A stretch of 64,000 nucleotides of DNA. Origin: Sphingorhabdus pulchriflava (lineage in GTDB: Bacteria; Pseudomonadota; Alphaproteobacteria; Sphingomonadales; Sphingomonadaceae). Of the stretch, positions 1 through 64,000 are shown in pieces. The position numbers and the translations under genes were made by a program. The notes below the pieces were generated by a model, which ran no database searches, was not told where the DNA came from, and saw only the letters and a program-made list of their open reading frames with translations. Numbering within the stretch: position 1 is the first letter of the stretch; each line of letters opens with the position of its first letter. The DNA lies in assembly GCF_003367235.1 (NCBI RefSeq), contig NZ_QRGP01000001.1:1364001-1428000 (forward strand), in the 5' to 3' direction.

Positions 1-167
1 TTGCTGTCAAGCGTTGGAGGTGGAATCGGAGCCTCGGCAGTGGCGGTTGGTTTAGCGGGTTTCGCAGGCTCGGTGGCATGCACCGTTCCAAAGGCAAAAG
101 GCAGGATTAGCGCCAGTGCGGCGGCCCATGCGACCGGACTTTGCGACCATTTCCGGGTTATCGACAT
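1..167 (-). CDS. Exported protein of unknown function, N-terminal part only
   Basis: The gene runs off the left edge, so only 55 residues are visible. It starts with MSITRKWSQSPVAWAAALAL, followed by a hydrophobic stretch and a VHA-T junction typical of signal peptidase I. Proline- and alanine-rich sequence follows (about residues 32-55). A GAGGAG-like ribosome site lies a few bases upstream of the ATG at 167. The visible part shows only that the product is exported; no family can be assigned. The downstream 142 bases (168-309) before the phospholipase gene hold no convincing gene. Confidence 0.6.
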   Translation of the reverse strand, partial: MSITRKWSQSPVAWAAALALILPFAFGTVHATEPAKPAKPTATAEAPIPPPTLDS

Positions 168-309
168 CGGTTGCTCCTCATATACACAACCCCCTGTCGA
201 ATGGGACTTTTCTATCTTTGAGTAGGTTTGACTAGCGGCAAGCGTCGACTGGTGTGTGCGAGAAGCCTAACCGTCCGTCGCACTCAACCGGTCGTGTGTC
301 CGGCGCAGC

Positions 310-1821
310 CTAACGGCTGGTCGCTCTCCGCCGTGCCAGCCTCTTGGCGACGCGCGCCCGACCTTCGCGCCAACGCTTGCGCAATCCGCGCTGCTGCAAC
401 GGTTCGAGAAAGCCCTCTGAATGCTCAGGATCGAGCAGTTCATTCTCGGCGATCAGCTTGTCGAGTGGCCCCGGCTTTTCAAGGTCGAGCAGTTCGAGCG
501 TCTTGCCCGCCCCACGCAGCGCCTCCACCGTGTCCACTAGCGATCCGGATAGCGCGAATGTTTCTGCGACGGACTTTTCCTCAGCGCCCAGATGCTCCGC
601 AAGCAACCGCGTCCGCAGCGCTGCTATCGCCTTTTCCGAACCCTTGTTGGCAGGTAGCGCGCAATCGAGCACCATGTCGCATTCGCTATCCAGCCCTAGC
701 GACCGGTTGTTGAGATTGGCCGAGCCAATCCGCAATAACCGGTCATCGACAATCATCAACTTGGCATGGACATAAATGTCCGTCCCGCCTTTGGTGACGG
801 GCACATAGATGCGGAAGCGATCGCCCTTGTCGACCTTTCCAATGGCACGCGCCAGTTGCACCCGCGCTGCATCCATTGCCTTCTGTTCAAGCCAGCCTTC
901 CGCCGAACGCGGCATGATGACGACGATATCGGGCGGATTGGCCTCCCGCATGCGCGTGGCAATAGCCGCCGCAATCTTGGCAGAGGTAAGATACTGGTTC
1001 TCGATATATATGAACTTCTGCGCTGCGGCGATCATGTCGAGATAGAGCGTTTCAATCTCGCGTACTTCTTCAACATTTCCATAGGGCGCTCGAGTTCGGG
1101 CGATGGCGAGATCAACATTTTCGAACAGCACCGGCACATCGTCCGGCCATTGCGGTTCGACGGTCTGGACCGGCGGCAAAGGCTTACCCCCTGCAATATC
1201 CCAGCGATCGCGCGCTAACTCACCCAGCGCAGCCGCAACGTCCCCGTCCATCAGCATTGTGATGTCATGCCAGGGCGCTTGCGGCTTGCCATTGGGCAAT
1301 AGGCGTTTGGGATCATCGTCCAGATGCTCCGGCGTGTCCCAACGCCCCGATGCCAGGTCGATACCGCCACAGACGGCCAGGCAATCATCGACAATGACAA
1401 TTTTCTGGTGATGGCTGCACCCTGCAGGGTGCGCGCCATCAAATTTGAACTCGATCGCCCGCGTTGCCGCCCATCGGGCGAGCGTCCATGCGCTGGTCGG
1501 GTTCAGGAATTGCTTGAGCGCCCCGAACCGCCATTTGAGGATCGCGATGCGGCGGCGTGGGTTGCGGCGCGCCAGCCGCAGGAAAAAGCCCGAAAGGCGT
1601 GCGCGCCTGCTCCGGTCACCCGGCTCTAGCGTGATACGCGAGTCAAAATCCCAGCCGATGAACAGCAGCAGATTCTGTGCTTCTTCACACAGTTCGCGGA
1701 CATAGTGGAAATAGTCGGCGGCATCGACCACCACCGATACCCGGCCCGCGTGAGCAATCCGCCAGCAGTTGCGCCCTTCTTCGACGACGGGCTTCGCTGC
1801 GGCGGATGGCTGCACTGCCAT
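310..1821 (-). CDS. Phospholipase D-like protein with two HKD motifs
   Basis: 503 residues. Two HKD catalytic motifs are visible: HHQKIVIVDD (residues 137-146) and HAKLMIVDD (352-360), the second followed by GSANLNNRS. This is the two-motif layout of phospholipase D and cardiolipin synthase enzymes, in which both histidines form one active site acting on phosphodiester bonds. The sequence looks closer to bacterial PLD-like proteins than to classical cardiolipin synthase, because no N-terminal membrane segments are present. The ATG at 1821 lies one base after the acyl-CoA dehydrogenase stop, so the two are almost certainly co-transcribed. The C-terminus is rich in Arg. The substrate (phospholipid, nucleic acid or other) cannot be told from sequence. 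Confidence 0.85.
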   Translation of the reverse strand: MAVQPSAAAKPVVEEGRNCWRIAHAGRVSVVVDAADYFHYVRELCEEAQNLLLFIGWDFDSRITLEPGDRSRRARLSGFFLRLARRNPRRRIAILKWRFGALKQFLNPTSAWTLARWAATRAIEFKFDGAHPAGCSHHQKIVIVDDCLAVCGGIDLASGRWDTPEHLDDDPKRLLPNGKPQAPWHDITMLMDGDVAAALGELARDRWDIAGGKPLPPVQTVEPQWPDDVPVLFENVDLAIARTRAPYGNVEEVREIETLYLDMIAAAQKFIYIENQYLTSAKIAAAIATRMREANPPDIVVIMPRSAEGWLEQKAMDAARVQLARAIGKVDKGDRFRIYVPVTKGGTDIYVHAKLMIVDDRLLRIGSANLNNRSLGLDSECDMVLDCALPANKGSEKAIAALRTRLLAEHLGAEEKSVAETFALSGSLVDTVEALRGAGKTLELLDLEKPGPLDKLIAENELLDPEHSEGFLEPLQQRGLRKRWREGRARVAKRLARRRATSR

Positions 1822-1822
1822 G

Positions 1823-3622
1823 TCAGGCTACCGCAAACATCTCCGGCTCCAACGCCATGATCGCCTCACTGCCCGCCTCGATTTTGCGACGCAGCGCACC
1901 GCAATCGGGGATAAAGCGTTCAGCAAAATAGCGTGCAGTCACCAGCTTGGTTTCGTAAAATTTGGCGTTGCCTGAGCCTGCATCCAGTGCTGCCTGCGAA
2001 GCAGTTGCCATACGCAGCCATTGCAGACCCAGTGCGACGATACCCATGATGTGCATATAATGATGCGCACCGGCCCCGACATTGTTCGGGTTGGCCATGC
2101 CATTCTGCATGAACCACATGGTTGCAGCCTTCAATTCACCATTGGCTTTTTCAAGCCGGGTGGCGAAATCTTCGAGCTTGCTGCCCTTGGCGGCGGCGCA
2201 TTCATCATCGACCAGTTTGAAAAAGGCCTGCACGGCACGCCCGCCATTTTGCGCGAGCTTGCGACCGACCAGATCCATCGCCTGCACGCCATTGGCGCCT
2301 TCGTAAATCATTGTGATGCGGGCATCGCGAACATATTGTTCCATGCCCCATTCGCCGACATAGCCGTGACCGCCATAAACCTGCTGTGCATTCGTTGCGA
2401 CTTCATAGCCCTTATCGGTGCCATAGCCCTTGATGACGGGCGTGAGCAGCGAGAGCAGGTCGTCGGCTACCGTGCGTTCTTCTTCGGTCTGGCCATTGTG
2501 GATGATATCCGCAAGCAGCGCGCCGTTGAGGCACAAAGCGCGCATCCCTTCGGTGAACGCCTTTGAATCCATCAGCATCCGACGGATGTCCGGGTGAACG
2601 AACAACGTATCGGCCTTTTCGGCCAAATCCTGCGGACCGGTGAGCGCTCGGCCCTGTCGGCGATCATGCGCATATTGCACGGCGTTCTGATAAGCCACCT
2701 CGGCAACGCCAAGACCCTGCTGGCCGACGCCCAGTCGCGCGATGTTCATCATGATGAACATGGCAGCGAGGCCTTTATTCTCATCCCCCACCAGATAGCC
2801 GGTCGCGCCATCATAGTTCATCACGCAAGTCGCGTTGCCGTGAATGCCCATCTTATGTTCGAGCGAACCGCAGCCAAGCGGATTGCGCTCGCCCAGCGAG
2901 CCGTCTTCGTTGACAAGGAATTTGGGCACGATGAAAAGCGAAATCCCCTTCACATTGTCCGGCGCATCGGGTGTCTTCGCCAGCACCAGATGGATGATGT
3001 TTTCTGCTAGATCATGGTCGCCCGACGAGATGAATATCTTCGTGCCGGTGATTGCGTAGCTGCCATCACCATTGGGCACAGCCTTGGTCCGGATCAGGCC
3101 CAGATCGGTCCCGCAATGCGGCTCGGTCAGGTTCATCGTACCCGTCCATTTGCCGCTGATCATGTTGGGCGCGTAGATCGCCTTCAAATCATCGCTGCCT
3201 TTGACGAGGATTGCCGAAACTGCACCATGGGTCAGCCCGGGATACATGGCAAAGGCCATGTTCGAGCTTGCCATATATTCTTCGAATGCCATCGAAAGGA
3301 TGTGCGGCATCCCCTGCCCGCCATATTCAACCGGCGCCGAAAGCGTTCCCCAACCGGCTTCGCAATAGGCCTTATAGGCTTCTTTGAAGCCTTCGGGTGT
3401 GGTCACCGAACCATCTGCATGACGGGTGCAACCCTGCTTGTCGCCAACCGCATTCAACGGGAATAATTCGTTTTCGACGAACTTCGCTCCCTCGGTCAGA
3501 ATGGCCTCAACCATGTCGGCGCTGGCATTTTCAAAGCCCGGCAGATTGGCATATTTGTCGATGCCCAGAACTTCGTTGAGAATGAAAAGCGTGTCGCGCA
3601 CCGGCGCTTTATATTGCGGCAT
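1823..3622 (-). CDS. Acyl-CoA dehydrogenase, long (about 600-residue) type
   Basis: 599 residues, longer than the usual 380-residue enzymes. It carries the short N-terminal AcylCoA_DH_N extension (MPQYKAPVRDTLFILNEVLG), the N-terminal and middle FAD domains (NLTEPHCGTDLGLIRT around 165-180), a C-terminal four-helix domain with MIYEGANGVQAMDLVGRK holding the probable catalytic Glu, and an extra C-terminal domain. This architecture is that of FadE/DmdC-like dehydrogenases, which oxidise acyl-CoA to enoyl-CoA with FAD. It follows a MerR-family gene by 30 bases and precedes the PLD-like gene by one base, so it is the middle gene of a likely three-gene operon. The chain-length specificity is unknown. 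Confidence 0.93.
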   Translation of the reverse strand: MPQYKAPVRDTLFILNEVLGIDKYANLPGFENASADMVEAILTEGAKFVENELFPLNAVGDKQGCTRHADGSVTTPEGFKEAYKAYCEAGWGTLSAPVEYGGQGMPHILSMAFEEYMASSNMAFAMYPGLTHGAVSAILVKGSDDLKAIYAPNMISGKWTGTMNLTEPHCGTDLGLIRTKAVPNGDGSYAITGTKIFISSGDHDLAENIIHLVLAKTPDAPDNVKGISLFIVPKFLVNEDGSLGERNPLGCGSLEHKMGIHGNATCVMNYDGATGYLVGDENKGLAAMFIMMNIARLGVGQQGLGVAEVAYQNAVQYAHDRRQGRALTGPQDLAEKADTLFVHPDIRRMLMDSKAFTEGMRALCLNGALLADIIHNGQTEEERTVADDLLSLLTPVIKGYGTDKGYEVATNAQQVYGGHGYVGEWGMEQYVRDARITMIYEGANGVQAMDLVGRKLAQNGGRAVQAFFKLVDDECAAAKGSKLEDFATRLEKANGELKAATMWFMQNGMANPNNVGAGAHHYMHIMGIVALGLQWLRMATASQAALDAGSGNAKFYETKLVTARYFAERFIPDCGALRRKIEAGSEAIMALEPEMFAVA

Positions 3623-3652
3623 GGATACCCTCTTGTGTAATTGTTGCGCCGC

Positions 3653-4105
3653 TCAGGCGGCTTTGGTTTCTTCTGCTTCGACCTTTTCGACCAGGACAAC
3701 AAAGTCAGTCAATTCGGCAATAGCACTGTCCAGATCGTGGCGCTGCTTTTTCAACAGCTCAATACGGTCGAGACATTTCATGATTGTGACCTTGCGCTGG
3801 ACATTACGGCCATCGTTCAAATCGTACAAATCGATCATTTCGCGAATTTCGGAAAGACTGAAGCCTACGCGCTTGGCACGCAATATCCATGCTAGCCTGG
3901 CCCGGTCGCGTTTGGAATAGATGCGCGAAAGACCCTGCCGTTCCGGTGCGATCAATCCCTGATCTTCATAAAAGCGCAGCGCCCGGGCAGTCACATCGAA
4001 TTCTGCCGACAGATCGGAAATGGTGAAAGTTTCGCGGTTGAGCGCATCGGGCGTATCGATTGTCGCATCGGCACGTTTTGCTGCCGCCGCTTTCTGCTCT
4101 GCCAT
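3653..4105 (-). CDS. MerR-family transcriptional regulator of the acyl-CoA dehydrogenase operon
   Basis: 150 residues. A MerR winged helix-turn-helix sits at about residues 28-95 (FTISDLSAEFDVTARALRFY, then EDQGLIAPERQG), followed by a coiled-coil dimerisation helix and no cysteine-rich metal-binding tail. That form matches LiuR-type regulators of branched-chain amino acid and fatty acid breakdown. The gene is first in the operon with the acyl-CoA dehydrogenase. The promoter just upstream has a 16-base palindrome lying exactly in its spacer, the usual MerR operator position, so autoregulation is likely. Start ATG at 4105 is preceded by GGGAAGG. The effector (perhaps an acyl-CoA) is inferred from context only. 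Confidence 0.88.
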   Translation of the reverse strand: MAEQKAAAAKRADATIDTPDALNRETFTISDLSAEFDVTARALRFYEDQGLIAPERQGLSRIYSKRDRARLAWILRAKRVGFSLSEIREMIDLYDLNDGRNVQRKVTIMKCLDRIELLKKQRHDLDSAIAELTDFVVLVEKVEAEETKAA

Positions 4106-4131
4106 GTAAATTTCCTTCCCTTAGGTAAGCA

Positions 4132-4160
4132 AATTTACTTTACGTTCGCGTAAACGTCAA
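4132..4160 (-). promoter_or_regulatory. Promoter with palindromic MerR-type operator in the spacer
   Basis: Read on the minus strand, TTGACG (4160-4155) is followed after 17 bases by TAAATT (4137-4132). The spacer is filled by the palindrome at 4139-4154, TTTACG-4-CGTAAA. An operator between -35 and -10 is the hallmark of MerR-controlled promoters. It lies 27 bases upstream of the MerR gene start. Confidence 0.65.
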
Positions 4161-4206
4161 CCCGAAACTCGGCGCACAATAGCCCAGTGACGCTACGACA
4201 AACGGC

Positions 4207-4950
4207 TCAGACGGGTGTAGGCGTAATGACCTGCTCGGGTTGGACCGGAGGCACCACCGTATCAATGGGCGGCTGCGGATCGACAACAGGCGGAATTGGC
4301 TGCGGCTTCGGCTTTGGCTTGGTCAAACTAGCCAGGATAACCACTTCCCCATCCATCTGCGTGGCATCGTACAAAGCTTGTGCGAACGGCTTGGGCAAAC
4401 GAATACACCCATGTGATGCGGGGTATCCGGGATTATGGCCGGCGTGCAGCGCAATACCATCCCATGTCAGCCGCTGCATGAACGGCATCGGCGCATTGGC
4501 GTATATGTTGGATTCGTGATAAACTTTTTTCTGCAGGATTTTGAAAGCGCCAGTCGGCGTTTCTTTTCCCTTTTTCCCTGTCGAAATCGTCGCAAACCCA
4601 ACCAGATCGTCGCCATCAAAAACATAAAGCCGTTGAATATCCAGCACGGCGACCAAACGCAGTGGATTGTTATAGCTTTCGCGCTTTTCCCAGACAAACT
4701 GCCCTGGCTTCAAGCCGTCGACAGGGCCCTTTTTCTTAGGCGGATCGGCGGGCGGCGTCACTACGGCTGGGGGCGTAACCGGCGCGGGCGTCACGACAGG
4801 CGTGGGAACTGTGTCGACAGGCTGAACAACTGGAGCATCAACCGGTGTCGGTGTTGCGACCGTGTCTGTGGGTGTCTGTTGGGCAAATGCGGGCGCTACG
4901 AACGCAAGCATCACCAACGGCATTCCACCAACCACACTCAAACAGCCCAT
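4207..4950 (-). CDS. Exported L,D-transpeptidase (YkuD domain)
   Basis: 247 residues from the ATG at 4950, chosen because GGGGG lies six bases upstream; an in-frame TTG at 4962 is the alternative. A signal peptide ending AFA-QQ is followed by a Pro/Thr/Val-rich linker (about 25-75), then a YkuD domain (about 95-205) with the catalytic core ALHAGHNPGYPASHGCIRLP, in which Cys attacks the peptide stem. A second Pro-rich tail follows. Family members form 3-3 cross-links in peptidoglycan or attach proteins to it in the periplasm. A second transpeptidase-fold gene of another family lies divergently at 5167. Confidence 0.92.
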   Translation of the reverse strand: MGCLSVVGGMPLVMLAFVAPAFAQQTPTDTVATPTPVDAPVVQPVDTVPTPVVTPAPVTPPAVVTPPADPPKKKGPVDGLKPGQFVWEKRESYNNPLRLVAVLDIQRLYVFDGDDLVGFATISTGKKGKETPTGAFKILQKKVYHESNIYANAPMPFMQRLTWDGIALHAGHNPGYPASHGCIRLPKPFAQALYDATQMDGEVVILASLTKPKPKPQPIPPVVDPQPPIDTVVPPVQPEQVITPTPV

Positions 4951-5166
4951 TACTGCCCCCAAATTCCGAAAACAAAGTACAACTTTCGATGGATATTATG
5001 CTTGTATTTGCAGACCTAGGCAACACGCATTCGTAGGCACGCATGATATTTGCAAGCATTTGACGAGTACAATTTCGACTTCAAACCGCGCCTAGGCGGC
5101 AGGATTTTGCGCCGAACGGAGCCCAAAGCCGTTGGGTTAGTAACCTCTATGGCTTATCTAGGTCAT

Positions 5167-5790
5167 ATGTTGAAAATTGGTCGCAGGTCATTTGTGCAGT
5201 CCGCCATGGCATCAATTGCCGGTGTTAGTGCAGCGTCACTACCGATATCGGCGGTGCGTGCTCAGGAACTTCCCAAACCTGAATTGTCCCCCGAAATTTT
5301 GAAGCGCGCGCGTGCTGCCTTTGCGCGTCATGACAAACGCATTTGGCAGCGCGAAACAATGGCGATTGCAGACTTTTCGGCTCCATCGCGGATTCCGCGT
5401 TTTCACATGCTCAACATGATTAGTGGGGAAACAACGCCACTGCTGGTCGCTCATGGTAAAGGCTCAGACCCCGGCCATAGCGGCTGGGTGCAGCATTTTT
5501 CCAATGTCCCTGGATCCGAAGCAACCTCTGCGGGCAGCTACATTGCTGGCGAGAGTTATGTTGGCCAGCACGGACTGTCGCGCCGTTTGATCGGCCTCGA
5601 TCCGGAAAATGACCAAGCCGAGAATCGCGCCATCGTTATTCACGCAGCATGGTATGTAGACCCTTCGCTCGCTGCAGAGCGCGGCAAAATCGGACGCAGC
5701 CAAGGCTGCTTTGCATTTTCAAAGGATGATATCGGTCAGGTTTTGTGGCGCCTCGGCCCCGGATCCTTGCTTTACGCCGACAAGGCGTAA
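5167..5790 (+). CDS. Murein L,D-transpeptidase catalytic domain protein (YkuD_2-like), probable Tat substrate
   Basis: 207 residues from ATG 5167. This start places GRRSFVQSAMASIAG at the N-terminus, a twin-arginine-like signal ending VRA-QE; the frame is open upstream to 5050 but without signal-like sequence. The catalytic features are VIHAAWYVDP and GRSQGCFAFS, the His and SxGC of the YkuD_2 family (PF13645), a distant relative of YkuD. The protein probably acts on peptidoglycan in the periplasm. It is divergent from the classical YkuD gene across about 215 bases (4951-5166), which must hold both promoters; no clear consensus was found there. Confidence 0.8.
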   Translation: MLKIGRRSFVQSAMASIAGVSAASLPISAVRAQELPKPELSPEILKRARAAFARHDKRIWQRETMAIADFSAPSRIPRFHMLNMISGETTPLLVAHGKGSDPGHSGWVQHFSNVPGSEATSAGSYIAGESYVGQHGLSRRLIGLDPENDQAENRAIVIHAAWYVDPSLAAERGKIGRSQGCFAFSKDDIGQVLWRLGPGSLLYADKA

Positions 5791-5793
5791 ACA

Positions 5794-6327
5794 TCATTCG
5801 CGGTTGATTACGCCGCACACTATCCTCTTGCCGCTGTTACCGCTTGGGTCGGTGATATTGTCATCGGCACGTTCGTGGATCACCAGCGCCGCACCATCGG
5901 CATCAAGCATCCCCCCCTCGCCTTTCAGTCGCACATCGGGAAGGAAGAAATCGACAACAACATTGATGTCTGAATAGGCTTCAATGTTGGGTAAATCGCC
6001 CTTATGCGGTCCGGCCGGATTGTCCAGTCCATGCTTTTTGGTTTCGGGGTTCCAGTGCGGTCCTGCGCTTGAGAAATCAGGCCCTTCGCATTTCCCCACC
6101 GCATGCACATGCATCGCATAGTTACCCTTTCTAGGCACCTGAAGCCACAGCTTTCCACGAACGCCGCCCTTTTCCTGCAAGAATTTGGCGATGCCGGAGC
6201 CATCCGTATATCTCAACGACGCGGCAGCCATGTCCGCACGTGCGTCGGCCTTTGATTGCGGCTTTTCGAGCGACTTACAGGCGGCGAGTGGGGCGATGGC
6301 GAGGAGAAGGATCAATTTGCGGTTCAT
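5794..6327 (-). CDS. sodC: Cu-Zn superoxide dismutase, lipoprotein form
   Basis: 177 residues from ATG 6327, chosen because it gives a clean lipoprotein signal MNRKLILLLAIAPLAAC with a lipobox (LAAC). The metal-site motifs are all visible: MHVHAVGKC, GPHWNP, KKHG, GPHKGDLPN, VIHERADD and the C-terminal DPSGNSGKRIVCGVI. Cu-Zn superoxide dismutases convert periplasmic superoxide to peroxide and oxygen; the lipobox suggests membrane anchoring. The gene is convergent with the Tat-type transpeptidase, three bases apart, and lies downstream of serB on the same strand. Confidence 0.93.
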   Translation of the reverse strand: MNRKLILLLAIAPLAACKSLEKPQSKADARADMAAASLRYTDGSGIAKFLQEKGGVRGKLWLQVPRKGNYAMHVHAVGKCEGPDFSSAGPHWNPETKKHGLDNPAGPHKGDLPNIEAYSDINVVVDFFLPDVRLKGEGGMLDADGAALVIHERADDNITDPSGNSGKRIVCGVINRE

Positions 6328-6359
6328 ACCGGCGAACCTATTCGTACCACACGCCTTCA

Positions 6360-7271
6360 TCAACCCATAACCCACTCGCTCCGTCGCACACCTTGCGCAA
6401 ACAGCAACGCAGTCAAATCATTATGCCGGATCGCGAAATTAGCTTTTTCAGCGAGTACGGACTTAGCATGAAAGGCAGCGCCTATGCCGCCACCTTCAAT
6501 TGCCGCCTCCAACATCAATATGTCGTTGGCACCATCACCCGCTGCGAGAACCAGTTCGGACGGAAGGCCCAGTTGCTGCCGTGCCTTGTGCAGTTGCCGT
6601 GCCTTTTCGTGCGCATCAACAATTTCGCCATCGACCGTGCCGTTGAGATATTCGCCCGAAATTCCGAGCCGGTTCGCCGCCATGCTGTCGAACCCGGCCA
6701 TATCAACAACCGCCGCAACAAAATCGGTAAAGCCACCTGATACCAGCAGGCCATGCGCACCCCAGCCGCGCATCGTCTTCAGCAATATGTCGGCACCCGG
6801 CGTCAGGCGAACGCGTTCGTCAATGCATTGCTGAATCGAATCGCGGTGCAACCCTTTAAGGAGCGCGACACGGCCACGCAGCGCACCTTCAAAATCCAGC
6901 TCACCCTGCATCGCACGCTCGGTGATTTCGGCAATTTCGGCTTTGATGCCTGCATAATCGGCCAATTCGTCGATGCATTCAACGGTGATGATTGTGCTGT
7001 CCATATCCGACACCAGCAGCATCTTGCGGCGGTTGGTTGAAGGCTGGACGCAGACGTCCATGAGGTTTTCGACGCTTCGCAGGGCATCGCGCGCGGCTTC
7101 AATCTGTCCTTGGAATTGCAAGTCAGCGGCTATACCCAGTTCCAGCCAGTCATGCTCGCCCGGCTCCAACCCGGCGTCGCGCAAACGATCAGCCGCCTCG
7201 GATAGCATTCCCGCATCCAGATGATCTGCCGCTATCAGTGTGACGACATTTGTGGAAGAAGCTGACAACAT
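6360..7271 (-). CDS. serB: Phosphoserine phosphatase
   Basis: 303 residues from ATG 7271 (MLSASSTNVVTLIAAD). It catalyses the last step of serine synthesis, removing phosphate from O-phosphoserine. HAD-superfamily motifs are in place: DMDSTIITVECID (nucleophile Asp), VSGGFTDFV, and GDGANDILML. The N-terminal 90 residues form the ACT-like region usual for SerB. The start codon overlaps that of miaA on the other strand by two bases, so at least one of these genes has its ribosome site, and perhaps promoter, inside the other. The last 33 bases before sodC are non-coding. Confidence 0.95.
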   Translation of the reverse strand: MLSASSTNVVTLIAADHLDAGMLSEAADRLRDAGLEPGEHDWLELGIAADLQFQGQIEAARDALRSVENLMDVCVQPSTNRRKMLLVSDMDSTIITVECIDELADYAGIKAEIAEITERAMQGELDFEGALRGRVALLKGLHRDSIQQCIDERVRLTPGADILLKTMRGWGAHGLLVSGGFTDFVAAVVDMAGFDSMAANRLGISGEYLNGTVDGEIVDAHEKARQLHKARQQLGLPSELVLAAGDGANDILMLEAAIEGGGIGAAFHAKSVLAEKANFAIRHNDLTALLFAQGVRRSEWVMG

Positions 7272-8208
7272 GACGAATCCGCAAAAAAGGCCGAGAGGCA
7301 AAAGACTGGCGCTTATTGCCGGTCCAACGGCCAGCGGCAAGACCGCATTGGCGTTGCGGCTCGCGCACTCACGTCCGGTGACGATTATCAATGCGGATAG
7401 TGCGCAGGTCTATGCGCATCTTCCGATCCTAAGTGCGCAGCCGAGTGCTGAGGAAATGGCAAGCGCGCCGCACCGGTTGTTCGGCTATCTCGATGGGCGA
7501 GAGGCGTGCTCGGCGGCGCGCTGGGCGCAAGATGCCAAGCACGAAGTCGAAATAGCATGGAGCGAGGATCGGTTGCCGATACTCGTCGGCGGGACGGGCT
7601 TGTATCTCCGCACGCTACTTGATGGCATTGCGCCGATACCCGAGATCGACCCCCAAGTACGGAGTGCTGTGCGTGCCCTGCCCACAGCGGAGGCCTATCA
7701 TGCGCTTGCTGACACAGACGCCAACAGCGCCGCTGTACTCTCCCCCAATGACGACAGCCGGATCAAACGCGCACTCGAGGTCATGCGTTCGACTGGTAAG
7801 AGCGTTGTCGAATGGCGTGCACTACGCGAGGGAGGAATAGGTGGCGACGTGGAATTGCACCCCCTGATCCTTCTTCCCCCGCGCGACTGGTTGCATGTAC
7901 GGTGCGACTTGCGCTTTGCACAAATGCTCGAGCGCGGTGCGATTGACGAGGTAAAGGCGCTGCTGGCACTCAATCTGCCTGCCGATGCACCGGTTACGCG
8001 AGCAATCGGCGTTCCTGAAATCACAGCAATGCTGCGCGGGGAGATCGATCGCGGCGAAGCCCTCGCCCGCGGTCAAGCGGCCACCCGCCAATACGCCAAA
8101 CGCCAATATACCTGGTTCCGTAACCAGCCTCCTACCAACTGGCCTCGTTATAGTGAGATTTATAGTGACTCTGAATTTAGTAAAATTGAAAGATTATTTC
8201 ATTTTTAA
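7270..8208 (+). CDS. miaA: tRNA dimethylallyltransferase
   Basis: 312 residues from ATG 7270, with GGAAGAA nine bases upstream; an in-frame GTG at 7240 is possible but has no such site. It adds a dimethylallyl group to A37 of tRNAs that read codons starting with U. Visible motifs are the P-loop GPTASGKT (about residues 19-26), NADSAQVY, and GGTGLYLRTLLDG, all typical of MiaA. The end is AT-rich and followed at once by the ilvB promoter. In Enterobacteria miaA neighbours hfq and mutL; here it stands alone between serB and ilvB. Confidence 0.95.
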   Translation: MTNPQKRPRGKRLALIAGPTASGKTALALRLAHSRPVTIINADSAQVYAHLPILSAQPSAEEMASAPHRLFGYLDGREACSAARWAQDAKHEVEIAWSEDRLPILVGGTGLYLRTLLDGIAPIPEIDPQVRSAVRALPTAEAYHALADTDANSAAVLSPNDDSRIKRALEVMRSTGKSVVEWRALREGGIGGDVELHPLILLPPRDWLHVRCDLRFAQMLERGAIDEVKALLALNLPADAPVTRAIGVPEITAMLRGEIDRGEALARGQAATRQYAKRQYTWFRNQPPTNWPRYSEIYSDSEFSKIERLFHF

Positions 8209-8211
8209 CTG

Positions 8212-8240
8212 TTGACATGCCATTTTCTAATCCGTAACGA
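8212..8240 (+). promoter_or_regulatory. Probable promoter of the ilvBNC operon
   Basis: TTGACA at 8212-8217 and TAACGA at 8235-8240 are separated by 17 bases. The rpsB promoter in this window has nearly the same form (TTGACG-17-TAACGG). It would give a leader of about 45 bases. A short frame inside (8218-8238) encodes no branched-chain residues, so leader-peptide attenuation is not supported here. Confidence 0.5.
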
Positions 8241-8291
8241 GCCCGCTCTTGCCAACCTTGCTGCGTCGCAACATAGGTCAGGTCTCTCTGA

Positions 8292-10052
8292 ATGAGGAAT
8301 AAGAAATTGGCCGAAAAATCCGGCGCTGACATATTGATTGAAGCCCTGCTCGCTCAGGGTGTGGACACCGTTTTCGGCTATCCCGGCGGCGCTGTGCTGC
8401 CGATTTATGACGCACTTTTCCAGCACCCCAAGATCCGCCACGTCCTCGTCCGTCACGAAGCGGGCGCTGCCCACGCGGCAGAAGGCTATGCCCGCTCGAC
8501 CGGTAAACCCGGTGTGGTTCTCGTCACTTCCGGCCCCGGCGCAACTAATGCGGTCACTGGGATTGCCGATGCTTTCATGGATTCGATCCCGATGGTGTGC
8601 ATCACCGGGCAAGTTGCAACCAATTTGATCGGTTCGGATGCCTTTCAAGAAGCAGACACGATTGGAATCACCCGCCACTGCACCAAGCATAATTATCTGG
8701 TGAAGGATCCTGCCGAGCTGGGCGCAGTTGTCGCCGAAGCCTTCCATATCGCAACGCAGGGCCGTCCTGGCCCTGTTGTTATCGACATCCCCAAAAATGT
8801 GCAGGTCGCAACCGCCGAATATGAACGCCACGGTAACAATGCTGCAAAGCGTTATGTTCCCGCAGGAGAAGCTGACTTTGCGGCGATTACGCGGGCGGTT
8901 GAGCTGCTTGCCAAGGCCAAGGCACCGATCCTCTATACGGGTGGTGGCATCATCAACTCAGGCCCCGACGCCAGCGCAGCCCTGCGCGAACTCGCAGCTC
9001 TGTCCGGAGCACCTGTCACTTCAACCCTGATGGGCCTCGGCTCCTTCCCGGCCTCCGATCCCGCTTGGCTGGGCATGCTGGGCATGCACGGCACCTATGA
9101 AGCCAATATGGCGATGAACCAGTGCGACGTGATGCTGTGCCTTGGGGCGCGCTTCGACGACCGCGTTACCGGCCGTCTCGATGCCTTCTCGCCGAACAGT
9201 ATCAAGGTTCATATCGATATAGACCGCAGTTCGATCAACAAGACTGTGCGCGTCGACCTGCCCATCGTCGCCGATGTCGGCAAGGCGATCCGCCAGATGA
9301 TCACCATCTGGAATAGCCGCAAACTGCAGCCACAGAAGCTCGACGAATGGTGGGCGAGGATTAAGGGCTGGCGTTCGGTCGGCTCGCTCAACTATCCGGC
9401 AAGCCAATCAGAGATCATGCCGCAATATGCGATTGAGCGGCTTTATGAACTTACAAAGGACAAGGCGCCGATCATCACCACCGAAGTCGGCCAGCACCAG
9501 ATGTGGGCGGCACAGCACTTCCACTTCGATGCACCCAATAAATGGCTGACCAGCGGCGGGCTTGGCACCATGGGCTATGGCCTACCCGCAGCCATCGGCG
9601 CGCAGATGGGTAATCCGGAAGCGCTGGTCATCGACATTGCCGGTGAAGCCTCGATCCAGATGAACATCCAGGAAATGGGCACCGCCAGCCAGTATCGCCT
9701 GCCAGTCAAGGTGTTCATCCTAAACAACGAGTGGATGGGCATGGTGCGCCAGTGGCAGCAGCTAACCTATGAAAGCCGCTATTCGAACAGCTATTCAGAC
9801 AGCCTGCCCGATTTCGTGGCACTTGCCGAAGCCTATGGCTGGAAGGGCATTCGCTGCGACGATCCGGCCAAGCTTGATGATGCCATTGCCGAAATGCTGG
9901 CATATAAAGGCCCGGTGATGTTCGATTGCCGTGTTGCGAAGGAAGCCAACTGCTTCCCGATGATCCCCAGTGGTGCAGCGCATACCGAAATGATCCTGCA
10001 CTCCGACGAAGTTTCGGGCACGATGGATGACGAAGCGAAGGCGCTGGTGTAA
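8292..10052 (+). CDS. ilvB: Acetolactate synthase large (catalytic) subunit
   Basis: 586 residues. It joins pyruvate to pyruvate or 2-oxobutyrate with thiamine diphosphate, the first shared step of valine, leucine and isoleucine synthesis. The family layout is complete: N-terminal TPP-binding domain (GVDTVFGYPGGAVLPIYDAL, RHEAGAAHAAEGYARSTGK), central FAD-binding domain, C-terminal TPP domain (GLGTMGYGLPAAIGAQ, NNEWMGMVRQWQQ). Start ATG 8292 is assumed; a TTG at 8307 has the better-placed AGGAA and would drop five residues. ilvN follows after three bases, so the two subunits are co-translated, with ilvC next. Confidence 0.97.
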   Translation: MRNKKLAEKSGADILIEALLAQGVDTVFGYPGGAVLPIYDALFQHPKIRHVLVRHEAGAAHAAEGYARSTGKPGVVLVTSGPGATNAVTGIADAFMDSIPMVCITGQVATNLIGSDAFQEADTIGITRHCTKHNYLVKDPAELGAVVAEAFHIATQGRPGPVVIDIPKNVQVATAEYERHGNNAAKRYVPAGEADFAAITRAVELLAKAKAPILYTGGGIINSGPDASAALRELAALSGAPVTSTLMGLGSFPASDPAWLGMLGMHGTYEANMAMNQCDVMLCLGARFDDRVTGRLDAFSPNSIKVHIDIDRSSINKTVRVDLPIVADVGKAIRQMITIWNSRKLQPQKLDEWWARIKGWRSVGSLNYPASQSEIMPQYAIERLYELTKDKAPIITTEVGQHQMWAAQHFHFDAPNKWLTSGGLGTMGYGLPAAIGAQMGNPEALVIDIAGEASIQMNIQEMGTASQYRLPVKVFILNNEWMGMVRQWQQLTYESRYSNSYSDSLPDFVALAEAYGWKGIRCDDPAKLDDAIAEMLAYKGPVMFDCRVAKEANCFPMIPSGAAHTEMILHSDEVSGTMDDEAKALV

Positions 10053-10055
10053 AAC

Positions 10056-11635
<1,580 letters not shown>

Positions 11636-11665
11636 GCGCTTTGCCGCTTTGCAGTTGACTTTCAG

Positions 11666-11698
11666 GGGGATGCGGCAACAACTGCCGTATCCCCTTTT
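11666..11698 (+). terminator. Rho-independent terminator of ilvBNC
   Basis: The arms at 11666-11677 and 11683-11694 form a 12-base-pair stem with one G-U pair and a five-base loop (ACAAC), followed by TTTT at 11695-11698. It lies 30 bases after the ilvC stop and just before the ribosome site of the YceI gene. Confidence 0.88.
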
Positions 11699-11713
11699 CA
11701 GTTGGAGCCCAAG

Positions 11714-12331
11714 ATGCGCAAGTTCCTTATTGCCCTCCCCCTCATTGTAGCCGCACCGCTTCTGGCCCAGCAGGACGCCGCCCCCCAGCTTCCGGGCGTC
11801 GCCGATGCTGCTCGGGTTGCTGCCGGTGCCTATGTTGTCGATAGCCGGCACACACAGGTGAACTGGCAGGTCAACCATTTCGGTTTCAACGATTATTTCG
11901 GCCTGTTCGGTGATGTGAAAGGTACGTTGCAGATCGATCCGGCCAATCCGGCTGCTTCAAAAGTGGATGTGACCATCCCCATCGCCTCGGTCGCCACATC
12001 AAGCCAGGGTTTGACGGACCATCTGAAAACTGCCGATTTCTTCGACGTCGCGAAATATGACAGCGCACGCTTTGTTTCAACCAGCGTTATTGTTGATGGG
12101 CAAAAGGCCATCATCAAGGGCGACTTGACGATGCTAGGCGTTACCAAGCCTGTCGAACTTGAAACGCGCTTCGAAGGCGCGGGCAACAATCCAATGAACA
12201 AGAAAGCCACCATCGGCTTTCACGCTGCCACTACGATCAAGCGCAGCGAATGGGGCATGACCAAATATGTCCCGATGGTCGGCGACGATGTTAAATTGCG
12301 GATCAGTGTTGCTTTCGAAAAGGAAGGCTGA
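11714..12331 (+). CDS. YceI-family periplasmic lipocalin-like protein
   Basis: 205 residues from ATG 11714, with GGAG six bases upstream; a TTG at 11702 would spoil the signal peptide. A signal peptide (MRKFLIALPLIVAAPLLA-QQ) leads into a YceI domain (about 35-205), recognised by YVVDSRHTQVNWQVNHFGF and the C-terminal GDDVKLRISVAFE. YceI proteins are lipocalin-like barrels that bind polyprenoid molecules in the periplasm; the biological role is mostly unknown. The gene is convergent with the acetyltransferase gene, with no gap between the two ends. Confidence 0.92.
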   Translation: MRKFLIALPLIVAAPLLAQQDAAPQLPGVADAARVAAGAYVVDSRHTQVNWQVNHFGFNDYFGLFGDVKGTLQIDPANPAASKVDVTIPIASVATSSQGLTDHLKTADFFDVAKYDSARFVSTSVIVDGQKAIIKGDLTMLGVTKPVELETRFEGAGNNPMNKKATIGFHAATTIKRSEWGMTKYVPMVGDDVKLRISVAFEKEG

Positions 12332-12802
12332 TCAGCCTCGATAAGTCATCGCAACATCGCAGCGGGCATATTGGTGCTGTGCTTCGGCCAGCAAGTCCGC
12401 ATCATGTTCGAAGCCGCATTTTTCGTAGAGATGAATTGCGGCTTCGCATTTTTTGTTGGTCAATAAATAGAGCCGTTCGGGTGCCATTGAAACAGCCCTT
12501 TCAATGAGCGCATTGAGCAGAAACTCGCCCGCTTTCAATCCTCGCAAGTCGGAACGCACACCCATTTTGGTCAATTCGAGTTGGCCGGGGCCAGACCATT
12601 TGAGCGCTCCGGCACCAACAATGCCCCTGCCCTCAACCTCAACAAATAAAATGTCGCCATCCTTGTCGATGATCGTCGCACGGGGATTTTGGAGGACGTG
12701 GCGATCCACATCCTCCATCTCGAACATGCCGCTTATCCACTCTTCGTTGATGTCATGGAACAGCGGCGCAAGTTCGTCCCGAAATTCGACGATGCGCAGC
12801 AT
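12332..12802 (-). CDS. GNAT-family N-acetyltransferase
   Basis: 156 residues from ATG 12802, whose A is the last base of the preceding stop (TGATG); a GTG three bases upstream is the alternative. A GNAT fold is visible: GAGALKW (beta strand 4), then TKMGVRSDLRGLKAGEFLL (acetyl-CoA loop, variant of RxxGxG/A), and IHLYEKCGFEHD near the end. The substrate is unknown. It is translationally coupled to the nitronate monooxygenase gene. Confidence 0.88.
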   Translation of the reverse strand: MLRIVEFRDELAPLFHDINEEWISGMFEMEDVDRHVLQNPRATIIDKDGDILFVEVEGRGIVGAGALKWSGPGQLELTKMGVRSDLRGLKAGEFLLNALIERAVSMAPERLYLLTNKKCEAAIHLYEKCGFEHDADLLAEAQHQYARCDVAMTYRG

Positions 12803-13779
12803 CACCAGCCTTTGCGATAGGCTCCATCGAGCCGCGCCTTGGCCGCACGATATTCGCGCTCCAGCCGGTCTACCATTTCACCAACCGACTGCACTGCCTT
12901 GACCGCACCAATGCCCTGACCCGAACCCCAGATATCCTTCCAGGCCTTGGCTTCGGTGTTGCCACCCGAACCGAAGTTCATCGTGCTGATATCGCCCTTG
13001 GGCAGGTTGTCCGGATCCATGCCAGCCTTGACGATCGACTGGCGCAGATAGTTGCCATGTACGCCGGTGAAGAGGTCGGAATAGACAATATCGCTGGCCT
13101 TCGCTTCGACGATGTTTTCCTTATAGCCTTCGACCGCATTGGCCTCTTTGGTCGCGATAAAGGCACTTCCGATATAGGCGAAATCGGCTCCCATCGCCTG
13201 TGCAGCAAGGATCGATTGGCCGTGCGCAATGGAACCGGAAAGCGCGACCGGTCCGTCAAACCATTCACGGATCTCCTGCATCAGAGCAAAGGGCGAAGTT
13301 GTGCCTGCATGGCCGCCAGCACCTGCTGCCACCGGAATGAGGCCATCTGCGCCCTTTTCGATGGCCTTGTGCGCGAAGCGATCATCAATCACGTCATGCA
13401 GCGTGATACCACCCCAAGCATGAACCGCCTGATTCAGATCCTCGCGCGCACCCAACGAAGTGATCGTAACCGGCACCTGCCATTTGGCGCAGATCGAAAT
13501 ATCCTCTTCCAACCGGTTATTTGAACGGTGCACGATCTGGTTGACGGCATAAGGCGCCGCCGGGCGATCCGGATTGTCGCGGTTATGCGCCGCCAATTCT
13601 TCGGTAATCTGATGCAACCACTCGTCGAGTTGGCTTGCCGGACGAGCGTTGAGTGCCGGGAAGCTGCCTACGACGCCCGCCTTGCACTGCGCAATCACCA
13701 GCTCGGGTCCGGACACGATAAAAAGCGGCGAACCGATCACCGGCAAGCGGAGATTATCAAAAATGGCAGGCAACGACAT
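12802..13779 (-). CDS. Nitronate monooxygenase (2-nitropropane dioxygenase family)
   Basis: 325 residues from ATG 13779, chosen because AGGAG lies six bases upstream; a TTG at 13785 is less likely. TIM-barrel FMN enzymes of this family oxidise alkyl nitronates such as propionate 3-nitronate. Seen here: the N-terminal LPVIGSPLFIVSGPELV, the FMN-phosphate loop AAGAGGHAG (about residues 155-163), and ALSGSIAHGQSILAAQAMGADFAYIGSAF. It is the first gene of a pair with the acetyltransferase. An inverted repeat at 13793-13814 lies just upstream of its ribosome site. Confidence 0.92.
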   Translation of the reverse strand: MSLPAIFDNLRLPVIGSPLFIVSGPELVIAQCKAGVVGSFPALNARPASQLDEWLHQITEELAAHNRDNPDRPAAPYAVNQIVHRSNNRLEEDISICAKWQVPVTITSLGAREDLNQAVHAWGGITLHDVIDDRFAHKAIEKGADGLIPVAAGAGGHAGTTSPFALMQEIREWFDGPVALSGSIAHGQSILAAQAMGADFAYIGSAFIATKEANAVEGYKENIVEAKASDIVYSDLFTGVHGNYLRQSIVKAGMDPDNLPKGDISTMNFGSGGNTEAKAWKDIWGSGQGIGAVKAVQSVGEMVDRLEREYRAAKARLDGAYRKGW

Positions 13780-13792
13780 CGGCAACTCCTAA

Positions 13793-13814
13793 GGCTTAAT
13801 CACTTGTTTAAGCC
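13793..13814. repeat. Inverted repeat between leuA end and nitronate monooxygenase start
   Basis: GGCTTAA (13793-13799) and TTAAGCC (13808-13814) are perfect seven-base arms with an eight-base centre, beginning 14 bases upstream of the nitronate monooxygenase ATG and 27 bases after the leuA stop. No T-run follows on either strand, so it may be an operator or a weak stem rather than a terminator. Confidence 0.35.
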
Positions 13815-13840
13815 GTAAAGAGCGTAACGCCCTGCCCATG

Positions 13841-15502
13841 TCAAATGCCGTTTGCAGCACTTAGTAGCGCACGCACGGTTGCCGTAGCGACATCGGTATC
13901 GATACCTGCGCCAAAAAGACTGCGTCCATCGGCGGTGCGGCATTCGACATAGGCTGCGGCCTGCGCGCCGGCGCCGTGACCAATGGCATGTTCGCTATAG
14001 TCAACGATATCCATTTCCGGTCCGCCATGGTCGGCAAGCGCTGCAATCACGCTAGACATCAGGCCATTGCCGCGCCCGGAAAGGCTTCGGAACTCCCCGT
14101 CCACTTTCAATTTGCCGACAAAAATCCGATCCGTGCCCGAATGGTTTTCAGCATAATCGAACAGTTCGAAACGTCCCGATTTGGTAATGAAATAGCGGTC
14201 CTGAAAAGCACCCCAAATGTCAGCAGAGGTCAGCTCACGACCGGTCGTGTCCGAAAGCTCCTGCACGGTACGCGAGAAATCGGCTTGCATCTTCTTGGGA
14301 AGCTTCAGACCATAATCCTGCTCGAGTACCCAGGCGACGCCACCCTTGCCCGACTGCGAGTTGACGCGAATGACGGCTTCATAACTTCGTCCGAGGTCCG
14401 CAGGATCGATCGGAAGATAGGGTACTTCCCATATCTCGTCATTGCGCTTCGCCTGGTGTGCAAATCCCTTTTTGATCGCGTCCTGATGACTTCCCGAGAA
14501 AGCCGTGAACACCAATTCGCCGGCATAGGGATGGCGCGGATGCACAGGCAGTTGGTTGCAATATTCGACCGTTTGGATGACCTCATCAATATCCGAGAAG
14601 TCGAGCCCCGGATGCAGCCCCTGCGTATACATATTCAGCGCAACGGTAACCAGGTCGACATTGCCGGTTCGTTCGCCGTTGCCAAACAGACAGCCTTCGA
14701 CGCGATCACCGCCTGCCAGCAGGCCCAATTCGGTCGCAGCAATGCCGGTACCGCGGTCATTATGGGTATGCAGGCTGATGACTACCGCATCGCGGTTCGG
14801 AATGTGACGTCCAAAATATTCAATCTGGTCAGCATAGATGTTGGGCATTGCCGCTTCGACCGTAGCCGGCAGATTGAAAATGATCGGCTTTTCAGCCGTC
14901 GGCTTCAGGATTTCCATCACCGCGGTGCAAACTTCGAGGCTGAAGTCGAGTTCGGCGGTCGAGAAGGTTTCGGGCGAATATTCAAAATGCCAATCGGTCT
15001 GCGGATATTTCGCTGCCTGTTCGGCCAGAATTTGCGCGCCTTCAATGGCAATGGCTTTCACACCCGGCTTGTCGAGATTGAATACGATATTGCGCCAAGC
15101 CGGCGAGACTGCGTTGTACAAGTGGACGATCGCTGTCTTGGTACCAGCCATAGCTTCGAACGTCTTTTCAATCAGATCGCGGCGGGACTGTGTCAGGCTC
15201 TGGATCGCCACATCATCCGGGATACGGCCACCATCGACCAGTGCACGGATGAAATCGAAATCGGTTGCCCCCGATGACGGGAAGCCAACCTCGATTTCCT
15301 TGATACCCACCTTAACCAGCAGATCAAAAAAGCGGTTCTTTTTCTCCGCGCCCATTGGGTCGATAAGTGCCTGGTTGCCGTCCCGAAGGTCGGTAGAAAG
15401 CCAACGCGGCGCCTTATCGATGGTTCGGCTGGGCCATTGGCGATCAGGCAAGTCTATTTGCGGAAAAGGTCGATACTTACGCGAAGGGTCATTGAGCATC
15501 AT
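13841..15502 (-). CDS. leuA: 2-isopropylmalate synthase, long (yeast/actinobacterial) type
   Basis: 553 residues. It condenses acetyl-CoA with 2-oxoisovalerate, the first committed step to leucine. The N-terminus [20 protein letters not shown] is typical of the roughly 560-residue class, not the E. coli class. Catalytic TIM barrel: [17 protein letters not shown] (about 34-50) and [13 protein letters not shown] (metal-binding HxH). The last 130 residues are the leucine-binding regulatory domain. ATG 15502 or the next ATG (15499) may be used. A leucine-rich leader peptide and alternative hairpins lie upstream, so expression is probably controlled by attenuation. Confidence 0.96.
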
Positions 15503-15565
15503 GGCGATGGGTGCTTCTAAAAGAGCAGGCGATTGGCCTGGTTATGAGATTCCGGGGTTCAAACA

Positions 15566-15619
15566 GCCCTTAGGCGGGTGGCAAAGCCTAAGGCCAAGCC
15601 CGTACGCGCGCCTAAGGGC
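15566..15619 (-). promoter_or_regulatory. leuA attenuator: mutually exclusive hairpins
   Basis: On the minus-strand transcript three segments share complementarity. Segment 1 (15619-15610, GCCCTTAGGC) overlaps the leader peptide stop. Segment 2 is CCTTAGGC (15593-15586) and segment 3 GCCTAAGGGC (15575-15566). Segment 3 pairs perfectly with segment 1 (10 pairs) or with segment 2 (8 pairs, 10-base loop). Segment 1 can also fold on itself (CGCGCC-CTTA-GGCGCG). The 2:3 stem is followed by only TGTTTG, a weak U-run, so termination efficiency is uncertain. Confidence 0.7.
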
Positions 15620-15662
15620 GCGTAAGTCGTAGAAGCAGGGAAAGATTGAGCGCTGCGTTCAT
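15612..15662 (-). CDS. leuL: leuA leader peptide (leucine-rich, 16 residues)
   Basis: A 16-codon frame encodes MNAALNLSLLLRLTRP and stops at TAG (15614-15612). Six residues are leucine, written with CTC, CTT, CTG and CTA codons, at positions 5, 7, 9, 10, 11 and 13. AAGG lies about ten bases upstream of the ATG. Position, leucine content and the alternative hairpins that start at its stop codon match leader peptides of amino-acid attenuators: stalling at the leucine codons would leave segment 1 free to sequester segment 3. The symbol is by analogy with enterobacterial leuL; the sequence itself is not homologous. Confidence 0.75.
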   Translation of the reverse strand: MNAALNLSLLLRLTRP

Positions 15663-15720
15663 AATGAAGCGCCTTTTTCACACATTGTTTCCGACGTCCA
15701 GCAAAAAAGCGCCGAAAATT

Positions 15721-16173
15721 TCAACTTGGCTGGGTAAACCGAAACAGAAAGTCAGCGTCGCTATCAAGGCGACGCATGTCAACCGTTGGTTGAAATGGGT
15801 GTCGACGGTCAAATGCATCGACTTCCGGACAATTGCGTAATCCCTCACGCAAAGCTCTCAGAAACTGCATCAATTGCAGCCTAGACTCATATTCATCCAA
15901 AACGGATATCGCCGCCAACCGCTCCGCCACCATCTGATTATAGGCAGGGTGCGGCCCACGATGCAAAGGAAGCCCAAATGCGGCAGCCATACGTTCGCGA
16001 CAAGGCAAGTGCATGCCATTCACTCCAAAATCATCGGGATCAAACCCATAGGCTTTTGATTTTTCGAAGAAAGGCCGAAGCGCGCCCATGTTACAGACTT
16101 TGACTGGAATCAGATGATGGCACTGGAAACCGTTGATCTGGCATCTTGCACGAACGTCCCTGAATGTCGGCAT
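15721..16173 (-). CDS. AHH-domain nuclease-like protein
   Basis: 150 residues from ATG 16173 with AGGA upstream. The sequence QCHHLIPVKVCN (residues 17-28), GVNGMHLPC (50-58) and HRGPHPAYN (71-79) gives the AHH signature of the HNH/EndoVII nuclease superfamily, known as a toxin tip in polymorphic toxin systems. Here the domain is nearly the whole protein: there is no signal peptide, RHS repeat or secretion domain. The C-terminal 60 residues are helical with FxFTQPS at the end. It follows an unknown gene on the same strand (46-base gap). Nuclease function and toxicity are inferred from the family only. Confidence 0.7.
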   Translation of the reverse strand: MPTFRDVRARCQINGFQCHHLIPVKVCNMGALRPFFEKSKAYGFDPDDFGVNGMHLPCRERMAAAFGLPLHRGPHPAYNQMVAERLAAISVLDEYESRLQLMQFLRALREGLRNCPEVDAFDRRHPFQPTVDMRRLDSDADFLFRFTQPS

Positions 16174-16219
16174 GGTCTATCCTTCGACATAGAAGATCGA
16201 CCTGTGCGTAGTTTGCACT

Positions 16220-16984
16220 TCAAAAGCTTCCAGTCGAAGAAATATCCATTTCGGAGCCTATTCGGGCATGAACAACGCGCGCTTCATCTTTCAGAGTAAG
16301 TAAAACCTGCTGATGTCCATCCAAGTCTGCCACCGTTTCATCAGTTGTCAGTGGACCATTGGTGGCAATGTCATGAACAAGGCGAACAATGCGACGCAAC
16401 CAGATTTGTTCACTCCCCTTGACCACGTCACAATGGACCTCCTGACCTGAAAACCATTCCAGTCCCTCGGTATGCAGCCCATCTTTTTCCGGCGACCAGA
16501 TCAGTTGGATTGTCGCTAAAACGGGAAATGCCCCGCCCTCTGCATAATCATTCACAGCTTCCGCAAAGTATCCAGGATCAACCAGTAAATTTCCAGGCGT
16601 CCAGATCACCCTATCAGGCCCCAACTGTTTGACCAAAAGAGCCGCAAACTTAAGAAATGCTTGTGCAATTTCAGGAAGGCGGTTGCCACCTGTCACATGG
16701 TCAGCAAAATTCAGGGAAAAGACGTTGCTATTCGCTGTAGGCATTGACGAACATAGAATTGGCTGAGCATTAACCGCGAGTTCTGGCAGTTCCGCTAGGC
16801 ACAAAGAAAACTGCAAGCCATTCCAAACCAGACTATGATCGGAGCGGGACATCGACGGCAACGCACTTGCCACTTTGCCAACAGAATCGCATACGAAATC
16901 GTCGATGCCAGCAATCACTTTAGCGACATCGCAGCTGAATATTAGATATAGCGGGCTTTGCCGTTCCACTATCTGCCCAATCAC
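16220..16984 (-). CDS. Protein of unknown function upstream of the AHH nuclease gene
   Basis: 254 residues from GTG 16984. I do not recognise the family with confidence. The middle (about 95-165) reads LPEIAQAFLKFAALLVKQLG, DRVIWTPGNLLVDPGYF, EGGAFPVLATIQL, which weakly resembles DUF4261 proteins found near polymorphic toxins. There is no signal peptide or membrane segment. The region appears AT-richer than its neighbours. A possible promoter (TTGCAT, 17 bases, TAAGAA on the minus strand) lies within 50 bases upstream. Its place before an AHH nuclease suggests an immunity or partner role, but this is a guess. Confidence 0.55.
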   Translation of the reverse strand: MIGQIVERQSPLYLIFSCDVAKVIAGIDDFVCDSVGKVASALPSMSRSDHSLVWNGLQFSLCLAELPELAVNAQPILCSSMPTANSNVFSLNFADHVTGGNRLPEIAQAFLKFAALLVKQLGPDRVIWTPGNLLVDPGYFAEAVNDYAEGGAFPVLATIQLIWSPEKDGLHTEGLEWFSGQEVHCDVVKGSEQIWLRRIVRLVHDIATNGPLTTDETVADLDGHQQVLLTLKDEARVVHARIGSEMDISSTGSF

Positions 16985-17063
16985 AACGGTTCTTTATTTG
17001 TTCTTATTGACAAACAGTAGTCGATGCAACCTTAGCCCCTTGGTGAAATTGCTCCGAAATGGA

Positions 17064-18992
17064 CTATATTTCCACCTGACTGCCAAGCTCAACTACCCGG
17101 TTGGACGGAAGCTTGAAAAATTCCATCGCGTTCGCTGCATTGCGGAGCATCCAAGCAAAGACCTTTTCACGCCAGATCGCCATACCGGGAACTTTTGACG
17201 CAATCAGTGTTTGTCTCGACAGGAAGAAGCTGGTTTGCATCATATCAAAAGGTGGACCGCACAAGTCGACCTTCGCGAGCGCAGCGGGCACATCGGTCTC
17301 TTCCAAAAAGCCATAACGCAGGATGACCCGATAGAACCCCTCGCTCAGCGGTTTGCAGGTCACCCGCTTGCTTTCTTCGACATAGGGCATTTCCGCAATA
17401 TCAACGGTCAAGATGATGACCCGTTCATGCAAAACGCGATTATGTTTGATGTTGTGGAGCAGTGCTGAGGGAACGCCAGCGCTGGTCGAGGCCATGAATA
17501 TAGCAGTACCGGGAACACGCTGGGCGCTGCCGCTCGCAGATTTTATAAAAATCTCCATCGGCATGGTGCTTTCAGCCATGCGTTCGCGCATCAGCGCGCG
17601 CCCGCGCGACCAAGTCGTAAGCAAGGTGAAGATGACCAAACCGATGATAAGCGGAAAATATCCACCCTGTGGCACTTTCAGCAGATTGGCACCCAGATAG
17701 GCGATGTCGACGATGAAGAAGACGGCCAAAATAGGCAGTGCCTTCCATTTTGGCCATTTCCACAAGGTCAGAAGCACAACCGAAATGAGACAAGTGTCGA
17801 TGAACATCGCCCCGGTTACCGCAATACCATAAGCCGCTGCAAGATTGCTCGAAGAGCGGAAAAACAGCACCAGCACCAGCACCATGATCATCAGGCCCCA
17901 GTTAATTGCCGGGATATATATCTGTCCGGCTTCGCTCTCGCTGGTGTGCAAAATCCGCAGACGCGGCATGAAGCCCAGCTGGATTGCCTGTTGGGTCAGC
18001 GAAAAGGCGCCCGATATTACAGCCTGGCTGGCAATGATGGTTGCTAAGATGACAAGGAAAACGATCGGCAGCCGCAGCGCATCGGGCAGCATCAGGAAGA
18101 ATGGATCCTTGATTGCAGCCTGCGCCTCCGCTGGGCTCATCGACAGGATCATCGCCCCCTGCCCCATATAGTTGAGCATCAAGGCGGGGAGTACAAACCA
18201 CAACCATGAAAATTTGATCGGACGACGCCCGAAGTGCCCCATATCGGCATAGAGCGCCTCTGCACCTGTCACAGCCAGAACGACCGCGCCCAGCGACACA
18301 AAGGCCCTGAAACCGTCAATGTAGAAGAAGTTTATCGCGTTCCACGGATTCAGCGTGTGCAGGACAATCTCCGGCATTTTCACCAGATACATCATGCCGA
18401 GCACGGACAGGGTCAGGAAATACAACACCATGATCGGGCCGAAAAGCGCGCCAACCTTGGCCGTCCCGCGGGCCTGTATCGCAAACAGCCCGACCAGAAT
18501 TGCGAGAGCAATCGGCAACACCCAACTCTTGAAGCCGGGGTGCACATAGTTAAGCCCCTCTGTTGCCGAGAGCACCGACATGGCGGGGGTTATCATGGAA
18601 TCACCATAAAACAGCGCGGTTGCGAACACGCCCAGCATGATAATCGGCGCGGTCCATTTTTCCCCCTGAGTCTTGCGGCTGATCAGCGCGAGCAAAGCGA
18701 GGCTTCCGCCTTCGCCTTTGTTATCCGCTTTCATGATCGTGAAGACATATTTGAACGTCACCACAAGCATCATCGACCAAAAGACGAGGCTCAGCACGCC
18801 CATGATGTGCATCGGATCGGGTTCGATCGGATGGTGCCCAGCAAAAGTTTCGCGAAACGCGTAAATCGGGCTGGTACCGATATCGCCAAAGACGACCCCC
18901 ACGGCACCCACGCACATCGTTGCGAGCGACGCCTTGCGATGGCCATGCTCAGCCTGAATTTCATCTGCACTTGTTTGCTGTGATTCTGACAT
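17064..18992 (-). CDS. kup: Low-affinity potassium uptake protein Kup
   Basis: 642 residues, the usual Kup length. About 12 membrane segments span residues 25-440, then a cytoplasmic C-terminal domain. The signature [20 protein letters not shown] opens the first segment and [17 protein letters not shown] follows near residue 90. Kup imports potassium with protons. The ATG at 18992 follows GGGGGG. It ends 79 bases before the unknown gene at 16984 on the same strand. Upstream, 18993-19128 is AT-rich toward ccmI and likely holds the promoter; no riboswitch-like structure was recognised. Confidence 0.96.
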
Positions 18993-19128
18993 GCGCCCCC
19001 CGAAGGCGTGATACTGTCTGCCCGCTCCGAACCTATCCTGGATTGGCGGGGGCGCGTGCCGATAGCATGACGACTAGCAGCTTACAACGATTGAGACAGG
19101 TAAAATCTTTAAATCTATATAATTGATT

Positions 19129-19785
19129 TTATTTAATATTATCTAACTTCTGGGCGGCAACAGCCTGACCCAGCATCGATTCTAGACCCTTTACTTGCGA
19201 CTCAAGCGGTGCCCGCCATTTCGCATTAGGTGTCGCGCGATCCAGCACAGCCCGCCATTTAACCAAAGTCTCCACCGGCTTGCGATCAAAAAGAGCGGCC
19301 AGCCCCTCGAAATAATCAGCGGCCGGTTGCTTTGGCGCCAGCGCTTTTGCCTTGCCAAAAGCAAGTTTGGCCGGCGGTGTAAGATCGCCGTCTGCCGCCA
19401 GCATCATTACCAAGCCAAGGGCGGACCAGAGATCGGCATTGTCTGGATGCTCCCTGATCCCGGCCTGTATATATCCCGCAGCCGCCTGATAATTGCCGTC
19501 ACGCGCGAAACCATCCGCTGTCACCAACCACATTTTGGCAACGCCATAATTCTGGTCCATATCCGATCGCATCTGGATCAGCGCATCAGCAGCCCCTTTT
19601 TCCGCATCTATAGTCTTTGCGGGTGCTGCCATATAGCCGGGCATGCCCTGCCAACTATATCCGGCTAGCGCCAAGACGATAGCGGCAAGCACGGGCTGCC
19701 ACAGTCGCTTTCGCGCAGGATTGAAGGCAAGAATTCCTCCGACACTCAATGCCGCAAGCAGCGCCATGATTGCCCAGCCGGTCAT
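19129..19785 (-). CDS. ccmI: Cytochrome c biogenesis TPR protein, CcmI/CycH-like
   Basis: 218 residues. Two N-terminal membrane segments (about 3-22 and 30-48) are followed by TPR-type helices (GNYQAAAGYIQAGIREHPDN, LWSALGLVMM). CcmI holds apocytochrome c for the haem ligation complex CcmFH. It is shorter than E. coli CcmH/CycH fusions, because CcmH is a separate gene upstream. It overlaps ccmH by four bases and ends the ccm operon; after it comes an AT-rich stretch before kup. Confidence 0.85.
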   Translation of the reverse strand: MTGWAIMALLAALSVGGILAFNPARKRLWQPVLAAIVLALAGYSWQGMPGYMAAPAKTIDAEKGAADALIQMRSDMDQNYGVAKMWLVTADGFARDGNYQAAAGYIQAGIREHPDNADLWSALGLVMMLAADGDLTPPAKLAFGKAKALAPKQPAADYFEGLAALFDRKPVETLVKWRAVLDRATPNAKWRAPLESQVKGLESMLGQAVAAQKLDNIK

Positions 19786-20189
19786 GACGTCGATCCTCCA
19801 AAACGCTTACGCGCCAATATCAATGCGAGACTCAGGAAGAGGAGCGGCATGCCCCATAGTAACAGACCAATACCTTTCGCTGGCGGCGAAAAGCTGATCC
19901 AGTCGCCATAGCGACCTTTCAACCATTGCTCGATTTCACTATTGCTCTGTCCGGCGGCAACCCGTTCGCGCACCTCGTGCCGCATCGCCGCTGCAATAGG
20001 TGCGTCGCTGTCGTGAATAGACTGACCTTGGCATTGGATGCAGCGCAGATTTTCCATGAGCGCGACCGCTCGTTCTTCTTGCACTTGGTCTTTCAACTGC
20101 ACATTCGCCAAAGGCGGTGGAGGGCCTTCCTGTGCTGCCAGCGGTGCTGATGCGACCAACAACCCGATCAGAAAGGCTCTGCCTATCAT
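19782..20189 (-). CDS. ccmH: Cytochrome c maturation thioreductase CcmH
   Basis: 135 residues with a signal peptide, the LRCIQCQGQSIHDSDAPIA motif (CxxC that reduces apocytochrome c), a helical region, and one C-terminal membrane segment (about 107-125). The start lies four bases inside ccmG and the end four bases inside ccmI, so the proteins are translationally coupled. This is the short CcmH/CycL form. Confidence 0.94.
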   Translation of the reverse strand: MIGRAFLIGLLVASAPLAAQEGPPPPLANVQLKDQVQEERAVALMENLRCIQCQGQSIHDSDAPIAAAMRHEVRERVAAGQSNSEIEQWLKGRYGDWISFSPPAKGIGLLLWGMPLLFLSLALILARKRFGGSTS

Positions 20190-20716
20190 TTGGCTTCTTT
20201 CAGCTTTTCGACCAGCGGAGCGACATGCTCGGCACGGATATCACCGATATGCTGGTGAATGATGTTACCCTTGCCATCGATCAGATAGGTTTCCGGCACC
20301 CCCGACGACCCAAGTTTCAGCTGGACGAGCATATCGGCATCCGCGCCAATACGCACGAAAGGATTGCCATGTTCCGCCAGAAAGGCAGCAACATCTTCAG
20401 GCTTGTCCCGAATGGCGATGGCGTGAATTTCGACACCCTGTTCTTTGATTTGCTCCAGAAACGGAGCTTCCGCTTTGCAAGGTAGACACCAGCTGGCAAA
20501 AACGTTCAGCATACGGGGTTTGCCGTCGGCAAAATCGGTGTTCGTAAGGCCCGGCACGCCCTCAACTGCCGCTGGTAATTCAAATGCAGGAAGTGGCTTT
20601 CCAATCAATCCCGAACGGACATAATCGTCCTTGGGTTGCACCAGACCATAGAGGAACAGCCCGCCGATAAAGGCGAATGCGGCGAGTGGAATCCAGATCA
20701 GCCAATTACGTTTCAT
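20186..20716 (-). CDS. ccmG: Thiol:disulfide interchange protein CcmG/DsbE
   Basis: 176 residues from ATG 20716, which overlaps the ccmF stop as ATGA; an ATG four codons upstream (20728) is possible. One N-terminal membrane anchor (about 7-25) holds a thioredoxin domain with FASWCLPCKAEAPFL (WCxPC active site). CcmG supplies reductant to apocytochrome c or CcmH in the periplasm. The cis-proline is visible in SGVPETYLI. Confidence 0.95.
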   Translation of the reverse strand: MKRNWLIWIPLAAFAFIGGLFLYGLVQPKDDYVRSGLIGKPLPAFELPAAVEGVPGLTNTDFADGKPRMLNVFASWCLPCKAEAPFLEQIKEQGVEIHAIAIRDKPEDVAAFLAEHGNPFVRIGADADMLVQLKLGSSGVPETYLIDGKGNIIHQHIGDIRAEHVAPLVEKLKEAK

Positions 20717-22641
20717 GCCGATACCCATGGGTTCTCATTCTTCTTGCGGACGGGCAGCTTGATTCGACCCAACAGCGCGATCAGCCCACCCAAAGCAATC
20801 AGCCCGCCGCCAAACCAGATCAGAGTAACAAAGGGTTTCCACCAAAGCCGAACCTGCCAGCGACTAAGCTCGGTTTCGGATATAGGTGCGACCACGGCAT
20901 AGAGTTGACCATCCCAGCGGGTGAGCAGGGCTGCTTCGCTGGTCTGCTGCTCGGGGTTTGAGAACTGCCGGGTTTGAGGCTTAAGCAGCGCGGTAAAATT
21001 CCCGCGCTTGGCCGACAAACGGCCTTCAATAGCCACCCAATTGTCACCGACTACTGGGGCTACATCCTCAAGCGTTACCGTCCAGTTTGCAACGGAAACC
21101 GTTTCACCGGGACGAAGGGCAGACAGCTTTTCCGTGGTCCACCCTGACTCGGCTGCCATCCCAGCGACAGAGACTGCCAAACCGAAATGCGCGATTACCA
21201 TTCCCCAGATAGGAAGCGGCGTGCGCAACAAATTGCGCCCGAACAGTGGCAAAAAGGATGCTACGCCTAAACCTGCAGACAACACCAATGCCAGGATCGG
21301 CCAAAATCCAGCCTCAGGCGACGAAATTGCAAATAAAACGGCTGCCACAACAGCTGCGATTGCTGGCGCGAACAGTCGTTTCAACCGCGCCTTATCATCG
21401 CGACGCCAACGGAGCAGCGGGCCAACCATGAGAGCCAGCATCAACAGCAATGCAATTGGTACGGTTGCCTTGTTGAAATAAGGTGGGCCAACCGAAATCT
21501 TGTCGCCCATTGCTTCGGCCACCAGCGGAGCCATAGTTCCCATTAATACTATGGCGAGAATAACACTCAGGAAGATGTTGTTGGCTACGATCCCACCTTC
21601 GCGGCTGAGCAGGGTGAACTGTTTGCCTTCTTTCACACTACCGATCCGCAGCGCGAACAACGTCAGCGCGCTACCAACATAAAGCAGCAGCAATGTCAGA
21701 ATGAAGGCACCCCGTTCAGGGTCGACGGCGAAGGCATGAACACTGGTCAATATGCCCGAACGGACGAGGAAGGTTCCCGCCATCGACATGGCAAAGGCGA
21801 CCAGTGCCAACATGATTGTCCAAGCGCGCAGTGCATCTCGATTGGCGAGCACGGCAACCGAATGGAGCAGAGCTGTCGCGGCGAGCCACGGCATCAACGA
21901 TGCGTTTTCAACCGGATCCCAAAACCACCAGCCGCCCCAGCCCAGCTCATAATAGGCCCAATAGCTGCCTGCAGCGATGCCAAGTGTCAGGAATATCCAC
22001 GCCAATAAAACCCAAGGGCGCATGGCACGAGCAAATGCTGGACCAACTTTGCCGGTTAACAGTGCCGCCACGGCAAAGGAAAAGGCGACCGACAGACCAA
22101 CATAGCCAATGTACAAAGTTGGTGGATGCAATGCGAGGCCGATGTCCTGCAGCAGCGGATTGAGCCCTGCACCACTTGGCGGAGCCGGGTTTAATCGTTC
22201 AAAGGGATTTGACGAAAACAGGAGAAAAGCAAAAAAACCGAGGGCAAGCAGCGACTGTGCGAACAGCGTCGCTCCTAATGTCTGCGCGTCCAAGCGTCGC
22301 TCGAACAGTGCGATGGCCGCACCCGCAAGCGTCAGGATCGTGACCCAGAGCAACATTGAACCTTCGTGGTTGCCCCACGCACCCGCGATCTTGAATATCA
22401 TTGGTTTGTCGATGTGGCTGTTCGATGCAACGAGCAGCACGGAAAGGTCGGTGACCGCAAACATCCAAAGCAGACAGCCGAAGGCCAGCAAGCATAATGC
22501 GCCCTGAGCGACCGCAACTGGTCGTGTCAGCGAAGCGAGCGCAGGTGATGCTGATTTCCAGCTGCCCAGTCCAGCAAATGCCTGCAGAAGAGCCAATGCT
22601 GCTGACAGCCACAACGCGGCAAGTCCGGTTTCAGCAATCAT
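20713..22641 (-). CDS. ccmF: Haem lyase subunit CcmF
   Basis: 642 residues with about 15 membrane segments. The WWD haem-handling motif is clear: YYELGWGGWWFWDPVENASL (about residues 230-250), followed by MPWLAATALLHS. CcmF takes haem from CcmE and ligates it to apocytochrome c at the periplasmic face. It overlaps ccmE by four bases and ccmG by four. Length and motif order are normal. Confidence 0.96.
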   Translation of the reverse strand: MIAETGLAALWLSAALALLQAFAGLGSWKSASPALASLTRPVAVAQGALCLLAFGCLLWMFAVTDLSVLLVASNSHIDKPMIFKIAGAWGNHEGSMLLWVTILTLAGAAIALFERRLDAQTLGATLFAQSLLALGFFAFLLFSSNPFERLNPAPPSGAGLNPLLQDIGLALHPPTLYIGYVGLSVAFSFAVAALLTGKVGPAFARAMRPWVLLAWIFLTLGIAAGSYWAYYELGWGGWWFWDPVENASLMPWLAATALLHSVAVLANRDALRAWTIMLALVAFAMSMAGTFLVRSGILTSVHAFAVDPERGAFILTLLLLYVGSALTLFALRIGSVKEGKQFTLLSREGGIVANNIFLSVILAIVLMGTMAPLVAEAMGDKISVGPPYFNKATVPIALLLMLALMVGPLLRWRRDDKARLKRLFAPAIAAVVAAVLFAISSPEAGFWPILALVLSAGLGVASFLPLFGRNLLRTPLPIWGMVIAHFGLAVSVAGMAAESGWTTEKLSALRPGETVSVANWTVTLEDVAPVVGDNWVAIEGRLSAKRGNFTALLKPQTRQFSNPEQQTSEAALLTRWDGQLYAVVAPISETELSRWQVRLWWKPFVTLIWFGGGLIALGGLIALLGRIKLPVRKKNENPWVSA

Positions 22642-23087
22642 TTGGCGAGTGTATCCTGGCTATGTTCTGCTGTCGTCATGTCGATGTCTTTAAGTTCGCG
22701 GGGAACATAATTTTCATCATGCTTGGCAAGCAAGCCATCAGCAACAAACAGACCATTTTTGTCCAAACGTCCATCTGCAACAACACCTGAACCTTCAACA
22801 AACAGGTCGGGCGTAATTCCCCTATATACCACCTGTTGGGTCGCATCGCGATCTTGCACGATAAAGCGCACCGTTACGCCATCGGCATCGCGTTTGATCG
22901 ATCCATTCTGCACCATGCCACCTAGGCGGATGGCCTTCCCCGGTTCCACTTCAGCTTTGGCGAGCGTCGCCGGTGTATAAAAATAGCTCGCCTCTTCGCG
23001 CAACGCGGACGCCGCAAGCAAGCCCGCCCCGATCAGAGCCAGTAACGCAACCACAGCGAGCACAAGTCTTTGGTGCTTGGGCTTCAC
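22638..23087 (-). CDS. ccmE: Haem chaperone CcmE
   Basis: 149 residues from a GTG at 23087 that overlaps the ccmD stop (GTGA). One membrane segment (about 8-28) precedes an OB-fold with VRFIVQDRDATQQVVYRGI and the haem-attachment region LLAKHDENYVP, in which the His covalently holds haem and the Tyr is a ligand. CcmE carries haem from CcmC to CcmF. Confidence 0.95.
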   Translation of the reverse strand: MKPKHQRLVLAVVALLALIGAGLLAASALREEASYFYTPATLAKAEVEPGKAIRLGGMVQNGSIKRDADGVTVRFIVQDRDATQQVVYRGITPDLFVEGSGVVADGRLDKNGLFVADGLLAKHDENYVPRELKDIDMTTAEHSQDTLAK

Positions 23088-23215
23088 TTTCGGCTCCTCA
23101 GATCATCAGCCAAAGATTCCGAGCGGCGCATGGCGGCCCAGCTGGACACCGTTAGCCAGAGGCAACCCACCGCCGTGACAGCAAAAGCGGCAGTCACAAA
23201 TGTCGCATGCGTCAT
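23084..23215 (-). CDS. ccmD: Haem exporter protein CcmD (small membrane protein)
   Basis: A 43-codon gene between ccmC and ccmE. It starts MTHATFVTAAFAVTAVGCLW, has one membrane segment (about 5-25) and ends with a charged tail (MRRSESLADDLRSRK). Its ATG (23215) lies four bases after the ccmC stop and its TGA overlaps the ccmE GTG, so it is clearly a gene despite its size. CcmD releases holo-CcmE from the CcmABC complex. Sequence conservation in this family is poor; the call rests on position, size and topology. Confidence 0.85.
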   Translation of the reverse strand: MTHATFVTAAFAVTAVGCLWLTVSSWAAMRRSESLADDLRSRK

Positions 23216-23219
23216 TGTA

Positions 23220-23936
23220 TCAATCCTCCGCCAATCGGCGCATCCGCGCCTCGATACGGATTTCGGCCAAGGCGGCTCGCATCCGCATCAGTACGATGGC
23301 ACCGAACAGCAATGAAAAGCCAATCGCGCTTCCGAATAGCGGCCACAAATAACTGTCATCAATCGACGAACCACCCAGCGTAATACTGGCTTTCTGGTGC
23401 TGGCTTTCCCACCAAACGACCGAGCGGTTTATAATCGGAATGTTCACGGCTCCGATAATGCCAAATACCGCCGCCGTTCGGCTAAGGCTGCCCTTCTCGC
23501 TCGATGCATTCGCAAGCGCGATGAAACCCAGATACAGGAAAAACAGAATTAGCATCGACGTCAGTCGGCCATCCCACACCCACCAGGCACCCCAAGTCGG
23601 CTTGCCCCAAATTGAACCTGTAACCAAGCAGAGCGCAGCAAAAACAGCACCCGGAGCGGCGACAGCCCGCGCCGACACACCTGCCAGCGGATGTCGCCAG
23701 ACCAGTTGTACGATGCTCGCAACGGCAATCCCAGTCCAGCCAGCCATGCCGAGCCAAGCTGCGGGTACGTGGACAAACATGATCTTGACGGTATCGCCCT
23801 GCAATCGCTCTGCAGGAACCTGGGTCAAACCCCACCAACAGGAAAATACAACCAATATTGCCCCCGACCATAGAAGGAAGGGAGTCAACGGTTTGGCTAT
23901 ACCGAGAAATCGCGCAGGGTTGGCAAAGCGGTGCAT
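23220..23936 (-). CDS. ccmC: Haem exporter/transfer protein CcmC
   Basis: 238 residues from ATG 23936 (MHRFANPARFLG), the usual CcmC start; a TTG at 23984 would add 16 residues. Six membrane segments carry the WWD motif KPTWGAWWVWDGRLTSMLIL (about 120-140), followed by FFLYLGFIAL. CcmC loads haem onto CcmE. It is the first gene of ccmCDEFGHI here; ccmA and ccmB are not adjacent. Confidence 0.94.
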   Translation of the reverse strand: MHRFANPARFLGIAKPLTPFLLWSGAILVVFSCWWGLTQVPAERLQGDTVKIMFVHVPAAWLGMAGWTGIAVASIVQLVWRHPLAGVSARAVAAPGAVFAALCLVTGSIWGKPTWGAWWVWDGRLTSMLILFFLYLGFIALANASSEKGSLSRTAAVFGIIGAVNIPIINRSVVWWESQHQKASITLGGSSIDDSYLWPLFGSAIGFSLLFGAIVLMRMRAALAEIRIEARMRRLAED

Positions 23937-23994
23937 GTATGTGACTCGGGTCGAGCCTCTAGCACCGCTTGAATTTTTGGCCAATTGATTTGGG

Positions 23995-25026
23995 TCAACG
24001 CCCGATCAATTCGCGCGCCATCCGGTCGGCAACCTCTGCGGGCGTGTCACCCTCGGCTTCCGCGCGGTCCCATATGGCATTCAAGCGGGCTGGAATCTCG
24101 TCAATGCGGGCATTTACGGCTGCATCATCGGCATTTTCGATTACACGCATGACATTTATGATGCCGCCTGCATTGATCACATAGTCGGGTGCGTACAATA
24201 TGCCCCTATCCGACAATATGCGGCCTTCCGGTCCAGTCGCCAGCTGGTTGTTAGCCCCGCCCGCTACAGCTTTGACCTTGAGTTCATTGGCGGTCTGAGT
24301 CGTGACAATAGCCCCCAATGCGCATGGGCTGAAAATGTCAGCATCTACCGACAAGATAGCGCTGCTATCGACCGCCAGTCCGCCCAGTTCGGCGGCAAGG
24401 GACTGCGCCTTAGCTAAGTCAACATCGGCAAGGGTGAGATGCGCACCTTCTGCAGCAAGATAACGGGCCAGCCCGCCACCGACGCTGCCGACGCCTTGAA
24501 CTGCAACATGGACGCCTTTGACCGTGTCGACGCCTAATGCTCTTCGGGCGGCGGCCTTGACTCCTAGGAATACGCCGCGCGCTGTATAGGGCCCGGGATC
24601 GCCACCCTGCCCCGGCAGTCCTGCAACATGCTGCGTCGTTTTCGAAAGTGCTACCATGTCAGCCTCGCTGATGCCGACATCCTGTGCGGTGATGTAGCGA
24701 CCGCCGAGCGAATCGACAGCGCGCGCGAAAGTATCGAGCAACGCGCTGGTCTTGGTCTTTTGGGCATCTGCCAGGATGACCGCCTTGCCACCACCTGCAT
24801 TCAGGCCGGCCATGGCGTTCTTGTAGCTCATCCCGCGCGACAGCCGCAGCGCATCGGTTATCGCCGATTGCTGGTCCGCATAGTGCCAGAAACGCGTGCC
24901 ACCCGCAGCCGGCCCAAGATGGGTTGAGTGCAACGAGATGACAGCGCGCAAACCTGTCTTTGGATCGTCAAACATATGCACTGATTCGTGGGCATCGAAG
25001 TCAGGCAGGTCCCAAAGCGCAGGCAT
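23995..25026 (-). CDS. ldh: Leucine (branched-chain amino acid/phenylalanine) dehydrogenase
   Basis: 343 residues. The amino-acid dehydrogenase fold is visible: substrate domain with GPAAGGTRFWHY and SYKNAMAGLNAGGGKAVIL (catalytic Lys), then an NAD-binding Rossmann domain (VAVQGVGSVGGGLARYLAA, about 175-193) and APDYVINAGGIINV. The length matches leucine dehydrogenase rather than the 450-residue glutamate enzymes. It deaminates leucine, valine or isoleucine to 2-oxoacids with NAD. The promoter overlaps a 17-base palindrome, so a specific regulator is likely. The ccm operon starts 58 bases downstream. The exact substrate preference is inferred; the symbol is the Bacillus one. Confidence 0.88.
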   Translation of the reverse strand: MPALWDLPDFDAHESVHMFDDPKTGLRAVISLHSTHLGPAAGGTRFWHYADQQSAITDALRLSRGMSYKNAMAGLNAGGGKAVILADAQKTKTSALLDTFARAVDSLGGRYITAQDVGISEADMVALSKTTQHVAGLPGQGGDPGPYTARGVFLGVKAAARRALGVDTVKGVHVAVQGVGSVGGGLARYLAAEGAHLTLADVDLAKAQSLAAELGGLAVDSSAILSVDADIFSPCALGAIVTTQTANELKVKAVAGGANNQLATGPEGRILSDRGILYAPDYVINAGGIINVMRVIENADDAAVNARIDEIPARLNAIWDRAEAEGDTPAEVADRMARELIGR

Positions 25027-25065
25027 TATGTAGATTCCCCAGATAAGGATAATAATTTCTATTCC

Positions 25066-25096
25066 GCGTAATAATATTACGCAGCCTATTTGTCAG
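25066..25096 (-). promoter_or_regulatory. Promoter of the leucine dehydrogenase gene with palindromic operator
   Basis: The perfect palindrome GCGTAATA-A-TATTACGC lies at 25066-25082. On the minus strand CTGACA (25096-25091), a 17-base spacer and TATTAC (25073-25068) form a promoter whose -10 is inside the palindrome, about 40 bases upstream of the ATG. A repressor bound there would block RNA polymerase. It lies 37 bases past the tRNA-His end. Confidence 0.55.
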
Positions 25097-25118
25097 CCTA
25101 AAAATACGAGGGGAAAAA

Positions 25119-25196
25119 TGGGGCGACCGAGGGGTCTCGAACCCCCGACCTCTGGTACCACAAACCAGCGCTCTAACCAACTGAGCTACGGTCGCC
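25119..25196 (-). tRNA. tRNA-His (anticodon GTG)
   Basis: A full cloverleaf can be drawn. The 5' end GGCGACCG supplies G-1 plus acceptor GCGACCG, which pairs with CGGTCGC. Anticodon stem CTGGT/ACCAG encloses loop TTGTGGT with anticodon GTG. The T-arm loop is TTCGAGA. Discriminator C73 can pair with G-1, and CCA is encoded (25121-25119). T-runs follow within 35 bases. Confidence 0.95.
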
Positions 25197-25227
25197 ATAT
25201 GCGCCTGCGATAGGCTGGCGCGTCCTT

Positions 25228-25259
25228 AAAAGCAAAGAATGCCGGGCGTCAACCCGGCA
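25228..25259 (-). terminator. Intrinsic terminator after rpmE
   Basis: On the minus strand TGCCGGG (25259-25253) pairs with CCCGGCA (25246-25240) across a six-base loop and is followed by T-rich TTCTTTGCTTTT. It lies 30 bases after the rpmE stop. Confidence 0.8.
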
Positions 25260-25288
25260 CCTTTGAAACCTCAAAAAAGCCGTTCAGC

Positions 25289-25516
25289 TTATTTCTTCAG
25301 CGTCAAACCACCGAAACGCTTGTTGAATTGGGCAACGCGGCCACCCGAATCAAGCATTGTGCCACGGCCACCGGTCCATGCCGGGTGCGACGTCGGATCG
25401 ATGTCGAGTTGCAGCGTGTCGCCTTCCTTGCCCCAGGTGGAGCGGGTTTCAAACACGGTGCCATCGGTCATCTGCACCTTGATCATGTGGTAGTCGGGAT
25501 GAATGTCTTTTTTCAC
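25289..25516 (-). CDS. rpmE: 50S ribosomal protein L31
   Basis: 75 residues beginning [20 protein letters not shown], with the typical [12 protein letters not shown] and [13 protein letters not shown]. No cysteines are present, so this is the zinc-independent form common in alphaproteobacteria. AAGGAG precedes the ATG. A GC-rich stem in the 5' leader (25533-25555) may serve translational control. It follows fabZ with a 106-base gap and ends in a strong terminator. Confidence 0.97.
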
Positions 25517-25532
25517 GTTTCTGCTCCTTTGC

Positions 25533-25555
25533 GACCCCGGTTACCGACCCGGGTC
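25533..25555 (-). promoter_or_regulatory. Stem in the rpmE 5' leader
   Basis: GACCCGG (minus, 25555-25549) can pair with CCGGGGTC (25540-25533), leaving one bulged base and an eight-base loop. It lies directly upstream of the AAGGAG ribosome site. L31 autoregulatory leaders are known in other phyla; this one does not obviously match a described family. Confidence 0.35.
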
Positions 25556-25622
25556 AGGATTTGGGAAGCGCCGCCCTTAGCGATGCGTCGGGTTAAATGC
25601 AAGCGTTGTAGTTGGCACTGAG

Positions 25623-26078
25623 TTAAGCAGGCGGATCAGCAATCATCGCCATGAATTCCGCCTCGGCCGCAACCTGGTCGCCAATCAGGGCCTGCCCGGC
25701 GAATTTACAAACGCGCGGGCGCTTCTGTGTGAACTGGACGTTCAGATGAAGCAAACAACCCGGTTCAACCGGTGCGCGAAATTTCGCATTGTCGATGGCC
25801 ATGAAATAAACGAGCTTGCCCGAGCCAGCGAGGCCAAAGCTCTCCATAGCCAGCACGCCTGCAGCTTGCGCCAGTGCTTCGACGATCATCACGCCGGGCA
25901 TGATGGGACGGCCGGGAAAATGCCCCTGGAAAAAGCCTTCGTTGATCGTGACGGCTTTGACCGCCACGATACGTTCATCCTTCACCAGTTCCTCAACCCG
26001 ATCGACCAAAAGCATGGGATAGCGATGCGGAAGCACTGCCATCACACGCCGGACATCGTAATTGGCGAAGTCGTCCAT
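25623..26078 (-). CDS. fabZ: 3-hydroxyacyl-ACP dehydratase FabZ
   Basis: 151 residues, a single hot-dog domain. Catalytic His and Glu are in [14 protein letters not shown] (about 17-30) and [20 protein letters not shown] (about 55-74). FabZ dehydrates 3-hydroxyacyl-ACP in fatty acid elongation. It follows the OmpH gene after five bases. In most Gram-negatives lpxD would lie between them and lpxA after fabZ; both are missing here. Confidence 0.96.
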
Positions 26079-26083
26079 CGTAA

Positions 26084-26818
26084 TTAGCGGCTTTCGGGCT
26101 GCGGCTGCTGCGGAGCGGGCGTCGCGGGAGCAGCCGGGTTGGCAGCCGGCTGCACTGCCTGTTGTGCCTGCGCATTGCGGATGGCCTGCACACGGGCCGC
26201 GGTCAGCAATCGCTGCTGGATTTGTTCATACAATCCACCAGTCGACTGCTTCGGCTGCCAATTTGCCGGTGGCGTGATACCGACTGACGGAACCGCCAGG
26301 TCGAGTGCTGCGGTCACTGCCTTGGTCACATCGACTGCTTCCGGTGCCCAGATGAAGGCATCCGGTGCCAAAATCATGTTGATTTTCTTTTGGGTGATGA
26401 CCTGCTGCTGTGCAGCGGCGTAACGGTCAGCAATGCTTTCAACAGCGAAAGCCTGCGCAGTTACAATCGGCTGCTGCAATTGGGCAATTTCCCGTTCCTT
26501 GGCTTCGAGCTGGGTCAGCAACGGGTTTTTCGCCTTGATTGCCGCATCCAGTTCATCCTGGGTCAGGTTTTTGTCTTTGTTGGTATCCAACTGCGCATTG
26601 ATATCGTTGATTTCCTTGCGCTTTGCCTGGATCATCTGCGAGTTGCTGGTGAAAGTGGTGCCGATCTGCTGATAGGCCTGTGCAAAGGCCTTGGTCTGCA
26701 TGATCGCATCAGTCGTATCGAGCGTCGCAATGCCAGCCACCTGTGCAGTCGCCGGGAGGGCCGTCAAAGCAGCACCAGCGAGCAGAGCTGCTGAAAAAGT
26801 CTTGATTGCAAATTTCAT
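26084..26818 (-). CDS. OmpH/Skp-like periplasmic chaperone
   Basis: 244 residues with a signal peptide ([20 protein letters not shown], cleavage after ATA) and a Skp/OmpH domain of long helices (about 30-190) carrying [20 protein letters not shown] Gln/Pro/Ala-rich tail ends the protein. Skp chaperones carry unfolded outer-membrane proteins to BamA. The start codon shares one base with the bamA stop. It is longer than E. coli Skp (161), as is common in sphingomonads. Confidence 0.9.
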
Positions 26819-29472
26819 CAGAATTGGGTTCCTACGTTGAATGTAAAGAGCTTGGTATCGTCGCCAGCTTCCTTGAGCAGCGCACGCGCTACGTCGATAC
26901 GGAAGGGCCCGAAGGGCGAGTTCCAGTTCACGCCGATGCCTACAGAAACGCGTGGCTTCCAGCTGTCGCCAAAAAAGCGTTCTTCGAAGCGAAGCACTGG
27001 CACGCGAGCTGAGCCATCCGAGTTGGTTGCGACCGTGGTTGTTTCCAGCACCGGGGTCGTTCCGCTGGTATTGACGGTGTAGTAGAGCGGAAGACTGGGC
27101 GTCGTTGTTGTCGCAGTCGACCGCTCCTGAATCGTTTGCAAAAGCGGTGTCACAACGTTGAAAACAGCACCCGCATCTACGAATATCGACGGACGCAGGC
27201 CAAGTTCCTTGGCCCCGCTGCCCAGCGGAATTTCCAATTCGGCGCGACCCAAATAATAGGCACGACCGCCAATTGCGTCGTCCTGAATCTGCTTGCGATC
27301 CAGTCGCGGTACGTTGACGGCAACGCCATTCTGGATTTCGCCATCAAAGAAAATGCGCTGCACACGCGGGCCGACACCGCGAATATCGAAACCGCGGATT
27401 TGCGGTTCACCAAGATAGAAACGGTCGGTCAAGCGTACATCGTCGATACCTGCAGCCGACGAACCGCGATTTTCGAGCGGATGAATATAGCCACCCTCAG
27501 CCGACAGCGAAAAGACAAATCCGCTGTCCGTCAAACGCCAATATTTGTTCGCATTCAGGCGGCTGCGAATATATTTTACGTCCCCGCCCAGACCGGCAAA
27601 ATCCTGGCTCAAGCTGACGCTATGTCCACGTGTCGGGCGCAGACGGCTGTCTCGCGTGTCGTACATCACCGTGTAACCCAGCGTCGATGTCAAACGCTTC
27701 CCGATTGCATCGCAAAGAAAGCGCCCGGCAAGCACAGGATCACAGGTGGAGGGCAGCGGCCCAGTTCCATCTGGGTCAGTGAAGAATAGCCCTCGATCGA
27801 GCGAAATGTCATCATAGCTGAGGCCATAACGCGCCTGGAAGTACAGAAATTCATTGACTGGAACGCCGGTACGAATCTGGAAACCAGTAGTCGCCTGTTC
27901 GTAGGTCGTATTTCTGTCGTTGTTGAAGAAGTTGAAGCTCGACAAGTCGCGGCGGAAAATGTCGCCCGACAGCGCAATCGAGCGATCGAACAAATAAGGT
28001 TCGGTAAAGCCGATTTCGGCCGATTTCGAATAACTCGAATAAGAGATATTCGTCCGCAGTTCTTGGCCCTTGCCGCGGAAGTTGCGCTGGGTAATCGAAC
28101 CCTGGAAGATAAAATTCTCGATCGACGAGAAACCAGCCGACAAGGACAGTTCGCCCGTCGCCTTTTCTTCAACATTGGTCGTCAGGACGATACGGTCGTC
28201 GCTGCTGCCCTTTTCCTGTTCAACCTCAAGGTCTTCCTGGAAGTAGCCGAGCGATTTGATGCGGTCTGCCGTCCGCTTCACCTGAATGCTGTTAAAGGCA
28301 TCGCCTTCGTTCAGGCGGAATTCGCGACGAATGACTTTGTCTTGGGTGATCGTGTTGCCGTTGATGTCAATCCGTTCGACAAAGACGCGCTCCGCCTCTG
28401 CGATGTCGAAGGTGATGTTCATCGTGAGCGTGTCTTTGTCGCGATTGAACTGCGGGCTGACATCGGCAAAGGCATAGCCAAAGAGGCCAGCGCTTTCGCT
28501 CAGTCCCTCGACAGTGTCTTCAACCATCTTGGCGTTGTACCAATCACCCTTTTTCATTCGCAGACTGGAAGTCAGTGCTTCCGATTTGAAATCGCGGATC
28601 TTGCTGTCGACCTTGACGTCACCAAATTTGTAGCGCTCGCCTTCTTCGACCACATAAGTGATGATGAAGTCTTTCTTGTCCGGCGTCAGCTCGGCAACCG
28701 CCGAAACAACGCGGAAATCGGCATAGCCTTCGGTCAGGTAGAATTGACGCAGCTTCTGCTGGTCGAAAGCCAGACGATCGGGGTCATAGCTGGTGCCCGA
28801 GCTGAAGATGCTGGTCAGGCGGGCTTGTTTGGTGACCATTTCGCCGCGCAACTGGCCGTCGGAGAATTTGTCATTGCCAATGATGTTGATCTGGCGGACC
28901 TTCGATTTCGGCCCCTCAGTGATTTCGAAAACTATGTCGACGCGGTTTTGGTCAAGCTGCACCAGCTTGGGTTCGACCTGCGCGGCGAATCGCCCCTGCC
29001 GCTTATAAAGCTCAACAATACGCGCAACGTCTGCGCGCACTTTGGAACGCGAATAGATCTGGCGGGGCGCAAGTTTGATTTCTGGTTCAATCTTGTCATT
29101 TTTGATGCGCTTGTTGCCTTCAAGAATGATACGGTTGATAACCGGATTTTCGCGAACTTCGATGGTCACATCACCCGCGACATTGCGAATACTGACATCC
29201 GCGAACAACTCGGTTGCATACAGATCTTTAAGTGCCTGATCGGCACCAGCCTGTGTCCATGCCTGTCCCGCACGCAGGCGGATATAGGAACGCACTGTAT
29301 CGGCCTCGAGACGCTGTGTCCCTACAACACTAATTGACCGGATTGGCGCATCTGCCACAGCAGGTGCCGGTGCGTCCGCTGCCTGTGCCATCACGGGCGC
29401 GGAAGACAGCGCAACGGATACAGCAAATGCCGATGCGCCCAGCAGGGTCCTGCTTACCGAAGTTTTGAACAT
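26818..29472 (-). CDS. bamA: Outer membrane protein assembly factor BamA
   Basis: 884 residues from ATG 29472, preceded by GAAGG; the frame is open 19 codons further. Signal peptide (to about VMA-QA), five POTRA domains (about 40-430; IRSISVVGTQRLEADTVRSY opens the first) and a 16-strand Omp85 barrel with the LFxDAG-type FVDAGAVFN and the VRxSxG-like RVSVGIGVNW. It ends in Phe (NVGTQF), the signal for BAM-dependent insertion. BamA folds barrel proteins into the outer membrane. It follows rseP by 98 bases. Confidence 0.97.
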   Translation of the reverse strand: MFKTSVSRTLLGASAFAVSVALSSAPVMAQAADAPAPAVADAPIRSISVVGTQRLEADTVRSYIRLRAGQAWTQAGADQALKDLYATELFADVSIRNVAGDVTIEVRENPVINRIILEGNKRIKNDKIEPEIKLAPRQIYSRSKVRADVARIVELYKRQGRFAAQVEPKLVQLDQNRVDIVFEITEGPKSKVRQINIIGNDKFSDGQLRGEMVTKQARLTSIFSSGTSYDPDRLAFDQQKLRQFYLTEGYADFRVVSAVAELTPDKKDFIITYVVEEGERYKFGDVKVDSKIRDFKSEALTSSLRMKKGDWYNAKMVEDTVEGLSESAGLFGYAFADVSPQFNRDKDTLTMNITFDIAEAERVFVERIDINGNTITQDKVIRREFRLNEGDAFNSIQVKRTADRIKSLGYFQEDLEVEQEKGSSDDRIVLTTNVEEKATGELSLSAGFSSIENFIFQGSITQRNFRGKGQELRTNISYSSYSKSAEIGFTEPYLFDRSIALSGDIFRRDLSSFNFFNNDRNTTYEQATTGFQIRTGVPVNEFLYFQARYGLSYDDISLDRGLFFTDPDGTGPLPSTCDPVLAGRFLCDAIGKRLTSTLGYTVMYDTRDSRLRPTRGHSVSLSQDFAGLGGDVKYIRSRLNANKYWRLTDSGFVFSLSAEGGYIHPLENRGSSAAGIDDVRLTDRFYLGEPQIRGFDIRGVGPRVQRIFFDGEIQNGVAVNVPRLDRKQIQDDAIGGRAYYLGRAELEIPLGSGAKELGLRPSIFVDAGAVFNVVTPLLQTIQERSTATTTTPSLPLYYTVNTSGTTPVLETTTVATNSDGSARVPVLRFEERFFGDSWKPRVSVGIGVNWNSPFGPFRIDVARALLKEAGDDTKLFTFNVGTQF

Positions 29473-29570
29473 ATGTATTCGACCTTCCCTCTGGCCCCGC
29501 TGTCGATAGGTTTGCGCCCCTTGCCCCAAGCGCAGGCTGCTTTCAAGCTTAGTTCGATTCTATCCACGCC

Positions 29571-30689
29571 TCATTTGCCGAATAGACCGAAGGATGCCAG
29601 GTCATTGAATGTGACCATGAGCATGAAACTGGCAAGTACGGCAAAGCCCGCACGGAATGCCCATTCCTGGACCGCTGGCGTTGCCGGACGGCGGCGGATC
29701 GCCTCAATTGTATAAAGGAGCAGGTGACCGCCATCGAGCATGGGAATTGGCAGGAGATTGATGAACCCCAAGTTAATCGAGATCAGTGCGGCCAGTGACA
29801 CAAAGGCCAGCCAGCCCACCGTCATCGCCTCACCCGAAACCTTGGCAATTTTCAACGGCCCGCCAAGTTCGGAAATTGGTCGACGACCCGTGATAATTTG
29901 GCCCAATCCCTTAATCTGCTGTCGTAGCACGGCCGCTGTTTGGGCAACTGCCGCTGATGGCGCTTCCAGCAAACCGACTTCCTGAAGCGTGGGGCGCGGC
30001 GAACCGACGCCCAATTGCCCCAGCTTATATTCGTTCCCAAAACGGTCGATTTCTTTGCGCTCGGCCAAACGGACCGGGATGATGATCTGCTTACCGTCGC
30101 GTTCGACAAGCATTTCCGCCGGTTCATTGGGCACCATGATGACTTCGTTCACCAATTCGTCGAACGTGTCGATCCGATGCCCGTTAAACGAGACAATGCG
30201 GTCACCCAATTGGATGCCGGATTTTTCTGCGGGGCTTCCCGCTACAATACTCTCTACCTTGGCGGGGGTGACACTTTGCCCAAAGGACATCAGGAAACCC
30301 ATAAAGATTGCGATAGCCAGCAGGAAGTTGACTGCTGGGCCGGCAAAAACAATCAGCGCCCGCTGCCACAATGCCTTGGACTGGAAAGTCTGGTTTCGCT
30401 CTTTTTCAGGAAGCGCTTCCCATGCCGCATCGGGCTGGCTCGCAGGATTCATATCGCCCGCAAATTGCACATAGCCGCCTAGCGGCAGCGCACCTATCCG
30501 CCACAATGTGCCCCGCTTGTCTACCCGGCCCCAGATTTGTGGACCAAAGCCGATCGAAAATTTATCCGCCTTCACACCGAACCAGCGCCCAACCCAATAA
30601 TGACCAAGCTCATGGACGACCACCAGCGTTCCTAGCAATGTCAGGAAAGCGACAATCGTGATCAGGATGTGAGGAGATTCAAGCTGCAT
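29571..30689 (-). CDS. rseP: Site-2 intramembrane metalloprotease RseP
   Basis: 372 residues from ATG 30689 (MQLESPHILITIV), which overlaps the dxr stop by 11 bases. Zinc motif VVHELGHYWVGRWFG (HExxH) lies in the first membrane helix; one PDZ domain (about 115-190) follows; the third zinc ligand is in NLLPIPMLDGGHLL. RseP cleaves anti-sigma factors and signal peptide remnants in the membrane. It has a single recognisable PDZ domain, against two in E. coli. Confidence 0.95.
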   Translation of the reverse strand: MQLESPHILITIVAFLTLLGTLVVVHELGHYWVGRWFGVKADKFSIGFGPQIWGRVDKRGTLWRIGALPLGGYVQFAGDMNPASQPDAAWEALPEKERNQTFQSKALWQRALIVFAGPAVNFLLAIAIFMGFLMSFGQSVTPAKVESIVAGSPAEKSGIQLGDRIVSFNGHRIDTFDELVNEVIMVPNEPAEMLVERDGKQIIIPVRLAERKEIDRFGNEYKLGQLGVGSPRPTLQEVGLLEAPSAAVAQTAAVLRQQIKGLGQIITGRRPISELGGPLKIAKVSGEAMTVGWLAFVSLAALISINLGFINLLPIPMLDGGHLLLYTIEAIRRRPATPAVQEWAFRAGFAVLASFMLMVTFNDLASFGLFGK

Positions 30690-31851
30690 GGGGCAATTTA
30701 TCCATTTGACCGCTGGCATAGGCCCGTGCGGCTGCATCTATGCTGAACAGATCGGTCAGGCTGTGGGGTGCATTGGGGCGATAACCGGTTAAGGTTTCCT
30801 CTACGACGCTGACAATGTCGAGGAACGCTATGCGACCGGCAAGGAACGCGGCTACAGCTACTTCATTGGCGGCATTGAGGATAGCGGGTGTTGCTCCACC
30901 CTGCTCTGCCGCCGCCCTCGCTAGGCGAAGTGCTGGAAAGCGGATCAAATCCGGCGCTTCGAATTCTAGCTTTGAAATTCGAGCCAGATCGAGCGGAGCG
31001 CTGTTCGTCTCCAGCCTTTCAGGCCAGGCCAAGGCGCTTGCAATCGGAATCCGCATATCGGGAGAACCCAATTGCGCCAGCGTCGACCGATCGACATATT
31101 CGACCATCGAATGGATCACCGATTGCGGGTGAACAACAATATCGAGCTTGTCGAGGCCAACCGGGAACAGATGATGTGCCTCGATCAGTTCAAGGCCCTT
31201 GTTCATCATCGTCGCGCTGTCGACGCTGATCTTCGCGCCCATATCCCAATTGGGGTGCGCAACGGCTTGGGCGGGCGTAACAGCCCGCATCTGGTCGAGC
31301 GAATAGGTGCGGAAGGGGCCGCCGCTAGCGGTCAGCGTGATCTTGCGCACCTGATCGATGCGGCCACCCGCGAGACACTGGAAGATCGCATTATGCTCGC
31401 TGTCGACAGGCAGCAATGTCGCGCCCGACTGCTCGACCGCCGCCATCATCAGATCGCCCGCTGAAACCAGCGCTTCCTTGTTGGCGAGAGCGACCGTCTT
31501 GCCCGCCTCTATCGCCGCCATGGTAGGTGGCAGGCCTGCACAGCCGACTATCGCCGCCATAGTCCAGTCGGCATCCATTTGTGCGGCTTCAACAAGGGCA
31601 GCGGGACCGGCAGCGGCCTTGGTCGCGGTGCCAGCCAGCGTATCCTTCAGTGCTGGATAGGCTGCTTCGTCAGCGACCACGGCGATTTCGGGTTCAAACT
31701 CTTTGGCCAACTTGGCCAGTTCAACGGCATTGCCATTGGCTGTGAGCGCAATGACGCGATATTTCTCGCGATGCTGGCGAACTAGATCGAGCGTGGATAG
31801 GCCCACAGAACCAGTTGCGCCAAAGATGGAAAGGGTGCGCCGCTCGCTCAT
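30679..31851 (-). CDS. dxr: 1-deoxy-D-xylulose 5-phosphate reductoisomerase
   Basis: 390 residues. It makes 2-C-methyl-D-erythritol 4-phosphate in the MEP isoprenoid pathway, using NADPH. Visible are GATGSVGLSTLDLVRQH (NADPH site), LLPVDSEHNAIFQ, TASGGPFR and MNKGLELIEAHHLF (metal and substrate sites). It overlaps cdsA by four bases and rseP by 11. It shares this operon with uppS, the consumer of its isoprenoid products. Confidence 0.97.
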   Translation of the reverse strand: MSERRTLSIFGATGSVGLSTLDLVRQHREKYRVIALTANGNAVELAKLAKEFEPEIAVVADEAAYPALKDTLAGTATKAAAGPAALVEAAQMDADWTMAAIVGCAGLPPTMAAIEAGKTVALANKEALVSAGDLMMAAVEQSGATLLPVDSEHNAIFQCLAGGRIDQVRKITLTASGGPFRTYSLDQMRAVTPAQAVAHPNWDMGAKISVDSATMMNKGLELIEAHHLFPVGLDKLDIVVHPQSVIHSMVEYVDRSTLAQLGSPDMRIPIASALAWPERLETNSAPLDLARISKLEFEAPDLIRFPALRLARAAAEQGGATPAILNAANEVAVAAFLAGRIAFLDIVSVVEETLTGYRPNAPHSLTDLFSIDAAARAYASGQMDKLPHAA

Positions 31852-32588
31852 GACGCAAGCTTGCCCATCATTATTGCGCCGCCAAGGAAAAAGAGAACTG
31901 CAAGATGCCCGTCAACGCGGTCGAGTAAGCCACCATGGCCAGGTATGGCATTTCCGGAGTCCTTGACGCCCGCCTTGCGCTTCATCCAGCTTTCAAAAAA
32001 ATCACCGGTTTGCGCGACCACTGCGACAATAGCACCGATACTGAGGCTGCCCAGCCAATCGATCTGCCATTCGCCGCCAAACATGCGCTCGCGCTCGGCG
32101 ATATGAATATAGTCTAGCAACGCCATCATGCAACCCGCTGCCAGAGCACCACCAACAAGGCCCGACCATGTTTTGGAAGGGCTGATGTGAGGAGCAATTT
32201 TGGGGCCACCGATTGAGCGCCCCGCAAAATAGGCTCCGATGTCGGTGGCGATCACGCCAAATATGACCAAGGCTGCTGTCGTTTCCAGAAAGCCAAAGCC
32301 AGGCGCCGATCCATAGGCATATTCATCGGCCAACATCGGCAACAGATAAGCAGCATTTCCGATATATGCGAACCCACCAAACATCCACACCGCTCGGCCG
32401 GCGATGCTGGAGGTCAGTTTGGCAACGATACCCCACCATTCGACCATAAGCCAAAGGGCTGCGGCCAATACGAACAGGCGCAACACCAATCCACCCTGCC
32501 AGAACACAATCGCGGCGACGGCAACCATAACGACCGCAGACAATGTCCGAACGCCTAGATCAGACTTCTTCACTGCAGCCCCACTCAT
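31848..32588 (-). CDS. cdsA: Phosphatidate cytidylyltransferase
   Basis: 246 residues with about seven membrane segments and the C-terminal family signature SWMKRKAGVKDSGNAIPGHG followed by GLLDRVD. It makes CDP-diacylglycerol from phosphatidic acid and CTP, the branch point of phospholipid synthesis. It overlaps uppS and dxr by four bases each. Confidence 0.95.
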   Translation of the reverse strand: MSGAAVKKSDLGVRTLSAVVMVAVAAIVFWQGGLVLRLFVLAAALWLMVEWWGIVAKLTSSIAGRAVWMFGGFAYIGNAAYLLPMLADEYAYGSAPGFGFLETTAALVIFGVIATDIGAYFAGRSIGGPKIAPHISPSKTWSGLVGGALAAGCMMALLDYIHIAERERMFGGEWQIDWLGSLSIGAIVAVVAQTGDFFESWMKRKAGVKDSGNAIPGHGGLLDRVDGHLAVLFFLGGAIMMGKLAS

Positions 32589-33328
32589 CGCCCGCCATAG
32601 CGCCTTTCGCGCGTGCCGAATTCGGCCAGAGCCGCATCGAATTCCACTGTTGTGAAGTCAGGCCATAGCGTTTCGGTGAACCACAGTTCGGCATAGGCAG
32701 CCTGCCAGAGCATGAAATTGGAAAGCCGCTGCTCGCCGGATGTGCGGATAAGCAAATCCAAAGGCGGCATGTCGGCAGTGTCGAGATGGCGTTCGATCGC
32801 TTCTGCCGTAATCGTCCCCTCACCCGAAGCTGCTTGCGCCGCGCGGACCAGTTCGTCCTGAGAACCATAGTTCAACGCCACCGCCAGTGTCGTGCGCTTG
32901 TTGTCCGCGGTGCGGGCCAGTGCATCGTCGATCATGTCGACAATATCTGGGGCCAATGCTTTGTAATTGCCGATAATCTTGAGCCGAACATCATTGGCTG
33001 CAAACTCATCGATATCGGATTTTATAAAGCCGCGCAGCAGCCCCATAAGGTCGTTGACCTCATCCTCAGGGCGTTTCCAATTCTCGCTAGAGAAAGCATA
33101 GAGCGACAGGGCTTCAAGCCCCGTGGTTGCTGCATGTCGTACGATCTCACGTACAACCTCAACGCCCTTCTTGTGGCCGAGCGCGCGCGGCAGGTGCTTT
33201 TTCTTCGCCCAGCGACCATTGCCATCCATGATGATGGCCACATGGCGCGCGCCATGGGAGCCGCTCCCGCCATTTTCGGGATCAGCCTGTTTATGCGCCC
33301 TCGCCTTTGAGGACCGCAGGCCAATCAC
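32585..33328 (-). CDS. uppS: Isoprenyl (undecaprenyl diphosphate) synthase
   Basis: 247 residues. Motifs: [20 protein letters not shown] (catalytic Asp), [13 protein letters not shown], and [20 protein letters not shown] with the Glu metal ligand. It extends farnesyl diphosphate to the C55 lipid carrier for peptidoglycan. The start overlaps the frr stop by four bases. A 25-residue charged N-terminal extension precedes the core. Confidence 0.96.
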
Positions 33329-33882
33329 TGGCTCATGATTTCCTTTTCTTTGTGCACCGCGGCTTCGTCGATCGCTTTGATCGTGTCATCGGTCATCTTC
33401 TGCACTTCAGTTTCGAGGCGCTTGCGGTCGTCTTCGCTGATTTCCTTCTTATTTTCATCGGTCTTCAGCGCATCATTGGCATCGCGGCGGACATTGCGGA
33501 CGGCTATCTTGGCCTTTTCGGCATATTGTCCGGCGAGCTTGGCCAGTTCCTTGCGACGCTCTTCGGTCAAATCGGGAATTGGCAGACGCAATGTCTGGCC
33601 ATCAGTGATCGGATTGAGGCCCAGCCCTGCCGAACGGATCGCCTTTTCCACCGGCGTCACGTTCGAACGGTCCCATACCTGCACCGAAAGCATGCGCGGT
33701 TCGGGAGCACTGACTGTTGCAACCTGGTTGAGCGGCATATTTGATCCATAAACCTCAACCACAATCGGATCGAGCAGCGTCACATTGGCACGTCCGGTGC
33801 GCAGACCCGACAAATCACCTTTGAGCGATTCTACGGCGCCTTTCATGCGGCGCTCGACATCGGCCTTGTCATATTGCGGCAT
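33325..33882 (-). CDS. frr: Ribosome recycling factor
   Basis: 185 residues, the standard length. Recognised by [20 protein letters not shown] and [20 protein letters not shown]. It splits post-termination ribosomes with EF-G. It lies three bases after pyrH and overlaps uppS, as in the conserved cluster. Confidence 0.97.
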
Positions 33883-33885
33883 GGT

Positions 33886-34611
33886 TCAATCCTTTTCTTG
33901 AGTAACAACGGTAAAGGTGCCGCTTCCATCGAGCACCTTGAGGATATTGCCCTGTTCGCGGATCGAAAAGACCACGATCGGGATGGAGTTATCGCGGCAT
34001 AGCGCCACGGCGCTTGCGTCCATAACTTTCAGATTGTCTGAAAGGACACGATCATAACTCAATGTTTCATAACGCTTTGCGGTTGGCACCTTTTTTGGGT
34101 CGGCATCGTAGACGCCGTCAACAGATGTGCCTTTGAGCAAAGCGTCGCATTTCATTTCCGCGGCACGCAGTGCAGCGCCTGAGTCAGTAGTAAAATAGGG
34201 AGCGCCAACGCCAGCAGCAAAGATCACGATGCGGCCTTTTTCCAAATGCCGTTCGGCGCGACGGCGAATGACGGGCTCGCAAACCTTGTCCATCTCGATT
34301 GCTGATTGCACCCGCGTCTGCACGCCCAGCTGCTCGAGCGCATTCTGCATCGCCAGCGCATTCATAACGGTTGCCAGCATGCCCATATAGTCGGCCTGTG
34401 CCCGGTCCATACCCTTGGCTGCACCAGCCATTCCGCGGAAGATATTGCCTCCGCCGATAACGAGGCACAATTCCAAGCCGGTATCCTTGGCAGCCTTCAC
34501 TTCCGCTGCAACGCGGGCGACCGTATCCGGGTCAATCCCGAACGCCTGATCGCCCATCAGCACTTCGCCGGATAGTTTCAAAAGCACACGGCGATAACGG
34601 CCATTGGCCAT
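33886..34611 (-). CDS. pyrH: UMP kinase
   Basis: 241 residues from ATG 34611 ([20 protein letters not shown]) with GAGGA upstream. Amino-acid-kinase fold with [20 protein letters not shown] and the [16 protein letters not shown] loop. It phosphorylates UMP with ATP for pyrimidine nucleotide supply. It lies between tsf and frr in the usual order. Confidence 0.97.
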
Positions 34612-34719
34612 AAAATCCTCTTTCCCCAACTGCGGATGCAATAATGGCGCCCTGCTATAAGAGCGGAGCGCCATATCGCCAAGGCCTTATCCCCCGCCCT
34701 GCAGAGGATAGCCCGATTT

Positions 34720-35646
34720 TTACGCGCCGACGGCAGCAGCTACTTCAGCGGCGAAGTCAGACACTTCCTTTTCGATACCTTCGCCGAGCTGATAACGGAC
34801 ATAGTCGACCAGCTTGATTTCCTTGCCAGCGGCCTTGCCAGCCTGGGCAACGACTTCCGAAATCGGTGTCTTGTTGTCGATGACGAACAGCTGTGAAAGA
34901 AGCGCGTTTTCTTTCGCAAACTTCTTCATCGCGCCTTCGACCATCTTTTCGACGATTTCGGCCGGCTTGCCGCTTTCAGCTGCCTTTTCGCGGGCGATCG
35001 CCGCTTCGCGGTCCATTGTTTCCTGGTCGAGGCCGGTTTCGTCGAGCGCCAACGGGAAAGCTGCTGCGATATGCATCGCCAACTGCTTGCCAAGGCCGTC
35101 GAGCGTTGCCGCATCAGCTTCGCTTTCAAGCGCGACGAGAACGCCGATACCGCCCATGCCAGCGGTTGCAGCATTGTGGACGTAAGAAACGACGCGACCG
35201 TTGCTCACCGAAATCGTGCGGGCGCGGCGGATAACCTGGTTTTCACCGATGGTCGCGATGTTGTTGGTCAGCACTTCCTGCACCGATCCACCATCGGGAT
35301 AGGCCGCAGCAAGGATGGTTTCGGCATCATTGGCGCCAACGCCAAGCGCAACGCCCGTTACCTTGCGGACGAAATCCTGGAACTGTTCGTTCTTGGCAAC
35401 AAAGTCAGTCTGGCTGTTGACTTCGACTGCGGTACCCTTGGTGCCATCAACAGCAACGCCAACCAGGCCTTCAGCAGCTGTGCGGCTCGATTTCTTCGCG
35501 GCAGTGGCCAGGCCCTTGGCGCGCAGCAGATCGACGGCGGCTTCCATATCGCCATTAGTTTCTTCCAGCGCCTTTTTGGCATCCATCATGCCAGCGCCCG
35601 AACGTTCGCGCAGTTCCTTCACGGCAGCAGCGGTAATAGCAGACAT
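34720..35646 (-). CDS. tsf: Translation elongation factor EF-Ts
   Basis: 308 residues from ATG 35646, with AAAGGA upstream. The N-terminal domain ([20 protein letters not shown]) and the [10 protein letters not shown] core are diagnostic. EF-Ts recharges EF-Tu by exchanging GDP. It is separated from rpsB by 153 bases that hold a long inverted repeat, unlike the short gap in many genomes. Confidence 0.97.
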
Positions 35647-35697
35647 TATCGTGTCCTTTCGACTTTGGTTTGGCAGGACCAGTAAGGTCCAGAAACA

Positions 35698-35790
35698 TGT
35701 CATCCCCGAAATCATCGGGGATCCATGGCCTAAAGCCTCGGTTTGAACCGGAATGTCAGGCCGTGGATTCCCGCTTTCGCGGGAATGACA
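35698..35790. repeat. REP/MITE-like compound inverted repeat between rpsB and tsf
   Basis: The left arm (35698-35730) and the right arm (35759-35790) are imperfect reverse complements. Each arm holds its own small palindrome: CCCCGA-AATCA-TCGGGG-like on the left, ATTCCCGC-TTTC-GCGGGAAT on the right. The GTCATTCCCGCGAAAGCGGG core is a form widely dispersed in proteobacterial genomes. It falls in the transcribed rpsB-tsf gap. No second copy was noticed in this window. Confidence 0.7.
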
Positions 35791-35799
35791 CTATTTTTG

Positions 35800-36612
35800 T
35801 TACGCTTCCGGGGCAGCTTCTTCTCTGGCTTCGGCAGCAGGGGCTTCTTCAGCCGCAACTTCGACGACGGCAGCTTCAACCGGCGGCTCTACCATCGCGC
35901 CAAGATCTTCACCGCGTGCTACAGCAGCACCAGTGTTGCCCTTGCTCGATGCGGTAGCAATAGCGTCGCAATAGAGGCGGATCGCGCGGGCCGCGTCGTC
36001 ATTCGCCGGAACCGGGAATGCAATGCCATCGGGCGATACGTTCGAATCGAGGATTGCTATGACGGGAATGCCAAGAACATTGGCTTCTTTGATGGCGAGT
36101 TCTTCCTTGTTGGCATCGATTACGAACATCACGTCCGGAATGCCACCCATGTCGCGGATGCCGCCAAGCGAAAGCTCAAGCTTGTCACGTTCGCGGGTCA
36201 TCTGAAGGATTTCCTTCTTCGTGAAGCCCGAAGTTTCACCCGACAACTGTTCTTCCAGCGTCTTCAGCTTCTTGATCGAGTTCGAAACCGTTTTCCAGTT
36301 GGTGAGCATGCCGCCCAGCCAACGGTGGTTGACGAAATGCTGACCCGAAGCGCGAGCTGCGTCAGCAATCGGCCCCTGCGCCTGGCGCTTGGTACCGACG
36401 AACAGGACCTTGCCACCTGCCTGTACGGTGGACGAAACAAAGTCGAGCGCCCGCGCAAAAAGCGGAACGGTCTGCGACAGATCAAGGATGTGAACGCCAT
36501 TGCGTGCGCCGAAAATATACGGCTTCATGCGCGGGTTCCAACGGTGGGTCTGGTGGCCGAAATGTGCTCCGGCCTCAAGCAATTGGTGCATGGTGACGAC
36601 AGGTGCCGCCAT
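35800..36612 (-). CDS. rpsB: 30S ribosomal protein S2
   Basis: 270 residues. The core is normal ([35 protein letters not shown], then MPDVMFVID-type [18 protein letters not shown]). The last 40 residues form an Ala/Glu-rich tail ([20 protein letters not shown]), frequent in sphingomonads. GGAAGGAG precedes the ATG. It is the first gene of the large minus-strand cluster. Confidence 0.97.
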
Positions 36613-36717
36613 AGTCTTTCTCCTTCCGGTTTAACCTCTGGAAAGCAAGAACCAAGGCCGCAAAGTGGTTACGGCAAAGGCACCGGTGATGTGCGCTTTC
36701 CATGTGGAATGGGCGGG

Positions 36718-36746
36718 CCGTTAGCTTGCACCGGAAGATTCGTCAA
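36718..36746 (-). promoter_or_regulatory. Probable rpsB promoter
   Basis: On the minus strand TTGACG (36746-36741), a 17-base spacer and TAACGG (36723-36718) lie about 105 bases upstream of rpsB. The resulting leader of about 95 bases could carry S2 autoregulation, but no known motif was recognised. Confidence 0.5.
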
Positions 36747-36826
36747 GAGGTTGGAAGCTATTGGCTAGCGGCACAACCGTCAACGAGTGGTGATTCAGCG
36801 GAAAAAAGTGGCAATCCACTAGAACA

Positions 36827-37768
36827 TTATGGTGCCTTTGACGCACCGAAATCATGGACAAAAAGACCAGATTTGCGGCTGTCAAACTGCGCCTGCAATG
36901 TGCACGACTTCGCCTTAAATTTTTTGCAGCCGGCTTGGGCCGCTTCCTTCGCACGCTTAGACGAATTTTCGGTGGTTGCGTTGTGATTTCCGTCGAAGCG
37001 ATACGCTTGGACAAACCCATTTCCGGTCAACGTGTTAACTTCACAGGGACGCGAAGTTGCGTCGACGCAGGCCTTGATCGCCGCTGCCGTCGCTTCATCG
37101 GCACTGCGGTAACCGCTCGCGACATAAAGCTTGTCGTTATATCCGAAATTACCTTTAACCCACGCAGAGGCAGCGAAATATTTGCGCACGGACGCCCCCG
37201 GTGAACGGTTGCCGGTGCTAGACTTGATCTTTGCGAACACTTCACATTGCAGCAACTGCTTGGCAGAACATTCATCCAGCAACTTTTTACTTCCCTCACG
37301 CTCCCATGCATTGGTGAAATATCCCTCATGGTCTCGGATGATCGTTATTGATGAATTCCACCACTTGTCACCTCTTGTACAGCCTCCGCCCATCACCTTG
37401 TTGCAAGCATTGAGAGCAACATTTTCTCCGACATTGTCCTTGTAGACATAATTGCCAGCCACCCAGACATCTGAAGCATTAGGATGCCAGACCAGCACCG
37501 CATGTGATTCGTTCGGCGTTGTATCCGCAGCAGGAGAGTCGGCGTTTTCACGTCCATCAGAAGCACAGATGGGTATGTCAGCAACACCGTGCGAACCGCC
37601 CGTTATCCCGACCTGCACTTCGCCCGGACCGGGACCGTTCGGACACACAAAAGTTTGTGCTGAGACTGCCATAGGCCAGAACAAAAACGAGGTGAGAAGG
37701 CCAAATAAGACGAACCGAAACACTACTGCATATCTACTCCCACTTCCAATATGAGCAATCCAGAACAT
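36827..37768 (-). CDS. Exported DUF4189-domain protein
   Basis: 313 residues. A signal peptide (hydrophobic 15-36, ending VSA-QT) leads to two tandem DUF4189-like regions: about 90-180 (ESHAVLVWHPNASDVWVAGN, then EVFA after LLQCEVFA) and 185-280 (VRKYFAASAWVKGNFGYNDK, ATAAAIKACVDA). The cysteine spacing (ALNACNKVMGGGC, KACVDATSRPC) fits the family, whose role is unknown. AGGAGG lies 11 bases upstream of ATG 37768. The gene appears AT-richer than the neighbouring cluster. Confidence 0.75.
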   Translation of the reverse strand: MFWIAHIGSGSRYAVVFRFVLFGLLTSFLFWPMAVSAQTFVCPNGPGPGEVQVGITGGSHGVADIPICASDGRENADSPAADTTPNESHAVLVWHPNASDVWVAGNYVYKDNVGENVALNACNKVMGGGCTRGDKWWNSSITIIRDHEGYFTNAWEREGSKKLLDECSAKQLLQCEVFAKIKSSTGNRSPGASVRKYFAASAWVKGNFGYNDKLYVASGYRSADEATAAAIKACVDATSRPCEVNTLTGNGFVQAYRFDGNHNATTENSSKRAKEAAQAGCKKFKAKSCTLQAQFDSRKSGLFVHDFGASKAP

Positions 37769-38046
37769 AGGTAGCAGCTCCTCCTAACGCGTCTCCGAAG
37801 GCGCTCACCTCGTCCATTTGCGCCACGGCGCTGTTGGCAACATACCGAATCCAAGAAGCTCCGGCATGAATCTTTATCTCACATGTGATGAAGAAGTTTA
37901 AAGGACTAAGATGTATTAGTAGCATAAAACACTATACCACTATCGCGGGCAGCATATGAATCGTCTTGGCATGCGCGACTTGCAAAGCCGTGAAGGAAAT
38001 ATACTGTCCGGAAAAAACCACATTAACTGGTTAGAGGAGAGGGATA

Positions 38047-39666
38047 ATGATCTGGCATTTCGCCGATGTGTTTGACACGATCGCATCGCTGGCTCCCGAT
38101 CAAATTGCATTGATAAATGGCGATACCCACCGCAGCTGGCGCGATTATGAGGATCGGTCTGCGCGGCTTGCCAATGCGCTTTTGGCGGCGGGACTGAAAC
38201 CTGACGCCAAGACAGCAATTTATGCACATAATTCGAACGCCTATCTCGAAGCGCAATATGCATCTTTCAAGGCGCGCACCGTGCCGATCAATGTCAATTA
38301 TCGCTATGTTGAACATGAGCTGACCTATTTGTTCGACAATGGAGACGTCGAAGCCGTATTTTTCGATGCCAAGTTCGCACCGAGGCTGGCAGCAATCCGT
38401 GACCACTTGCCAAAGCTGAAACTGTTTGTGCAGATCGACGACGGGTCGGGCGAAACCCTTGCCGGTGCGCAAGACTTTGAGGCGCTTATTGCAACCAATG
38501 CGCCCCTGCCCCGGCTCGATTATGGCGAAGACGATATTTACATGATCTACACCGGTGGCACGACCGGTATGCCGAAGGGCGTGATGTACCGGCATGGTGA
38601 CCTTAGCGCAGGTATTGCGTCAGCGTTGCTGGGTCCGGAAGTGGTTGAGCCGTCGCCCGAAATGTTGGTCGCCGTGGTTCAGGCACTGAAAGAAGCCGGA
38701 GCCGCCCCCATCTCGCTGCCGGCCTGCCCGTTGATGCACGGCACCGGTATGTGGATCGGAGCCTTTTTTGCGCATTTTGCCGGCGGCGCAGTGGCGACCA
38801 TCAGCGACGAAAAATTCGATCCCGACGCAATTTGGGCCTTCATTGAACGTAAGCGCGTGAACGCCGTGGCGATTGTAGGCGACGCCTTTGCCAAGCCGAT
38901 GCTTGCTGCGTTGCGCGAAGCGGAGGCGCGCGGCCAGCATTATGACCTGACTTCGCTAAAGGTAATCGGTTCATCAGGCGTTATGTTCTCCAGCGAGGTG
39001 AAGCGCGGATTGCTCGAATATATCGATGTTGAAATCCGTGATTCGATTGGATCGACAGAAGGCGCAATGGGCGGATCGGTCGTGTCGCGTTCGCTACCCC
39101 CGGTCGACACCGCAAAATTTGCGTTTAATCCGACCACCAAGGTCTTCAACGACCGGGATGAGGAAGTGCAACCGGGATCAGATGAAATCGGCATGATCGC
39201 CAATGGCGGCGTCGTACCTGTCGGTTATTTCAAAGACCCGGAAAAAAGCGCCAAGACGTTCCGTTCGATTGCGGGGGTGCGCTATTCCTTCCCGGGCGAT
39301 TTTGCACAAGTGACCGCCGATGGTACACTCGTCCTGCTGGGGCGCGGTTCCGTTTGTATCAACACCGGGGGCGAGAAAGTCTTTCCGGAAGAGGTCGAGG
39401 AAGCGCTGAAAGCGCATGGCGACATTTGGGACGCGCTGGTCGTCGGGGTTCCGGACGAACGATTTGGCGAACGTGTCGTTGCTGTCTTGTCGGCCAAAGA
39501 AGGCGCATCGGTCAATGAAGCGGCACTTCTGGATTTTGCCCGCACCCGGCTCGCAGGCTATAAAATGCCCCGCCAGCTTGTCTTTGTCGAAACAGTGCAG
39601 CGCGCCGCCAATGGCAAGGCTGACTATAAATGGGCGAAAGAGGTTGCGCTGGGAAGCGGTGCCTAA
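38047..39666 (+). CDS. Acyl-CoA synthetase (AMP-forming)
   Basis: 539 residues. AMP-binding motif YTGGTTGMPKG at 168-178, then DSIGSTEGAMGG (A5-like) and GRGSVCINTGGEKVFPEEVE (A8 hinge) with the C-terminal lysine in RAANGKADYKW. It activates a carboxylic acid, probably fatty or aromatic, to the CoA thioester via acyl-adenylate. GGAGAGGG precedes ATG 38047. It is a single gene; two hairpins lie downstream. The natural substrate is unknown. Confidence 0.92.
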   Translation: MIWHFADVFDTIASLAPDQIALINGDTHRSWRDYEDRSARLANALLAAGLKPDAKTAIYAHNSNAYLEAQYASFKARTVPINVNYRYVEHELTYLFDNGDVEAVFFDAKFAPRLAAIRDHLPKLKLFVQIDDGSGETLAGAQDFEALIATNAPLPRLDYGEDDIYMIYTGGTTGMPKGVMYRHGDLSAGIASALLGPEVVEPSPEMLVAVVQALKEAGAAPISLPACPLMHGTGMWIGAFFAHFAGGAVATISDEKFDPDAIWAFIERKRVNAVAIVGDAFAKPMLAALREAEARGQHYDLTSLKVIGSSGVMFSSEVKRGLLEYIDVEIRDSIGSTEGAMGGSVVSRSLPPVDTAKFAFNPTTKVFNDRDEEVQPGSDEIGMIANGGVVPVGYFKDPEKSAKTFRSIAGVRYSFPGDFAQVTADGTLVLLGRGSVCINTGGEKVFPEEVEEALKAHGDIWDALVVGVPDERFGERVVAVLSAKEGASVNEAALLDFARTRLAGYKMPRQLVFVETVQRAANGKADYKWAKEVALGSGA

Positions 39667-39685
39667 CTGGCTGACACACAGCTTT

Positions 39686-39746
39686 TGATACAATTGGATA
39701 AACTGTATCAACACCCTGTTCGCGAGAGTTAATCTCGCGTTCAGGG
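39686..39746 (+). other. Two consecutive stem-loops after the acyl-CoA synthetase gene
   Basis: First stem: TGATACA (39686-39692) with TGTATCA (39704-39710). Second: CCCTG-TT-CGCGAGA (39714-39727), loop GTTAA, TCTCGCG-TT-CAGGG (39733-39746). Neither has a following T-run, so they may act as 3'-end protecting structures, weak terminators or an operator for the next gene. Confidence 0.5.
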
Positions 39747-39802
39747 CGGAAAGCAGAATTCGGCAGTGCGACCACATCCAATCGGTTCGCCAGAAAGTTC
39801 CT

Positions 39803-40219
39803 GTGATCCGGAAAACATACACCCTGCCGATCCTGTTGCCCCTGCTGGTTCTGGGTTGGTCAGCCAAAGCTGACGATTTACCGCAGGGAAGCGCATCTGC
39901 ATTGCCCGAGAAGATTTCCTTTCTGGTCACTTTCGGCGAAGAAATATGCCCCGACGCCTCCGACCCCGATGAGATCGTCGTTTGCGCAACAGCGCCGGAA
40001 GGCGACCGTTATCGTATTCCAAAGGAACTGCGCAAAGGTGAGGAAGAAGCGACCGCCAGCCAGTCGTGGACATCAGCGGTCGAAAGTTTGGACGATTCCG
40101 CGCGCGTCATGCGGCCGAACAGTTGCTCGGTGGTCGGCACAGGCGGCTTTACGGGCTGCACACAGGCTATGCTGCGCGAATGGTTCGCCGCCCGACGCGG
40201 AACGATTGACGCGAACTAA
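39803..40219 (+). CDS. Exported small protein of a sphingomonad family, function unknown
   Basis: 138 residues from GTG 39803, the only start that keeps the signal peptide (hydrophobic 8-20, cleavage about AKA-DD). The mature part has ICPDASDPDEIVVCA, GDRYRIPKELR and a C-terminal SCSVVGTGGFTGCTQAMLREW. The DPDEIVVCA...RYRIPK pattern recurs in small periplasmic proteins of Sphingomonadales from my general knowledge, but no function is known. Four cysteines could form two disulfides. It is convergent with the peptidase gene, six bases apart. Confidence 0.75.
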   Translation: MIRKTYTLPILLPLLVLGWSAKADDLPQGSASALPEKISFLVTFGEEICPDASDPDEIVVCATAPEGDRYRIPKELRKGEEEATASQSWTSAVESLDDSARVMRPNSCSVVGTGGFTGCTQAMLREWFAARRGTIDAN

Positions 40220-40225
40220 GCCGGT

Positions 40226-41638
40226 TTATTTGTCTGCATATATCTGCACCAGCCGGTGCAGATAATCGCGACCGTCATAAACCGATTTGACCCGCAACCG
40301 TTCATTCAATCCGTGCACGCCACCGCCATCAGCTTCGTAGAAGATACCCGGAATGCCATAGGTTGGAATGCCGATCAGCGCGGTCATTGTCGCATCGGTC
40401 GCCCCGGTAGACATTGTGGGGACGAGCGGGACACCTGGAAAAACCTCCCCCGCCAATTTGATTGCCGGATCAAGAATGCGCTTGTCGAGCGGCGGTGGTA
40501 CCGCCATCGGCCGATGCGGCTTGCGCAGACTGACTTCAACGCGCGGATTGGCAATGGCCTTTTCAATAGCGCTCTGCGTATCTTCGGTGCTCATACCGGG
40601 CACGATACGGCAATTGACGACACCCTTCGCCCGCTGTGGCAACGCGTTGGGCGCGTGGCCGGCATCCAGCATCGTGGCCACACATGTGGTGCGCAAAGTA
40701 GAATTCAGTACAGGGTCGGCTGAAAGGATAGCGGCAGCCTGCTCATTGCTTTCATCAGCCAGCAGGTCTGCAATCGCCTTTTGTCCGGCAGCGGGTGCTG
40801 TTGGCGCCATCTGCGTCAGAAATGCCCGCGTCGTGTCGTTCAACTGCACCGGAAATCCGAGCCGCTTTACCGCCACAATGGCTTCGGCCAGATCATAGAT
40901 CGCATTGTCGGGGCGCGGGACAGAGCTGTGTCCACCGGGGTTTGTTGCTTCCAGATCGAATATCCGGTTCGCCTTTTCGCCGACTTGGATTGCCAGAAAT
41001 TGCGGTTTGCCATTCTTATCGAGCCGACCGCCCCCGCCTTCATTCAATGCGAATTCGGCGGATAGCGTTTCAGGCATGTTGCGCGCGAGCCATTCGGCAC
41101 CATTAAGTGCCTTGCTCGAACTTTCCTCTCCGCAAGTTGCGGCCAGCTTGATTGTACGTTTGGACTTAAAGCTTGCCTTTTTGAAACGGATCAGGCTGTC
41201 GACCCAAATCGCGGCCTGCACCTTGTCATCAGCGACCCCGCGCGCATAGAAAAATCCATCCTCCTCCACCAGCGTGAACGGATCCCTCGTCCAGTCTTCG
41301 CGCTTGGCTTCGACAACGTCTATGTGGGCCAACAGCAGCATTGGCTTTAACATCTTGGACGTTCCCTTATACTCAGCAACCAGATTGCCCTCACGTTCAT
41401 AACCCGGGACAACGATCACCTTGGCCTCGTCCTTGGTGAACCCGGCATCGTGCATGCGTTTGGCCAGTTGATTGGCTGCGATAGTGCAACTGCCGTTTGA
41501 ATAGGCGGTGTTCGTGTTGACTAGTTCGGCATAGAGCTCGCGAAACGCCGTTTGATCGGGGCGGAGTTGTTGCGCCGATACCGCCACGGTAGCCATGGTC
41601 GCCAAACCCGCAGCCAGCATCCATTTTGAAGTGCCCAT
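40226..41638 (-). CDS. Exported M20-family metallopeptidase
   Basis: 470 residues with a signal peptide (AAGLATMATVAVSA-QQ). M20 zinc motifs: LLLAHIDVVEAKREDWTRDP (first His and Asp), the YARGVADDK bridging Asp, and ATCGEESSSKALNG (general-base Glu). A dimerisation domain (about 215-335) interrupts the catalytic domain, and the last His is in PGIFYEADGGGVHGLNE. Such enzymes cleave dipeptides or N-acyl amino acids in the periplasm. Divergent from the small membrane protein gene at 41811. Confidence 0.92.
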   Translation of the reverse strand: MGTSKWMLAAGLATMATVAVSAQQLRPDQTAFRELYAELVNTNTAYSNGSCTIAANQLAKRMHDAGFTKDEAKVIVVPGYEREGNLVAEYKGTSKMLKPMLLLAHIDVVEAKREDWTRDPFTLVEEDGFFYARGVADDKVQAAIWVDSLIRFKKASFKSKRTIKLAATCGEESSSKALNGAEWLARNMPETLSAEFALNEGGGGRLDKNGKPQFLAIQVGEKANRIFDLEATNPGGHSSVPRPDNAIYDLAEAIVAVKRLGFPVQLNDTTRAFLTQMAPTAPAAGQKAIADLLADESNEQAAAILSADPVLNSTLRTTCVATMLDAGHAPNALPQRAKGVVNCRIVPGMSTEDTQSAIEKAIANPRVEVSLRKPHRPMAVPPPLDKRILDPAIKLAGEVFPGVPLVPTMSTGATDATMTALIGIPTYGIPGIFYEADGGGVHGLNERLRVKSVYDGRDYLHRLVQIYADK

Positions 41639-41751
41639 TTACCCCTCCCCATTCCAGTGTTGCGGCACAGGCTATCTGCCAAGACCGCATAGTTCAACCG
41701 GTGAAACTTCTCCCACCCAGTCAGGCATTCCAAGTCAGCAAAAATTTCCAG

Positions 41752-41777
41752 TTGACACAATGGAACATATATAGAAC
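41752..41777 (+). promoter_or_regulatory. LexA-type box (GAAC-N7-GAAC) with -35 element
   Basis: GAAC at 41763-41766 and GAAC at 41774-41777 are separated by seven bases (ATATATA). This direct repeat is the alphaproteobacterial LexA box, GTTC-N7-GTTC read on the other strand. TTGACA lies just upstream (41752-41757), so the box covers the spacer and -10 region, where a repressor would block transcription of the gene at 41811. Confidence 0.65.
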
Positions 41778-41810
41778 ATTAGCCAAATACCAAGTGATTC
41801 GGAGGATCAA

Positions 41811-42062
41811 ATGTCATTCATCGCTGCAACCCTATTCGCTGTCGCCTTCCTGTTGTCGGCCTATGCCATCCTCCTGACGCTGGCACAAAAATGGGATCGT
41901 ATCGAACAGGTAGTGGCTATGCAGGGTTCCCCCGTCGAACGCGTCATTCATTTGGGCACGGTGCGCTACACAGGTCAGCGTCTGCGCCTCGTTGTTGTCA
42001 ACGAACTGGAGCCGCATCCCGAGCAACAGGCCTTCGCCTTTGGTCGCCTGCGCGCGGCTTAA
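41811..42062 (+). CDS. Small single-pass membrane protein, candidate SOS-regulated
   Basis: 83 residues. GGAGG lies five bases before ATG 41811. One uncharged membrane segment at the N-terminus (FIAATLFAVAFLLSAYAILL, residues 3-22) is followed by a basic flank (QKWDRIEQ) and a soluble tail with VERVIHLGTVRYTGQRLRLV, then a charged end. The positive flank favours a cytoplasmic C-terminus. I do not recognise the family. The LexA-type box upstream and a strong terminator downstream make it a one-gene transcript that DNA damage may induce, like the small membrane division inhibitor SidA of Caulobacter, though no homology is visible. Confidence 0.75.
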   Translation: MSFIAATLFAVAFLLSAYAILLTLAQKWDRIEQVVAMQGSPVERVIHLGTVRYTGQRLRLVVVNELEPHPEQQAFAFGRLRAA

Positions 42063-42083
42063 CCCCTCCCATCTTCCCCAAGC

Positions 42084-42123
42084 AAAAGGCCCTGCTGCAA
42101 TCCAAATGCAGCAGGGCCTTTTT
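42084..42123 (+). terminator. Strong intrinsic terminator after the small membrane protein gene
   Basis: AAGGCCCTGCTGCA (42086-42099) pairs perfectly with TGCAGCAGGGCCTT (42107-42120) over a seven-base loop, flanked by AAAA and TTTTT, so it may work in both directions. It begins 21 bases after the stop. Confidence 0.92.
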
Positions 42124-42147
42124 GTTTGGGCGCCAATGTCGGGCAAC

Positions 42148-42176
42148 AAAAAAGGCGGAACCCAGGGTTCCGCCTT
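42148..42176 (-). terminator. Intrinsic terminator after the HU gene
   Basis: On the minus strand AAGGCGGAAC and GTTCCGCCTT form a ten-pair stem around CCTGG, followed by a T-run (42153-42148). It lies 26 bases after the HU stop and back-to-back with the plus-strand terminator. Confidence 0.9.
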
Positions 42177-42202
42177 AATTGTTTCGCGAATGCGTATGAA
42201 AC

Positions 42203-42475
42203 TTAGTTCACGGCATCCTTGAGTGCCTTGCCAGCCTTGAACTTGGGCTGGTTCGAAGCAGGGATCTTCATCTCTTCACCGGTGCGCGGGTTGCGACCGG
42301 TCGAAGCCTTGCGCTTGGCAACAGCGAAGGTGCCGAAGCCAACGAGGCGAACTTCGCCACCCTTTTTGAGCGCCTTTGTGATGGCGTCAAAGGTAGCTTC
42401 CACTGCCTTGCCTGCATCGGTTTTGCTGAGGCCGCTTGCATCTGCAACGGCTGCGACGAGATCATTCTTGTTCAT
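42203..42475 (-). CDS. hupB: DNA-binding protein HU
   Basis: 90 residues, the full HU length. MNKNDLVAAVADASGLSKTD begins the helical dimer region; GFGTFAVAKRKASTGRNPRT is the start of the DNA-binding arm, with KIPASNQPKFKAGKALKDAV at the end. HU bends and compacts DNA. The lon gene lies upstream on the same strand, but a terminator separates them, so HU has its own promoter in 42476-42680. Confidence 0.96.
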   Translation of the reverse strand: MNKNDLVAAVADASGLSKTDAGKAVEATFDAITKALKKGGEVRLVGFGTFAVAKRKASTGRNPRTGEEMKIPASNQPKFKAGKALKDAVN

Positions 42476-42550
42476 AGTATCGGGATCCCCCTCTCAAGTG
42501 AATATTCTAGACCAATTCCGGATATGGAATCGCGGCTGGGCCGGAGCGGG

Positions 42551-42579
42551 AATAAGGAGCAGAAAGCGCCTACTGTCAA
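42551..42579 (-). promoter_or_regulatory. Possible HU promoter
   Basis: On the minus strand TTGACA (42579-42574) is followed after 17 bases by CTTATT (42556-42551), about 75 bases upstream of the HU start. The -35 is perfect but the -10 is weak. Confidence 0.35.
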
Positions 42580-42686
42580 AGGAAAAATCGGCCAGAAACC
42601 GCGCTTTTCGGCGAATTGATGGATAATCTGTCGATAACTGCGCCAAATCGAATGTAACTGACGGTAAGCGAAACAAAAACACCGCC

Positions 42687-42729
42687 AAAAATGGCGCAGG
42701 ACGCGACGTCAAATGACGCCGCGCCCTGC
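42687..42729 (-). terminator. Intrinsic terminator after lon
   Basis: On the minus strand two 16-base arms (42729-42714 and 42711-42696) pair with two G-U wobbles around a two-base turn; GCCATTTTT follows. It lies 30 bases past the lon stop. Confidence 0.85.
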
Positions 42730-42759
42730 ACTGTTCCACCAATTTGGCAGATGTGCTTT

Positions 42760-45165
<2,406 letters not shown>

Positions 45166-45204
45166 TCCGACCGCACCGAAAGGCGGCGCGGTAACTTGCT
45201 CTCA

Positions 45205-45232
45205 ATATGAGCCGGATTTCGCGTCTTTCAAC
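45205..45232 (-). promoter_or_regulatory. Heat-shock (sigma-32-type) promoter of lon
   Basis: On the minus strand GTTGAA (45232-45227) and GCTCATAT (45212-45205) are 14 bases apart, close to the sigma-32 consensus CTTGAA-N13-15-CCCCATNT. It lies about 40 bases upstream of lon, a classical heat-shock gene. Confidence 0.55.
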
Positions 45233-45276
45233 AGCGCCACGCGCAATTGCCCGAATTTCCTGTGCAAAAGGCAGGG

Positions 45277-45612
45277 TTAGAACGGTAGTTTGAAGCCGGG
45301 AGGCAGCGGCAAGCCGCTCGTCATCTTGCCCATTTCGGCATTGCTCGCGCTGTCTGCCTTTTCTCGCGCGTCATTGAAGGCGGCCACGATCAAATCTTCC
45401 AGCATCTGTTTATCCGATGGGACGATCAGGCTATCATCAATGGACAGCCCGATAATCCGGCCCTTTGCGGATGCCCGAACCTTTACCAGACCACCGCCCG
45501 AAACACCTTCGACTTCGATAGTGTCCAGCTTACCTTGCGCTTCTTCCATCTGCTTCTGGATGGTTTGTGCGGCCTCTTGTGCGGCCTTCATCATATCTTC
45601 AATGCTTTTCAT
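45277..45612 (-). CDS. ybaB: YbaB/EbfC-family nucleoid-associated protein
   Basis: 111 residues. Recognised by MKSIEDMMKAAQEAAQTIQK, the VEGVSGGGLVKVRASAKGRI core and IDDSLI. The Gly/Pro-rich end (SGLPLPPGFKLPF) is typical of alphaproteobacteria. It binds DNA as a dimer; the gene nearly always follows dnaX, as here with a four-base overlap. recR, which often comes next, is absent; lon follows. Confidence 0.95.
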   Translation of the reverse strand: MKSIEDMMKAAQEAAQTIQKQMEEAQGKLDTIEVEGVSGGGLVKVRASAKGRIIGLSIDDSLIVPSDKQMLEDLIVAAFNDAREKADSASNAEMGKMTSGLPLPPGFKLPF

Positions 45613-47345
45613 GCTCTTAAGCTCCGAACCTCAGCCTGCCTGTCGGGAGAGATCAAGCGGCCTTCTACACTAACTTCCGCATCGGGAAAGGCGTCGAGCG
45701 CGGCTTTCACCAGCGGGGATTCGAGTATCTCACGATTGGCTTGCGCCTCTTGCAGCCGCTCCAATTCCAGCAATGTCGGTTGCGCATCACCTTCCGCCTC
45801 TTCGACATCCCAACGCTCGCCAGTGGCGCGGAACAATGCTTCGCGCAACTCGGTCAGAAAGCCCTGATGAACCGGCCCGGCAAGCTGATATCGCAGCGCC
45901 GGCGGCGCATGAGCAACCACCCGCATTACGTCGTGCATCGTCGCGGCGAGATTCACAAAGCCGCTCTTGTCCAGATGCGCCACCAATGCGGCAAAACTCG
46001 CAGGCAATGCGGACGTGCTTACAGTTGAAGCGGAGGACTCACCTGAAATCTGCGGCGCCGTTGCAACCGGCGTGGGCACGGGTCCATTTTGCAAGAGGCG
46101 CGCAAGCTCACCCGGGTCGGGCATGCTGGCGCCGTGCAGCACGCGCAAAAGCGCCATATCGCAACTTTCGAGTGGAAGGCTGGCACGCGCAACTTCATCA
46201 TGGCCTTTCAGCAGCAACTGCCAAAGCCGGTGGAGCACCGGAAAGGACAGCTTGTCGGCCCAGCCATCAATCTGTTCGCGCGCATCTTCGGGCAGGGTCG
46301 CATCGTGAGGGCTGCCAATTTTCGCCAGTGTTACCAGATGCACTTCGCGCAGCAGCCCAGCCAAAGTAGCGGCGGGCTCAACGCCTAGACGATATTGGCG
46401 CTTGGCTTCCTCCAATACTGCTTGCGCTTCGCCGGCCAGCAGCAATCCAAACAACCGCCGGACGGCTGAGCGGTCAGACAGCCCGAGCATTGAGCGCACC
46501 TGCGCCGCGCTGACCACGCCGTCGCCGTCAAGATCAGCATGGGCTATCGCCTGGTCAAGAATTGAGAGCCCGTCGCGTACCGAGCCTTCGGCAGCCTGCG
46601 CGACAAGCGCCAATGCTTCACCATCCGCCATCACACCTTCTTTGCCGCAAACTTCGGCAAAATGTGTGGTCAGCTTTTCGACAGAAATTCGTTTCAGATC
46701 AAACCGCTGGCACCGCGATAGCACCGTTATCGGAACCTTGTTCACCTCGGTCGTGGCGAACAGGAATTTGACATGCGCGGGGGGTTCTTCAAGCGTCTTC
46801 AGCAATGCATTGAACGCGTTTTTCGATAGCATGTGCACTTCGTCGATGATGTAAATCTTATACCGCGCCGAAACCGCAGCATAGCGCACTGCTTCAATGA
46901 TTTCGCGGACATCGTCGACACCGGTATGGCTGGCGGCATCCATTTCGATGACATCGATATGGCGCCCCTCAGCAATTGCCGTGCACGGCTCACATTTTCC
47001 GCAGGGATCGATTGTCGGCCCGCCCTGGCCGTCCGGACCGATGCAGTTCAACGCTTTGGCAATCAAGCGCGCAGTCGAGGTTTTCCCAACCCCGCGTACA
47101 CCCGTCATCAAAAAGGCGTGTGCCAACCGGTCGCGCTTTATTGCGTTACCCAGTGTCTGGACCATCGCATCCTGGCCGATTAGCTCGGCAAAATTCTGCG
47201 GACGATATTTGCGCGCGAGCACGCGGTATGGCGTTGCCGTCGCGATAGGTGGTGCAACCGGAGCAAGACCGAGCCCGAGCGCATCGTCGGGCATGTCCGG
47301 ATCGCGCTCCGGGGCAGTCTCGATCAGTGAATCGTCCATAGCCAT
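45609..47345 (-). CDS. dnaX: DNA polymerase III subunit gamma/tau
   Basis: 578 residues. The clamp-loader ATPase is clear: YRPQNFAELIGQDAMVQTLG, Walker A TGVRGVGKTSTARLIAKALN (about 80-100), zinc module DPCGKCEPCTAI, and DEVHMLSKNAFNALLKTLEE. The C-terminal third is the tau-specific region ending KAALDAFPDAEVSVEG. It loads sliding clamps and couples polymerases at the fork. I did not find a slippery site for a gamma form. It overlaps ybaB by four bases. Confidence 0.96.
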   Translation of the reverse strand: MAMDDSLIETAPERDPDMPDDALGLGLAPVAPPIATATPYRVLARKYRPQNFAELIGQDAMVQTLGNAIKRDRLAHAFLMTGVRGVGKTSTARLIAKALNCIGPDGQGGPTIDPCGKCEPCTAIAEGRHIDVIEMDAASHTGVDDVREIIEAVRYAAVSARYKIYIIDEVHMLSKNAFNALLKTLEEPPAHVKFLFATTEVNKVPITVLSRCQRFDLKRISVEKLTTHFAEVCGKEGVMADGEALALVAQAAEGSVRDGLSILDQAIAHADLDGDGVVSAAQVRSMLGLSDRSAVRRLFGLLLAGEAQAVLEEAKRQYRLGVEPAATLAGLLREVHLVTLAKIGSPHDATLPEDAREQIDGWADKLSFPVLHRLWQLLLKGHDEVARASLPLESCDMALLRVLHGASMPDPGELARLLQNGPVPTPVATAPQISGESSASTVSTSALPASFAALVAHLDKSGFVNLAATMHDVMRVVAHAPPALRYQLAGPVHQGFLTELREALFRATGERWDVEEAEGDAQPTLLELERLQEAQANREILESPLVKAALDAFPDAEVSVEGRLISPDRQAEVRSLRA

Positions 47346-47394
47346 CGAATAGGACGGCGCGGCGCTTTTGTCGAAGGGCTAATTGCTGCGCAAA

Positions 47395-48372
47395 TCAATT
47401 GCCGGCGAGACGTCGCGCAAAATGCGACTGCACTGCCGACGAAACCGAACGCGCAATCTTTGCCTGTCCTTCGCGGGATGCCAGAAACTCCGCATCTTCC
47501 CGATTGCTGATATATCCTGTTTCAAACAGGATTGATGGCGTATCGGGGGCCTTCAACACTATGAACGAAGCAAATTTGTGGGAATTTCCACGTAACACCA
47601 TATTGGGCTTGGCTTCCCGCAGCAGCAATTTGGCAAAGCTGGCAGAAACGTTCATCGTTTCGCGCTGGGTCAGATCAATCAGAATAGAGGACACTTCTGT
47701 GTCCTGCCCTCCCAGATTGACGCCATTGATAATATCAGCCTTGTTCTCGCGGGCAGCTAGCCTTTGCGCCTCGCGGTCAGAAGCGACCTCGGACAGCGTA
47801 TACACAGTTCCGCCACGCGCATCCTCGTTTTCAGCGGCATCAGCATGAATGGAAATGAACAAATCGGCCTTTAACCGTCGCGCAATTCCATAGCGGTCCT
47901 GCAGCACCAGAAAGCCGTCTCCGTCTCGGGTCAGCGCAACCCGGACGCGTCCCGTCGCCACCAATTGATCGCGGATTGCGAGGGCGATGTCCAGGGTCAC
48001 ATCTTTTTCGCGTTTTCCACTATGGGGACTAATCGCGCCAGGATCATGCCCCCCATGCCCGGCGTCGAGCACGACCAGCGGTAACCGGGAGTCCGCAGGA
48101 CCGTGGATTTTGGGAAGCCCTTTGCCAGAACCCTTGCCAATCGGAGCCGTAACTTCATACCGCCTTTTGGGTGGTTCCGAACGGAAGTGGCTCGATTGCA
48201 GGATTTCGTTGCGCGTGCGCATATTTGCGGTCGGCTCGAACAATTGCTTGTCAGCTACCATGACGGGTTGAACGGCGAATGCCGAGAACAAAGCGATGGC
48301 AGCAAACATCATTGCCCCGATATGCAGTTTTTGCGTCGCTTCCGTCCAGCCGAATTTGTCGAACACTCGCAA
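47395..48372 (-). CDS. N-acetylmuramoyl-L-alanine amidase (Amidase_3)
   Basis: 325 residues. An N-terminal hydrophobic segment (about 20-38) serves as signal or anchor. The Amidase_3 domain (about 97-315) has VVLDAGHGGHDPGAIS (zinc His), a Glu ligand in SGKREKD or nearby, LFISIHADAAEN (zinc His) and SILFETGYISNRED (catalytic Glu). It cuts the bond between muramic acid and the peptide during cell separation. No AMIN domain is present. The first codon could be TTG 48372, GTG 48366 or an internal ATG. Divergent from rne across 455 bases. Confidence 0.9.
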   Translation of the reverse strand: MRVFDKFGWTEATQKLHIGAMMFAAIALFSAFAVQPVMVADKQLFEPTANMRTRNEILQSSHFRSEPPKRRYEVTAPIGKGSGKGLPKIHGPADSRLPLVVLDAGHGGHDPGAISPHSGKREKDVTLDIALAIRDQLVATGRVRVALTRDGDGFLVLQDRYGIARRLKADLFISIHADAAENEDARGGTVYTLSEVASDREAQRLAARENKADIINGVNLGGQDTEVSSILIDLTQRETMNVSASFAKLLLREAKPNMVLRGNSHKFASFIVLKAPDTPSILFETGYISNREDAEFLASREGQAKIARSVSSAVQSHFARRLAGN

Positions 48373-48827
48373 AAAGCACGTTTTTCAAAATTGAAACGAT
48401 GCCGGGCATCGAAAGGCAGAGAGGATTTGGCGATCAGGTGATGATGCTGTGATGCATCATTGTCGCGAACGCTTGCCGATGTCGGCAAGCGGTGCTAGCA
48501 GTCTATACCACTGGCCAATGCCGTATCCGGCAAAGCCAGAAGAGCACCGGAAATCAATTGTTTCCGGTTATTTAACAGGTTGATGCTGCATGATGCATGA
48601 AATTTCCCCTTCCGCCGCGCCCATTGGGTTCGGTGTGTTGGCGGCAAATTACGCCCGCGCAAATAGCGCCCGCGGTGCCCATACAGCAGACGCAGTCGTA
48701 TCCGGTTACCGTTCTGAGGCTGATGGAGCTTATCTTCACTCCCCGATGGTCGCCTTCAATCATACAAGAAAATTGAACCGCAATCATGCGCCCCATCGGC
48801 GCGATGTAGCGGTCTGGAGTTATAACA
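48373..48827 (+). promoter_or_regulatory. 455-base gap upstream of rne with three stem-loops
   Basis: No convincing gene lies here. Three perfect stems are seen: ATGATGC/GCATCAT near 48440-48460; CGCTTGCCG (48470-48478) with CGGCAAGCG (48483-48491), loop ATGT; ACCGGAAA (48546-48553) with TTTCCGGT (48561-48568). The region must also hold the amidase promoter. In E. coli a long structured rne leader mediates RNase E autoregulation; these stems could serve the same purpose. Confidence 0.5.
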
Positions 48828-51419
48828 ATGAAAACGCGCATGCTTATCGACGCGCGGCATCGGGAGGAGACCCGCGTTGCCGTCGTCACTGGGAACACGA
48901 TCGAGGAGTTTGATTTTGAATCTGCCGAGCACAAACAGCTCAAAGGCAATATCTATCTAGCCAAGGTCACCCGCGTCGAACCATCGCTGCAGGCAGCCTT
49001 TGTCGACTATGGTGGCAACCGCCATGGGTTCTTGGCTTTCAGCGAAATCCACCCCGACTATTATCAGATCCCGAAAGAGGATCGTGAACGCCTGTTGGCT
49101 GAAGAAGCTGCGGCGGCTGCCGAAGAAGCCGCCCTGCGCGAGCAGGAAGAGGACGAAGAAGACGAACCCGGCAACATCATTCGCTCCGCTGCACATGACA
49201 GCGAAGACAGCGATTTCATCGAAGTCGAGAGCGATGACCGTATCGACACAATCGACATCTCTGAAGGTGAAGAACCCGATCTCGACGTCAATGGCGAAGA
49301 AATTGACGAGACATCCGAAGAGTCCGGCGATGGAGACGAGGATGGCGAAAGTCAGCAGCGTGGACGCAACAACCGCCGTCGTCGTGGACGTGGTGGACGC
49401 AGCAGCAGCTTAGCCAAAGCCAGTGACGAGGTACGCGCCAAGCGTATGAACCTGCGTCGCCGTTACAAGATTCAGGACGTCATCCATCGGCGTCAGGTAT
49501 TGCTGGTTCAGGTCGTGAAGGAAGAGCGTGGCAATAAAGGCGCCGCGTTGACCACCTATCTCAGCCTCGCTGGCCGCTATTGCGTGCTTATGCCGAATAC
49601 CAGCCATGGCGGTGGTATTAGTCGCAAGATCAACAGCGCAACCGACCGGAAGCGGCTCAAGTCGATCATGTCCGACCTGAAGCTGCCCGCAACCATGGGC
49701 TGCATCATCCGCACCGCCGGTCTTGCGCGCACCAAGCCCGAGATAAAGCGCGACTTTGATTATCTCGCACGGCTTTGGGACGAGATCCGCGAACGCACGC
49801 TAAAAGGTGCGGCACCAATGCTCATCCACACCGACAGCGACCTGATCAAACGTGCCATCCGCGATATCTACAACAAGGATATCGACGAGGTCATGGTCGA
49901 AGGTGCCGACGGGTACAAAGCAGCAAAAGATTTTATGAAACTGCTGATGCCGAGCCATGCAAAGCGCGTGCAGCATTATTCCGACCCGGTGTCGCTGTTC
50001 CAGCGCCACGGCGTGGAAGACCAGCTCAATGCCATGTACCAACCGGTCGTGCAGTTGAAGTCCGGCGGCTATATCGTCATCAACCCGACCGAAGCATTGG
50101 TTTCGATTGACATCAACTCTGGCCGTTCAACCAAAGAGCACGGCATCGAGCAGACCGCGCTTGCAACCAATTTGGAAGCTGCGCGCGAAATCGCCCGGCA
50201 GTTGCGCCTTCGGGATATGGCGGGCCTGATTGTCATCGACTTTATCGACATGGACCACCATTCGAACGCCCGAAAAGTCGAGCGTGCGATGAAAGAAGCA
50301 CTAAAGAATGATCGCGCCCGCATTCAGGTTGGACGCATCTCGAGCTTTGGGCTGATGGAAATGAGCCGACAGCGTCTGCGCACCGGCGTGCTCGAAGCCT
50401 CCACTCGCGAATGTCCGCATTGCGAAGGCACAGGCTTGGTACGTACGGCATCATCCTCGGCCCTTTCGGCGCTTCGCCTCATCGAAGAAGAGGCCGCCCG
50501 CGGCCATGGCAGCCAGATCACGCTGCAGGCCAGCCAGGAAGCGACAATCTACATCCTCAACAACAAGCGTAGCGAGCTTGCCGAAATCGAGGATCGTTAC
50601 CATGTTCGCGTCGAAGTTTTACCGAATGGTGAAGTTGAAGGCGCGAAGATGACCGTCACGGCATCGGGCCCGCGGCCCGAACGCCCAGCCATTCCGGCTC
50701 CAATCATCGACGCCGACGAAGACGAATATGAAGAAGATATTGTCGACGAAGAAATCGAAGAGGAATATGTGGAAACCCCGGCCCGGCGCGACGACAGCGA
50801 AGAGCGCAACAGCCGCAGGAAGCGTCGTCGGCGCGGACGGCGTGGCGGTCGCAATCGCGACCGTGAAACCGAGGGTGAAGAAACGGACGAATCTGAAGTT
50901 CGCACCGAAGGCGATGAACCTGTAGCGCAGGAAATAGTCGATAACGGCGAAGTATCCGAGAAGCCAAAACGCAGCCGTCGCGGCGGGCGTGGTGGCAAGG
51001 CCAGAGCCGAAACGTCAACCGATGATGGTGCAGTAGCAACCGAATCCGAAGCCGTGCAAGTCGATGCGCCGGCAGAAGAAGCACCTGCAAAGCCCAAAAG
51101 GCGGACGCGGGCTAAGGCGGAGCCAGTTGAGACTGCCGAGCTAGCGCCTGAAGCTGAAGTGCAAGCCAAAGCAGAAGCAGAAGCGCCGAAAAAGGCAGCG
51201 GCAAAACCGCGCAGCCGCAAAAAAGCAGCTGCAGCAACGCCAGAAACTGCGGTCGAAGCAGAAGCAGAAGCGGCAAGCGAAGCTCCGAAACCGAAATCGC
51301 GTGCCCGTAAATCAGCGGCAAAGACTGCTGAACCTGAAGGTGATTCGGTCTCAGCCGACGCAGGCCAGAATGAGGATGGTTCGCCGCGCAAGGGTTGGTG
51401 GCAACGCACCTTTGGTTGA
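48828..51419 (+). CDS. rne: Ribonuclease E
   Basis: 863 residues. The S1 RNA-binding domain starts at about residue 36 but is split by an acidic and then RG-rich insertion (about 85-200, with EEEAALREQEEDEEDE-like and RGRNNRRRRGRGGR stretches). The DNase I-like catalytic part has VSIDINSGRST and DFIDMDHHSNARKVER with the two catalytic Asp, and ECPHCEGTG holds the zinc-link cysteines. The C-terminal 250 residues are Ala/Glu/Lys/Arg-rich, disordered scaffold, ending KGWWQRTFG, a short conserved tail. It starts bulk mRNA decay and processes rRNA and tRNA. Confidence 0.96.
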   Translation: MKTRMLIDARHREETRVAVVTGNTIEEFDFESAEHKQLKGNIYLAKVTRVEPSLQAAFVDYGGNRHGFLAFSEIHPDYYQIPKEDRERLLAEEAAAAAEEAALREQEEDEEDEPGNIIRSAAHDSEDSDFIEVESDDRIDTIDISEGEEPDLDVNGEEIDETSEESGDGDEDGESQQRGRNNRRRRGRGGRSSSLAKASDEVRAKRMNLRRRYKIQDVIHRRQVLLVQVVKEERGNKGAALTTYLSLAGRYCVLMPNTSHGGGISRKINSATDRKRLKSIMSDLKLPATMGCIIRTAGLARTKPEIKRDFDYLARLWDEIRERTLKGAAPMLIHTDSDLIKRAIRDIYNKDIDEVMVEGADGYKAAKDFMKLLMPSHAKRVQHYSDPVSLFQRHGVEDQLNAMYQPVVQLKSGGYIVINPTEALVSIDINSGRSTKEHGIEQTALATNLEAAREIARQLRLRDMAGLIVIDFIDMDHHSNARKVERAMKEALKNDRARIQVGRISSFGLMEMSRQRLRTGVLEASTRECPHCEGTGLVRTASSSALSALRLIEEEAARGHGSQITLQASQEATIYILNNKRSELAEIEDRYHVRVEVLPNGEVEGAKMTVTASGPRPERPAIPAPIIDADEDEYEEDIVDEEIEEEYVETPARRDDSEERNSRRKRRRRGRRGGRNRDRETEGEETDESEVRTEGDEPVAQEIVDNGEVSEKPKRSRRGGRGGKARAETSTDDGAVATESEAVQVDAPAEEAPAKPKRRTRAKAEPVETAELAPEAEVQAKAEAEAPKKAAAKPRSRKKAAAATPETAVEAEAEAASEAPKPKSRARKSAAKTAEPEGDSVSADAGQNEDGSPRKGWWQRTFG

Positions 51420-51428
51420 TGTGACAAA

Positions 51429-51488
51429 CCCGGAGAACAGTTCGCCGATCCACCCGAAACGGGTGAGCCATTGGTGGCGTTCTCCGGG
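51429..51488 (+). ncRNA. Three-stem RNA element between rne and the M48 protease gene
   Basis: An outer ten-pair stem, CCCGGAGAAC (51429-51438) with GTTCTCCGGG (51479-51488), encloses CACCCG-AAA-CGGGTG (51451-51465) and GCCA-TTGG-TGGC (51467-51478). All pairs are perfect. It begins ten bases after the rne stop and has no T-run, so it is not a standard terminator. It could be a 3' stabiliser, an RNase E target or a leader of the next gene. Confidence 0.5.
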
Positions 51489-51531
51489 AGTCTTCAGCAG
51501 CGGTTCATCCCGCAAGCCCCAACGGGCGTCT

Positions 51532-52905
51532 ATGGGCGCACTCAGTCGTTTCAAACATGTTGGACGTGCCTTCATTGGCGCATTGTTGGCGATCTCGCTG
51601 GTCGCGCAACCTGCCAATGCGCAATCGATATTGCGCGACGCAGAAACCGAAGCCTTTTTCGATGAAATCTCCGCTCCGCTGATTAGGGGCGCAGGGCTCG
51701 ATCCAGCCAACGTCGATGTCGTCCTAATCAACGACCGATCAATCAATGCCTTCGTCGCTGGCGGTCAAACCGTTTATCTGCACAGCGGCCTCATCCAGGC
51801 AGCAAAAACCGCCAACGAAGTCCAAGGCGTAATCGCCCACGAATTGGGCCATATCGAGGGCGGGCACGTCATCCGCTACAGCGAAGGCTTTGAAAAGGCG
51901 GGGACGATATCAATCGCGAGCCTGATCTTGGCGGCAGCGGCCATCGCCGCTGGTGCCGGGGAAGCAGGCATGGGTATCATGGCCGCAGGTCAGCAGGCCG
52001 CTCTCGGCAAATTCCTCGCCTTTAGCCGTGTACAGGAAAGCGTCGCCGACGCTTCGGGCGCGCGCTATCTTTCAGCAGCCGGAATATCCGGACGTGGGTC
52101 GATCAACTTCTTCAAGACCCTGCAGAATTATGAATTCCGCCTCGGTATTGCGCAGACCGATAGTTATGATCGCACGCACCCTTTGTCGGGCGAGCGTATT
52201 TCGGTGTTGGAAGATACGTACAAGGCCGACCCGGCCTGGAACGCCCCGCTAAACCCAAAATGGGAAGCTGATTTCAAGCGCGTCAGGGCCAAGTTGCTTG
52301 GTTACATCGAAGATCCCAATTCGACGCTGCGTGACTATCCGGAAAGCGATTCAAGCATCGCAGGCCATTATGCACGGGCCTATGCGTGGCATAAAGCCGC
52401 ATATCCGGACAAGGCACTTAAGGAGGCTAATACACTGGTCGCCAAAAATCCGAATGACCCCTATTTTCTTGAACTGCACGGCCAGATCCTGCTCGAATCA
52501 GGAAAGCCCGCAGAGGCGCTCTCGTCCCTGCGCAAGGCCGTCGATCTGACAGGAAACCAGCCTTTGATTGCCGCTGTTTTTGGCCATGCGCTGCTCGCGA
52601 CCGAAGACCGTTCCAACTTGCAGGAAGCCGAAAAGGTACTGAAGGCGGCTGTATCCAAGGATAATAACAACCCCTTTGCCTGGTACCAATTGGGCGTTGT
52701 CTATCAGGCGCTGGGTGATGAGCCTCGGGCAGCCCTCGCCAGCGCAGAGCGCTATCTGATGGAAGGCGTGCCACAACTGGCCCTGCCCAATGCGGCGACA
52801 GCCATGGCCGGTCTGCCGGAATATTCGCACGACTGGATCAGGGCGCAGGACATTAAATTGGTGGCGGAAGCGCAAGTGCAGAAACTGGACAAACGCAGAC
52901 GCTGA
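51532..52905 (+). CDS. Periplasmic M48-family metalloprotease with TPR tail (BepA-like)
   Basis: 457 residues from ATG 51532, which gives a clean signal peptide (FIGALLAISLVAQPANA-QS); the frame extends upstream into rne without a likely start. Zinc protease motif VIAHELGHIEGGHVIR (HExxH, about 100-115), third ligand Glu in SRVQESVADASGARYLSAAG, and TPR repeats over the last 150 residues. BepA-type proteases check assembly of outer-membrane proteins such as LptD. DsbA-like gene follows after 52 bases. Confidence 0.92.
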   Translation: MGALSRFKHVGRAFIGALLAISLVAQPANAQSILRDAETEAFFDEISAPLIRGAGLDPANVDVVLINDRSINAFVAGGQTVYLHSGLIQAAKTANEVQGVIAHELGHIEGGHVIRYSEGFEKAGTISIASLILAAAAIAAGAGEAGMGIMAAGQQAALGKFLAFSRVQESVADASGARYLSAAGISGRGSINFFKTLQNYEFRLGIAQTDSYDRTHPLSGERISVLEDTYKADPAWNAPLNPKWEADFKRVRAKLLGYIEDPNSTLRDYPESDSSIAGHYARAYAWHKAAYPDKALKEANTLVAKNPNDPYFLELHGQILLESGKPAEALSSLRKAVDLTGNQPLIAAVFGHALLATEDRSNLQEAEKVLKAAVSKDNNNPFAWYQLGVVYQALGDEPRAALASAERYLMEGVPQLALPNAATAMAGLPEYSHDWIRAQDIKLVAEAQVQKLDKRRR

Positions 52906-52957
52906 TCCGCTACCAAATGGGATAGCCTGCAAGACGCAAAGTCGCTACGCCATCAAC

Positions 52958-53770
52958 ATGAACGATCAACAGACCAGCAACCGCCTTCCCCTGATTCTCG
53001 TCCTCGTTGGTGCCGCGATATTGGCCGCGGCAGGCTATTACTTCTTTGCAAACAACGAACCTGCGATACGCGGTGACAAGGCCATATACGCAGCGCAAGA
53101 CGCTGAAAGGGCGATTTCAGCCGCAGGGGTCAGCGACAAGGAACGCGCCGCCACCGAAGCCATTGTGCGCGCCTATATCCTTGAAAACCCTGAGATCATT
53201 ACCGAAGCAGTCGAAATCCTGCAAAAACGCGAGATGGCAAAGCGCATGGATGCGGCTGGCAGCACGGTTACAAAGGCGTTCCTGGGGGCAGTCGGCGGCA
53301 ATCCCGAAGGCGCGATAACTGTGGTTGAATTTACCGACTATAATTGCGGTTTCTGCCGATCAAGCGTTGCGGATTTGAATCGCCTGGTCGGTAGCGAAAA
53401 GGATGTCCGGATCGTCTATCGCGAACTGCCCATACTTTCCCCGACAAGTCGCGACGCCGCGCGCTGGGCGCTGGCCGCCGCGAAACAGGGAAAGCATAAA
53501 GCGTTTCACGATGCCATGTTTGCCTCAGGCCCTGCCAACGAACAAACCATCACAGCTGCGGCACGCAAAGCAGGCTTAAACATGGATCAGGCCGCAAAGG
53601 ATGCTGCCTCGCAGGAAGTGAACGCCGAAATCGAGCGTAATCTCGCCATGATGCAGCAGATCGGCTTCAACGGCACGCCGACTTTCATCATCGGAGACCA
53701 GATGCTCGAAGGAGCGTTGGGTTATGATGCGTTGAAAGCTGCTGTTGAAAAAGCCCGTAAAAAAGGCTGA
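52958..53770 (+). CDS. Membrane-anchored DsbA-family thiol oxidoreductase
   Basis: 270 residues from ATG 52958. One N-terminal membrane anchor (RLPLILVLVGAAILAAAGYY), a helical stretch (about 45-95), then a DsbA-like thioredoxin domain with EFTDYNCGFCRSS (CxxC = CGFC) and cis-proline in NGTPTFIIGD. It is of the BdbD/ScsC-like group, which exchanges disulfides in the periplasm. Its stop TGA directly abuts the rlmE stop on the other strand (TGATCA). Confidence 0.9.
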   Translation: MNDQQTSNRLPLILVLVGAAILAAAGYYFFANNEPAIRGDKAIYAAQDAERAISAAGVSDKERAATEAIVRAYILENPEIITEAVEILQKREMAKRMDAAGSTVTKAFLGAVGGNPEGAITVVEFTDYNCGFCRSSVADLNRLVGSEKDVRIVYRELPILSPTSRDAARWALAAAKQGKHKAFHDAMFASGPANEQTITAAARKAGLNMDQAAKDAASQEVNAEIERNLAMMQQIGFNGTPTFIIGDQMLEGALGYDALKAAVEKARKKG

Positions 53771-54457
53771 TCAACCCTTTTTCCCCTGCGCTACCACATA
53801 CCATTCGACCGATCCTTTACGGCTTGCGGGTGGCTTGGCATGTTTGACTGTGGCGAAGTTGGCTTTCAAGATAGCAAGCAACTCCGGATCGGTGCCACCG
53901 GCAAAGACTTTGGCAACAAAATCGCCGCCTGGTTTTAGCACCTCGACTGCAAAATGCGCTGCAGCTTCGACCAGCCCCATGGTTCGCAAATGGTCGGTCT
54001 GTTTGTGCCCGACGGTATTGGCCGCCATGTCGGAAATCACAAGGTCGGGCACTTGCCCAAGTGCCTCGACCAATAAATCCGGAGCCCGGTCATCCATGAA
54101 ATCCATTTCAAACAGAGTCACGCCTTCGATCGGATCGACCGGTAAAAGGTCAATGCCGGAAACTTTTGCAGAAGGCAGCCTACGCCGCACCACCTGCGCC
54201 CATCCACCCGGCGCAATGCCCAGATCGACAACCGCTTTCTTACCTTTAAGAAAATGGAATTTCTCGTCCAGTTCGATCAGCTTATAGGCTGCACGACTGC
54301 GAAAGCCCTCTGCTTGCGCACGTTTGACATAGGGATCGTTCAGTTGGCGCTCCAACCATCGCGCGGATTGCGGGCTACGCCGTTTCGAGGTTTTGACGCG
54401 TTCCTTACCCACGGCGCTACGCCCCGAACTGTTGCCGCCAAAGGTGAATTTCGCCAT
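53771..54457 (-). CDS. rlmE: 23S rRNA (uridine-2'-O) methyltransferase
   Basis: 228 residues. The RrmJ/FtsJ methyltransferase domain has [15 protein letters not shown] (SAM site), [19 protein letters not shown] and [11 protein letters not shown], giving the K-D-K-E tetrad. The N-terminal 25 residues are basic and Ser-rich. It methylates U2552 of 23S rRNA late in 50S assembly. It follows ppx after three bases. Confidence 0.95.
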
Positions 54458-54460
54458 CGG

Positions 54461-55657
54461 TTACCGCCGTTTCCGGCGGCCGGCATCGCTCGCCATTAGC
54501 GCGCGCAATATACCTTCGCGAATACCGCGATCGGCAACGCCCAACCGTTCCCCAGGCCAGATGTCAAATATCGTTTCCAAGATAGCGCACCCAGCCACCA
54601 CGAGATCGGCGCGTTCGTGACCGATGGTCGGAAATTCAGCGCGCCCTTTCGGCGTCCGGCTGGCTAGTGTCTGGCTGATTTCGCGCATGGCAGAAGTTGG
54701 CAGGTGCAGCCCGTCAATCTGCCGCCGGTCATAGCTGGGCAGGTTGAGGTAAACGCTCGCAAGCGTCGTTACCGTGCCGGATGTCCCCATCAGCCGATGG
54801 TCGCCCTGCCCCACGGGCAAGCGTGCGGCAAATTCGGCGAAGCTATCCCGAACTTTGTCGCGCATAGCAGCGTAGGTTTCCTGCAACGACTGCTCGTCAT
54901 CGCCACGGTGCGCCTCACTTTCGGTCAGCGACACAACGCCCCAGGGGACGCTGGCCCAGTCCAAGATTTCAGGAACCACCCCGTCGGTCGATACCAGCAC
55001 GAGTTCGGTCGAACCGCCACCAATGTCGAAAATCATCGCGGGCCCCTCCCCCTCCTCGAGCAGCGCATGGCATCCCATGACCGCGAGGCGGGCCTCTTCC
55101 TTGGGGCTGATGACATCCAACACGATGCCCGTTTCACGCTTCACGCGTTCGATAAATTCAACGCCGTTCAGCGCCTGACGGCACGCTTCGGTTGCGACCG
55201 AGCGGGCTAGGACGACATTGCGACGCTTGAGCTTGTCGGCGCAGACAGACAGCGCCTCAATCGCGCGGTCCATCGCCGCTTCGCTCATCTTGCCAGTGGA
55301 GTTGAGCCCTTCACCTAGCCGCACAACGCGCGAAAAGGCATCAACCACGGTAAAGCCGTCATTTGCGGCTCGCGCGATCAACAGGCGGCAGTTGTTGGTG
55401 CCCAGATCGAGTGCAGCATAAGCCGTCTTGCCCAGCCAGGGGCTGCGCGTATCGGACTTGGGCTGGGCGCTGGAGGTTTCGGGCTGTGGATCTAATGTTG
55501 CGGCATGTGCGCGTGCGTCATTCCCCTTGCGGGATGCGTCTTGCGTCTTTGCAGTCGGAGCGGTTTTGGATTTTTTCCGGCCCCTTTTCGCGGCCGTTTT
55601 TCCCCGTCCATCCAACTGCGACGATGGTGCGAATTCTTCGCCCATGGCCGTGCTCAC
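54461..55657 (-). CDS. ppx: Exopolyphosphatase/guanosine pentaphosphatase (Ppx/GppA)
   Basis: 398 residues from GTG 55657 (ATG 55645 is the alternative). A 70-residue basic, Ala-rich extension precedes the ASKHA-fold domain: YAALDLGTNNCRLLIARA, then MIFDIGGGSTELVLV (phosphate loop) and LMGTSGTVTTLASVYL. It hydrolyses polyphosphate or pppGpp; which one cannot be told. It is short, lacking the C-terminal HD domain of E. coli Ppx, as is usual for alphaproteobacterial forms next to rlmE. Confidence 0.9.
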   Translation of the reverse strand: MSTAMGEEFAPSSQLDGRGKTAAKRGRKKSKTAPTAKTQDASRKGNDARAHAATLDPQPETSSAQPKSDTRSPWLGKTAYAALDLGTNNCRLLIARAANDGFTVVDAFSRVVRLGEGLNSTGKMSEAAMDRAIEALSVCADKLKRRNVVLARSVATEACRQALNGVEFIERVKRETGIVLDVISPKEEARLAVMGCHALLEEGEGPAMIFDIGGGSTELVLVSTDGVVPEILDWASVPWGVVSLTESEAHRGDDEQSLQETYAAMRDKVRDSFAEFAARLPVGQGDHRLMGTSGTVTTLASVYLNLPSYDRRQIDGLHLPTSAMREISQTLASRTPKGRAEFPTIGHERADLVVAGCAILETIFDIWPGERLGVADRGIREGILRALMASDAGRRKRR

Positions 55658-55817
55658 TTCTTATTTTCTATCCGCAAACGGATGCTACCGCGCAGTACTT
55701 GACGAAGGAGATAACGGAGATTGCCCAAATATTCAAGTTTTTAGACGAAACCGACACAGCAGGGGTCAGTCTGCGATTGACAGGCCAAGGAACGCTGCCT
55801 AATTGCCCGCTCCACAT

Positions 55818-55891
55818 TCCCCGGTCGTCTAACGGTAAGACTACGGACTCTGACTCCGTCTATTGAGGTTCGAATCCTTACCGGGGAACCA
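55818..55891 (+). tRNA. tRNA-Gln (anticodon CTG)
   Basis: Acceptor TCCCCGG pairs with CCGGGGA. Anticodon stem ACGGA/TCCGT encloses CTCTGAC, anticodon CTG. T-loop is TTCGAAT. The A73 discriminator and CCA are encoded, followed by a T-run. The 160 bases between ppx and this tRNA hold no clear gene. Confidence 0.95.
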
Positions 55892-56064
55892 TTTTTCCAT
55901 ATCGTTGCCTGTCGGAAAGCTGCTCGAAACTGAGGCGGCTGGGCCTTAGCGCTCTGAGAACCAAATCCCGAAATATCCCATGGGTGTGCTAGTACCCCCG
56001 CAGCTTTGGTCATAAGAAATCAATAGCCTAATGTGTCGAGGACAATGAAGCGATTGATGGAGTT

Positions 56065-56574
56065 ATGGCTATGGTGGGTGGACGCTTTCTGATCGTTGCG
56101 ATGGCAACTGCTACATATTTTGGCGCACCTTACGCGCCAGCACAGGCTGCGACAAAGAATGTCAAGGTATGCGGCCTCTATTCGACCGTCGAACTTGAAT
56201 CCGGTGAAATCGCAGAAGCGACCGGTGCCGGGGCCAACAGCGTCAGCATGACGATTACCGGTCCCAAAGGCACATGGTGGTTCTATGAATCAAAAGGCAC
56301 TGCAAAGATCGAACCAGCCGACACGCAGGTTTATGCCGACAAGACAAAAAAGATCTATCGGCGCGGCCACAATGCGTTGATTTACATGGTCGTGCCGACA
56401 AATGCGAGCACCCCAATAATCGCCTCTGCTTTCGGGCAAGATTTTGCCGGCAATCTACCTGAGAAACGCGCGATTTTAGGAACCGCTCAGGACGTGCAAG
56501 TCGCGCGCCGGATCATCCCCGGAGTGATGAAAAAATGCGACAAGCGATGGATGCCTGGCCAAGGGCTGAAATAG
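56065..56574 (+). CDS. Exported protein of unknown function
   Basis: 169 residues. The signal peptide ends APAQA-AT. The mature part has VKVCGLYSTVELESGEIAEA, GPKGTWWFYESKGTAKIEP and a C-terminal VMKKCDKRWMPGQGLK; two cysteines could bond. No family was recognised. ATG 56065 or the ATG two codons later may be used. It is convergent with the XpaC-like gene, ten bases apart. The gap from tRNA-Gln (55892-56064) holds nothing recognised. Confidence 0.7.
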   Translation: MAMVGGRFLIVAMATATYFGAPYAPAQAATKNVKVCGLYSTVELESGEIAEATGAGANSVSMTITGPKGTWWFYESKGTAKIEPADTQVYADKTKKIYRRGHNALIYMVVPTNASTPIIASAFGQDFAGNLPEKRAILGTAQDVQVARRIIPGVMKKCDKRWMPGQGLK

Positions 56575-56584
56575 GCGAGCGCGT

Positions 56585-57310
56585 CTAGGCGCCAGTTTCC
56601 TCCCCTGCCCCATCATAGCGGATTTCCAGAAAACGACCGCGCGTTGCCAGCTTGTCGAGTTCGCCGCGGGCGATCTGACCGGTCATTGTTTCGATTTCGC
56701 GGTCGATCAGTTTCAACCCGTCGACAAGTTGCTGCTCGGGCGTCTTGCCGCCATTGTCCTGCCGCCTCAATGGTTCGGGGATGCGCTTATAGCCATTGAT
56801 CAGTTCGGGCAGATGTTCGCCCACCAGCTTGCGCACTTCGCGCGAGGCAGGATCGGTTTCGGCCAGCGTTTGCAATTGAGGCGCCAGCGCATCGAGCCGC
56901 AAGCCGATATTTTGCACCAACGGGATGGCGGGTGCGGGGAGAGCCGGGCGTTGCACCTCCAGCCAGATTTCTGTCTTGCCCGCGAGCGTGCCCAGATCGG
57001 TTTGGCGCAGAGACTCTGTGGTTGGCATCGGCATTTCGGGATAGCGCATCAGCGCATAAACCGCTGCAGCGCCCAGCACGCCGGTAATCATCACCCCCCA
57101 AAAGCCTATGCCATCCAGGATTGCGCCGATGATACCGGCCCCAATCAGCAACACCCCGACCGCTACGCCCGTTCGCGCTAATTTGCCGAAGAAATGCGCC
57201 CTGCGCAGCGCCCGCGACTTTGTCCCGATGGGCGGCCCCATGCGGACCCGTTTCAACGAACGGCGCGCGCTTTCGAGTATTTCATCCGACTGGGTAGCAG
57301 GGCTTACCAA
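56585..57310 (-). CDS. XpaC-like membrane protein paired with TelA
   Basis: 241 residues. Two membrane segments (about 45-65 and 70-90: GVAVGVLLIGAGIIGAILDG, VMITGVLGAAAVYAL) are followed by a helical C-terminal domain with GYKRIPEPLRRQDNGGKTPE. The arrangement fits XpaC (5-bromo-4-chloroindolyl phosphate hydrolysis family) proteins, which commonly sit beside telA. The gene begins three bases after telA. The assignment rests more on context and topology than on motifs. Confidence 0.6.
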   Translation of the reverse strand: MVSPATQSDEILESARRSLKRVRMGPPIGTKSRALRRAHFFGKLARTGVAVGVLLIGAGIIGAILDGIGFWGVMITGVLGAAAVYALMRYPEMPMPTTESLRQTDLGTLAGKTEIWLEVQRPALPAPAIPLVQNIGLRLDALAPQLQTLAETDPASREVRKLVGEHLPELINGYKRIPEPLRRQDNGGKTPEQQLVDGLKLIDREIETMTGQIARGELDKLATRGRFLEIRYDGAGEETGA

Positions 57311-57313
57311 GTT

Positions 57314-58525
57314 TTACGCCTCCAGCGAGCTCAACAGGTTGGTTTCGGTCGCGCCCAATTTGGCCTGCGCTGCACCTTCTGCACGCGCGATATAACCCTT
57401 CGATTTTTCGACTTCCTTTTCAAGTGCTTCGGACGTCTGCTTCATGCTTTCCAGCGCCTTGACCTTGAAGGTATCGATCGCGTCCATCGTGTCGTAGATA
57501 TTTTGGAACGCGCGGCTCAGCGTTTCGAGCGGAATGGTCGAAGCCGCTGCCTGTTCGTGGATGGCTGCCGTATTTTCGCGCAGCAGCTTGCCAGTGCTGT
57601 CGATGATATTGGCGGTCGTGGTGTTGAGGGCAGTAATCTGGCCGAGCACCAGACGCTGGTTGGTCATCGCCTGCGCAACCGTCACTGCCGTGCGCAAAGC
57701 ACCGACAGTGGTGGTCGACGCCCGATCGACGCCCTTTACCAGTTCGACATTGTTCTTCTTGACCAGGTCCATCGCCAGATAGCCCTGCACCGTCACAGCC
57801 ATTTGCGTCAGCAAATCCTGATGGCGCTGGCGGACGTAGAAGAGTGCGGTTTCTCGGATCGCCTTCGCCTTGGCTGGATCAGAAAGCTCCAGTTCAGCGG
57901 CCTTCTCCTCCAGCCGCCCGTCGAGCTGCTTCGATATCAGGATCATCTGCTCGAGCTTGCCCATCGCCTTCCACAGATTCTGCCGCTCAACGTCGATTGC
58001 AGCATTATCCATCAGTAACTCATCCTTGCCATTTGCAAGGCGGCCGAGGATCGAGCTGATATGGCCCTGCGCGCTCTGATAGCTGTCGAAATAGTTGCGC
58101 AGCTTGTTGCCCCAGGGGATGATGCCAAACAGCTTCTGCTTGGTCGTCAGGTTGCCGCGTTTAGACGGATCCAGATCTTCAACGGTACGACGCAGTTCGG
58201 CAAGGTCAGCACCGACGCCGGACGTTTCGTCCATCTGGCGGATCGGTCGATCGAGAAAGCGGTTCGATTGGCCGGCCGCCTCCATGATTTCCTTACGCCC
58301 CATATTGGTAAGCTGGTCAACGCGCTTGCCAAATTCCGGGCTGTTCACATCCTGCGCTAGCAGGTCGGCGATATAGCCTTCGACCTTTTCGGCGAGCTTT
58401 CCCTTTACCTCATCCTCAACCGGAACCAGCCCAACCGCCTTTTCGGCAGCGATCGGCGGCACCGGATCAGGCGGGGTGAGCTTCAGCTCGGTTTCGGTGG
58501 CAGTCAGGGTTTCATTGGTCGACAT
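57314..58525 (-). CDS. telA: Toxic anion resistance protein TelA
   Basis: 403 residues, helical throughout. The TelA family pattern is seen in NLTTKQKLFGIIPWGNKLRN, SYQSAQGHISSILGRLANGK and AMTNQRLVLGQITALNTTT. TelA proteins were linked to tellurite resistance and to tolerance of membrane-active agents; the mechanism is unknown. It is the first gene of a two-gene operon with the XpaC-like gene. A stem with an A/T loop (58606-58629) lies upstream, between it and the arylesterase gene. Confidence 0.92.
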   Translation of the reverse strand: MSTNETLTATETELKLTPPDPVPPIAAEKAVGLVPVEDEVKGKLAEKVEGYIADLLAQDVNSPEFGKRVDQLTNMGRKEIMEAAGQSNRFLDRPIRQMDETSGVGADLAELRRTVEDLDPSKRGNLTTKQKLFGIIPWGNKLRNYFDSYQSAQGHISSILGRLANGKDELLMDNAAIDVERQNLWKAMGKLEQMILISKQLDGRLEEKAAELELSDPAKAKAIRETALFYVRQRHQDLLTQMAVTVQGYLAMDLVKKNNVELVKGVDRASTTTVGALRTAVTVAQAMTNQRLVLGQITALNTTTANIIDSTGKLLRENTAAIHEQAAASTIPLETLSRAFQNIYDTMDAIDTFKVKALESMKQTSEALEKEVEKSKGYIARAEGAAQAKLGATETNLLSSLEA

Positions 58526-58605
58526 GGGGGTCGATCCTCCTCAGGCAATGATATCAGGGGATAAATGGAACGCAGTTATTGCGATTTCAAGCAAATCCGG
58601 TCTTT

Positions 58606-58629
58606 GGTGTGTTATTTTTTTAATACACC
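58606..58629. repeat. Stem-loop downstream of the arylesterase gene
   Basis: GGTGTGTTA (58606-58614) and TAATACACC (58621-58629) form a nine-pair stem with one wobble around six T. It lies eight bases past the esterase stop and about 80 bases upstream of telA. It has no flanking T-run on the minus strand, so it is a weak terminator at best. Confidence 0.4.
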
Positions 58630-58636
58630 TGTTGAA

Positions 58637-59332
58637 TCAGGGCTGGAGCGCCTTTTCGACAAGAGGCGCAAGGCCGTCGACGACCTTCGCCACACCTTGC
58701 GCGTTGGGGTGAATATTATCGGGCAACATCAGCTTGGGATCGGCAACCACACCGTCGAGGAAAAAGGGATAAAGCGGCGCGCCATATTGCTTCGCCAGCT
58801 TGGGAAAGATCGGGTTGAAAGCGTTCGCATAATCGGGCCCCAAATTGGGGGCTGCGAGCATCCCCGTAAGCACCACATCGATGTCGCGTTTCTTGAGTTC
58901 GTCGAGCATGGCCTTTAGGTTCGCCTCAGTTTCCTTGGGCTGAATACCGCGCAACATGTCGTTTCCGCCCAGCCCTAACACTACCAGATCAGGCTTCTTT
59001 TCCAGATTATCGAGCACAAAGGTCAGGCGTTGCTTGCCCGCTGCAGTGGTGTCTCCCGACACCCCAGCATTGTGCACGCGCGCTTTTATGCCGGCCTTTT
59101 CGAGCGCGACTTGAAGCTGCGGTGCGAGCCCTTCCGTCGGACCGAGACGATACCCCGCATACAGGCTGTCCCCAAAGGCAACGATAAGCTTGTCATATTG
59201 TATAGCTTCCGCCTTGGCAGGTGCATTTTGTGCTGTTTCTTCCTTGGGCACGGTTACGGGTGAAGACCCGCATGCAGCAAGGGCTTGGACAAGCAGTAAG
59301 GCCACACCATATAGGGCAAAATTCGTCTTCAT
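58637..59332 (-). CDS. tesA: SGNH-family arylesterase / TesA-like lipoprotein
   Basis: 231 residues with a lipoprotein signal (LLVQALAAC lipobox), then an SGNH hydrolase domain: IVAFGDSLYAGYRL (block I Ser, about residue 55), NAGVSGDTTAAG (Gly), GLGGNDMLRG (Asn) and DNIHPNAQG (Asp, His). TesA-type enzymes hydrolyse thioesters and esters in the periplasm. The divergent ABC transporter pair 12 bases away is the same neighbourhood as tesA-ybbA-ybbP in E. coli, which supports the name. Confidence 0.9.
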   Translation of the reverse strand: MKTNFALYGVALLLVQALAACGSSPVTVPKEETAQNAPAKAEAIQYDKLIVAFGDSLYAGYRLGPTEGLAPQLQVALEKAGIKARVHNAGVSGDTTAAGKQRLTFVLDNLEKKPDLVVLGLGGNDMLRGIQPKETEANLKAMLDELKKRDIDVVLTGMLAAPNLGPDYANAFNPIFPKLAKQYGAPLYPFFLDGVVADPKLMLPDNIHPNAQGVAKVVDGLAPLVEKALQP

Positions 59333-59344
59333 AAGGAACTCTCC

Positions 59345-60046
59345 TTGTCCGCATCAAAATCTGACGCGCCCGATATGGCGATACGGGCGTCGAATGTCAC
59401 CCTCACGCTTGGCGCCAGCGATGCGCCGGTTTCGATTTTGCGCGGAGTGGACCTTGAGGTGCCCTATGGCGTCAGCGTTGCACTGCTTGGGCCTTCGGGT
59501 TCTGGTAAGAGCTCCCTGATGGCGGTGTTGGCGGGGCTGGAGAGGGCCAGTGGTGGTTCAGTTGTGGTCGATGGCCTTAATTTTACTGAACTGGACGAGG
59601 ATGAACTGGCGCGGGCACGACGCGGACGCATCGGCATTGTGTTGCAGGCTTTTCACCTGCTGCCCACAATGACTGCGCTGGAAAATGTCGCCGTGCCAAT
59701 GGAGCTTGCCGGCATAGACGATCCTTTCGGACGTGCGGCCAAGGAATTGGAAGCGGTCGGCCTCGGTCACCGCCTCGCCCATTATCCCTCGCAGCTATCA
59801 GGCGGTGAACAGCAGCGCGTGGCGATCGCGCGGGCGATGGCCGCAGCTCCCAAGATCATCTTCGCCGATGAACCTACCGGCAATCTCGATGGCTCAACGG
59901 GCTCATCGATAATCGACCTGTTGTTTGAACGGCGGGCCGCGCTCGGAGCGACACTGCTGATCATCACCCATGATCCAGCCTTGGCCGCACGTTGTGATCG
60001 CGTAATCGCCATGCAGGATGGCCATGTGGTGGAGAGCGCCGCTTGA
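59345..60046 (+). CDS. ABC transporter ATP-binding protein (YbbA/LolD-like)
   Basis: 233 residues from TTG 59345, with AAGGA seven bases upstream; ATG 59375 is in frame but lacks a ribosome site. Walker A LLGPSGSGKSSLM (about 46-58), Q-loop VLQAFHLLPTMTA, signature LSGGEQQRVAIARAM and Walker B IIFADEPTGNLDG. It powers the large permease encoded next, which it overlaps by four bases. The pair matches YbbA-YbbP and is likely involved in envelope lipid handling. Confidence 0.93.
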   Translation: MSASKSDAPDMAIRASNVTLTLGASDAPVSILRGVDLEVPYGVSVALLGPSGSGKSSLMAVLAGLERASGGSVVVDGLNFTELDEDELARARRGRIGIVLQAFHLLPTMTALENVAVPMELAGIDDPFGRAAKELEAVGLGHRLAHYPSQLSGGEQQRVAIARAMAAAPKIIFADEPTGNLDGSTGSSIIDLLFERRAALGATLLIITHDPALAARCDRVIAMQDGHVVESAA

Positions 60047-62550
60047 GCCTCTCGCTGGCCAGCCTATGGCGCATAGCCCGCCGCGACCTTTCAGCCCGCA
60101 TCCGCGGATTACGTTTGCTAGCGGTTTGCCTTTTCCTCGGCGTTGCCACGCTGGCAGCCATTGGCAGCCTGACATCAAGCATCACCGAGGAGTTGTCACG
60201 CCGCGGCCAGACCATCCTTGGCGGCGATATCGAAATCGGCATCGCCCAGCGCGAAGCGAGTGAGGCTGAGTTGAAGGCCTTTGCGGCGGTCGGGACAGTC
60301 TCGGAAACGGTCCGCCTGCGCGCCATGGCGATCGGCCCGGAAGGCAGCGACAGCGTGCTTGCCGAGTTGAAATCCGTAGACAATGCCTATCCGCTTTATG
60401 GCAAGTTTCTGTTGCAAGGCGGTAAAGTCGCATCCGCACCGGCACGCGGTGAAATCTATATTGGCGAAGCCCTGGCCGATCGCTTCAACTTAGCGAATGG
60501 CGGCGCTGTCCGATTTGGCGAAGCCAGTTTCAAGGTAAGCGGGATCATCGCGGAGGAACCTGATCGACTTGGCGAGGGCTTCACATTGGGGCCTGTGGCA
60601 ATCGTCGCGCCGGATTCGCTTGACGATACAAAGCTCATCCAGCCCGGCAGCATGTTCGAAAGCAAGTACCGCATCAAATTGCTGGCAAGCGCGGACCCGG
60701 AAGCGGTCGCCAAATCGCTCGAAAAGCAATTTCCATCTGCCGCTTGGGACATCACCGACCGTTCGAACGGTGCACCTGGCACACGTCGTTTCATCGAACG
60801 CATGGGGCAGTTTCTGACTCTCGTCGGCCTTGCTGCATTGGTGATTGCGGGCATCGGTGTGGGTAACGGCGTGGGCAGCTATCTGGAAAGCAAACGCCCG
60901 GGCATCGCCACGCTGAAGGTCACCGGCGCGGATAGCGGCATTATTTTCCGCATCTATATGCTTCAGATTTTCGCAGTGGCGATTGCGGCCATCGTTGTCG
61001 GGCTTGCGGTAGGCAGTGTCATGCCGATGGCGATAGGCTGGGTAGCAGGCGATATCCTGCCGGTTGCGCCCGGTTTCACCCTGCACCCCCTGCCTCTCAT
61101 CATTAGCGCGATTTACGGTCTGCTGATTGCCTTCGCCTTCGCTCTCCCTCCCCTCGCCCGTGCCCGCACCGTGCCCGCCGCCGGATTGTACCGTTCGGTC
61201 GTCGAAGGCGCCAAACGCATCGACCGCCGTACAGCCATCTGGGTAACAGCTTGCATTGTAGCGATAGTGGCACTGGCGGTCGGAACCGCCCGCGAACCGA
61301 TTTTCTCGTTGGGCTTCATTGGCGCGGCTTTCGCCTTACTGCTGCTGCTTGGGGCGATTGCCTGGGTAATGCGGGCGGTCGCGTTGCGCATACCCCGCCC
61401 CAAGGCCCCATTGCCGCGTTTGGCTCTTACCAACCTGCATCGCCCAGGATCGCACACACAGGCGCTGGTGATCGCGCTGGGGCTTGGCCTCACCCTGTTC
61501 GTTACGCTGGCGGCGATCCAGACCAGCATCAACAACGAAATCCAGAACAGCGTCCCCGAACGCGCCCCGAGCTTTTTCGCGCTCGATATCCCGCGCGAGC
61601 GGACGGAAGAATTCTCGGCGATGGTCCGCAAGGAAGCGCCTGATGCCGAAATCAACCTCATCCCCTCCTTGCGCGGTACCATCGTCGAATTCGGCGAGCA
61701 GCGTGTCGATCAACTTGAAGAACTTCCCGAAGGCGCTTGGGTGCTCAACGGCGACCGGGGCCTGACTTACAGTCCCATTGTTCCAGAAGGCAGCGAGGTT
61801 ATCGCGGGCGAATGGTGGCCAGCTGACTATAAAGGTCCAGCTTTGGTGTCGCTCGACGTGCGCGTGGCGGAGTCACTCAACGTCGGCGTTGGCGACAGCT
61901 TAACCGTCAGCGTCCTCGGCGTCGAAATCCCCACCAAAATCGCATCGTTACGCGAAGTGAAGTGGGAGAATTTCGGGCTCAACTATGCGCTGGTTTTCTC
62001 ACCCGGCACCTTCGATGCCGCGCCGCATAGCATGGTCGCGACACTGACGGTTCCGGCCAAGGCCGAACGCGCACTGGCCAAATCGATACCACCCGCCTTC
62101 CCGTCTTCCTCGTTGATCGAGGTCGGAGAAGTTGTGAGCCAGGTAACGGTCTTATTGCAGCAAATGGCGCAGGCGATCGCGGCCGCAGCTTCCATCGCCA
62201 TTCTTGCCGGCATTGCCGTGCTCGTCGGCGCAATTGCTGCAGCCCGGCAGAGCCGCGTTTACGACAGCGTCATCATGAAGCTGCTCGGTGCGACGCGGCG
62301 GCAGATATTGGGTGCGCAGGCGCTGGAATATGCGATTCTCGCTGTCGTGCTCGGTCTTGTCGCGCTGGCGCTTGGGCTGGGTGCGGGCTGGTATGTGATT
62401 GTGCAAATCTTCGATTTCACCTTCGCCCCGGACCCTGCGACGCTGGCGTGGACGCTGATCGGCGGCGCCGGACTTACCTTTGCGCTGGGTATGCTAGGCT
62501 CCTTGCCAATATTGGCCGCACGTCCCGCCGAAGCGCTCAGGAACCTCTAG
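60043..62550 (+). CDS. ABC transporter permease of the FtsX/YbbP type
   Basis: 835 residues from TTG 60043, overlapping the ATPase stop (TTGA). The layout is one N-terminal membrane segment (about 18-40), a MacB-like periplasmic domain (40-240), FtsX four-helix unit, a second periplasmic region (about 505-680), and a closing FtsX unit with YDSVIMKLLGATRRQILGAQ (about 740-760). This matches YbbP (about 800 residues). The 3' end overlaps the transporter gene on the other strand by 14 bases. Confidence 0.92.
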   Translation: MSLSLASLWRIARRDLSARIRGLRLLAVCLFLGVATLAAIGSLTSSITEELSRRGQTILGGDIEIGIAQREASEAELKAFAAVGTVSETVRLRAMAIGPEGSDSVLAELKSVDNAYPLYGKFLLQGGKVASAPARGEIYIGEALADRFNLANGGAVRFGEASFKVSGIIAEEPDRLGEGFTLGPVAIVAPDSLDDTKLIQPGSMFESKYRIKLLASADPEAVAKSLEKQFPSAAWDITDRSNGAPGTRRFIERMGQFLTLVGLAALVIAGIGVGNGVGSYLESKRPGIATLKVTGADSGIIFRIYMLQIFAVAIAAIVVGLAVGSVMPMAIGWVAGDILPVAPGFTLHPLPLIISAIYGLLIAFAFALPPLARARTVPAAGLYRSVVEGAKRIDRRTAIWVTACIVAIVALAVGTAREPIFSLGFIGAAFALLLLLGAIAWVMRAVALRIPRPKAPLPRLALTNLHRPGSHTQALVIALGLGLTLFVTLAAIQTSINNEIQNSVPERAPSFFALDIPRERTEEFSAMVRKEAPDAEINLIPSLRGTIVEFGEQRVDQLEELPEGAWVLNGDRGLTYSPIVPEGSEVIAGEWWPADYKGPALVSLDVRVAESLNVGVGDSLTVSVLGVEIPTKIASLREVKWENFGLNYALVFSPGTFDAAPHSMVATLTVPAKAERALAKSIPPAFPSSSLIEVGEVVSQVTVLLQQMAQAIAAAASIAILAGIAVLVGAIAAARQSRVYDSVIMKLLGATRRQILGAQALEYAILAVVLGLVALALGLGAGWYVIVQIFDFTFAPDPATLAWTLIGGAGLTFALGMLGSLPILAARPAEALRNL

Positions 62551-63529
62551 CCAAGCGCGCCGCCAGCGGTGCAGACAGCAGCAATTGCGCCATATGATAG
62601 ATGATGGCGGGCAGCACGATCAGCCCAGCTGAAGCACCAAACAGGATCGCGGCCATCGGCGCCCCGGTCGCAATGCTCTTTTGCGCACCGGCGAAAACAA
62701 GGCTGACACGATCCGCGCGATCCAGCCCTAACACGCCTCCGAAAAACCACGCCCCTGCAAAGGCAAAAGCCAGCAGCACGCCAAGCAATGCGCATAGCGC
62801 GGCCATTGTCCCCAAATCGAGCGCAGACAGGCTGCCCGAATTCACAGCCCCGGCGAAGGCAACATAGACCGCGATCAGGATCACCAGTCTGTCAAAGAAC
62901 GACAGCATCGCCTTTTGTCGATGTGCCCAACCGCCGAGCCAGCCCTGCGCTATCTGGCCAAGGGCAAAGGGCAATAGCAACATGGTTGCGATGCGGATGA
63001 TCGTATCGCTTCCAATTGTCACGCCGGATGCTGCTCCCAGCACCAGAGCGACCAGCGCCGGTGTCAAAATAATACCCGAAAGGTTAGATAGCGCCGCGCC
63101 TACCACCGACGCTGCCACATTGCCGCCACCCATAGAGCTGTAACTGATCGCCGACTGCACCGTTGATGGCAGCATCGCACAATACACCAATCCCGTCGCC
63201 AAAGCAGCAGGCAGCATCCACCCTGCTCCCTTCGCGAGCGCCAACCCGGCCAGCGGCAGGACAACAAAACTGAAGGACAGCATCGCCCCCTGTACTTTCC
63301 AGCTACGGGCCGCCTTGACCACTTCGTGACGCGGCAGCCGCAATCCGTGAAGGAAAAACAGCGCGAATATACTGACGAAACTAACATCTTGCGCAATCGC
63401 CAACCCCCGCCCCGACACTGGCAGCAGCCAGCCAAGCAGCACCGCGGCCAGAAGCAGGAGCACAAAGCGGTCGGGGATCAGGCGTGAAATCATGGCGATG
63501 CGCATAGCAATCCTTGCCGCAGTGCACAA
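62537..63529 (-). CDS. SBF-like (bile acid:sodium symporter family) transporter
   Basis: 330 residues if the first codon at 63529 is used; the ATGs eight and 12 codons later (63505, 63493) are as likely. Nine or ten membrane segments are visible. ALFFLHGLRLPRHEV, MLPSTVQSAISYSSMGGGNV and VSLVFAGAQKSIATGAPMAA are characteristic of the SBF-like group (PF13593, YfeH type). The substrate is unknown. Its 3' end overlaps the ybbP-like permease gene by 14 bases in convergent orientation. Confidence 0.88.
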   Translation of the reverse strand: MCTAARIAMRIAMISRLIPDRFVLLLLAAVLLGWLLPVSGRGLAIAQDVSFVSIFALFFLHGLRLPRHEVVKAARSWKVQGAMLSFSFVVLPLAGLALAKGAGWMLPAALATGLVYCAMLPSTVQSAISYSSMGGGNVAASVVGAALSNLSGIILTPALVALVLGAASGVTIGSDTIIRIATMLLLPFALGQIAQGWLGGWAHRQKAMLSFFDRLVILIAVYVAFAGAVNSGSLSALDLGTMAALCALLGVLLAFAFAGAWFFGGVLGLDRADRVSLVFAGAQKSIATGAPMAAILFGASAGLIVLPAIIYHMAQLLLSAPLAARLARGS

Positions 63530-63592
63530 ACTAAGCTAAGGGCCCGCGCAATTGACGGTGCCTGTGCACCGCACTCCCAAAAGGCTAGATAA

Positions 63593-64000
63593 ATGTCCCT
63601 GCGTAATATCGCCATCATCGCGCACGTCGATCATGGCAAAACCACCCTCGTTGACCAGCTTTTCCGCCAGTCGGGCACCTTTCGCGACAACCAGCGCGTC
63701 GAAGAGCGGGCGATGGATTCGAACGATCTGGAAAAGGAACGCGGGATCACGATTCTGGCGAAATGCACCAGCGTCGAATGGGAAGGCACGCGGATCAATA
63801 TTGTTGATACGCCGGGCCACGCCGACTTTGGTGGCGAAGTAGAGCGTATCCTGAGCATGGTCGACGGTGTCATCCTGCTGGTCGATTCGTCCGAAGGCGC
63901 GATGCCGCAGACCAAGTTCGTCACCGGCAAAGCGCTCGCATTGGGCCTGCGCCCGATCGTCGTGGTCAACAAGGTCGATCGCCCTGATGAACGTATCCAG
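63593..64000 (+). CDS. typA: Ribosome-binding GTPase TypA/BipA, N-terminal part
   Basis: 136 residues are visible before the window ends. It starts [20 protein letters not shown] (G1), then [17 protein letters not shown] (G2), [17 protein letters not shown] (G3) and VVVNKVDRP (G4), all as in TypA/BipA rather than EF-G or LepA. TypA assists 50S assembly and stress growth. The 63 bases between it and the SBF-like transporter must hold both promoters. Confidence 0.93.

Follow-up and report, generated by a model that had tools for sequence, protein, structure and literature searches.

A LexA-boxed gene for a small single-helix membrane protein, kept by promoter and position across the Sphingomonadaceae, as a candidate SOS division inhibitor

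Within the 64-kb stretch of DNA analysed here (the window), a short transcription unit on the forward strand opens with a TTGACA -35 element (41752–41757), followed by an exact GAAC-N7-GAAC match to the LexA box at 41763–41777 (GAACATATATAGAAC, or GTTCTATATATGTTC on the opposite strand), a GGAGG ribosome binding site (41801–41805) and a gene for an 83-aa protein that extends from an ATG at 41811 to 42062 (stop included). It is closed by an intrinsic terminator at 42088–42123, composed of a hairpin (42088–42118; fold -32.2 kcal/mol, z -6.6) and a T run, which was not detected by a pattern scan, probably owing to its long loop. All of these elements had been named in a preliminary description of the locus, and each was recovered at the same position. 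A sigma-70 scan identified no standard -10 element, and the second LexA half-site overlaps the position where the -10 region is expected. Comparison of the 83-codon ORF with its four closest orthologs yielded Ka/Ks values of 0.05–0.11, indicating that it represents a real gene. The box in this promoter is of the GTTC-N7-GTTC form that characterises the alphaproteobacterial LexA regulon, and is the same as the Caulobacter LexA consensus (PMC12700426).

AlphaFold2 predicts a single helix in the encoded protein (residues 2–37, with pLDDT values of 92–96 over residues 1–20), including a transmembrane segment at residues ~3–25 (41817–41885), in agreement with the one N-terminal membrane helix proposed earlier; the tail past approximately residue 43 has a pLDDT below 50. 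The protein ends in two alanines (...RLRAA; 42054–42059). The unit combines a LexA box with a predicted single transmembrane helix, as do SOS-induced membrane division inhibitors; the protein sequence has no match to a known division inhibitor. Searches of protein families, structures, plasmids and phages returned nothing usable, and the window protein has no match among phage or plasmid records. Two hits, to a holin (8.5e-4, for one of 40 members of the wider group described below) and to a photosystem helix (E 0.96), were set aside as they look like generic helix matches.

The box by itself is no rarer than chance, with three matches in the window against 1.9 expected, and 86 in the whole genome, where the reversed control gives 94; it is context and conservation that raise it above chance. 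In this genome, lexA, recA (with two boxes), recQ, radA and rmuC are preceded by boxes of this form, as are a radical-SAM gene and an imuA-like gene (named by eye, without a Pfam match), and the motif is therefore very likely to function as a LexA motif here. A gene of the window's genome for an S24-peptidase (LexA/CI-like) repressor (L038, 1501–2221) also carries its own LexA-type box. A second LexA-type box is present in the window at 16989–17003 (GTTCTTTATTTGTTC), outside any ORF of more than 120 codons, and has the same sequence as the one preceding the radical-SAM gene at C1:1159245.

A direct protein search over 99 genomes recovered the small membrane protein gene from nine genomes belonging to the genus, counting that of the window, with the orthologs ranging from 88 to 41% identity. 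GAAC-N7-GAAC is present upstream, in the same orientation, in 9/9 of these orthologs (including those at 41–44% identity), and TTGAC precedes the box in each; the distance from box to start codon is ~48 nt in the close orthologs and 92 nt in the distant ones. Furthermore, an HMM built from the genus proteins, and thus using no DNA, retrieved more distant matches within the family, nearly all of which carry the box upstream (L061 and L072 are without an exact box). The inspection of orthologs for an upstream box, suggested in the preliminary description as a check, thus strongly supports its claim that LexA controls the 83-aa gene. A search with a six-row protein alignment returned four named MAGs, three of them labelled Sphingorhabdus. 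Additionally, one member of the genus (G036) carries two tandem, diverged copies of the gene (L060 and L072; G036:C1:2190346-2191120), with an exact box before the second copy.

Genomes were then scanned for the full promoter pattern, TTGAC-N3-9-GAAC-N7-GAACA, which occurs in 40 of the 45 genomes from the genus and 131 of the 150 from the family Sphingomonadaceae; in the family genomes it gave 204 matches as compared to nine for the reversed control (totals summed from tabulated counts). Reading of 146 promoter loci, the last three batches of which were chosen for matches unlike uvrA promoters, placed a small single-helix protein after the promoter in 115 cases, uvrA in 13, lexA in six and other genes in 12 (a few uvrA genes being counted among these). 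Two of the 115 (L085 and L087) were false matches, leaving 113 small proteins, and the distance from TTGAC to the box is 6 nt in 87 of these 113 relatives. The design of a small membrane protein gene under a LexA box is thus family-wide. Where loci were read in other families of the order, the promoter precedes lexA, uvrA, GST-like and GFA-like genes and no such small protein; at L077, L078, L084 and L041, glutathione-transferase-like and GFA-family genes have LexA-type boxes in front of them. The box could be a chance match and the gene outside LexA control, as the frequency of the box in the genome would allow; however, its place and orientation are kept across genus and family, and the excess over the reversed control is large enough that this explanation appears most improbable. 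Judged from these sequence comparisons, the 83-aa gene is very likely under LexA control.

The position of the gene is also kept. In other genera, pssA, psd or both are found downstream and convergent at 82 of 84 loci, and rpsB lies upstream and divergent in 66 of 84, many of the stretches having spanned only 300 bases upstream. Of 29 loci in this genus, 28 have hupB and lon in the place of pssA and 20 have rpsB within 1.5 kb; in the window, rpsB (35893–36612) is 5 kb from the small membrane protein gene, separated from it by an AMP-ligase gene, an ORF of 138 aa, a gene for an M20 peptidase and one more ORF. Since the position is kept, the small single-helix proteins of the family, fast-changing as they are, would most simply represent one gene. 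The rpsB-adjacent place was sought beyond the family in 30 class-wide loci, and was seen only in a Sphingomonadaceae genome.

The sequences of the relatives evolve very fast. They barely align, which is why searches of Pfam, NCBIfam and PHROG missed them, and neither Pfam nor PHROG has a family for these proteins. The 113 relatives have a median length of 81 aa (5–95% range, 69–99), and in these the helix begins at the N-terminus, the N-terminal flank has a net charge of ~0 and the tail a mean net charge of +5.8. By the positive-inside rule, a neutral flank and a basic tail predict an N-out topology with a cytoplasmic C-terminal tail. When 40 diverse members were aligned, the only invariant columns were the last two alanines. 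An AA end, often within L-R-(A/L/V)-A-A, is found in 105 of the 113 relatives as compared to 13 of 272 background ORFs with a length of at least 250 aa (4.8%). The tmRNA of this genome encodes the tag ANDNEALALAA, ending in LAA, and the AA end of the small protein would fit an ssrA-like protease tag, making it a candidate clearance signal. Its fixed nature suggests that half-life may be a constrained trait of a checkpoint protein.

SulA of Escherichia coli, a cytosolic FtsZ-binding protein that Lon clears, bears no resemblance to the family described here, and the likeness is confined to the proposed role, i.e. an SOS division block relieved by proteolysis. Outside the enterobacteria, several SOS division inhibitors are small single-helix proteins, and the known SOS inhibitors of division that sit in the membrane target FtsW or proteins that work with it (PMC4211646, PMC13396833). 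Staphylococcal SosA and the YneA protein of Bacillus subtilis are SOS-induced, single-helix and of similar size to the present family, although no sequence relation was found, and YneA differs in carrying a LysM domain. sosA, like the gene described here, is kept by position at low identity (25–60%), and the extreme C-terminus of its product controls clearance by CtpA (PMC6851548), of which YneA is also a substrate (PMC6051672). The C-terminus of SosA is outside (PMC6851548), whereas charge predicts a cytoplasmic tail for the family here.

SidA of Caulobacter crescentus, a 29-aa inhibitor of division in the SOS response whose target is FtsW, shares with the family a small single-helix inner-membrane design (the helix being predicted here) and a GTTC-N7-GTTC LexA box. 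In the alphaproteobacterial order of genome G507, a TTGAC-N-GAAC-N7-GAACA promoter drives 30–34-aa helices beside dnaE, which are presumed to be SidA homologs on the strength of locus numbering, the offset between the CCNA and CC series that places sidA by dnaE being our assumption. The two loci concerned are sidA, CCNA_02004 (PMC10769358), and dnaE, CC1926 (PMC1839093). The same LexA promoter was observed before a 30–42-aa single-helix peptide beside dnaE (e.g. MWFKDAAAGVSLVVFVASSYLLVPVAQALLSSL) at L276–L279, L285–L287 and L298. Compared by eye, the presumed SidA peptides show no resemblance to the family, in line with the earlier remark that no homology to SidA can be seen. SidA and these peptides measure 29–34 aa, as compared to ~81 aa for the family and 83 aa for the window protein; the peptides have no long basic tail ending in AA, and they adjoin dnaE, unlike the family, which lies by rpsB and pssA/psd or hupB/lon. 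Thus, by size, tail or locus as read from sequence, the window protein is not a member of the SidA family. A common place for sidA and the present gene was considered, since in genomes of other orders a peptide with a LexA box is encoded near dnaE, in one of them close to rpsB; orientation and neighbours differ, however, making this a lead rather than orthology.

The small protein is probably a checkpoint protein of the membrane, short-lived and repressed by LexA, which blocks division in a manner similar to SidA or SosA. We infer its membrane topology, proteolysis and target, and, by analogy with SidA, YneA and SosA, an arrest of division, along the following lines. LexA bound to its box would, given the position of the latter, block RNA polymerase between the -35 and -10 elements, until RecA triggers LexA cleavage and transcription yields a single unit ending at the gene's own terminator. 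The protein would then insert with its short N-terminus outside and its basic tail in the cytoplasm, as its charge suggests, and keep the septal wall machinery inactive, thereby pausing division. FtsW, FtsI or FtsN would be the likeliest target, an assignment by analogy that we regard as tentative. Once the damage is repaired, LexA would again repress the gene, and a protease recognising the C-terminal Ala-Ala would clear the protein, allowing division to resume; for a cytoplasmic tail the candidates are ClpXP, ClpAP or FtsH, and for an outside tail a Prc/CtpA-type protease. Several points speak against this reading: the lack of a match to any known inhibitor, the predicted N-out, C-in topology, which differs from that of SosA, a design of one helix and a basic tail that is too generic to point to a particular target, and the share of background proteins, approximately 5%, that have an AA end in any case.

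The same features may also be read in other ways. One reading is a membrane toxin induced in the SOS response and akin to TisB and DinQ, which would lower the membrane potential and lead to dormancy rather than block the septum. TisB and DinQ are likewise LexA-controlled single-helix peptides, but they are far shorter, controlled by antisense RNA and without an AA-ended tail, whereas the window protein is no very short hydrophobic peptide, having 83 aa, a long, basic and hydrophilic tail with a fixed AA end, and a gene with its own ribosome site and terminator. Such a toxin is therefore unlikely, even though LexA control of a small single-helix protein also fits DinQ (PMC3567139) and TisB (PMC11575346). 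Slightly less unlikely is an SOS-induced membrane protein with another job, such as envelope or phospholipid adjustment, for which the neighbouring pssA and psd of other genera would speak, or phage exclusion, as very fast sequence evolution is also seen in phage conflict. However, pssA is convergent and shares no operon with the gene, and hupB/lon stand in its place in this genus, while the lack of a phage or plasmid record matching the window protein argues against the latter.

No SOS division inhibitor of sphingomonads is described in the literature searched. On balance, we lean slightly towards a Sphingomonadaceae-wide DNA-damage checkpoint protein that would fill this gap, kept by its promoter, its position, one helix and a two-alanine protease tag, with the remaining sequence almost free. 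If so, its orthology would be visible through regulation and synteny only. For nearly every family genome read, the analysis provides one testable gene. The promoter signature additionally offers a simple means to find such genes in other clades; in the order of G507, the same LexA-type promoter was also seen to precede an ssb-like gene (L289, L295 and L297).
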